Below are positions 1-38,935 of a stretch of DNA of 38,935 bases, one piece after another. The stretch's first letter is position 1. Every line of letters begins with the position of its first letter. Source of the stretch: Candidatus Sumerlaeota bacterium (lineage in GTDB: Bacteria; Sumerlaeota; Sumerlaeia; MWCT01); assembly GCA_016931135.1 (NCBI GenBank), contig JAFGFK010000354.1:1-38935 (forward strand), given 5' to 3'. The notes below the pieces were generated by a model. It was not told the origin of the DNA and did no database searches. It worked only from the letters and a program-made list of their open reading frames with translations. The translations under genes were made by a program, and so were the position numbers.

Positions 1-2294
1 AACGGCGTGTCGTTGGAATTGCCATTGGAATAGTTGTTGCTCGTATTTGCTTCTTCAACAAGGTCCCATCCTATCTCCGAACCGGAGACGAACAGTTTGC
101 CTCCCGCCTTGAGGAAGTTTTGAATCAGAACCTGTTCCTCATACCCGAATGTTTCGCTTTCCGTTGATTCCTCGCCGCACATCCACATCACGATATCATA
201 ATCATGAAGCGAGACGATTCCCCTGGCGATTTCCTCATTGGCGCAGGAATCATATCTCCTGTTATTGGCGGTAAGGGCTTTGGCGTAAATTTCGAGCAGG
301 GCGTGATTGACTCCGCCGCGCTGGCTGTTCCAGCGATCGTACCCATCCACGATGAGGATCTTACTTCCCGTGTCGCCCAGAGAAACGCAGAGCGCATCGG
401 AATCGGCGCTTGCGCCGCCGGAATTGACAGCCTGGAGTTTGAATGCGTAACGCGTGAGGGGAGATAAATCTGTAAAAGTGGTTGATCGGGAATCAGAAGG
501 AAGATCGCCTTCGCCTTTTATCTGGTTCCACGATCCGGAACCGGTTTTCTGAAACAGGCGAAAACCCCGGCTTGCGAAGCCCTGCCATGTAATGGTTACG
601 GTATCGGAGGAGGCGCGTATTGCCGTTTTGATGGTTGGCGCCTCCGGGGAAAGCGTGAAATAATTCAGAATGGATTTCATCACGCCGTTTCGATCAGATT
701 CGTTGTAGATGGTTTCAAAGGGAAAACCCATGTTCACTATTGTCCCTTCCGTGGGAGAGGAATGATACAAACAGGCGTTGCCGCCTGAGCCTCCCTGGTA
801 GGCGAGTCCGATGGTTGCGTCATAATAGGGGGCGATCTGATCCGGATTTGTCACATCATAAGTTCCATGGGTTCCATCATCGAATGAAAATGTCAAACCG
901 TCGAAAATGGAGCCGGGAACGCCCTGAACGTTATATGTATCGGCGTCATCGCCAACATAAGAGGCGCACAGATATTCGTTATAAAAAGGTCTGTCATTGG
1001 GAGAGCCGTTCTTGTATGAGCTCGAATTATGTCTGTAATCCAGGTCCCATCCGATTTCCGCTCCGGATACGAAGAGACATCCTTCGGATTTAAGGAAATT
1101 TTTTGCATGCGTCTGTTCCGCAAAGGAAAATGTTTCATCGAAGGTCGATTCTTCCGCAAGAATCCATACGGCTGCCTTGTAATCCGCCAGATCGATTTGT
1201 TCATCAATGACCGATTCATTGCTGCAGAAATCGAAACCAATCCCGCAGGATTCAAGGGCTTTCCCGACGCGCGTTAAAAATGTATGGGAGGAGGATTTTT
1301 GTTGCCGGTAACGATCCGCGCCATCAACCAGGATAACGCGGGAACTTGATTCTTTCATTCTGAAGGGAATTACGTTCGAGTCTATGGTTTCAACAGGCCC
1401 TGAGTTGCTGGATGTCATCTTGAAGTAATAAGTAGTATCGGGAAGAAGCCCGGAAACCTCGCAGTACCGCATCCCTGGCGTCAGTTCGGCGTATTCGCGA
1501 ATGCGCGACCATGTGGAGCCATCTACGCTTTGATAGAGATGGAAACCCAGCTCCGCCTCTCCATCCCATCGGATTTCCATGCGCTCTATTCCTGTTTTTG
1601 TGATATATAAGATAACCGGTTCCGGAAACGCCCATACCTTGTATCCAGAGGGATTGTTATACCGGATGGGTTGATAGTTGTCATCGCGGGAAAGGGAGCG
1701 ATGGGTCATCGCCCAGATCAGACCGCCTCCGGAAGTGCATTCGTACAACATGGATGTATGGGTATGGTTCGTGAAATAATCGTACAGCCGTATATGGCTC
1801 CCGGCATTGTTCAGGGCGTCGCCTGCGCGAAGATCATCCCATTCGATATCATCCGAGATTCCCGGAAATCCCGATGTGGCGTACCGGGGCGATGTCCATG
1901 CGTTCGAGACGAAACCCGAGCAGTCGTCTCCCACGGAGCATTGTCCATAGGATGAGCCGCCTCCTGTATTTTTATTGCCGGCTGTCAACGGGATGATAAG
2001 ACCGTCGAGGTATTGCTTTGTCGTCGTTTCTCCCCCCCAGCAATATTTGACGCCTGTTTTCCAGGCTTCCCCTGTATCCGGAGGCGTGGTTCCGCTGCAT
2101 TGCGCTTTAGCGTTGTCGGAACTGAGATAATACAACAGGGAGTTGAAATCCTGAGCGATTGCCATGATCCGATCCCTCTTGACGTCCTGAGCCACGCTCC
2201 CGTTATAAGAATAATAATCAGCGGCAAAAATCACGGAATCGAGAAAAAAAAACAATAAAATACAAACAAGCGAAATATGCCGCATTTTTTTCAT
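1..2294 (-). CDS. Secreted NlpC/P60-like (papain-fold) protein with FnIII domains and two tandem copies of an 'ILVDGxDR...LFVSGxEIGWDL' module; partial, C-terminus beyond left edge
   Basis: Manual reverse-strand translation from ATG at 2294 (MKKMRHISLVCILLFFFLDSVIFAADYYSYNG...; an in-frame ATG also lies at 2309). I saw no stop to the window edge and spot-checked the frame at several positions. YCWGGE...DCSGFVSNAW...DLRAGDALNNAGSHIRLYDYF is NlpC/P60-like. Absent from the ORF track because the frame runs off the window. Confidence 0.85.
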   Translation of the reverse strand, partial: MKKMRHISLVCILLFFFLDSVIFAADYYSYNGSVAQDVKRDRIMAIAQDFNSLLYYLSSDNAKAQCSGTTPPDTGEAWKTGVKYCWGGETTTKQYLDGLIIPLTAGNKNTGGGSSYGQCSVGDDCSGFVSNAWTSPRYATSGFPGISDDIEWDDLRAGDALNNAGSHIRLYDYFTNHTHTSMLYECTSGGGLIWAMTHRSLSRDDNYQPIRYNNPSGYKVWAFPEPVILYITKTGIERMEIRWDGEAELGFHLYQSVDGSTWSRIREYAELTPGMRYCEVSGLLPDTTYYFKMTSSNSGPVETIDSNVIPFRMKESSSRVILVDGADRYRQQKSSSHTFLTRVGKALESCGIGFDFCSNESVIDEQIDLADYKAAVWILAEESTFDETFSFAEQTHAKNFLKSEGCLFVSGAEIGWDLDYRHNSSSYKNGSPNDRPFYNEYLCASYVGDDADTYNVQGVPGSIFDGLTFSFDDGTHGTYDVTNPDQIAPYYDATIGLAYQGGSGGNACLYHSSPTEGTIVNMGFPFETIYNESDRNGVMKSILNYFTLSPEAPTIKTAIRASSDTVTITWQGFASRGFRLFQKTGSGSWNQIKGEGDLPSDSRSTTFTDLSPLTRYAFKLQAVNSGGASADSDALCVSLGDTGSKILIVDGYDRWNSQRGGVNHALLEIYAKALTANNRRYDSCANEEIARGIVSLHDYDIVMWMCGEESTESETFGYEEQVLIQNFLKAGGKLFVSGSEIGWDLVEEANTSNNYSNGNSNDTP

Positions 2295-2401
2295 AATATT
2301 ATGACACATATTTCCTTTCAGAAAAACATTTTAAGAATGATAATCATAAAATGGAATTACAAGAGGAAAAATGGGTTATGGTAACATTTTTCTAAATTTC
2401 T

Positions 2402-2429
2402 GGTAATGGAGTCAAGATGCGCCCGCTTT
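2402..2429 (+). repeat. Dispersed intergenic element GGTAATGRARTCAAGATGCGCCCGCTT, copy 1
   Basis: GGTAATGGAGTCAAGATGCGCCCGCTTT upstream of the ABC operon; matches the copy at 13189-13215 over 27 nt with two differences. Confidence 0.8.
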
Positions 2430-2540
2430 GAGAAATCATCCTGAAATTCCGAAGTTTCCATTATCCTGATTCTGAATATATTTTGTTTGACATTTCGGGG
2501 GATCATGCAAAGTTAACTTCAAACTATTTTACGTGATAAA

Positions 2541-4133
2541 ATGTCTATGCGGAACATGCTCAAATTGAAACATCTCATTCTGATCGCCATTCTGATCATT
2601 GCGATCTGGGCGTTTCTGCCTTCCCATGATGAAAAATCAAAAGAAACGGATGGAAAAAAAGGACAGAATCCTCAGACCTCTTCTTCCTCTGAAAAAAAAT
2701 ATATCCTCAAGGTTTATCCCGACGTTTACCTCCCGGGAACCATGCCTTTCAATGTGGGGAAGCCTCTCGAAGGCATCGAGAAGGTAGCGGAGGAATTCGA
2801 AACCCTCTATCCTGATACGAAGATTCATTTTGTCGGCGTTCCTACCGGGCTCCGCGAATGGCTGGTTACCCAGCTGTCAACAGGTCAGGCGCCGGATATC
2901 CTCCATGTGAATGTGGAGGATGTGTGGCAGGATGTACACAAGAGCTGGTATGTCCCCCTCGATGAATACCTGGACGCCCCCAATCCCTTTGTCAAAAAAG
3001 GGGAGCCGGGAAGCGAAAAGTGGTGGGACATGTTCAAGTATCAATCGATTACCCGCGGAAAGGCGGCGCCCGATGGGAAAAATTATTGCGTCTGCCTCGA
3101 TATGATCGAAACCGCCATTTTTTACAACAAGGACATCTTTAAAAAACTCGGGCTCGCACCCCCCAAAGATTGGGTGGAATTCCTGGATATCCAGGAAAAA
3201 CTCCAGCAAGCAGGTTATACACCCCTCCTCATGGTGCTCCCCATGTATGCGGATTGGGCGGTGGACCTCATCTTCGATCAACTCTATTACGACCTTCTCC
3301 CTGGTATCGATCTGATGAAAGATCCCACCAGGGAAGAGTATCTCCAGGGATACCTGGATTGGGATGAGATTTCCTTTTTGTATCAGAAGGGTTTCTTCAC
3401 AAAGAAAGACAAGCGTTTTTGCGAATTATGGCGCATCATGAAGGAATGGCGAAAGTACGCAAACAAGGACATCGCCTCAGCGGATATCAACAAACTCTTC
3501 ATAACGCAGAAGGGCGCCATGATCTGGAATTCGAGTTTCCTTGTACATAAACTGGCGAGAGATCCGGAAATCGAGTTCGACTGGGGCGTGTTTTATCCCC
3601 CCCCCATACCCTCTTCTTACAATTCTTATTGTTCAGGGCATGATATGTGCGTGATCGGGGGAGCAGCCATGCAGCTCACGGTTACCAATTCCGCTTTCAG
3701 CGATACCGGCGATATAGCCACCTCGGAACGCCTGAAGCGCTGCATCGCCTTCCTTCAATTTCTGACCCTTCCGAGAAACGCCGATACCGTAGTGAATGAA
3801 ATATCGTGTCTCCTCCCGAATATCAAAGGCGTCGATCCCCATCCGGAGCTGCTGCCCTTCGATGAGATTCTTCACAGGCGCTATACCACGACAAAATGGA
3901 TCTTCACATTCGATCTTAAATTCAACGAGGTCATGACGCGGATGCTGGACCTCTACCTGAACGACGGAATTACTTATGATGAATTTCTGGATTGGATGGA
4001 AAGAAACCTGGATTCCGCAACGAAATCGGTTGTCTATCGAAAGAAACTCGATTTAAGCGGAATGGAAAAGAATTGGATTGAATCGGCGCCCGAACGCCAG
4101 AAAATAAAGGATCTGCCTGATGCGGCTCAATAA
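2541..4133 (+). CDS. ABC transporter extracellular solute-binding protein (family 1, sugar)
   Basis: 530 aa; N-terminal hydrophobic segment; EEFETLYPDTKIHFVG...TGQAPDILHVN...ETAIFYNKDIFKKLGLAPPKDWVEFLDIQEKL typical of SBP_bac_1; followed by two permeases. Confidence 0.9.
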   Translation: MSMRNMLKLKHLILIAILIIAIWAFLPSHDEKSKETDGKKGQNPQTSSSSEKKYILKVYPDVYLPGTMPFNVGKPLEGIEKVAEEFETLYPDTKIHFVGVPTGLREWLVTQLSTGQAPDILHVNVEDVWQDVHKSWYVPLDEYLDAPNPFVKKGEPGSEKWWDMFKYQSITRGKAAPDGKNYCVCLDMIETAIFYNKDIFKKLGLAPPKDWVEFLDIQEKLQQAGYTPLLMVLPMYADWAVDLIFDQLYYDLLPGIDLMKDPTREEYLQGYLDWDEISFLYQKGFFTKKDKRFCELWRIMKEWRKYANKDIASADINKLFITQKGAMIWNSSFLVHKLARDPEIEFDWGVFYPPPIPSSYNSYCSGHDMCVIGGAAMQLTVTNSAFSDTGDIATSERLKRCIAFLQFLTLPRNADTVVNEISCLLPNIKGVDPHPELLPFDEILHRRYTTTKWIFTFDLKFNEVMTRMLDLYLNDGITYDEFLDWMERNLDSATKSVVYRKKLDLSGMEKNWIESAPERQKIKDLPDAAQ

Positions 4134-5028
4134 GTTTCAATTATTCAGAAAGAATATCCCCTGTTATCTCCTGATTCTCCCGACGTTTGTTCTTCTTTCC
4201 GTATTCAGCTTCGTTCCGTTTTTCTGGGCGTTTTCCACATCCTTTTATCAGTTTGAAATCGGGGAAGAGGCGAAATTCGTCGGGCTCAACAATTACAGGG
4301 AATACTTCTCCGATCCCACCCTTTTCTTGAGCTTCAAGAACATGATCTTTCTCACGTGTTTCGCCGTATGCGTGAACATGATTTTTCCCCTGACCATCGC
4401 CAAACTGATCTTCTCCCTTTCCTCGGAACGGGCGCGATACGTTTACCGGGTGATCTTTCTGATTCCAGTCGTTGTTCCCGGCGTAGCGATCCAACTCATC
4501 TGGGGCGGCATGATCTACAGCGATTCAGGTCTCATCAATGAATTCCTGCTCCTCATCGGGCTCGAGGGGCTCACGCGCGGCTGGCTTTCCAATCCCCACA
4601 CCGCCCTCTGGGCAATCGCCTTCCTCGGATTCCCGTTTGCCAGCGGCATCAATATCCTCATTTATTACGCCGGGCTTTCCAATATTTCCGAAAGCGTTCA
4701 CGAGGCAGCCTGGCTGGATGGCGCTACCGGCATCCGGAAATTCCTTGTCATCGATGTCCCCCTTGTGCTCAGCCAGATCAAACTCCTCATGATCCTGACC
4801 ATCATTGCCGGGGTTCAGGGATTCGAGGGAATCTTCATCCTGACAAGGGGAGGACCCGGTTTCAATACCATGGTGCCCGGACTCTGGATGTATTTCAACG
4901 CCTTCAGCTTTCAAAAGATGGGGCAGGCTTGCGCCATCGGCGTGATCCTTTTCTTCATCATACTCGGCTTGACCATATTGAACCTGAAATACTTCAAATC
5001 CACGGAGGAGATACAGGAATTCAAATGA
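4120..5028 (+). CDS. Sugar ABC transporter permease (MalF/UgpA-like, CUT1)
   Basis: 302 aa, multi-TM; EAAWLDGATGIRKFLVIDVPLV matches the EAA loop of binding-protein-dependent permeases; overlaps upstream CDS. Confidence 0.9.
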   Translation: MRLNKFQLFRKNIPCYLLILPTFVLLSVFSFVPFFWAFSTSFYQFEIGEEAKFVGLNNYREYFSDPTLFLSFKNMIFLTCFAVCVNMIFPLTIAKLIFSLSSERARYVYRVIFLIPVVVPGVAIQLIWGGMIYSDSGLINEFLLLIGLEGLTRGWLSNPHTALWAIAFLGFPFASGINILIYYAGLSNISESVHEAAWLDGATGIRKFLVIDVPLVLSQIKLLMILTIIAGVQGFEGIFILTRGGPGFNTMVPGLWMYFNAFSFQKMGQACAIGVILFFIILGLTILNLKYFKSTEEIQEFK

Positions 5029-6005
5029 AAAGGAAAAGACAGGACTTCTGGCTTCATTTCATCCTGATGATCATCGTGTTTCTCACCATGGTTCCCTTTC
5101 TCTTCGTCTTGAATAATTCCTTCCGTTCCAATACGGAAATGTATCACGCCTTTTTCGGTTTTCCCAGAAACATGAAGGACATGATCCGCTTTTCCTCGTA
5201 TAAACTGACCGGAAAAGAGGAGCAGATCGAACTGAAAGTTCTGGATGAGAATGCGCCCCAGGATATTCGGGCGAGCGAACTGGCGCCGACCAAAATGACA
5301 TACCCCGAGGCAATGAGTCATCTTTTCAGGGAAATGACAAAAGGATACCGCTATTGCTGGGATTACCTCAAACCCTACATGCTCAATACCTTCCTGGTAT
5401 GCATAGCCACGGCGCTGGGCGTTATTCTGATCGGATCGATCAGCGCGTATGTATTCTCCAGGTACCGCTTTCCCGGAAACCGTTTCCTGTTTCTGATCGT
5501 TCTCAGCATCATGATGATCCCCCACATTCTGACGCTTGTTCCCAGTTTTCTTCTGGTAAAAAAACTGGGACTCCTGAATTCCTACTGGGTGCTGATCCTG
5601 CCCTATACCGCGGGGGGTCAGATATTTTCCATTTTCGTGTTCAAGAGTTTCTTCGATGGACTTCCCGAAGACCTCTTCGAATCCGCTCGCATCGATGGCG
5701 CGGGGCATTTCTCTCTGTACTGGAATATCGTACTGCCTCTTTCCAAACCCGTCATCGCCGTAGTGGCGGTAGTTAACATCCTCGGAACATGGAACAATTT
5801 CCTCTGGCCCTTTATCTGCAATAACGATCCAAAGTATCATGTGGTGGCGTCCGGTCTCTTTCTCATGAACGCCACCCAGGTGGCGGCGAACATGTCAACC
5901 ATGTACGCCGCTTATACCCTTTCCAGTTTGCCGCTCCTCGTTCTTTTCATATACGCGACAAAACCCTTTATCAAAGGAGTAACCACCGGCGCATTCAAGG
6001 CTTGA
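5025..6005 (+). CDS. Sugar ABC transporter permease (MalG/UgpE-like, CUT1)
   Basis: ATG at 5025 overlaps upstream TGA (ATGA). EAA loop ESARIDGAGHFSLYWNIVLPLSKPVIAVVAV. The ORF-track start at 4929 is an unlikely in-frame extension. Confidence 0.9.
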   Translation: MKRKRQDFWLHFILMIIVFLTMVPFLFVLNNSFRSNTEMYHAFFGFPRNMKDMIRFSSYKLTGKEEQIELKVLDENAPQDIRASELAPTKMTYPEAMSHLFREMTKGYRYCWDYLKPYMLNTFLVCIATALGVILIGSISAYVFSRYRFPGNRFLFLIVLSIMMIPHILTLVPSFLLVKKLGLLNSYWVLILPYTAGGQIFSIFVFKSFFDGLPEDLFESARIDGAGHFSLYWNIVLPLSKPVIAVVAVVNILGTWNNFLWPFICNNDPKYHVVASGLFLMNATQVAANMSTMYAAYTLSSLPLLVLFIYATKPFIKGVTTGAFKA

Positions 6006-6048
6006 TACAATGAAAAATGAGAAATGAACAATTCAAAATTTAAATTGC

Positions 6049-6078
6049 GTCCATAGTTGTCCATAGTTGTCCATTTCC
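6049..6078. repeat. Short tandem repeat, period 10 (GTCCATAGTT x ~2.6)
   Basis: GTCCATAGTT GTCCATAGTT GTCCATTTCC. Confidence 0.85.
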
Positions 6079-6098
6079 TTTAGAATCAGGGGGAGATA

Positions 6099-6920
6099 TT
6101 GATGCAGACTATGGCTGTTTTATGGATAGTCGGTCTTTCCCTTCTGGGAATTGCCGGTTATATCCTGACATATAAACTGGCGAAGATTCTGCCTCTTTCA
6201 TTACTGATCCTCCTGGGCGTTGTTTCCTTTGGATTCACCCTTCTCTGGCTCCTGATCGATTTCTATTATTTTCACTGGTATGACGATTGGGCGTGGCTTT
6301 TGGAGGCGCGTTCCCGGAAAGGATTCGAATTCACGATCATTTTCATCGGCGTTTTTTGCTCCCTGATCCAGCAAAACGTGAATAAAAAATTCAAATGCAG
6401 GGACCCTTTCAGCTGCCATAATGGCGTGGCGCTTATTCTTATTATCATCACTCCTTCGTTCATCAAACCGGTTTTACATCATGTGGAGCCCGGATGGCGG
6501 GAATCCTGGGATGAAGAGGTTTGCATTCAGACCACCCCCTATACCTGCGGTCCCGCCAGCGCGGCGACCATCCTGAAATATTATGGAATCAATAAAACCG
6601 AGGAGGAGATCAGCCGCAGCGCCTGGCTCACGAAACACGGAACCGAACCCTGGCATCTGGCGCGGATTATCAGAAAAAGCGGACTGAAGGCGAAATTTGT
6701 ATCCGTTCCCTCTCAACCGGCTGATCCCCCCATTCCCTGCATCGCCGGAGTTCGCCAGAAGGACGATTTGAAAAAGGGACATTTCATCACTATCCTCGAA
6801 AAAACGGAAAATTCCTTCACGATCGGCGATCCCGCGGTAGGCAAATTGAAAATCACCAAGGAGGAACTCTTCGAGGTTTACGTCTTCGTCGGCTTCGTGA
6901 TACAGGTAACAATAAAATGA
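6099..6920 (+). CDS. Membrane protein with C-terminal C39-like cysteine peptidase domain
   Basis: N-terminal TM segments, then QTTPYTCGPASAATILKYYGINKTEEEIS...KGHFITILEK...IGDPAVGK (C39 Cys/His/Asp pattern). Start TTG 6099 or ATG 6102. Confidence 0.8.
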   Translation: MMQTMAVLWIVGLSLLGIAGYILTYKLAKILPLSLLILLGVVSFGFTLLWLLIDFYYFHWYDDWAWLLEARSRKGFEFTIIFIGVFCSLIQQNVNKKFKCRDPFSCHNGVALILIIITPSFIKPVLHHVEPGWRESWDEEVCIQTTPYTCGPASAATILKYYGINKTEEEISRSAWLTKHGTEPWHLARIIRKSGLKAKFVSVPSQPADPPIPCIAGVRQKDDLKKGHFITILEKTENSFTIGDPAVGKLKITKEELFEVYVFVGFVIQVTIK

Positions 6921-7924
6921 ATGCGAATATCATCAAAAAGTTATTGTCATTATTCGGAGTATTGTTAATGTCTTCCTGTATGATTATTAACAGTAAACAT
7001 GAAAATAATGTTCTGAAAAATAAAACCATCTGTCTCGATCCCGGGCATGGAGGAACGGCGGATACGGACGCCTATCGTGTGGGTCCTTCAGGGGAAAGGG
7101 AGGAATGGATCAACCTGCGCGTCGCTCTTTACCTCAAGGAGACGCTCGAAGAAAAGGGCGCAAAGGTGATCATGACCAGAACCGAGGATATCCAGGTTCC
7201 TCTGAAGGAACGCGCCCTCCTGGCTGTAGAGAGGGGGGCGGACGCCTTTATCTCCCTTCATCACAACGCCACGGCGGATGCGGGCGTGAATTTCCCGATT
7301 GTATATTATCATGGCAACGCCTCGGAAAATAAAGGCAGCGCCCTGCTGGGGAGGTTCGTTTGCAGAAGGCTTCGCGAAGCGCTTTTTTCCGGGGAAGGGG
7401 ATGCGGTTCTCTGTTCCGATTTCACTATATTTCCCGGCAGCGGGACTTCCGTTTTGCGGAACTCCTATGACATCCCCGGGGTGATAGGGGAGGCGTCGTT
7501 TTTCTCGAATCCGGATGAGGAAAAACGCCTGAAAAATCATTCTTATAATGAAAGAGAAGCGCAGGCTTATGCGATGGCTCTGGAGGATTTTTTCTCGACT
7601 CCTCATCAACCCATCCGGGAAAAGTTTTCCATGATCACAATTTCGCCCTTTGAGGTCTTTCAGGAAGCGGAGAGAATGAATGAAATCGCCAGGAATTGGA
7701 GAGATGATTATCAAAAAGGGAAAGAAATATTTGACAGGGGCGAGCCGGATTCGTTTAAAAAAGCCTTTGAGTTCTTGACGCGTTCGGCAAAATCTTTTCC
7801 TGATTCCCCGGTTGCCCGGGAGTGCCACAGACTTCGCGCCCTCATCCTCGAAAAATGGGGGAAAAGCAAAGAGGCGCTTGTGGAACGAACGCGCGTTAAT
7901 GAATTTTATATTCCGCTTGAATAA
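6917..7924 (+). CDS. N-acetylmuramoyl-L-alanine amidase (Amidase_3), predicted lipoprotein
   Basis: KTICLDPGHGG...SLHHNA...GEASFFSNPDEEKRL are amidase_3 signatures; LLMSSC lipobox near N-terminus. Confidence 0.9.
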   Translation: MNANIIKKLLSLFGVLLMSSCMIINSKHENNVLKNKTICLDPGHGGTADTDAYRVGPSGEREEWINLRVALYLKETLEEKGAKVIMTRTEDIQVPLKERALLAVERGADAFISLHHNATADAGVNFPIVYYHGNASENKGSALLGRFVCRRLREALFSGEGDAVLCSDFTIFPGSGTSVLRNSYDIPGVIGEASFFSNPDEEKRLKNHSYNEREAQAYAMALEDFFSTPHQPIREKFSMITISPFEVFQEAERMNEIARNWRDDYQKGKEIFDRGEPDSFKKAFEFLTRSAKSFPDSPVARECHRLRALILEKWGKSKEALVERTRVNEFYIPLE

Positions 7925-7934
7925 GGGGGATGTC

Positions 7935-8780
7935 ATGCCAGTTAGAAAAGTGGTGATACCGACAGCAGGATGGGGCGTCAGGCTTTTGCCCATAACTAAA
8001 GCCGTTCCCAAGGTCATGCTCCCCGTTGGGAAAAAACCAGTTGTTCAATACGTGGTGGATGAAGCGGTTCTCGCAGGGATAGATCAAATCATTTTCATCA
8101 CCGGGCGTGGAGAGGAGATTATAAAACGCCACTTTTCTCCGGATCACGATCTTCGCCTTCATCTGGGGAAGAAACGGGAACGGGAATCCCTTCATGAATT
8201 GGAATTCGAAAAAATCCCGCTCCATTATTATTATATACGGCAGGATCAACCCCGCGGCTTGGGCAATGCCATTCTCCAGGCGCAGGATCAGGTGGAGGAC
8301 GATATTTTTGCCGTTGCCCTCGGCGATACGATCATGGATCACCCCCCGGGCAATTCCATTATCCGAAATCTTGCCATGATTCAGGAGGAACGGAATGCGG
8401 CTGCCGTGCTTGCCGTTGAGTACAAGGAGAAATCACGAATATCACAGTATGGAGTCATCGATCCGGTTTCCGATATGGAGGGAAATGTAGCGGATATCAA
8501 GGGAGTGGTGGAAAAACCGGACCCTTCCCAGGCGCCGAGTTGTTACGCCATTGCCGCCCGCTATATCTTTACCCCGGATATCTTCGATGCGCTCGAGGGC
8601 GCGGCGCCTGAGGGAAAAGGAGAATGGGAACTCACCGATGCGATCAACCTGCTTGTAAAAAAGGGGATGAGAGTATGCGCTGTTTTGCTTGGAGAAGGCT
8701 GCCAGCGGCACGATGTCGGTCATTTTGACAGCTATTTCAGGGCGTTCCAGGAATTTTCCGTAAGAGAGAAGGAGAGATAG
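7935..8780 (+). CDS. galU: UTP--glucose-1-phosphate uridylyltransferase-type nucleotidyltransferase (GalU family)
   Basis: IPTAGWGVRLLPITKAVPKVMLPVGKKPVVQYVVDEAVLAGIDQIIFITGRGEEIIKRHF...; ATG at 7935 just after the upstream stop (ORF-track start 7812 overlaps it). Confidence 0.85.
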   Translation: MPVRKVVIPTAGWGVRLLPITKAVPKVMLPVGKKPVVQYVVDEAVLAGIDQIIFITGRGEEIIKRHFSPDHDLRLHLGKKRERESLHELEFEKIPLHYYYIRQDQPRGLGNAILQAQDQVEDDIFAVALGDTIMDHPPGNSIIRNLAMIQEERNAAAVLAVEYKEKSRISQYGVIDPVSDMEGNVADIKGVVEKPDPSQAPSCYAIAARYIFTPDIFDALEGAAPEGKGEWELTDAINLLVKKGMRVCAVLLGEGCQRHDVGHFDSYFRAFQEFSVREKER

Positions 8781-9779
8781 ATGAAATTTGTCATTCGGGC
8801 CAGTTCACCGGGACGTTGCGGGATCATAGGCAATCCAACCGATGGGTACGGGGGAACCGTCATCTCATGCAGCATTCCTCAAAGGGCGTATGTGGAATTG
8901 CGTCCCGCCGATTTTCTGCGTATTTCCGCCTCCGATCAGGAGGCGGTTCTTACAGCGCCCGGGGATTTTACGCTGCATGGAGACTTTTTCGACATTCCCA
9001 AGGCGGTTTTGAGTTTTATGAATATGACGAATTGCAAAGTCGAGATCAAGACATGGAGCGAGATTCCGCGCCAGGCGGGTCTTGCCGGTTCGACGGCGAC
9101 CATGGCCGCCCTTTTCGCCGCCCTGCTCGCCTTTAAAAAACAAAGGATGAATTCTTACATGATTGCCGAGCATCTTCATGAAATCGAACAACGTCACCTG
9201 AACATTCAGTGTGGATTCCAGGATCACTACATGGTGGTTTTCGGCGGGCTCAATTACCTGGACTTTCGTATGAAGGAAGATTGCAGATTCATCGATGTGG
9301 GATGTTACGCCACAGTGGAATCCCTCGATAATTATGTCCCCGATCTTCCTTTTGTATTGGGGCACAGCGGAGTGAAGCATCACTCGGGAAACGTTCATCG
9401 ACCCATCAGGGAACGCTGGCTTCAGGGAGACCCCCAGGTCAGAAATGGGTATAGTGACATAACGCGTTTGGCGCGATCAGGCAAAAAAGCCCTTTTTGCG
9501 GGGGACTGGGATGAATTGGGGCGTCTGATGAACATCAATCACGACATCCAGCGGGAATTGGGAGGCTCGGGGGAAATCAATGAACAATTGATCAAGGCGG
9601 CGCGCGATGCCGGCGCCGAAGGCGCCAAACTCGCCGGCGCCGGGCACGGCGGCACCATCATCGCCCTTGCCACGAAGCCAAAACCGGTGATAAAAGCCCT
9701 CAAAGCTGCGGGCGCCCAGGATATACTCTTCCCCAAACCCGCCCCGGGTCTTCAGGTCAGAAAAGAAGAATTGTTATAA
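8781..9779 (+). CDS. GHMP-family sugar kinase, glucuronokinase-like
   Basis: SPGRCGIIGNPTDGYGG, IPRQAGLAGSTATMAALFAALLAF, GFQDHYMVVFGGLNYLDF and GAEGAKLAGAGHGGTIIAL match GHMP motifs; the IPRQxGLxGS and GxQDxxxxxxGGLxxxDF forms resemble plant glucuronokinase. Confidence 0.85.
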   Translation: MKFVIRASSPGRCGIIGNPTDGYGGTVISCSIPQRAYVELRPADFLRISASDQEAVLTAPGDFTLHGDFFDIPKAVLSFMNMTNCKVEIKTWSEIPRQAGLAGSTATMAALFAALLAFKKQRMNSYMIAEHLHEIEQRHLNIQCGFQDHYMVVFGGLNYLDFRMKEDCRFIDVGCYATVESLDNYVPDLPFVLGHSGVKHHSGNVHRPIRERWLQGDPQVRNGYSDITRLARSGKKALFAGDWDELGRLMNINHDIQRELGGSGEINEQLIKAARDAGAEGAKLAGAGHGGTIIALATKPKPVIKALKAAGAQDILFPKPAPGLQVRKEELL

Positions 9780-9862
9780 ATTCTTTTCCTCGAAATACCA
9801 CGAAATATTTCAACGGTTTTTAATTGTTAATTTTACATTTTTCATTTTACATTGCCTGGGGC

Positions 9863-11095
9863 TCATTCATACCGCAGCGCCTCGATGGGATCGAGTCTTG
9901 CGGCTTTTGTGGAGGGATAGAGTCCAAAGGCAAGCCCGATGATCGCTGCTACAGAAAAAGAAACAATGATGGGCGTGGCGGATATCGGGGTCTTCCAGTT
10001 GGCGTAAAGCGAGATCATTTTCGCCATTCCTATTCCCGCAAAAATACCGATGAATCCTCCCAGAAGGCTCAACGTCAAAGATTCAATGATGAATTGATAG
10101 AGAATATGCGTTTGCGTGGCGCCGATGGCTCGTCGGATGCCGATCTCCCGCGTTCGCTGGGTTACCGTGGCAAGCATGATGTTCATGATGCCGATCCCTC
10201 CTACAAGGAGCGAAATCCCCGCAATGGCTGTCAGAACAATCGTGAAAATCCTCTGGGTGCGTTGACTTTGTTCCAGAAGCTCCGCCGGAATCACGATTTC
10301 GTAATCCTCGACGTCATTGTGCCTTCGCTTCAGAATCCGGTCCGCAATATAGGCGACTTCCTGCAAATCCGCTCCCTCTCGAATCTTCAGGGAAATTTCA
10401 TCCAGATCTTCAGCTCGTTCATCCAATCCGAATCGCTTGAAAGCGGTTGTCAGGGGAATATATATGTTCTGATTCAGGTTCCCGACTTTCAGGGGACCGA
10501 TGCCGCCGGAACCGCTTTTGCGCTCCATCAATCCTACGATCGTATAAATCTGGGATTCCAAACGAATCTCCTTTCCCAATGCCTCCTCAATCGGGAACAA
10601 CCGGTTTTTGATCTCCTGACCTATCACGCATACCTGCCTTGACTCCTCGATATCCAGTTCATTGATGAAACGACCGCTGGCGACATAATGACTGACTACC
10701 TGGGGATAATCCGGACTTACCGCCATAACGGTTGATGGGGGAATCTCGTTCTTGTAAATCAAACGGGCTTTCACAGTCTTGCTTACCGCCACATTCGTGA
10801 TGTCCGAAAGAATTCGTTTCAGGGATTCCGCATCCTTTTGCGTCAAACCGTATTGAGCCTTTCTCATGGCTTCGGTTCTGTCCATACCCTCCAGCGCCAG
10901 CCTCTTGATGCGGATATTGTTGGTGCCCAGGAGGCGAATCTGTCTCAAAGATTCCTCCTTCGCCCCTTCGGCAATCGCAACCATGGCGACCACTGCCGCC
11001 ACGCCGAATATGACTCCGAGCATGGTGAGAAAGGAACGAAGTTTGTGGGTCCAGATTTCCTTGAAGCCTATTTTGAGGTTTCCTGTAATCAGCAT
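9863..11095 (-). CDS. MacB/FtsX-like ABC transporter permease
   Basis: LKIGFKEIWTHKLRSFLTMLGVIFGVAAVVAMVAIAEGA... and C-terminal GGIGIMNIMLATVTQRTREIGIRRAIGATQTHILYQFIIES...FGLYPSTKAARLDPIEALRYE. Confidence 0.95.
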   Translation of the reverse strand: MLITGNLKIGFKEIWTHKLRSFLTMLGVIFGVAAVVAMVAIAEGAKEESLRQIRLLGTNNIRIKRLALEGMDRTEAMRKAQYGLTQKDAESLKRILSDITNVAVSKTVKARLIYKNEIPPSTVMAVSPDYPQVVSHYVASGRFINELDIEESRQVCVIGQEIKNRLFPIEEALGKEIRLESQIYTIVGLMERKSGSGGIGPLKVGNLNQNIYIPLTTAFKRFGLDERAEDLDEISLKIREGADLQEVAYIADRILKRRHNDVEDYEIVIPAELLEQSQRTQRIFTIVLTAIAGISLLVGGIGIMNIMLATVTQRTREIGIRRAIGATQTHILYQFIIESLTLSLLGGFIGIFAGIGMAKMISLYANWKTPISATPIIVSFSVAAIIGLAFGLYPSTKAARLDPIEALRYE

Positions 11096-11167
11096 GGATG
11101 ATTCCCCTGGATATTTCGGAATAAAAAATCAGAAAACGATTTCATCGAAGCGCCCCGAAATTGTCAA

Positions 11168-13078
11168 TCAGGAGATGTCGGAACCGGGTTCAACCGGGCG
11201 ATCCACGGTTATCAGAGAAAGACCCTTTTTCCCATGAGCGGCAAGCAGCATGCCCTTTGACTCGAGCCCTTTCATCTTTTTGGATTTGAGATTCTCCACC
11301 ACAACGATGGTTTTTCCGATCATTTCCTCCGGAGCGTATTCCATGGCAATCCCCGCGACGATCTGCCTTTTCTCGAATCCCAGGTCGATGTCCATTCTCA
11401 TCAGCTTGTCGGTTTTGGGGACCCTTTCAGCAACCAGAACCCTGGCTGCAAAAAGTTTCACCTTGGCAAAATCTTCATACTCGATTCTTTCCTCAACCGC
11501 TCCCTGTTTTGCCGCGGGTTGTTCATCCTTCCCCTCGGTTTTTATTGTATCGGGCGAGGGCGGGGGGGATTCGACTTTGGGGAAAAGGATTTCCCCGGTT
11601 TTCACCGGAAGACCCGGCTGTAATGGAACATGGATGGATTGGTCGTCTCTTCTTGTAATGCCGAATTGATCGAACGCCTCCGCGGATTTTTCGGGCGTCA
11701 CGGGCCCAAGAAGATGGGCGCAGGATACCGCCAGTTTCGCCGCTGTGTAAAGAACCGTATGGAGTCGTGAGATATCCTTCTTCTTGTATAAATCCCACGG
11801 CGCCTGATCGTTCACATATTTATTGGACGCCCGCGCTACATTCATGATCTTCTCCAGGAGATCGTTGAATTTGAGGTTATCCAGGAGAGACGGCATGGAA
11901 TTTACCAGTTCCTCCAGTGAGGCAAGGATCAGTTTATCCGGTTCCTGTAAAGGTCCCGGTTCCGGGATGCGTGATTCGCAGTATTTCCCGATCATTTCCG
12001 TAATGCGTTTCACAAGATTCCCGAAATCATTCGCCAGGTCGCTGTTGAATCTTTTCACAAGATTTTCCTCGCTGAAATCCGCATCCAGTCCGAATGTCAT
12101 ATCCTTCAGCAGGAAATATCGGAACGAATCGACGCCGTATTTTCGGGAGAGATCGAGCGGCGCGACCACGTTGCCCAGGGTCTTGGACATTTTTTGTTTA
12201 TCCATGCTCCAGTAACCGTGCACGTTCAGGTGGAGATAGGGTTCGACGCCTGCGGCCTTGAGCATGCAGGGCCAATAGATGGCGTGAGGCTTCAGGATGT
12301 CTTTAGCCGTGAAGTGATTGGAACAATGCCAGAATTTTTTGAATTTTTCCCCATCCGGATACCCGATGGCGCTGATATAGTTGACCAGGGCGTCGAACCA
12401 CACGTATGTGACATACTTGTCATCGAAAGGAAGCGGGATGCCCCAGGGGAGCCTTGATTTGGGCCTGGAAATGCACAAATCCTTGAGCGGATCCTTGAGA
12501 AAGGAAAGCGTCTCGTTTCGATACCTTTCCGGGCGGATGAAATCCGGATGATCTTTGACGTATTGGATCAGCCATTCCTGGTACATGCTCATTTTGAAGA
12601 AATAATTTTCCTCTTCGATCCATTCGGGTTCCACGAGGTGATCGGGGCATTTTCCATCCACCAGTTCCTTTTCCGTGTAAAAACGCTCACATCCGGTGCA
12701 GTAAAAACCCCCGTATCTTGCATGATAAATCTCTCCCCTTTGATAAATAAGGGAGAGAACCTCCCGCACGACCTTTTTATGCCTTTCCTCCGTTGTGCGG
12801 ATAAAGTCGTCCGGCTGGATATGCAGAGTAGGCCAGAGATTCCGATAAAGGGCGCTGATTTCATCCGCGTAACGGCTCGGTTCGCATTGATTCCCCTGAG
12901 CCGCCCTGAAAATCTTGTCTCCGTGTTCATCCGTACCGGTGAGAAAATAGGTTTCATAACCGAGAAGACGGTAAAAACGCCGCGCCACATCGCACAGGAT
13001 CGTGGTATAGGCGTGCCCGATATGGGGCTTCGCATTGATGTAGTAAATCGGCGTGGTGATGTAAATCCGTTTTTCCAT
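11168..13078 (-). CDS. metG: Methionyl-tRNA synthetase with C-terminal tRNA-binding domain
   Basis: ITTPIYYINAKPHIGHAYTT, CTGC...CPDH zinc knuckle region, KQKMSKTLGNVV (KMSKS loop), C-terminal EMAP-like tRNA-binding domain. Confidence 0.97.
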   Translation of the reverse strand: MEKRIYITTPIYYINAKPHIGHAYTTILCDVARRFYRLLGYETYFLTGTDEHGDKIFRAAQGNQCEPSRYADEISALYRNLWPTLHIQPDDFIRTTEERHKKVVREVLSLIYQRGEIYHARYGGFYCTGCERFYTEKELVDGKCPDHLVEPEWIEEENYFFKMSMYQEWLIQYVKDHPDFIRPERYRNETLSFLKDPLKDLCISRPKSRLPWGIPLPFDDKYVTYVWFDALVNYISAIGYPDGEKFKKFWHCSNHFTAKDILKPHAIYWPCMLKAAGVEPYLHLNVHGYWSMDKQKMSKTLGNVVAPLDLSRKYGVDSFRYFLLKDMTFGLDADFSEENLVKRFNSDLANDFGNLVKRITEMIGKYCESRIPEPGPLQEPDKLILASLEELVNSMPSLLDNLKFNDLLEKIMNVARASNKYVNDQAPWDLYKKKDISRLHTVLYTAAKLAVSCAHLLGPVTPEKSAEAFDQFGITRRDDQSIHVPLQPGLPVKTGEILFPKVESPPPSPDTIKTEGKDEQPAAKQGAVEERIEYEDFAKVKLFAARVLVAERVPKTDKLMRMDIDLGFEKRQIVAGIAMEYAPEEMIGKTIVVVENLKSKKMKGLESKGMLLAAHGKKGLSLITVDRPVEPGSDIS

Positions 13079-13188
13079 CTTGATAAATCCTTTTCGAGTT
13101 AATAACTGTTCTCAAACAGATCAAATGTTACGAATTTTTCTAATCGACTTGGAATATGAGCGCAAGTTATTTCTGGCATCAATTAGAG

Positions 13189-13215
13189 AAGCGGGCGCAT
13201 CTTGATTTCATTACC
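13189..13215 (-). repeat. Dispersed intergenic element GGTAATGRARTCAAGATGCGCCCGCTT, copy 2
   Basis: Reverse complement GGTAATGAAATCAAGATGCGCCCGCTT, upstream of metG in the same relative orientation as copy 1. Confidence 0.8.
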
Positions 13216-13226
13216 CCCCCGGTGGA

Positions 13227-13901
13227 TTATTTTCGAAGATGGGTGGTGTCTTTGGTCAAACGGGAAAGCCCCTCCTTGATAAGATCGTTGATGCTGTATC
13301 CCGCTGTAATGATCTGGTTCTCGTTATATCCGAAATTCAGGAGGTCCCGGATCGTAAAACCGGCGCAGCGCATTTCCTGGGGGGTGTAGCCCACGCCCCG
13401 AATCTGGTTTCCGGGAAAGTACCGGATCAATTCCCGCGGATTGAATCCCACGCCTTTCAAATCCGCCAGGCTGAATTCCTCCTTCAATTCTTCCAGTCTG
13501 AATCCAATCCGGAAAAGGTCCCTGGCGTCGAATCCGGCAACGCGGCAGTGATGAACCGTGATCCCCATGTGTCGGATTTCCTTCGCGTCGTATCCCTTGC
13601 CGATCATCTCACGGACATCGTCGCTGTCGGTTTTGTTGAAAGATTTTTTTTCTTTCGGAGGGGGGGGAGACGCCGGTTCCGGGGAAACATACCCGATCTC
13701 AACCAGCTGCTCCCTGGTATAGCCCAGTTTTTTCATGCCGGTATAATCATAGCCCATCTCTATCAATTTACCGGCGATCAGCCCCTTGGAACGAAGCCAT
13801 CCGGCGCTTTTCCGGATTCCTTCCATGATGCATTTGTGAAGCTGCGCAGGATCCTTGAATCCGATTTTTTTGCACAGGTTCCATCTTTCATCCTCATCCA
13901 T
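13227..13901 (-). CDS. Hypothetical protein with tandem decapeptide repeats ([AVI]G[YF]xxx[ED]Lxx)
   Basis: Start MDEDERWNLCKKIGF at 13901 with upstream GGAG, just inside the end of the upstream gene. Repeats: AGFDARDLFR IGFRLEELKE ... VGFNPRELIR ... VGYTPQEMRC AGFTIRDLLN FGYNENQIIT AGYSINDLIK. Confidence 0.75.
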   Translation of the reverse strand: MDEDERWNLCKKIGFKDPAQLHKCIMEGIRKSAGWLRSKGLIAGKLIEMGYDYTGMKKLGYTREQLVEIGYVSPEPASPPPPKEKKSFNKTDSDDVREMIGKGYDAKEIRHMGITVHHCRVAGFDARDLFRIGFRLEELKEEFSLADLKGVGFNPRELIRYFPGNQIRGVGYTPQEMRCAGFTIRDLLNFGYNENQIITAGYSINDLIKEGLSRLTKDTTHLRK

Positions 13902-15633
13902 TTGGAGCTTCTCCTTTTGTTTTTCTGGAAATCCTGTATAAATAAGGGTGGGGGAGATAAACCAGGGGCGTTTTCCGATAGAAGGATTCATCGTAAAGTT
14001 TTGCAGCCTTTTCAACCCTGTAGATTTCCTCTAAAATGGGATCGGTAAATGTCGTCAATATCGGAAATCGATCGATGTTGGGATTGATGATGTCCATCAT
14101 GAGATCGAGATAAAAGTCGCCCTTTGATGGAATGGAACCGGAGCGCCTTATGGTGATTCGGGGATGATCGGGAGGCTGATTTTCGAAGTAAGAAGCGTAC
14201 CATCCGGAGTGTATGAAATTCGCCCCGAGAACCGTTACGTCAGGACGAAATCCAAGAGATTTCTGCAAATACCATAATATATAGATATCGTTATCGGAAA
14301 AGGTGAGGATCAGGGAGCGCCTCGGTGAATTCTCGAGAATCTTCAATCCGTATTCATAAGCCCCGGTTTGCGTGGATTTATCCTGAATACGGTAGTAACC
14401 CAGAAGGGAAGTCAAAGGCGGGAAAAGCATCACATACACAAGAAAATTGATCTTTCGCCCCAATAACGCCTTTTCCATGATGCGCATGATGTTTAAAACT
14501 CCAAGAATGAATAAGATGATCAATCCTGGAAAGAAAGCCATAAAATAAGGTTCGATGTCAAGGATGTTATAAGTGGTCGCCATGAACAAGCCGAACATAA
14601 CGTATCCTGACAAACCGATAAAGGCAAACCGGGAAAAAAGACGGATTCGCACGGCGCCCGCAATCATCATCACAGAGATAATGACGAACGTAAGGCTTTT
14701 TAAAAGGGGCGTGTTCTCTTCGAAGTGGCGCATTTCCTCGGGAATCCATGTCGCAAATGTGACAAGGCGATTCAAGGCGAATCCCATGAATCGGGGAAAG
14801 GTAAAGGGAATTCCCGGCGATTCCATGAGAAATCGCTCGTTTTTGAAAGTCCCCCCGGATACAACCCAGATAAAGTTTTTGAGATTCGAGGGGTTTCCCC
14901 AGTTGAGTTCCGGCTTTGCCGCAGCGCGCAAGGGGAGATACAGATAAAATAAAAGCCCCGATAAAAACAGGGCGATCAGAGTCGGATATATCTTCCAATG
15001 AATTCTGTCCCTGAATGATTTCCACAGGATAACGGCGGCAAGGGGGGAAAGCGTCAAAGTGAGCATGTGATTGGAAAAACCGAGTCCCCATAAACCGAAA
15101 AAAACAAGCAGCCTGTTTGTCCCTCCCTTTTGTATATATTCAAAGAAAATCCATAGTAAAACAGTCACGAACAAAAGATGCAGGGAATATACCTCCGTGA
15201 TGGTTGCGTGGAACCAGAAAGTCCTGGAAAAGGCAAGCGTCAGCGCGCAAGCCGCGGCTGCGACATCCCGGTAATGAGGATAAAGAAACCATGAAGAGGG
15301 CGCCATTTTCAGAACGGATTTCAATGCTAAAAAGAAAAATCCGGACGCCAGGGCGCCGAACAGGGCGCATAGGAAGTTTGTTCCCAGCGCCGGATTCTCC
15401 GGAAAAAAACGGCATAGAATATATCCCACTATGGTAAACAGCGGATATCCCGTGGGATGAGCGATCCCCCCTGTGGCGCAAACCGTTGACAATTCTATCC
15501 CGTCGCCCCAGTATATGGTCGGCGCTGTGGTTTTCAGGTAGATGGCAAGGGACGCTATCGCGATAAAGAAGGGAGCGTATCGTTGCAGGAAAAATATGCC
15601 ATCCAGCCCTGTTTCTTGCCTTTTCCGTTCCAT
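13894..15633 (-). CDS. DUF2723 family multi-TM protein (putative protein O-glycosyltransferase-like)
   Basis: PTIYWGDGIELSTVCATGGIAHPTGYPLFTIVGYILCRFFP near N-terminus is characteristic of DUF2723; many TM segments; start at MERKRQETG. Confidence 0.8.
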   Translation of the reverse strand: MERKRQETGLDGIFFLQRYAPFFIAIASLAIYLKTTAPTIYWGDGIELSTVCATGGIAHPTGYPLFTIVGYILCRFFPENPALGTNFLCALFGALASGFFFLALKSVLKMAPSSWFLYPHYRDVAAAACALTLAFSRTFWFHATITEVYSLHLLFVTVLLWIFFEYIQKGGTNRLLVFFGLWGLGFSNHMLTLTLSPLAAVILWKSFRDRIHWKIYPTLIALFLSGLLFYLYLPLRAAAKPELNWGNPSNLKNFIWVVSGGTFKNERFLMESPGIPFTFPRFMGFALNRLVTFATWIPEEMRHFEENTPLLKSLTFVIISVMMIAGAVRIRLFSRFAFIGLSGYVMFGLFMATTYNILDIEPYFMAFFPGLIILFILGVLNIMRIMEKALLGRKINFLVYVMLFPPLTSLLGYYRIQDKSTQTGAYEYGLKILENSPRRSLILTFSDNDIYILWYLQKSLGFRPDVTVLGANFIHSGWYASYFENQPPDHPRITIRRSGSIPSKGDFYLDLMMDIINPNIDRFPILTTFTDPILEEIYRVEKAAKLYDESFYRKTPLVYLPHPYLYRISRKTKGEAPNG

Positions 15634-15644
15634 CTGCAACGTCT

Positions 15645-15827
15645 TTACAATTCGGTTTTGATGGTAAATCCGACATGATAAACCTGCATGCATTCAGGAC
15701 AAACCAGTTTGACGGCAAGTCGATCCGTGAATTTCACAGGGTCCAGCATGATGTGAAATCCCTTTTCATAACCGCATTTCTCACATTTATTGAATGTGAC
15801 TGTGATATTTTTATCTATTTCAGGCAC
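15645..15827 (-). CDS. Small zinc-ribbon-like protein (two CxxC motifs)
   Basis: 60 aa: NKCEKCGYEKGFHIML...LVCPECMQVYHVGF; sits between two co-directional genes. Confidence 0.6.
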   Translation of the reverse strand: MPEIDKNITVTFNKCEKCGYEKGFHIMLDPVKFTDRLAVKLVCPECMQVYHVGFTIKTEL

Positions 15828-15883
15828 TTTATCCTCCCATGAGTTAAAAGATATTTATTGTGTAATGACGACGGCGTCAGGTG

Positions 15884-16909
15884 TCAATCATATTTCGTTT
15901 TTCCCTGCAAGGCGTGATGTTTGAACCAGTTCTGAACCTGGGGCGACTGAAAGGCGGCTTCGATCTTGTCCAGGCGCTCCAGCAGATCCCCAGGCTCTCG
16001 GAATTTGACATTCAGATGGAAATCCTGCGTTTCAAAAAACGGCGGAGCCATGATTTTGACTTCCGGAGCGAGCTCCACCGATCGTAGGCATTCCTGAAAC
16101 GAGCGCTCCATTTCACTCAGACGCGGGTAACGCAACTGCCGGAGTTTTTTCCTCATCATGTTTGCCCGCTCTTGCTCCGTCCTTTCCCTGTTTTCAGGAA
16201 TCGCTCCCAGGTTTTCCCTTTCCATGAGTTGATCTACGGAAATCCCCACCCTCCGGGAACATTCGAAAAGATTCTCCATGAATTCCTTTTGCAGATTCAC
16301 CCCAAGTTTCAATGTCCGGATAATATCGAATACCGTCTTTTGCTCGTGTTTTCCGAAGTTAAAAAGGGCAAAGGCGTTGGAAGGCGGGATTGCGCCCTGA
16401 ACAATCGCAGCAAGCATGACGCCATCGAGTTCCAGGATGCGGATTGTTTTTTCAAGCGTCTCTTCCGTTGGCGCAACCCGCAATAACGGCATGATCTCAT
16501 CGATTGTACGGTTTCGCCCCAGGATCGAAAGTGATTTCTTGAGGGCGGTCGCCTTTTCCACCAGGTTGAGTTCCCTGATCGCGAGATTGTCGTAAATGTT
16601 GGCGAGAAAAATATCCTGATCCGGTATTTCTTCATCGATAACAAGGCAGGGGAGCGGCGTGATATTATGCAAATTTGCAACCTGGATACGGCTGTAACCA
16701 AGGGCAGGTTGAAATCGCGCTCCCGATTTCCGGATGGATCGTACCCATACCGGATTCACGATCCCGATCTTCATGATGGAATCCTCCAGTTTCTCCGAAG
16801 GAGGTCCATAACCGATCCGGAAAAAGTCGCTTTCTGAATCGACCTCTGATAGGGGCAGTTTTTCGAATCTCATTTTCATGCTTTTATACATTGATTCCTT
16901 TCTTGACAT
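15884..16909 (-). CDS. ParB/Srx-like domain protein
   Basis: FEKLPLSEVDSES...EKLEDSIMKIGIVNPVWVRSIRKSG..FQPALGYSRIQVANLHNITPLPCLVIDEE follows the ParB N-domain pattern; start approximated at MSRKESM. Confidence 0.75.
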   Translation of the reverse strand: MSRKESMYKSMKMRFEKLPLSEVDSESDFFRIGYGPPSEKLEDSIMKIGIVNPVWVRSIRKSGARFQPALGYSRIQVANLHNITPLPCLVIDEEIPDQDIFLANIYDNLAIRELNLVEKATALKKSLSILGRNRTIDEIMPLLRVAPTEETLEKTIRILELDGVMLAAIVQGAIPPSNAFALFNFGKHEQKTVFDIIRTLKLGVNLQKEFMENLFECSRRVGISVDQLMERENLGAIPENRERTEQERANMMRKKLRQLRYPRLSEMERSFQECLRSVELAPEVKIMAPPFFETQDFHLNVKFREPGDLLERLDKIEAAFQSPQVQNWFKHHALQGKTKYD

Positions 16910-16995
16910 AACGTCCTTTCCTGCGAATATCAAGTTTGAATTTATGAAGATAAAAATGTCATGTTCGATAAAAATACCTGTGGGAAGGATGAATC

Positions 16996-18465
16996 TTGAG
17001 CGATAAATCCTCACTTGATCCCTTCGAAAAATGGAGCGAGAAAAGCCTTTTAACAGGGCTCTTCATCTTTAATTTCCTTTTGAAGATTGCGCTTATCGGG
17101 ATCAACAGGGCGGAATATACGGACGGAATCCTCCAGATCACCCTTTTTTCCAATCCCAACCGCCTTTATCCGCCTCTTTTCACAATCCTTGTTCACATCC
17201 TGACGCCGATTTTCAGAAATCCCGAACTGGCGGGACGCTTCATCTCTGTTTTATCAGGATCGCTCCTGGCGATACCCGTGTTTCTATTGACAAGACGGAT
17301 TTTCGACAAAACGGCAGCCTTTTTTGCCGGCGTGGTTTTTACGGTTTCTCCTATGGCGCTTCGCTGGTCCCTTCATTCCATGACCGATATGATATTCGCC
17401 CTTATATTCTTCCTTGCCGTTTCCTCGTGGATTCACGCCGCTGCGGATTCCCGGAAGGATTCCCGCAAAGCCTTTACCGCTGCTACGGTTCTCGCCGTTC
17501 TTGCCACCCTGACCCGTTACCAGGGCGTCCTCCTCGCCCCTCCGATCCTTTTCCTTCTTGTCATGATTTCAATGCGACAAAGACGATTCCCCTGGAAGGA
17601 AACCGCATGGCAGATATTATGGGCGCTGCCCGTATTATGGATTTATTTTTATGGATTTCGCCATCCGCAACAGTTCGTGGAACGCGCGGGAAATTCCCCC
17701 GGGCAAACCGTCATCCTGATCCTCAATGTTTTCGAGAGCTTTCTGGCGTACAGCCCCTATTTTCTCACCCTGCCTGTCTTTTTTTTCATGCTTGCCGGTT
17801 TATTTTATCCCGGAGGATATCGAAACGAACGGGCAATCCTTCTGGGAATATTTCTGTATATGGTAACGAGCCTTTTGCTGCTTCAGTCCGCTTTTTCCTC
17901 GTTTCAATCGCGATACCTGCTGCCCCTTCTCCCTATGGCGGCGGTTTTTGCGGGGCGCGGTATGGCTGCCCTGAAAATATTCTGGAAAAGACGCCCCCTG
18001 GTTTTCAATATCCTTTTTATCGTAACGATCCTGTATGGAATCGGATTCGGATTGACATCCGTTTTTCTTCAAAGGGAAACCTTCGGAGATCTCAAGGAGG
18101 CTGCGCTTTTTCTTCGGGAACTTCCACACGGCGTCAAGATTTATTCCAATGAAACATACAAGGATCTGGGTCCTGTCAAAATGCGCTTCTGGTCAAAAAG
18201 GGATATCGAATCCTTTGATGTTTCCAGGGATTTCCCATCCGGGGCGTTCGTTTGTTTTTCCAGCGCATACGGAGGATTTCAGTCTTTTGAAGAATATAAC
18301 CTGAAGTTTAAATACCGCGCGAACCTTCTCAGAACTTATGGCGCGGAAATCGTTCCTTTACTCCCCGATGTCATGCAGGAACCTTACTCCCATCAGAACC
18401 CACTTGCCATGACATTCCGCTACACCACGCAGTATTTTATCACGGCAATTTACAAGATTCCATGA
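16996..18465 (+). CDS. GT39/ArnT-like membrane glycosyltransferase
   Basis: Multi-TM; NRAEYTDGI...RLYPPLFTILVHILTPIF..NPELAGRFISVLSGSLLAIPVFLLTRRIF, FTVSPMALRWSLHSMTDMIFALIFFLAV; TTG start after GGAAGGA. Confidence 0.75.
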   Translation: MSDKSSLDPFEKWSEKSLLTGLFIFNFLLKIALIGINRAEYTDGILQITLFSNPNRLYPPLFTILVHILTPIFRNPELAGRFISVLSGSLLAIPVFLLTRRIFDKTAAFFAGVVFTVSPMALRWSLHSMTDMIFALIFFLAVSSWIHAAADSRKDSRKAFTAATVLAVLATLTRYQGVLLAPPILFLLVMISMRQRRFPWKETAWQILWALPVLWIYFYGFRHPQQFVERAGNSPGQTVILILNVFESFLAYSPYFLTLPVFFFMLAGLFYPGGYRNERAILLGIFLYMVTSLLLLQSAFSSFQSRYLLPLLPMAAVFAGRGMAALKIFWKRRPLVFNILFIVTILYGIGFGLTSVFLQRETFGDLKEAALFLRELPHGVKIYSNETYKDLGPVKMRFWSKRDIESFDVSRDFPSGAFVCFSSAYGGFQSFEEYNLKFKYRANLLRTYGAEIVPLLPDVMQEPYSHQNPLAMTFRYTTQYFITAIYKIP

Positions 18466-18467
18466 GG

Positions 18468-20672
18468 TTATACTATATTGACCATAATCCCGACCGGTTC
18501 GTCCTCCCCGAGCCGGGCGAGTTCCACGCCGGCAAGGGAAATAATATGCCCGGAACTCAAAAGTCCGGTGAGATCGAGAATCCGGCCGCGGAATAAAAGG
18601 AAAAATCCGGGGAGGGACCTCCCCGCATCCCCGTATTGCGTATGCCGCTCTATGAAATCCCGAAGCGCCCCTTCTTGCATCTCTTTCCTGCTCCTGATAA
18701 CGCACTCTCCCCGCGCGATCTGGAGACGGATCACGCCTTCGCTGTCGATTACGCGGTATTGCGTCTTTCTTTTCTTCATGAGCCCCAGGATTTTTTTCTC
18801 TTCCGTTTCCACGTGAAATACGGACAGCCCCCCGGCTTCGCCGATGCAGGCGGAATCCACAATCTCCCCGCGAACGGACTTTCTGACGATCTGTTCCATT
18901 TCCTTTATGGATAACGCCTTACGGGAGAGATCCCGGGTTCGCAGCTCGGTTGATCCGGTGGCAACCGCCCGCAACAGGTTTTTCTGCGGATCGATCTCCA
19001 CCTGCGCCTCCACGGATTCCGGATGCGCCCCCATCCGAATCACCGCCTCTTCCGCCTCTTTCCGGATTTTCAGGATGTCTTGATCCGTTGGATTCACTAC
19101 GCTTCTTTCGATCATGTCGCGCACCATGGCGAGCGCCGCCCCAATGGCGGAAATAACCGCCGCATTGGGCGCAATCTCAAAGGGAAGCCCCATCTTTTGC
19201 GCTGTATAAGGCGCAATGGCAAGGGCGCCGCCTCCTCCTCCGGAAAGCGTCAAAAGATTTCGATCCAGCGCGTAATCCGCTATCAGGTCTTCCACCACAT
19301 TGGCTGCCTTGGGAAAGGAGCGATCCAGGATTTGACGGGCGGCGTCAACAGGCGTGGTTCCCAGTTTTTCGGCAAGAAGGGAAAATGACTTCTGAAGAGT
19401 ATCGAGATTTCCCCTTGCCTGATCCCCTTCTGGAACAAGCCCCAGCATGTTGGCTGCGCAGGTCGGCGTTGCGGTGAAGGATTTTTCCCCGCAGCGGAGT
19501 TTGATATAATCGTTCGGATCGTCCTTTTTGGGCTGGATGAGATCCAGAACCGGATTATCGTCTCCTTTTATATCCGTGAAAGAGGCGTAACCCAGGTTGG
19601 CGATATGGGCGCTGCGCGGTCCTACATCTGTGATCTTCCTGTTTTTTAAACGCGGGATCGAGCCGCCGGCTATTCCCACGGTGCGCACATCCAGGGTGCG
19701 CAGATACAATCTGTGCCCCCCCACAGTCGCGGTTTTGACAAGAGATTTCCCGTTCTTGATCGCCGATATATCCGTGCTGGTTCCCCCTACCTCCAGGAAA
19801 ATTCCATCCGTGATGCGCGCATACATCAGCGCTGCGGCTACCCCGGCGGCAGGACCGGAAAGCATGGTGAGAATCGGTCTATGTCTCATCTCGCTGATAT
19901 TCATGATTCCCCCATCGCTTCGCATGATCATGAGCGGCGCCTTGATTCCCGCCTTGCGCACGCTCTCTTCCGTCATATCGGCGGTTTCCATCATTTTGGG
20001 GAGCATACTCGCATTGATGACTGCGGTTCTGGTGCGGATGCGCAATCCGTATAACTGGGAGATTTCATGGGTGTTTGCAGCCGGCAGATTTTGTCCGATG
20101 CAGGTTTCCACCACGAGGTTTTCATGCGCCGGATTTTCCACGCTGAAGGCTTCGCTTGCCACAAAAACCCGGGCGCCCTCGGATTTCAATTCATCTATGG
20201 CTTTCTGTATTTCATCCTGAGAGAGACCGTTTGCAGTATCGAGGAATCTGTGAAAGGTTCTGAGGAATCGCCCGGGCGCCAGTTCGATATCGCCGATTCT
20301 GGTTTCCGCTTTCGCCTTGGATTTTTCTATGCCTTTCCCCATGCCGATGATTCCCACCGGCGCTACATCGCCTTCCAGAAGGGCGTTGGTCGCCTGCGTG
20401 GTGCTGTGCGCAATCAGAAGAATTTCGTCGGGATCGAAGCCGCCCTGCTTCAAAAGGAGATGAAGGGAATCGATGATGCCGCGAGCGACCCCTTCCGGCG
20501 CCCTATGCGTTGTGGGAACCTTGATCTGCGCCGGTATGGCGAATGTTTCGGTTTCTACGGCAACGGCGTGCGTGAATGTTCCGCCGACATCGATGCCTAT
20601 CCTGATCCGGCGCTTTTTATTGCCTTCCGTCATGCTCATTTGTCCTGCCTTTTGCAAAGGGAACGGAATCAT
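18468..20672 (-). CDS. Hydantoinase/oxoprolinase family protein (HyuA-like)
   Basis: IRIGIDVGGTFTHAVAVE..., APVGIIGMG, AVINASMLPKMM, MRSDGGIMN, MLSGPAAGVAAALMYA, LEVGGTSTDISAI signatures. ATG overlaps the stop of the upstream LacI-type gene; an internal MTEGNKK start is also possible. Confidence 0.9.
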   Translation of the reverse strand: MIPFPLQKAGQMSMTEGNKKRRIRIGIDVGGTFTHAVAVETETFAIPAQIKVPTTHRAPEGVARGIIDSLHLLLKQGGFDPDEILLIAHSTTQATNALLEGDVAPVGIIGMGKGIEKSKAKAETRIGDIELAPGRFLRTFHRFLDTANGLSQDEIQKAIDELKSEGARVFVASEAFSVENPAHENLVVETCIGQNLPAANTHEISQLYGLRIRTRTAVINASMLPKMMETADMTEESVRKAGIKAPLMIMRSDGGIMNISEMRHRPILTMLSGPAAGVAAALMYARITDGIFLEVGGTSTDISAIKNGKSLVKTATVGGHRLYLRTLDVRTVGIAGGSIPRLKNRKITDVGPRSAHIANLGYASFTDIKGDDNPVLDLIQPKKDDPNDYIKLRCGEKSFTATPTCAANMLGLVPEGDQARGNLDTLQKSFSLLAEKLGTTPVDAARQILDRSFPKAANVVEDLIADYALDRNLLTLSGGGGGALAIAPYTAQKMGLPFEIAPNAAVISAIGAALAMVRDMIERSVVNPTDQDILKIRKEAEEAVIRMGAHPESVEAQVEIDPQKNLLRAVATGSTELRTRDLSRKALSIKEMEQIVRKSVRGEIVDSACIGEAGGLSVFHVETEEKKILGLMKKRKTQYRVIDSEGVIRLQIARGECVIRSRKEMQEGALRDFIERHTQYGDAGRSLPGFFLLFRGRILDLTGLLSSGHIISLAGVELARLGEDEPVGIMVNIV

Positions 20673-21730
20673 TTCTTGTGCTGATATTGAATCTTGAATT
20701 CCGCTGAAGTGGCTTCATGCGTTCCTTCCTTTTTCTGGGAGCCGCAGGATTGACGTATGGTAAGCGTGGGTTGGAGAATTTCGCTTCTAACCTCCTTGCC
20801 GGAAATCATGTCCATGAGTTTTCTTGCAGCAAGGGAACCGAGATGATACTTTGGCTGGGCGACGGTCGTGAGAGGAATCTCGGCTATGCTGGCTATGAAA
20901 AGATCATCATAACCTACCAATGCGATATCGGCAGGGACATTGAATCCTGACTGCCTGAGGGCAAAGCTGGCGCCGATGGCGATAATATCGCCTGCGCAGA
21001 AAACGGCGGTAGGCCGGGGATTCCCCTGGAGAAGAATGCGCATGTTATTGTAACCAGCCTCCCAGTCAAAAGTCGTTTCGAGGATCAGATTTTCATGGCA
21101 GGGGAGGTTGTTTTTTGCCAGGGCTTCCCGGAATCCCTTCAAACGCTCCCGGCTGGTATGGAAATACTGGGGCCCGGCGAGGTGTCCTATGATGGCGCGC
21201 TTGTTTTTGATCAGATGTTCCGTGGCGAGGAATCCGCCTTTTTCATTATCCACGCCGATCTGGCATACGCCCTTTACCGGCGGCGGATTCAGAATGGATA
21301 TGACGGGGACTTTGCGCTCCACGAGATCATTCCACAAATCCGTATTTTCGCGGTTTTCCACCGGTTCCGCTATGATGCCATCCACCCTTTTTTCCCTCAA
21401 AACCCTCATGTATTCCCGTTCCCGTTCGGGATTGCCGTTTGTTGGGCAGATGATGGCGCTGTAGGCAAGGTCGCTGATGACGTCCTCCACCCCCTGAATA
21501 ATCTGCGGAAAAAAGGAAGACATGATATCGGAGATGATAAGTCCTATCATGTGGGATTTCTTCTGAACCATGGCGCGGGCAATCATGTTCGGATGGTATT
21601 GCAGCTTCTTGGCGAGGGCTTTGACTTTTTTTCTGGTTTTCTCGTTCACCCGGGGATTGTCGTTCAACGCCATTGAAACCGTGGAGGGAGAAATTTCGAG
21701 CTCCCTGGCAATGTCCTTTATAGTAATCAT
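20669..21730 (-). CDS. LacI-family transcriptional regulator
   Basis: MITIKDIARELEISPSTVSMALNDNPRVNEKTRKKVKALAKKLQYHPN HTH plus periplasmic-binding-like sensor domain. Confidence 0.95.
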   Translation of the reverse strand: MITIKDIARELEISPSTVSMALNDNPRVNEKTRKKVKALAKKLQYHPNMIARAMVQKKSHMIGLIISDIMSSFFPQIIQGVEDVISDLAYSAIICPTNGNPEREREYMRVLREKRVDGIIAEPVENRENTDLWNDLVERKVPVISILNPPPVKGVCQIGVDNEKGGFLATEHLIKNKRAIIGHLAGPQYFHTSRERLKGFREALAKNNLPCHENLILETTFDWEAGYNNMRILLQGNPRPTAVFCAGDIIAIGASFALRQSGFNVPADIALVGYDDLFIASIAEIPLTTVAQPKYHLGSLAARKLMDMISGKEVRSEILQPTLTIRQSCGSQKKEGTHEATSAEFKIQYQHKK

Positions 21731-21829
21731 AAACCTGTCTCTCCTCCTTTTTTGAAGGGATAGGGAAAAATACTGCTTTATCCTATAGAAAAGAAACGCC
21801 CGCTTTGCAATGGATTTTTTTTGAAAAAA

Positions 21830-21865
21830 GTCCGACCAGTCCGACTGGTCTGACTGGTCTGACTC
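21830..21865. repeat. Short tandem repeat, period 9 (GTCYGACTG x ~4)
   Basis: GTCCGACCA GTCCGACTG GTCTGACTG GTCTGACTC. Confidence 0.88.
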
Positions 21866-21872
21866 GTTCTTT

Positions 21873-22946
21873 TCATTTCAATGACTTCAGCTTCCGCATG
21901 CGGCCCTCCAGAACTAAAGACTGGATTACCTCGTTGATTTCCCCTTCCATGATCATGTCCAGTTTGTAAAGCGTCAATCCGATGCGGTGATCGGTCATTC
22001 GATTCTGCGGAAAGTTGTATGTGCGGATGCGCTCGCTTCTGTCTCCGGAACCGATCTGTTGACGCCGCGTGGAGGATATGGCGTTCTCCTGCTTTTGTAT
22101 CTCCATATCCAGAAGCCGCGAACGCAGCACCTTGAGCGCCTTGGCTTTGTTCTTGTGCTGGGATTTTTCATCCTGGCAACTCACAACCAGTCCTGAAGGG
22201 TAATGCGTTATTCTCACAGCGGAATCCGTGGTATTCACGCTTTGCCCCCCGGGTCCGGTCGATCGGAATACGTCGATGCGCAAATCCTCCGGCTCGATCT
22301 CCACGTCCACCTCTTCAGCCTCCGGCAGAACCGCAACCGTAACAGCCGAGGTGTGGATGCGCCCGCTCGCTTCGGTTTCCGGCACCCTTTGTACCCTGTG
22401 CGTTCCGCTTTCGAATTTCATCTGGCTGTAAACCGCGTCTCCCTCGATGCTGAAGATGATCTCCTTGAATCCGCCGATGGCGGTCGGGTGGCTGGAGATG
22501 ACCTCGGTTTTCCATCCCTGCTTTTCCCCATAGCGTCCATACATGCGAAACAGGTCTGCGGCGAAAAGCGCCGCCTCATCGCCGCCGGTTCCTGCGCGGA
22601 TTTCGATCAGGATGTTCTTGTCGTCGTTCGGATCCTTCGGAAGGAGCAGGAATTGCAGGTTCTTTTCCGATTCTTCGAGGTCGTTTTCCAGGGATTCCGC
22701 CTCCGCTTGCGCCAGGGAGGACATCTCAGGATCAGAATCTCCAAGTAAATGGCGCGCCTCCCCCAGTTTCTTCTTCATGTCCTTGTATTGTTCGTAAGCA
22801 TGGATGATCTTGCCCAGCTCGCTGTGCTTCTTGGCGACATCCTTCATCAAACGGGGATTGGACGCCAATTCCGGGGATCCAAGCTTCCGGGACAATTCCT
22901 CGTATTCGGATTCTATGTCTTTCAGGTGAGATTCCAGTTCCATCAT
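21873..22946 (-). CDS. prfA: Peptide chain release factor 1
   Basis: [47 protein letters not shown] (GGQ) and [24 protein letters not shown]. Confidence 0.97.
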
Positions 22947-23010
22947 GGCAGATTTGCTCCTTTATTATAAATCTAATGTGGTTTTGAGATGTTGGTTGCG
23001 CTTTGTACAG

Positions 23011-24120
23011 CTACTGGGGAGTTTCGTTGGGATGAAGAATGGCGATTTTCGGTTCTTTCAAATCCTGGTTAATGGAAAGGGCAGCCTTTAACGAGGCAAT
23101 GCTGACTTCCAGTTGCTCGTCATCGGGCTCTTTTGTGGTAAGATACTGGGATAAAATCCCCGGATAGGTCAAAATTCGGGTGAGGGGATTGTCCAGATGT
23201 CTGGATCCGAATTTGATGATCTCATACGATATGCCCGCAATCACAGGCATGAACAGAATGTGAAGGAAAATAATGATCGCTTTACGCTTCAGGAATGACA
23301 TCTCCAGAAACGGCGGATACAGGATTCCCAGGTTCTTGACGATCAGGGCGAACGCGAAGATGCTGATGATGATCACCACCCCGATAAACGTGGTGCCGCA
23401 ACGGGGATGGCGCGTGATATAAGGGCGCACGTTTTCCACGGTAAGAGACTTTTTGTCCTCGAACGCAAAGACCGCCTTATGCTCCGCGCCATGGTATTCG
23501 AATACCCTGTGTATGTTTTTGGAAAGGGAGATGACCCAGATATACGTAACCAGGATCAGGGCGCGGAAAAAACCAGATATCAGGTTGTAGAAAAAGGGGG
23601 AACGGGTTTCCTCCAATCCGCCCTCCGAACTTGCGCCCAGGGGAAGAATTTTTCCCAGGAAATGAGTCAGAAAATTCGGGACAACGACAAAAAGCGCCAA
23701 ACCCAAGCCTATGCTGAACAGCATCATGCCCGCCATGGCGAAAATACTCAACTGCCGCTCTTCCTTCGGATCATCGTTCTTTTTGTTTTCAGGTGATTCG
23801 GCATTAGCGTCCTCTATCGCCTTTTCCTTTGAATCCGGATGATCTCCCGCTTCCTTTCCATAATCCCCTTCCCATTCATTCACGGAAAAATCGAGTCCCT
23901 TGAGCCCGATGATGAGCATCTCGAACAACATGATGAATCCGCGGATGAACGGAAGCCCCAGAATTTTCACGCGTTTGGCAAGGGCTTTGTAGGGAACGCA
24001 TTTCACCTTGATGGATTTGTCCTTTTTCCTTACCGCGATGGAATACCCAAGCGGGCTGCGCATCATCACGCCTTCGATGACCGCCTGTCCCCCCATCTGG
24101 ATTTTTTCTTCTTCCGCCAA
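23011..24120 (-). CDS. DUF1385 family membrane protein (YqhQ-like)
   Basis: MGGQAVIEGVMMRSPLGYSIAVRK..., FEYHGAEHKAVFAFE, RHPRCGTTF; adjacent to prfA as commonly seen. Confidence 0.9.
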   Translation of the reverse strand: MAEEEKIQMGGQAVIEGVMMRSPLGYSIAVRKKDKSIKVKCVPYKALAKRVKILGLPFIRGFIMLFEMLIIGLKGLDFSVNEWEGDYGKEAGDHPDSKEKAIEDANAESPENKKNDDPKEERQLSIFAMAGMMLFSIGLGLALFVVVPNFLTHFLGKILPLGASSEGGLEETRSPFFYNLISGFFRALILVTYIWVISLSKNIHRVFEYHGAEHKAVFAFEDKKSLTVENVRPYITRHPRCGTTFIGVVIIISIFAFALIVKNLGILYPPFLEMSFLKRKAIIIFLHILFMPVIAGISYEIIKFGSRHLDNPLTRILTYPGILSQYLTTKEPDDEQLEVSIASLKAALSINQDLKEPKIAILHPNETPQ

Positions 24121-24226
24121 AATTTGCTCCTCTGAATTTTTAACGATAGAACTTCACCGGTTCCGCGCCCCGTGTCAACAATGAAAAATCAAAAAACAAA
24201 AACATTTTTCATTCATATTTCCTGTG

Positions 24227-24255
24227 TTGACATAAAATTTCCGCTGTCTTATAGG
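24227..24255 (+). promoter_or_regulatory. Sigma70-like promoter for the FG-GAP protein
   Basis: TTGACA (24227-24232), 17-nt spacer, TATAGG (24250-24255). Confidence 0.45.
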
Positions 24256-24335
24256 TTTATTGTAGATTATGAATATGACCATAATCAGAAGGGAAATCTG
24301 CGCATTTCCCTTTATCCGATGTCAAGAAGGCGCTT

Positions 24336-25973
24336 ATGATGAAAATCCATAGTTTTTATGCCGTGTTGTTTCTTTTCCTTTTTCCGGGTTCTCTCCCTGC
24401 GGTTGAAATACACAAAGACCTTTTTTATTCCCAGGAGGATTATGCGGTAGGCGATAACATCCGCAATCCGGGAAAAATCGGACCCATCGCCCTTGGCGAC
24501 GTCAATGGAGACGGCTATGATGACCTCGTTATGGGCGCGCCTTACGCCATCAGAATGAACCAGGTTGATACAGGCATCGCGTATGTCCGCTTCGGCTTGA
24601 ATTTCGGCGCCGGAACCGGTTTCATACAGGAAAAATGGTATGATCTTTCCACTACTTATACCCAGACGTCTGATCCCACAGTCTCCTCAGTCAATTTTCC
24701 GGATGGACATGGAAGGCTGGGCGGCGCGCAGATCAATGGCGAGGTCGCCGGGCAACGATTCGGCTCGGAGGTCGCCTGCGGCGACTTTGATGGCGACGGC
24801 ATCGATGATATCGCCATCTCCATGGCGGAAAATCTCTCTCCCCTTGTTCCCGGACGCGTCTATGTTCTGAAAGGCAGAACCGACATCGCCGGAACCATAG
24901 ACCTTGCAATGGAACGCTCCCTTTCCCGCTCCTTCTATATAACCGGTCGAAGAAACGGCGACCGGTTCGGCGAAAAACTCTTTTTCTCCGATTTCAATAA
25001 TGATGGTAAAGAAGACCTTGTCATCGGAACTCCGAAAGGTGGCGATGGGGGAGAGGTGGATGTATTCTATGGACGCGATTTTTCCCCCTTCTTTTATCAG
25101 AATGTCGATTCCCTCCCTCAGCCTCATACCGCCTTTTTTGCCGAAAATTCCGGCGATGAACTGGGGTGGTCCTTCACGGAGGGCGATTTCACCGGGGATG
25201 GGCTTTCCGACCTCTGCATCGGCGCCCCCCATTATTCCGCCTACTCCGATGATGCGGGCATTGTCTATATGCTTCAGGGAACGGATGATATCGCCTTCCA
25301 GAGAGGCGTCGTGGAAATCGACGAAACCACGCGCACCCTCAAGATCGTTTCAAACGCCTCTCAGGAACAACTCGGATTTTCCCTTGCATCCGGCGATCTC
25401 AACGCCGATGGGTTTCTGGATCTGGCAATCGGCGCGCCAACCTGGGGACTCGATATCTCGAGAACCCGCGGATGCGTCTATGTCCTTTTTAATGAATCCG
25501 ACAGGTTTGACATAACAGGATCCAACCTGATCGTAATTACGCAGGATGAAACCCGCTTTTTATCACAATTCGACGAAACCATGCTGGGGGCGAAAATCGC
25601 CTTTTTTGACCTGGACCATCAATACGGTCCCGAACTGCTCATCACAGCGCCGGAGGCGTCGCCCCATGACAGGTTTCTTGCGGGAGAATCCTGGGTGATT
25701 CAAAGCAGAAATCCCTCTTTACCGTTCGATCCAATCTATTATTATGTACAGAATTACGAAATGGGTTTATATATCAAGGGGCAGGAATCCGGCGACTATT
25801 TTGGTTCCCAGATCGCTGTGGGCGATTTCAACGGCGATTCCTGTGAGGATATATTTTTCACCGGAGGCAAGGGATTGAATACGTTCGGCAAGAGCGCCTG
25901 GGGCGTCTTCGGCGGTTCATCTTACAAAAAAACAGCGATCGAATCCCCTTTCTGGATTCAATACGATCGATGA
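24336..25973 (+). CDS. Secreted FG-GAP repeat (integrin-alpha-like beta-propeller) protein
   Basis: Signal peptide; IALGDVNGDGYDDLVMGAP, VACGDFDGDGIDDIAISM, FFSDFNNDGKEDLVIGTP, FTEGDFTGDGLSDLCIGAP, LASGDLNADGFLDLAIGAP, IAVGDFNGDSCEDIFF. Confidence 0.9.
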   Translation: MMKIHSFYAVLFLFLFPGSLPAVEIHKDLFYSQEDYAVGDNIRNPGKIGPIALGDVNGDGYDDLVMGAPYAIRMNQVDTGIAYVRFGLNFGAGTGFIQEKWYDLSTTYTQTSDPTVSSVNFPDGHGRLGGAQINGEVAGQRFGSEVACGDFDGDGIDDIAISMAENLSPLVPGRVYVLKGRTDIAGTIDLAMERSLSRSFYITGRRNGDRFGEKLFFSDFNNDGKEDLVIGTPKGGDGGEVDVFYGRDFSPFFYQNVDSLPQPHTAFFAENSGDELGWSFTEGDFTGDGLSDLCIGAPHYSAYSDDAGIVYMLQGTDDIAFQRGVVEIDETTRTLKIVSNASQEQLGFSLASGDLNADGFLDLAIGAPTWGLDISRTRGCVYVLFNESDRFDITGSNLIVITQDETRFLSQFDETMLGAKIAFFDLDHQYGPELLITAPEASPHDRFLAGESWVIQSRNPSLPFDPIYYYVQNYEMGLYIKGQESGDYFGSQIAVGDFNGDSCEDIFFTGGKGLNTFGKSAWGVFGGSSYKKTAIESPFWIQYDR

Positions 25974-26034
25974 TCAATTGGGATATTGTCATTTTTAGAT
26001 TTTAAATTTTAAATTTTTCATTTTTCATTGCTAA

Positions 26035-27162
26035 TTGTTTATGCCTCATTTCCTGACAGCCCCATTCATATACCTCTATCGCCTTGTCAAACGCTGGTTC
26101 GAGGTCAGACGCGAATACCGGATCACGCTGGAAGGCATTGTTTTCATCCTCATTACATTTTTCATCGGATTCGCAGCCATCAATACCAACACCAATCTTT
26201 TATATCTCATCCTTTCCATGATGCTGTCGCTTTTCATTCTCTCCGGTTTGCTCTCGAGCGCCACGCTTCGCAAAATCAGCGTAAAACGCCTTGCTGCGCG
26301 CCACATCAGCGCAAAGGAAACCGCCACGGTTCAAATGGAACTCCGAAACAACAAAAAAAGGCTTTCGTCTTATTCCCTGCGCATCATGGATTTCATGGAA
26401 AATGGGGACATTGTGGGCGCCGGGTATCATTTTCATATCGCCCCGCGCTCCCGCGAAATCGTTTCCTACAAGGTGAAGTTTCCCCACAGGGGCGTTTATA
26501 AACTTTCCAGGATCAGAGTCGCCAGCCGGTTCCCGTTCGGATTCTTTGAACGCGCCATCCTGATCCGACAATCCCAGGAAATTCTCGTGTATCCCCAGAT
26601 TCTCGATGTGCGACCCATCCTCGAGGCGGCAAAAGTCGATCTGGGTGAATATGAAACAGGCAAAAAGGGACACGGGCACAGCCTTTACGGCATCAGGGAA
26701 TATACGCCAACCGATAGCGCCCGTTACATCCATTGGAAGGTATCAGCCCGCTCCAGCAAAATCATGCTGCGCGAGTTTGAAAAAGAGGAGAAAAAAAAGG
26801 TCACCATCCTGTTACGTAACGCAATTCCAGGACCATTTTCCGCCGCAGTGCGGGAATCTTTTGAAAAAGCCGTGATTTTCGCCGCTTCGATTTCCAAATT
26901 CCTCATAGATCGGGAATTTCAGACGCAACTGGTAACCGGATCGGGAACAGCGCCTTTTGGACTCGGGATTGCCCATTTGTACCGCATCCTGCGGGCGTTG
27001 GCGGTGATACAACTCGAGGAAAAAACCGATTCCCACGAACCCGCGCTTTCCTATATGGATGCGGATTCAACAAACCTGATCATCCATTTCGATTACCGGA
27101 TTACCCCCCCTCCTGAATCCGACTACGCCCAGGTAATCAACGTCCTCACCGCCCGGCTTTGA
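26035..27162 (+). CDS. DUF58 domain-containing protein
   Basis: N-terminal TMs and KKGHGHSLYGIREYTPTDSARYIHWKVSARSSKIMLREFEKEEKKKVTILL; TTG 26035 or ATG 26041 start. Confidence 0.9.
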   Translation: MFMPHFLTAPFIYLYRLVKRWFEVRREYRITLEGIVFILITFFIGFAAINTNTNLLYLILSMMLSLFILSGLLSSATLRKISVKRLAARHISAKETATVQMELRNNKKRLSSYSLRIMDFMENGDIVGAGYHFHIAPRSREIVSYKVKFPHRGVYKLSRIRVASRFPFGFFERAILIRQSQEILVYPQILDVRPILEAAKVDLGEYETGKKGHGHSLYGIREYTPTDSARYIHWKVSARSSKIMLREFEKEEKKKVTILLRNAIPGPFSAAVRESFEKAVIFAASISKFLIDREFQTQLVTGSGTAPFGLGIAHLYRILRALAVIQLEEKTDSHEPALSYMDADSTNLIIHFDYRITPPPESDYAQVINVLTARL

Positions 27163-27179
27163 AGTCAGGCAGTCCATCT

Positions 27180-27239
27180 CCCATACTTCCCATACCTCCC
27201 ATTCTTCCCATACTTCCCATTCTTCCCATTCTTCCCATC
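27180..27239. repeat. Short tandem repeat, period 9 (CCCATWCTT x ~6.5)
   Basis: CCCATACTT CCCATACCT CCCATTCTT CCCATACTT CCCATTCTT CCCATTCTT CCCATC. Confidence 0.9.
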
Positions 27240-28221
27240 ATTTGCGTTCCAGCATCTCCAGAAAGACATCGATCCTGAGGCGGGTGCGGGCGTCAAGAGC
27301 CCCGGGCGCATCCCCTTCCAGGGTAAGCGCGGGTACCTTGATCCTTTCCCGCAATATAATGTCCTCGATCCCGCGATGACAGAATGTCTGTACATAGTGG
27401 ATCAACCCCTGGGCATTTCGTTTCTCCATCTCTCTCTGCAAATCCTCGATCCGGAAAAAGACATCATAAGGGTAGGTATATTGCAGATGCTGTTCCACAA
27501 GAGAAGCGGAATCATTCGGCATGCTGAACTGGCGCTGCATTTCGTTCAAAACAACGGATGCGCCCCGGGATTCCAGGTAATCATACAGATCGGAAAAGAT
27601 CGGAGGCACGCCGGCAAAGGCAAGGCGCAAAGCGGGCTCTTTAACTGGTCGTTTGCGCGCCTCCACAAGAAAATCATCCAGATTCCTTTCAAACAACGCC
27701 GGGTCGCCGTTGAAATCGCTCGATGAAACCAGCCATAAATGGTTCTCGCCGCCGGTCACCTTGCCGGTTTGCCATGTCAGTTCATCCAGAACCTTGAGTT
27801 TCCGGCGAAGAGGCTGGAGAAGAGAGCGACGCCGTTCCGCTTCCTCCAGGGTAGTTCCCAGGCTCTCCGCAAGACGCTTCATCTCCGCTTCGAGGCGTTC
27901 CGCATTGCGGTTATGGGGATAATTGAAAGTCAGAAGCGGGGGAGCGCCCCTGATCTGAAATGTCTCCAGCATGGATAATGTATTCGAGCAATCGCCTTCC
28001 GTAACGATCAGAAGCCGGTCAACCGGCGCCAGTTCGCGCACAACGCCGTATATGCCCTTGATCCAGGAACAAAGAGACCTGGGATACCCATCCCTTTCCG
28101 CGCGACGGATAAAACGCATGGCCTCCGGATGGGTGACAAAGACATTATTCATATCCACAGGCGTATAGCCGGCTGCGAGTATGATTTCCACAGGGATGGT
28201 CGTTGTGAAACCTATTTTCAA
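27238..28221 (-). CDS. 2-hydroxyacyl-CoA dehydratase family (HgdB-like) protein
   Basis: MKIGFTTTIPVEIILAAGYTPVDMNNVF, LCSWIKG, TEGDCSNT, QTFCHRGIED, LEGDAPGALDARTRLRIDVFLEML. Confidence 0.8.
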   Translation of the reverse strand: MKIGFTTTIPVEIILAAGYTPVDMNNVFVTHPEAMRFIRRAERDGYPRSLCSWIKGIYGVVRELAPVDRLLIVTEGDCSNTLSMLETFQIRGAPPLLTFNYPHNRNAERLEAEMKRLAESLGTTLEEAERRRSLLQPLRRKLKVLDELTWQTGKVTGGENHLWLVSSSDFNGDPALFERNLDDFLVEARKRPVKEPALRLAFAGVPPIFSDLYDYLESRGASVVLNEMQRQFSMPNDSASLVEQHLQYTYPYDVFFRIEDLQREMEKRNAQGLIHYVQTFCHRGIEDIILRERIKVPALTLEGDAPGALDARTRLRIDVFLEMLERK

Positions 28222-28319
28222 GAAACATTATCTCCTCATCCATATTTTCGCGTTTGATGGAATAGAATTTCTATGTGAGAAACACCCGGGCAAATCAAGT
28301 GAAAATATGAAGCGAATCT

Positions 28320-28336
28320 GGTAAGATGCGCCCTTT
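28320..28336 (+). repeat. Dispersed intergenic element, variant copy 3
   Basis: GGTAAGATGCGCCCTTT; internally shortened relative to copies 1 and 2 but shares a following CTNTNAATTGAT-like stretch with copy 2. Confidence 0.55.
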
Positions 28337-28361
28337 CTGTCAATTGATTTTGGAAAAAGAC

Positions 28362-28390
28362 TTGACGCCGAGAAAAATTTATACCATAAA
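28362..28390 (+). promoter_or_regulatory. Sigma70-like promoter for the 28516 secreted protein
   Basis: TTGACG, 17-nt spacer, CATAAA. Confidence 0.45.
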
Positions 28391-28515
28391 GTATTTCATT
28401 GAATTGATCGATTTAAATTAAGTTTTATCAGAAAAAAACGAAACGAAAGGAGGTAAATCTTTTTATCTGGGGATTCTTTTTACTATTTTATATTTAAAAA
28501 AAGGAGTATGAATCT

Positions 28516-29655
28516 ATGGGAAAAATATCTGTTTTCTGTTTAATGGTTTTTCTTCTGGTTTTCGGCGCGCAGGCTCAATGGCAATTCATGGCTACCAATG
28601 CTGAAATTACCGCTGTTACAGGCGAAACGAGCTATTATTCGGGTCCTATAGGAACCAATGGCGCCGGGCTTTTCGCCGTTGTGTGCAACAAAACCGCTTC
28701 CAAGATTCTTCTAATTAATCCGGCAACTCCTACCAACAAGGTTCAACTTCTGGCAACGCAGCAGAATCTTGTCGATGCGGTCAATGCCGCAAATGGCGAT
28801 CACGCCGATGTCACCAAAGTAACTATTGTGGGAATCGATTTCAACGGCGATGGCAAGATTATCGCCTGTTCAGATGGGAGCTCTCCCGAGGAAGCGGCGC
28901 TTTTTGCCCTTGAACCTACAGTCCCGACAACCATTTATGTTTTGAGCTGCGCAGTGGGTTCAACAGGAACCTCTCCCCTTGAGGGAAGCATGGGCGTTGA
29001 AGTTGGCGGGGGGTATTCAGCTTGTGTTCTTGTAAATGATTTTTACGGCGCAGCCGAAGATGCGGTTCTCCAGGTGGATGTCTCTACGCTGGTGAATGAC
29101 GGTTCTGCTCCTGTCAGCTCTTTTATAGGCGAAACCGCCCTTCAAACCGCATCTGGCGACGCCGATCCGGCTTTTTGTGATTTGGCGTTTTCTCCTGATG
29201 GCATCATACTTGGAAACAGCGGCGCCTCAGGAAACAACGATAACCTGGTATGTTATTACGACAATATGGTTGCTCCTCCCAGTTTGTACTTGTATCTGGC
29301 TGCTACGGATATTGAATCGGATATCGCGAATACGGATATTGGTTACAATGCCCTTGCTGTGGATTCTGTCGGGAACGTATTTCTTGCAAACAGCTTTGGC
29401 TCCGGAACCGCGGATGATGGGATTATAATGATACAAAACATCTCCTCTCCCAATGGAGACGCCACGATCTTCAATACAGAGACAGAGATAGCGACGGATC
29501 TTGGAAATCCCAGTGGAAGCGTTTATTTTGGCAATGACGGAATTGTTTATGACGCTTTCGGGAATCGCCTGGTTCTCACCACCAGCGGCTCAGGACTCGA
29601 GGGCGTTATTTACAAGGCGCTGACATCATCCGTATCCGATTGGGCGCTATACTAA
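28516..29655 (+). CDS. Secreted protein of unknown function, C-terminus SSVSDWALY
   Basis: Signal peptide MGKISVFCLMVFLLVFGAQAQ; 379 aa; SD AAAAGGAG upstream of ATG. Confidence 0.85.
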   Translation: MGKISVFCLMVFLLVFGAQAQWQFMATNAEITAVTGETSYYSGPIGTNGAGLFAVVCNKTASKILLINPATPTNKVQLLATQQNLVDAVNAANGDHADVTKVTIVGIDFNGDGKIIACSDGSSPEEAALFALEPTVPTTIYVLSCAVGSTGTSPLEGSMGVEVGGGYSACVLVNDFYGAAEDAVLQVDVSTLVNDGSAPVSSFIGETALQTASGDADPAFCDLAFSPDGIILGNSGASGNNDNLVCYYDNMVAPPSLYLYLAATDIESDIANTDIGYNALAVDSVGNVFLANSFGSGTADDGIIMIQNISSPNGDATIFNTETEIATDLGNPSGSVYFGNDGIVYDAFGNRLVLTTSGSGLEGVIYKALTSSVSDWALY

Positions 29656-29657
29656 AT

Positions 29658-29752
29658 GGGGTCAGACTCTATCTTATTGTAACGCGAAAGGCAAAATATT
29701 GGGGTCAGACTCTAACTTATTGTAACGCGAATATTGGGATCAGACTGTAGAG
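29658..29752 (+). repeat. RAYT-associated repeat cluster, left side: copies at 29658-29688 and 29701-29731 plus degenerate copy 29736-29752
   Basis: GGGGTCAGACTCTATCTTATTGTAACGCGAA and GGGGTCAGACTCTAACTTATTGTAACGCGAA, then GGGATCAGACTGTAGAG. Confidence 0.93.
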
Positions 29753-29754
29753 TA

Positions 29755-29782
29755 GAGAGGGGCTTTCGCCCTTCATTTTTTA
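29755..29782 (+). terminator. Possible terminator between the left repeat cluster and the RAYT gene
   Basis: AGGGGC-TTTC-GCCCTT stem (one G-T) followed by CATTTTTTAC. Confidence 0.5.
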
Positions 29783-29823
29783 CTTGACTTTATCTTATTC
29801 AAAACAAGATTTATCAATATATT

Positions 29824-30783
29824 ATGGCGCGAACAAAACGCATCGATCTGCCTTATATGCTCTATCATGTATTTTCTCGCGCCAATTCGGGGGACGTCGG
29901 ATTTATTGACTCACGAGACAAGGCGAAATTTCTGGAATATCTGGCAAAATATGTCGAAACTTTTGAATTTCGCGTTCATGCTTGGTGTCTGATGTCGAAC
30001 CATTTTCATCTTCTCCTGGAGAGCGTGAAACATCCCTTTCTTTCGGAATTCATGCGCCGCCTTCTCACCGCATACACGGTTTTCTTCAATCGCCGCCATG
30101 AACGACATGGGCATCTGTTCCAGGGGCGTTTCAAAAGCCTTGTTGTGGACAAGTCGGATTATCTGCTCGCCCTTTCGCGGTATATCCACCTTAATCCCGT
30201 TCTTGCAGGCATTGCAGACGATCCGGAGGCGAATCGGGACTCCAGTCTGCATTTTTATCTGTATGGCGGGGAGCCGAACTACCTCTATACTAAGGAAATT
30301 CTCTCCTTTTTTGGCGGCGACCGCCATCTTTATGGTCAATTTATCCGGGAAGGCATGAATGAGGACATCAAACCTCAGATCATCCAGCGGCAATTCATCG
30401 GGGGTGACCAGTTTGTCCAGCGTATGAATTCCCGATTGAAGCGCCTTTCACAAAATGGAACGTTCTCCCACGCCACGGCAAAAAGTGAGATCCGGGATAG
30501 AATGGCGGCGGAATCGGCGCGAGCCGAAGAAATATTGAACCATGTGGCCGATTATTTCGGCTACAGCGCGCAAGAGATAAGGCAGGGGCGAGGCATGCGA
30601 AACCATCTCTTCAGGGCAAGGGCGGTTTGCGCTGCCCTTCTTCGCAAAAAATTGCCCTGGACAGGCAGAAATATCAATGAATTCCTCTTCGTTAAAACAG
30701 GTTTTTATCGCTTTCTGAATAAAATCAAAAATGACAAAGCTGCGCAGACAGCCCTGGATTCTATCCATAAAAACCTCGAGTGA
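29824..30783 (+). CDS. REP-associated tyrosine transposase-like (RAYT, Y1_Tnp / IS200-like)
   Basis: RIDLPYMLYHVFSRANSG..., WCLMSNHFHLLLE (HUH), GHLFQGRFKSLVVDKSDYLLALSRYIHLNPVLAGI (catalytic-Tyr region). Confidence 0.92.
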   Translation: MARTKRIDLPYMLYHVFSRANSGDVGFIDSRDKAKFLEYLAKYVETFEFRVHAWCLMSNHFHLLLESVKHPFLSEFMRRLLTAYTVFFNRRHERHGHLFQGRFKSLVVDKSDYLLALSRYIHLNPVLAGIADDPEANRDSSLHFYLYGGEPNYLYTKEILSFFGGDRHLYGQFIREGMNEDIKPQIIQRQFIGGDQFVQRMNSRLKRLSQNGTFSHATAKSEIRDRMAAESARAEEILNHVADYFGYSAQEIRQGRGMRNHLFRARAVCAALLRKKLPWTGRNINEFLFVKTGFYRFLNKIKNDKAAQTALDSIHKNLE

Positions 30784-30803
30784 AGAGAATTTGTCCTCTT
30801 TAA

Positions 30804-30850
30804 GTTACAATAAGTTAGAGTCTGACCCCAATTTTTGAACCCAATTTTTG
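30804..30850 (-). repeat. RAYT-associated repeat, right side, inverted orientation, with a short degenerate echo
   Basis: GTTACAATAAGTTAGAGTCTGACCCC (30804-30829) is the exact reverse complement of the left-side core; followed by AATTTTTGAACCCAATTTTTG. Confidence 0.93.
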
Positions 30851-30913
30851 TGTTGATTTCTTTTAGCGGGAGGGTTATGAAGAAAAAAAATATTCTGGAA
30901 GGAGGTTTCTTTC

Positions 30914-31570
30914 ATGAAAAAGAAAATTTTCGCTTTTGTCGCCCTCGCTGTTTTAACCTGCCTCGCGTTCGCCCAGGAGGCGAAAAAACCTGCGGCTAAA
31001 GCCGCCCGGGAGTCTCAAAAAAAGGAAGCGAAACTCTCGCTCGAAAAAAGGATCGAGGAGTCCTTCGCCGACGCCAAATCCAAGATGCAAGATTCTGAAA
31101 ACGCCCTCAACCAGGGCATACTGGAAGTTGTCAAAAACCTGAAATTCAATCTGTCCAAGGATCCGGACCCACGCATCCAGAAACTTTTCTCGATAGAGAT
31201 CGAGGAACTGGTAAAGGAACAAAAACGGATGGAAGAGGAATATAACAAGTCCAAAAAGAAAATGGACGAACTCATCAACCGGGCGACTCGCAAAGCGCTT
31301 GTGGAACTCGAGATCTTCAAAATGGACAATCAGGTGAAAAAGGAGGGCGTGAACATGATCCCGGAAAGACTGTATGAATTGGGTCTGAATGCGGAAATGA
31401 TCGCCAATAATCCCAAATACAATCTTTCTCCTGAAGACAAAGCCAATCTCCTGAAACTGGCAAAGGAAAAAGAGACTGTTCAGAGAAAGGCTGAAAAATG
31501 CGATAAGGACAGTCTCGAAGCTCCCTCTGATTTAATGACCCCTTTGCTCAAGATTATCGAGAATAAATGA
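30914..31570 (+). CDS. Secreted Lys/Glu-rich coiled-coil-like hypothetical protein
   Basis: Signal peptide MKKKIFAFVALAVLTCLAFAQ; SD AAGGAGG; charged helical composition. Confidence 0.8.
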   Translation: MKKKIFAFVALAVLTCLAFAQEAKKPAAKAARESQKKEAKLSLEKRIEESFADAKSKMQDSENALNQGILEVVKNLKFNLSKDPDPRIQKLFSIEIEELVKEQKRMEEEYNKSKKKMDELINRATRKALVELEIFKMDNQVKKEGVNMIPERLYELGLNAEMIANNPKYNLSPEDKANLLKLAKEKETVQRKAEKCDKDSLEAPSDLMTPLLKIIENK

Positions 31571-31730
31571 ACAAAGATTTTCATCCTTACGTGGCATAGG
31601 GAAGGTGAATGAGCGAATCATGACGTTTTCTCGCTTCTTTACGCATAAAACGCTTATTTTACTGTATTTGTCGAAATTATTCTCTTCCAGTGGATGAGGG
31701 GGAAAAAACGTTTTTTTCTTATTTTTTCAC

Positions 31731-31759
31731 TTGACTTCCAAAGGGAGAGAACATATAAA
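31731..31759 (+). promoter_or_regulatory. Sigma70-like promoter for the beta-helix surface protein
   Basis: TTGACT (31731-31736), 17-nt spacer, TATAAA (31754-31759). Confidence 0.65.
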
Positions 31760-31832
31760 TATTATTGATTTCAGTCATCTTTGGCTTTTTGAGGCGATTT
31801 TATTTATTTAATTACTATAAGAAAGGAGGTAA

Positions 31833-31898
31833 TTGAAAACCGTTAAATTGTTTGGATTCTGAGTGGAGAAGCCATTCCCAGGCTTCTCGGATTTTTAG
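31833..31898 (+). promoter_or_regulatory. Candidate leader attenuator: 9-codon uORF and terminator-like hairpin in the 5' UTR of the 31916 gene
   Basis: GAAAGGAGGTAA then TTG AAA ACC GTT AAA TTG TTT GGA TTC TGA (31833-31862); GAGAAGCC-ATTCCCA-GGCTTCTC perfect 8-bp stem (31866-31888) followed by GGATTTTTAG. Confidence 0.5.
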
Positions 31899-31915
31899 TA
31901 AAGGAGAATCTAAGA

Positions 31916-34081
31916 ATGAAAAAGTTTTTGCTTCTCTTTGCGGGATTGACGCTGATGGCGGGTTTTGCCCTGGCTGCGAATCCCTGCACCGTGGGACCAA
32001 CCGGCGATTTCGCTACCATAGCGGCAGCCATTGATTCCTGGTGCCCGGGCGGCTCGAACGCCGGCGAAACCGCTCCCCTTGTCATCAACATCGATCCCTC
32101 TGTAGAGTATGATGAAGTTTTGTCATTGGATACCGTACGGACTACCAGCCCCAGGGGCGACATCGTAGGCGATTTGGTTATACAGTCCGCAACCCCCGGA
32201 ACCCCGGTTGTTCTCAAAGTGCAGTATGACCCCAGAATGGCTCTAGCCGCCGGCGCCCGCGACGGTTTGTATGTGTATCAGGAACAATTCGACGTTACCT
32301 TCAATGACATTCTGTTCACCCCCTCCGCTTCTGGAACCGCCATTGACGACGACCTGGTAAAGGTTGATGAAAATCCCATTACAACCGCAACCATTCCGAA
32401 CATCATCACCTTCGACAGATGCGTTTTCACCGATTCCTTTACCTCAGGAACCACCAGAGTTCCCAAGGTGAAGTCCAAGGCTGACCTTCTGGCGATGAAT
32501 TTCCCCGCAGACATGACCGCCTTCACCCCTGCCGGCAGCATGGCCGCTGGCGACGATCTTCTTAAGTGGTGGGGCGATGCTGGCGAAAGAATGGACCTCA
32601 TGGTTAAAGATTGCGTGTTCTTCACAAAGAACGGCAGATGCCTTGAAGCCGTCACCGAGGGCGAGAACGAGACCGTTACGATTATAGACAGTCTTTTCGC
32701 CATGGGCGCTGCAAGCTATGTCGTTACCGCCAGACCCTATAACGCCAACTGCGTTGTGAATGTCCTGGGGACCAAGGATCCCAGGCAGGGCGATCTAACC
32801 AAATGCACCGCCATATTAAATGCCAGGGCGCATTCTCTATACACATCCGGAGGCGGCGCGCCCCCGATCGGCGTTACAAACATCAAAAATGTCCTTGTCA
32901 ACATGTACAACGACACTGGCACAGCCGCTCGCCCGATCAGCGGTGGCGCGGAAGGCAAGCTGGTCGAAGACTCTATCTTCTTTGTTGATAGATACCCGGG
33001 CAACATTGTTGATTATGCCCTGATTCAAGACAGCGTGTACAACCGTTGCACCTTTCACCGTCCGACTGCCAGCGGTCTTACAGCCCAATCAATGTTCTAT
33101 CTTGGATCCGCTTCGGATCCTTTTGGCATTTACATGACGGACTGCGTGATCAGCGGCGCCAATATGCCGAACATCTGCACCGCAGGCGGATTGGATGTCG
33201 GAGGCTTCAACCTGATTAATTGCGCTATTGCTACGGAAGGTCCTGACGCCATTACCACCACCGGAATTGCAGTGACAATGACTGACTGCAAATTCGTGGA
33301 CCCGATGTACGTTAGTTATAACGTAAAGGATGAGACCTTCCTTGACACCTCGAATCCGGCTCTTGCCCTTGCTGCAACGGATGGCACAGGCATCGGCGGT
33401 GGCGCGCATTTCCGCCCGCCAGACGCAAGCGATGACGTTGTCGGCGCCCTTCCCAATATCTTCAAGGACTTCGGCGATTGCGAAAACGACATCTTCAGAG
33501 TCGCGTCCGGACGCAGCGACTGGGGCGATCCTTTAGACGGATATGGACCCGGTACTGAAGGCGATATCTACTCTGTACAGGATCCTATTCGCGGCGTTGT
33601 CGGAAACTGCGCATGGATTCATCACCCAAGCGGCAGACTTGAAGCCGGAACCGGTATTGGAACCTTCCCCGGTCCGATCACGTATTCGCCTCTGGTTTAC
33701 ACTGCACCCGGAGCCTTTCAAAACACTGACGGCGGAACGGATCTTGTATGGTCATTCTACTACAAGATGCCTACCATTTATTCCTCATATCCACGCCTTG
33801 CCGTAAGGATAAATCCCTTAGCTCCGCCTTTTAGCGCAGTACAGGGTCAGATCGGCGATTGCGCGGTTTACAAAGAATTAATCGCCCCGGGCGCTTGGAC
33901 CGTGGATAGCAACTGGCATCTTAAGGTTGAGCCTCTTACCACGCTCAACTTTGACGCGAGAACCAGCGTAAACATGTTCGTGAACAACTACCTGGTTCCC
34001 AATTGGTACCTTGACGAGATTTACCTTATCGACCCATCGGTTCCTACGCTTACCAGCGTTCAGGATTGGGGTCTGTTCTAA
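31916..34081 (+). CDS. Secreted probable parallel beta-helix (pectin-lyase-like) surface protein, C-terminus TSVQDWGLF
   Basis: Signal peptide; NPCTVGPTGDFATIAAAIDSW resembles the beta-helix entry motif; 721 aa; strong sigma70-like promoter upstream and strong terminator downstream. Confidence 0.8.
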   Translation: MKKFLLLFAGLTLMAGFALAANPCTVGPTGDFATIAAAIDSWCPGGSNAGETAPLVINIDPSVEYDEVLSLDTVRTTSPRGDIVGDLVIQSATPGTPVVLKVQYDPRMALAAGARDGLYVYQEQFDVTFNDILFTPSASGTAIDDDLVKVDENPITTATIPNIITFDRCVFTDSFTSGTTRVPKVKSKADLLAMNFPADMTAFTPAGSMAAGDDLLKWWGDAGERMDLMVKDCVFFTKNGRCLEAVTEGENETVTIIDSLFAMGAASYVVTARPYNANCVVNVLGTKDPRQGDLTKCTAILNARAHSLYTSGGGAPPIGVTNIKNVLVNMYNDTGTAARPISGGAEGKLVEDSIFFVDRYPGNIVDYALIQDSVYNRCTFHRPTASGLTAQSMFYLGSASDPFGIYMTDCVISGANMPNICTAGGLDVGGFNLINCAIATEGPDAITTTGIAVTMTDCKFVDPMYVSYNVKDETFLDTSNPALALAATDGTGIGGGAHFRPPDASDDVVGALPNIFKDFGDCENDIFRVASGRSDWGDPLDGYGPGTEGDIYSVQDPIRGVVGNCAWIHHPSGRLEAGTGIGTFPGPITYSPLVYTAPGAFQNTDGGTDLVWSFYYKMPTIYSSYPRLAVRINPLAPPFSAVQGQIGDCAVYKELIAPGAWTVDSNWHLKVEPLTTLNFDARTSVNMFVNNYLVPNWYLDEIYLIDPSVPTLTSVQDWGLF

Positions 34082-34109
34082 GTTCTTGTAAAATTTCCTT
34101 GTGTTTTTG

Positions 34110-34144
34110 GATAGCCGACATTAAATTGTCGGCTATCTTTTTTT
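34110..34144 (+). terminator. Rho-independent terminator after the beta-helix surface protein
   Basis: GATAGCCGACA-TTAAAT-TGTCGGCTATC perfect 11-bp stem followed by TTTTTTT. Confidence 0.93.
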
Positions 34145-34200
34145 ATATTTGTTTCAGATAAAAACTCGAAAAAAAATGTCATTTTCGAGATATGGAGGTA

Positions 34201-35865
34201 ATGATGAAAAAGAGGATCGTTTTTATCATGAGTTTCGCCGCCGTATTACTCTGCGTGGCTTGTTTATCCGCAATGGATGAGGTTGCGATTTACGCCAACC
34301 TGTTCATGGACTCCCCGCATTTCCCAAAGAATTCCTACACTGACCCTGTGGCGATGACCGCGGAACTCGAGTTCGAGAAAAGCGCAGCGAAACAATACAA
34401 GGACATGATCCCCAAAGACGTCCTTTCGGAAATCGAAAAACTCCTGAACGAGAGGGAAAACGCGCTGAAGATATATTTCATGAAATACAGGGAACTTTCA
34501 AAACATGACTATCCTGAGAATATGTTCAAGTCTTACTACAGGGACAATATCGAAAAGTTCTCCATTCCTGAGAAGCGCGAGTTCTGGTACTTTTTTATCA
34601 GCTCCCATATCGGACCCGAAACCCAGGATTGGGAGAAGGCGCAAAGGGAAAAGACAAAGGCGGAACTGGAAATCCTGCTGAAATCACAACCCATGGAATC
34701 CCTTGCCAGCCAGTTCGACCAGGAACCTTATTACGCCAATAAGTCCAGAAAACTCGGACCTTTTCCCAGGGGAAGATATCCCAAAGATATCGAGGACGTC
34801 ATCTTTTCCCTTAAAGAGGGGGAGGAAACCCCGGATTTCATTGAAACCTCAAAGGGATTTATCAGGATCAAGCTCTTGAAGATTCATCCAGCCAAACCCT
34901 ATCCTTACGAAGAGGTGGAGAATAATATTCGGAGAACCGTGATCGCGGAAGAGGATTTAAAGGTTCTTTCCGTCATGAGGGAATCGCTCTTCAAAAAATA
35001 CGGAGTTTCATATAAATGGGAGGAATGGAAGGACAAGACGAAAGAGGAAAGGGATAAGGAATGGGATGTCTTATGCGATAAACTCTCCATGCCCAGGCGT
35101 TTCGCCCCGGCGTCACCTCCCAATCCCTTTGAAGATAGCGTCTTTGAGCTTGTTTTGTTAAAGGATTTCGAGAATCTTCCCGAATCGGACATTGAGATTT
35201 ATGAATTCATGAGAACCCTCGTGGAAAACAGGCATCTCTCCATGAGGGGATTGGAATACGCTTCCCTGAAAAAGGCGACCAGGGATTATACGGAAAACGA
35301 ACTCAAGGATTTTTACGAAAAGTTTCCAGGGCATTTTTACCAGAAAGGGATCATGGAGGCGAGAATGGCAACGTTCATATCTCCGCGCAAACATAAGCTC
35401 GAGGCTATTTCTTTCAATACTCCCAAAGACGTTGCGGATTATTTTTACTCGGCTTTGATCAGGGGAGACAGCTTCGAGGAATTGGCGAAGACCTTTTCCG
35501 AGGATGACTACGCCAAAAACGGGGGATATGTCGGCGTTGTGGATGAGGATAAAAGCCGCATGGGCGCCATTTTTGACATCAACGCCTTTGATCTGAAGGA
35601 AGGTGAGTTCTCCAAACCGCTTCAAAGACCCGGAAAGGGGGGGTATGTCATCATCAAGGCGGAAAAGGTGATCAGGGAAAAGAAACTTCTGCCTTTTGAA
35701 CAGGTGAAGGACAAAGCCAGAGAGGCTCTCATCGTAACCTCTCAAAACGAGATTTTAGTAAACATGGCAAAGGAGCTGTTCGAGGCTGCGAAAAAGGATC
35801 TTTCAGAGGATGTGAAGACACGCAAAAAGATTATCCTCCATGGCGCAGTTTTCAACTGGTTCTGA
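34201..35865 (+). CDS. Secreted PpiC/SurA-like peptidylprolyl isomerase, probably two parvulin-like domains
   Basis: Signal peptide; FSEDDYAKNGGYVGVVDEDKSRMGAIFDINAFDLKEGEFSKPLQRPGKGGYVIIKAEKVI is parvulin-like; an earlier segment SRKLGPFPRGRYPKDIEDVIFSLKEGEETPDFIETSKGFIRIKLLKI looks like a second copy. GGAGG precedes ATG at 34201/34204, so the ORF-track start at 34192 is less likely. Confidence 0.8.
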   Translation: MMKKRIVFIMSFAAVLLCVACLSAMDEVAIYANLFMDSPHFPKNSYTDPVAMTAELEFEKSAAKQYKDMIPKDVLSEIEKLLNERENALKIYFMKYRELSKHDYPENMFKSYYRDNIEKFSIPEKREFWYFFISSHIGPETQDWEKAQREKTKAELEILLKSQPMESLASQFDQEPYYANKSRKLGPFPRGRYPKDIEDVIFSLKEGEETPDFIETSKGFIRIKLLKIHPAKPYPYEEVENNIRRTVIAEEDLKVLSVMRESLFKKYGVSYKWEEWKDKTKEERDKEWDVLCDKLSMPRRFAPASPPNPFEDSVFELVLLKDFENLPESDIEIYEFMRTLVENRHLSMRGLEYASLKKATRDYTENELKDFYEKFPGHFYQKGIMEARMATFISPRKHKLEAISFNTPKDVADYFYSALIRGDSFEELAKTFSEDDYAKNGGYVGVVDEDKSRMGAIFDINAFDLKEGEFSKPLQRPGKGGYVIIKAEKVIREKKLLPFEQVKDKAREALIVTSQNEILVNMAKELFEAAKKDLSEDVKTRKKIILHGAVFNWF

Positions 35866-35882
35866 GCAAATTGGAGCAAATT

Positions 35883-35935
35883 GGGGTCAGACTCTAACTT
35901 ATTGTAACGTAAAGAGGGAATTTTGGGGTCAATCT
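35883..35935 (+). repeat. Orphan copy of the RAYT-associated repeat plus partial copy
   Basis: GGGGTCAGACTCTAACTTATTGTAACG at 35883-35909 and GGGGTCAATCT at 35925-35935, about 5.1 kb from the transposase. Confidence 0.92.
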
Positions 35936-36069
35936 TCCAAGCGAATGTAAATTAACGCCTTCCATTGACCCTTTTCATTCCTATTACATATCGAACAATA
36001 TGATCTTTTGTGGGAAGGGACGAGTCTGGTGGCCCGTCTCCCGTTTTTTTTATCTAACAGGGATATACG

Positions 36070-38298
36070 CTAAAGAAGTCCCTTTTTCCGCCGTAAATAC
36101 CACTCGAGGTTCAGCAAAATTATTAAAAACAGCATCCATCCGGGCTGCGAGGCAAACTCCCGCTCCCCAGGCTTTTGCTCGATCCGCTTTTCCTTCCTGA
36201 TCTCCGCGATGATCTCCTTTGCATGAGAAAGGTCGTAATATCCCCCCTTTGACGCTTGCGCTATGGCAGTCAAAAGGCTATCATTCAGCGAAAAGGACTC
36301 TATTTCCTGATAAGGCTTTCCTACAATGAACTTCACCACTAACGTCTCTTTTTCTTCCCCCGCCTCCCCTGTGATCCGGATTTCGTAATTTCCATCGAGT
36401 TCGGGCGTGAACGATGATGTGAATATATTGGGGCTATCTCTCCTGAAATCAATGTTCGATATGATTTTTCCCTGGAGAAGCAATTCCGCATGGAGTGTCG
36501 GATCAACATTCTTGATCCGCTCCTTGTTCCATTCTACGTTCAGAATTCCCTTTGCCCCTGGATTATAATGAACCTGATCGAGCCTTGGGGTGAAAAGGGG
36601 CGCCTCTTTATCCCCGGAAAGGGGCTGGCTCGCGGCAAAACGGATTCCCTCGAGGTAAAAACGCTCGGTTATCGCAGGCGAATCCTTGTCTCCATGGGAA
36701 AAAGCAGGTTTCCAGAATTCATCTGAGGAAAGAAAAACCACTCTGCCCTTTCCATAAGTATGCCGGGCTGCAAGGATTCCCTCTTCTCCGGTTTTGGTTC
36801 TCCGTTTCAGTAATACTTGAGCTCCGGGCTTCAATTCTCCGGAAGGATACCACCTGGAAAGCCTGACGTTTTCCCAATCCTTCTCTTCTCCCTGAAATCC
36901 CCCTTCCCCGGCTTTCTGCTCCGGAATAACAGCATATTCCAGGGGAATGATGGGATTTTTCATATCGACCATCCTTACAGGAAGGAGTTTTTCAAGAGGC
37001 GTATTCCGATATTCCCCGGAACATGGAATATGATACCCTCCTGTGATGATGAGTCCGCCCCCGTGTTCACCCACGAATTTCTCAAGCGACTCCATCCGCT
37101 CATCCGTCATAAACGCCCGGGGCATATCACCGAGTATAACGCATTGAAAAGACTGGAGTTCCTCGAGGGATTGGGGGAATCCACTTGAGATTTTTTCCCC
37201 TTCTCCCTGTTGCGTAAATTCCTTATCCGCGCTGGTTCTGATTAAAAACGCAGGCGCCATGTTGGGATCAGAGGCAAGTGAGCGTTTCAGGAATTTATAC
37301 TCCCACCGAAGCGTTCCCTCTGTATAAAGAACCTTGATTTTATCCTCTGTAACAGGAAGGGTGAATTCCGCAGAGTCGTTTTCGCTGACAGCGTCCCCCT
37401 GATCAGGCGCAAGAACTATTCGAAGCAGGGAAAGCCCTTTTTTTTCGGGGGTATAATCCAGCGCAAGATCGGTTTCCCCTTCAATCGGAGGCGAAACCGT
37501 TTTTTCAAGGATGGTTTTGCCGTTTTCCAGGAGGGAAACGGTTACAGGTTTATCCTTGAACCCGGTATGTTTCAGTTGCGCTCGAATCCGATTTTTCTGA
37601 TGAAGGAGCGCGACAGGATTGGTTTGAATGCGAATTATGGCGCGATCCGGCGGGATGCCGCCATTTGGCGTTTTTTCTCCAACCCCTACGCAATAAACCG
37701 GACAATCGAGGCTTTGAATCTCATCGAGGGGGGATTGGGATGCGGTGTTTCTTCCATCGGAAAAAAGAATCGCAGCGTTCCAGCCTTCGTCGGATTTCAG
37801 TTCCCTGATATGGCGGAACGCCCCGGCGATATCCGTGGCTTCGCCATCCGCCTTCAAGGAGAAGAAATCTTTCCGAGGATCGATTTCCTCGATGTCCCGG
37901 TTGAAAGCGAAACATACCGGAGCCGCCTCGCGATCGAGATTTTTCAGAAAGGATTGTTCCCCGATCATCTTTTTTACGGAATCGAGCCGTGAGATTTTTC
38001 CCGCGGAATCCCTTCTATCCATGCTTTGCGACGTATCGAAAAGGATCGCCGCTCTCCCTCTTTTCGTGCGGGTTTTCAGGTAAACAATAGTAGGATTGAA
38101 AAGGTAAAGGAGAAGGATCGCGCCGGAAAGGAGACGCAGGAACAAAAACCGTTTCGACCAGACTTTTCCGATCACGCTGATTGTGAAACGGTTCCAGTAA
38201 ACAAGGAAGACAAGCCACAATGCGGTAACGGCGATCATCAGGGGAAAATTCCAGAAATCCCCGAACCGCACATCTATTATTTTAAACGAAAAATTCAT
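36070..38298 (-). CDS. Membrane protein with VWA domain and glutamine-amidotransferase-like domain
   Basis: RAAILFDTSQSMDRRD...NAAILFSDGRNTASQSP (VWA/MIDAS) and KVLYTEGTLRWEYKFLKRSL...GDMPRAFMTDERMESLEKFVGEHGGGLIITGG (GATase1-like); N- and C-terminal TMs. Confidence 0.85.
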   Translation of the reverse strand: MNFSFKIIDVRFGDFWNFPLMIAVTALWLVFLVYWNRFTISVIGKVWSKRFLFLRLLSGAILLLYLFNPTIVYLKTRTKRGRAAILFDTSQSMDRRDSAGKISRLDSVKKMIGEQSFLKNLDREAAPVCFAFNRDIEEIDPRKDFFSLKADGEATDIAGAFRHIRELKSDEGWNAAILFSDGRNTASQSPLDEIQSLDCPVYCVGVGEKTPNGGIPPDRAIIRIQTNPVALLHQKNRIRAQLKHTGFKDKPVTVSLLENGKTILEKTVSPPIEGETDLALDYTPEKKGLSLLRIVLAPDQGDAVSENDSAEFTLPVTEDKIKVLYTEGTLRWEYKFLKRSLASDPNMAPAFLIRTSADKEFTQQGEGEKISSGFPQSLEELQSFQCVILGDMPRAFMTDERMESLEKFVGEHGGGLIITGGYHIPCSGEYRNTPLEKLLPVRMVDMKNPIIPLEYAVIPEQKAGEGGFQGEEKDWENVRLSRWYPSGELKPGAQVLLKRRTKTGEEGILAARHTYGKGRVVFLSSDEFWKPAFSHGDKDSPAITERFYLEGIRFAASQPLSGDKEAPLFTPRLDQVHYNPGAKGILNVEWNKERIKNVDPTLHAELLLQGKIISNIDFRRDSPNIFTSSFTPELDGNYEIRITGEAGEEKETLVVKFIVGKPYQEIESFSLNDSLLTAIAQASKGGYYDLSHAKEIIAEIRKEKRIEQKPGEREFASQPGWMLFLIILLNLEWYLRRKKGLL

Positions 38299-38371
38299 GC
38301 AATTACCACGAACGGATACTGATTTTTTTATTTAAAACAATTACTTTCAAATCCTTTCCTTATATTTTCAA

Positions 38372-38540
38372 CCACGAATTTCCGGGATAATCTACACGAA
38401 TCTTTTTTAACCACAAAGAAATGCAGTTTCTTTTTTATTTTTTACCACGAATTCAGGGGATAATCCTCACGAATTGACCTTTTAACGATGGGAGCGCGCC
38501 TGGGTAAATTCGTGGAGATTATCTTCAAAATTCGTGGTTC
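38372..38540. repeat. ACCACGAATT-type intergenic repeats (two forward, one inverted) next to the GxxExxY gene
   Basis: ACCACGAATTTCCGGGATAATCTACACGAATC (38372-38403), ACCACGAATTCAGGGGATAATCCTCACGAATT (38445-38476), reverse complement copy AAATTCGTGGAGATTATCTTCAAAATTCGTGGTT (38508-38540). A fragment ACCACGAA also at 38305. Confidence 0.9.
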
Positions 38541-38553
38541 CATCCATGAAATT

Positions 38554-38928
38554 CTATAAGATAAACCTTTTCCATTCGAGTTTCTTTTGATTGCAGAAAT
38601 TAATCAAAAGCCCCAACTTTTTGTGCGAACATCGGATGTAATTAAAAATAATTGCTTCATCGATTTTTGTCAGCGTTTTTTCCGCTTTTATATCCAACAC
38701 GATCTCATTATATACAAGGAAATCCGGCGTATAGCCTTTTTGCAGGGGATAGACTTTATAATAAATCTTCAATGGAACCTGGGATTGGAAAGGTATATTC
38801 TGTAATTTGAATTCAATCTCCAGAGCCTCCTGATACACAGCCTCCAGGAATCCGATTCCCAGGTGATTATAAACCTCCATTGCCGCCCCTATGATTTTAT
38901 AAACCTCATCTTTAAATAACAGTTCCAT
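38554..38928 (-). CDS. GxxExxY family protein (PD-(D/E)XK nuclease-like)
   Basis: GIGFLEAVYQEALEIEF (GxxExxY) and YTPDFLVYNEIVLDIKAEKTL (PD...DxK); 124 aa. Confidence 0.92.
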   Translation of the reverse strand: MELLFKDEVYKIIGAAMEVYNHLGIGFLEAVYQEALEIEFKLQNIPFQSQVPLKIYYKVYPLQKGYTPDFLVYNEIVLDIKAEKTLTKIDEAIIFNYIRCSHKKLGLLINFCNQKKLEWKRFIL

Positions 38929-38935
38929 TTCCCTC

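Follow-up and report, generated by a model that had tools for sequence, protein, structure and literature searches.

The transposase gene described here adds a member to an established but little-studied class, the TIRYTs ('TIRtrons'; RAYT group 1, Y1 subclass 2.1.2), and its terminal inverted repeats (TIRs) are, with a probability that we put at roughly 70%, two-part recognition sites, in which a head shared among paralogues would be read and nicked by the Y1 domain and a paralogue-specific tail of two half-sites would be read by a pair of C-terminal helix-turn-helix (HTH) domains. The gene lies on a contig of Candidatus Sumerlaeota bacterium, of which a stretch of 38,935 nucleotides (hereafter the window) was analysed. 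The element consists of a single-copy Y1/HUH gene between TIRs, together with solo repeats dispersed elsewhere. According to the proposed mechanism, the N-terminal Y1 domain would recognise the head, formed by GGGGTCA plus three to four bases and common to other paralogues, and would probably nick at its outer border, between (A/T)T and GGGG. The tail of ~16-20 bp, made of two tandem direct half-sites, would be bound by two copies of the C-terminal HTH, probably one per protomer of a Y1 dimer, and the inverted TIRs would delimit the element for excision or copying. Tail recognition would allow several paralogues to coexist in one genome without cross-acting, and each enzyme to move its cognate solo repeats in trans. 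Tentatively, binding to the TIR may also repress the transposase gene, since TTGAC is often found just inside the upstream TIR (28 of 97 elements, vs 8 of 97 at the downstream one).

The initial annotation had reported a stand-alone Y1/HUH open reading frame at 29824-30783 (+ strand), which indeed encodes a protein of 319 aa matching Pfam Y1_Tnp (1.7e-12) and carrying the motifs NHFH (residues 59-62), FQ (99-100), YIHLNP (120-125) and SS (140-141). The N-terminal Y1/HUH domain, the putative reader and nicker of the head, covers residues 1-130 (29824-30213, +), and the C-terminal HTH, which resembles DnaA domain IV and is the putative reader of the tail half-sites, covers residues ~235-318 (30526-30777, +). 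Bac_DnaA_C is matched in all ten paralogues (best 3e-6; the window member scores 19.4, with the cut-off at 31.5), and a profile of the ten matched DnaA structures at 6e-5 over positions 225-315. An AlphaFold2 model is confident (pLDDT 94.8) and places helices at residues 260-276, 281-288, 295-303 and 305-318; among solved structures, the E. coli RAYT 4er8 matches it best, and DnaA 1l8q ranks lower. We also would like to point out two features seen by eye in the interval that separates the left TIR from the transposase gene, namely a terminator-like hairpin (GGGGC-TTTC-GCCC with a T-rich run behind it, 29757-29779), which may insulate the transposase gene against read-through, and TTGACT just inside the left TIR (29784-29789, +), tentatively a -35 box of this gene.

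The 26-mer GGGGTCAGACTCTAACTTATTGTAAC is present in four copies in the window at ≤3 mismatches, with a chance value of 0.00 in 100 dinucleotide-preserving shuffles. The outer upstream copy (29658-29683, +, one mismatch), assigned to repeat family F1, begins 3 bp past the stop codon of the preceding ORF. The left TIR (29701-29726, +) is an exact 26-mer that is composed of the head GGGGTCAGAC (29701-29710) and the tail TCTAACTTATTGTAAC, the latter holding TAAC-N6-TAAC at 10-bp spacing. It is followed by a head-only fragment, GGGATCAGACT (29736-29746, +), and the right TIR (30804-30829, -) is again exact, but inverted. These are the two and a half upstream copies and the exact inverted downstream copy that had been described before, an inventory that was correct for the copies it named and that missed both an exact solo 26-mer between two convergent ORFs (35883-35908, +) and the unit adjoining it. 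This adjoining unit (35925-35957, +), directly 3' of the F1 solo, is likewise a solo and has a different tail, that of family F10 (GGGGTCAATCTTCCAAGCGAATGTAAATTAACG), in which we found no gene. The F1 and F10-type units (35883-35957) point the same way at a distance of 42 bp, as do the two F1 units at 29658 and 29701 at 43 bp, and these pairs suggest array formation. Beyond the tail, TAAAGAGG is common to the 35883 solo and the right TIR, and GGGGTCAG, of the GGGGWSAS type, is present at both element ends. A search of the window against Rfam gave no match. The earlier observation that the repeat lacks a strong hairpin holds, as the F1 repeat folds with an MFE of 0 kcal/mol on both strands and no GTAG hairpin is seen.

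Two more copies of the 26-mer, with 1-2 mismatches, were found on other contigs of the same genome (4.66 Mb in 523 contigs, 89% complete). This dispersed repeat, which brackets the enzyme in inverted copies, is very probably the substrate of this transposase, as had been proposed. The 26-mer is made of two units, a paralogue-shared head and a paralogue-specific tail. The genome-wide count is 37 for GGGGTCAGAC (19 forward, 18 reverse) and 39 for GGGGTCAATCT, against 0 for the reversed control in either case. The genome holds ten full-length TIRYTs, nine of them 44-53% identical to the window member, as well as three TIRYT gene fragments. Each full-length gene is bracketed by inverted repeats with a GGGGTCA head and with a tail that is the same at both ends and unlike the tails of the paralogues. 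Behind this common head at least 17 types of tail occur; the 17 families were grouped by eye from their copies and head and not from spacing. Ten of them have a full-length gene and an eleventh has a gene fragment, whereas for the remaining six we found no gene. In a search for 14 of the families, only 3 of 72 copies were inside an ORF of ≥150 codons, and T directly preceded GGGG in 54 of the 72.

Families F6, F7, F10, F12, F13 and F14 have 2-8 copies each and no matching full-length transposase was found for them; their enzymes are lost or unassembled, the assembly being 89% complete. Close inverted pairs, ~155-170 bp, occur on contigs C100 and C493 and recall REPINs. On contig C260, the 3' end of a host ORF lies within a TIR that provides its last codons and stop (...INWGQSGK*), which suggests insertion into a gene, and on contig C345 a solo TIR is duplicated together with its flank, ~800 bp apart.

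The internal structure of the tail was examined in TIRs gathered from 88 elements of the own genome, of relatives and of 80 loci in other phyla, by counting self-matches of the tail at each spacing. Self-matches are most frequent at 10 bp (z about 4) in tails of the own family, at 7 bp in those of other long proteins, where either end gives z 10.3, and at a lag of 7-8 in those of short proteins (z 3-6); the few families of genomes G001 and G002 peak at 9 bp. With one representative for each of the 17 tail families of the own genome, the lag-10 self-match is 0.50 (z 6.6), a value reached in 0 of 1000 mono- or dinucleotide shuffles, and the subset of six families tested that lack a full-length gene (five orphans and the one family with a gene fragment, along with one further orphan) gives z 4.5 at this lag. 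The tails are thus tandem direct repeats with clade-specific spacing (10 bp in the own genome, 7-8 bp elsewhere), a property that appears to be new. Note also that 7 bp leaves little room for two adjacent HTH domains.

Support for a division of labour between the two protein domains comes from pairwise similarities over 85 elements, calculated for the head (bases 1-11), the tail (12-28), the N-terminal residues 1-200 and the HTH residues 256-312, and compared by partial Mantel tests, a statistic that shared ancestry can inflate. Tail similarity follows the HTH when the N-terminal region is controlled for (r=0.32, p=0.001) and does not follow the N-terminal region when the HTH is controlled for (r=-0.01), whereas head similarity follows the N-terminal region given the HTH (r=0.50, p=0.001) and not the HTH given the N-terminal region (r=0.05). 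This split was stable when relatives were thinned to <70%, <60% and <50% identity, each half-site tracks the HTH separately, and when a window is moved along the protein, the maximum falls on residues 271-310. For short proteins alone, tail and HTH are linked at 0.465; in long proteins the tail is also weakly linked to the N-terminal region (r=0.185, p=0.01). In no set is the DNA beyond the tail linked to the HTH, and among long proteins this DNA follows the N-terminal region weakly (r=0.178, p=0.004). Where the nearest relatives by HTH and by N-terminal region are not the same, the tail resembles that of the HTH neighbour in 32 cases vs 15 (p=0.002, <60% identity); at <50% identity the same test gave 14 vs 15, which is not significant. 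In the own-family elements alone (n=12) the link between tail and C-terminus does not go beyond a trend (r=0.19, p=0.10). Residue-level mutual information placed several of the top tail columns at residues 277-296; this recognition-helix signal is not relied on, because it was lost once relatives were removed. All of this support is statistical in nature, and it suggests that head similarity tracks the Y1 domain and tail similarity the DnaA-like HTH, an association that likewise appears to be new.

Co-inheritance only might produce a similar picture, if a passive tail drifted with its element and followed the fastest-evolving region of the protein without being read. The C-terminal region is indeed the most variable part of the protein, partial Mantel tests protect incompletely against the effects of phylogeny, and the residue-level signal weakened after de-duplication. 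Yet the head in the same elements shows the opposite pattern, the DNA just beyond the tail is without the HTH link that both half-sites show separately, and drift makes no tandem direct repeats with clade-specific spacing; we consider this explanation improbable. The tails might also be mainly operators, on which the C-terminal domain acts as an autorepressor at the left TIR, the solo repeats being fossils of an element that does not transpose today. The excess of TTGAC inside the upstream TIR fits such an arrangement, as does the lack of a near-identical second gene copy; however, the downstream end, where a promoter is unnecessary, retains the same tail, as do the scattered solos and the closely spaced inverted pairs, and an operator role as the main function seems unlikely to us.

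The initial annotation had interpreted the repeat as an atypical REP of a classical RAYT, which would be recognised as a single-stranded hairpin. Part of that interpretation stands, namely an HUH enzyme with an inverted, dispersed repeat; it belongs to the RAYT superfamily, its closest solved fold is that of a RAYT, inverted copies flank it and solo copies are intergenic. The REP identity is very unlikely and is replaced here by that of a TIRYT terminal inverted repeat: neither the F1 repeat nor the 85 TIRs, when compared with shuffles, contain a hairpin, there is no GTAG/GTGG guide, the enzyme has an additional DnaA-like domain, and the NCBIfam model NF047646 (REP_Tyr_transpos) scores 54.4 bits, below its cut-off of 80. 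The two-part site read by Y1 and HTH domains remains our preferred reading.

Neither an empty site nor an orthologous junction was found in relatives of the same family and order, because the matches to the neighbouring PPIase gene in these genomes are only 21-36% identical. No recent transposition was seen, and no near-identical second copy of the transposase occurs in the genome. When relatives were compared, the GGGGTCAGAC count clearly exceeded the control in the own genome. Genome G055 has 19 copies vs 1 in the control and no TIRYT match, and the eight copies inspected belong to an unrelated GC-rich repeat; this dispersed repeat, GCCACAGGAGGTGGCGAGGAAG.CCGGGGTCAGACA.GGAGG.CTGTCCCC... (loci L205-L214), with ~19 head matches in the genome, has no Rfam match. 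In G002 (90% complete, no TIRYT found), GGGGTCARWC has 53 matches vs 9 in the control; most of the 15 inspected appear to be chance matches, and a few bear tails with 9-bp direct repeats, which are perhaps orphans.

Extended to the whole class, the same logic would describe HUH enzymes with a modular address, in which Y1 reads a near-universal head and a replaceable HTH pair reads a tandem tail with clade-dependent spacing, a generalisation that we hold to be slightly better than an even bet. If true, one genome can accommodate at least ten orthogonal transposase/repeat pairs, a swap of the C-terminal domain would retarget specificity, and nature provides a ready collection of HUH enzymes with orthogonal sites. 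A bipartite TIR was not reported in the literature searched, where the repeat sequence was met only in unrelated papers, and the portions of PMC3733652 and PMC6006769 consulted do not describe the head/tail split, the tandem half-sites or the C-terminal co-variation. In the 2018 survey (PMC6006769), the role of the C-terminal domain was left open between no part in target recognition and the reading of a new target; our data favour the latter, and the head/tail split with its opposite co-variation offers a concrete, testable answer to what reads TIRYT TIRs.

Among known systems, IS200/IS605 TnpA shares the Y1/HUH catalytic fold, but has ~150 aa instead of ~319 and subterminal hairpins instead of inverted terminal repeats; membership was rejected on the length of 319 aa, on the absence of a hairpin and of near-identical copies, the best paralogue being 53% identical. 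The classical RAYT/TnpA-REP systems of E. coli and Pseudomonas resemble the present one in their HUH/Y1 core, single-copy enzyme and inverted flanking repeats and, as in REPs and REPINs, in dispersed intergenic non-autonomous copies. They differ in that here GTAG guide and hairpin are absent, an HTH domain is added and the repeat is a two-part linear site; a classical RAYT with its REP was rejected because GTAG/GTGG beside a hairpin is absent, the MFE is 0, the 85 TIRs fold no better than shuffles and the NCBIfam score is below cut-off. DnaA domain IV has a homologous HTH, and the ~10-bp half-site spacing of the own genome resembles abutting 9-bp DnaA boxes, but the window tail has no TTWTNCACA match (by eye, both ways), tails differ among paralogues, and TIRYT TIRs are not DnaA boxes according to PMC6006769. 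The TIRYT class was described by Di Nocera et al. 2013 (PMC3733652) and corresponds to subclass 2.1 of PMC6006769, onto which RAYT group 1 of Bertels et al. 2017 was mapped; its enzymes occur in 14.9% of the surveyed strains (PMC6006769), and its TIRs carry GGGGWSAS (PMC3733652, PMC6006769). The present gene is assigned to this class because of its NHFH, FQ, YIHLNP and SS motifs, its Bac_DnaA_C-like C-terminal domain and its GGGGWSAS TIRs. It also shares with TIRtrons the absence of hairpins, several distant paralogues per genome and moderately abundant solo TIRs, and no trait found here excludes membership.
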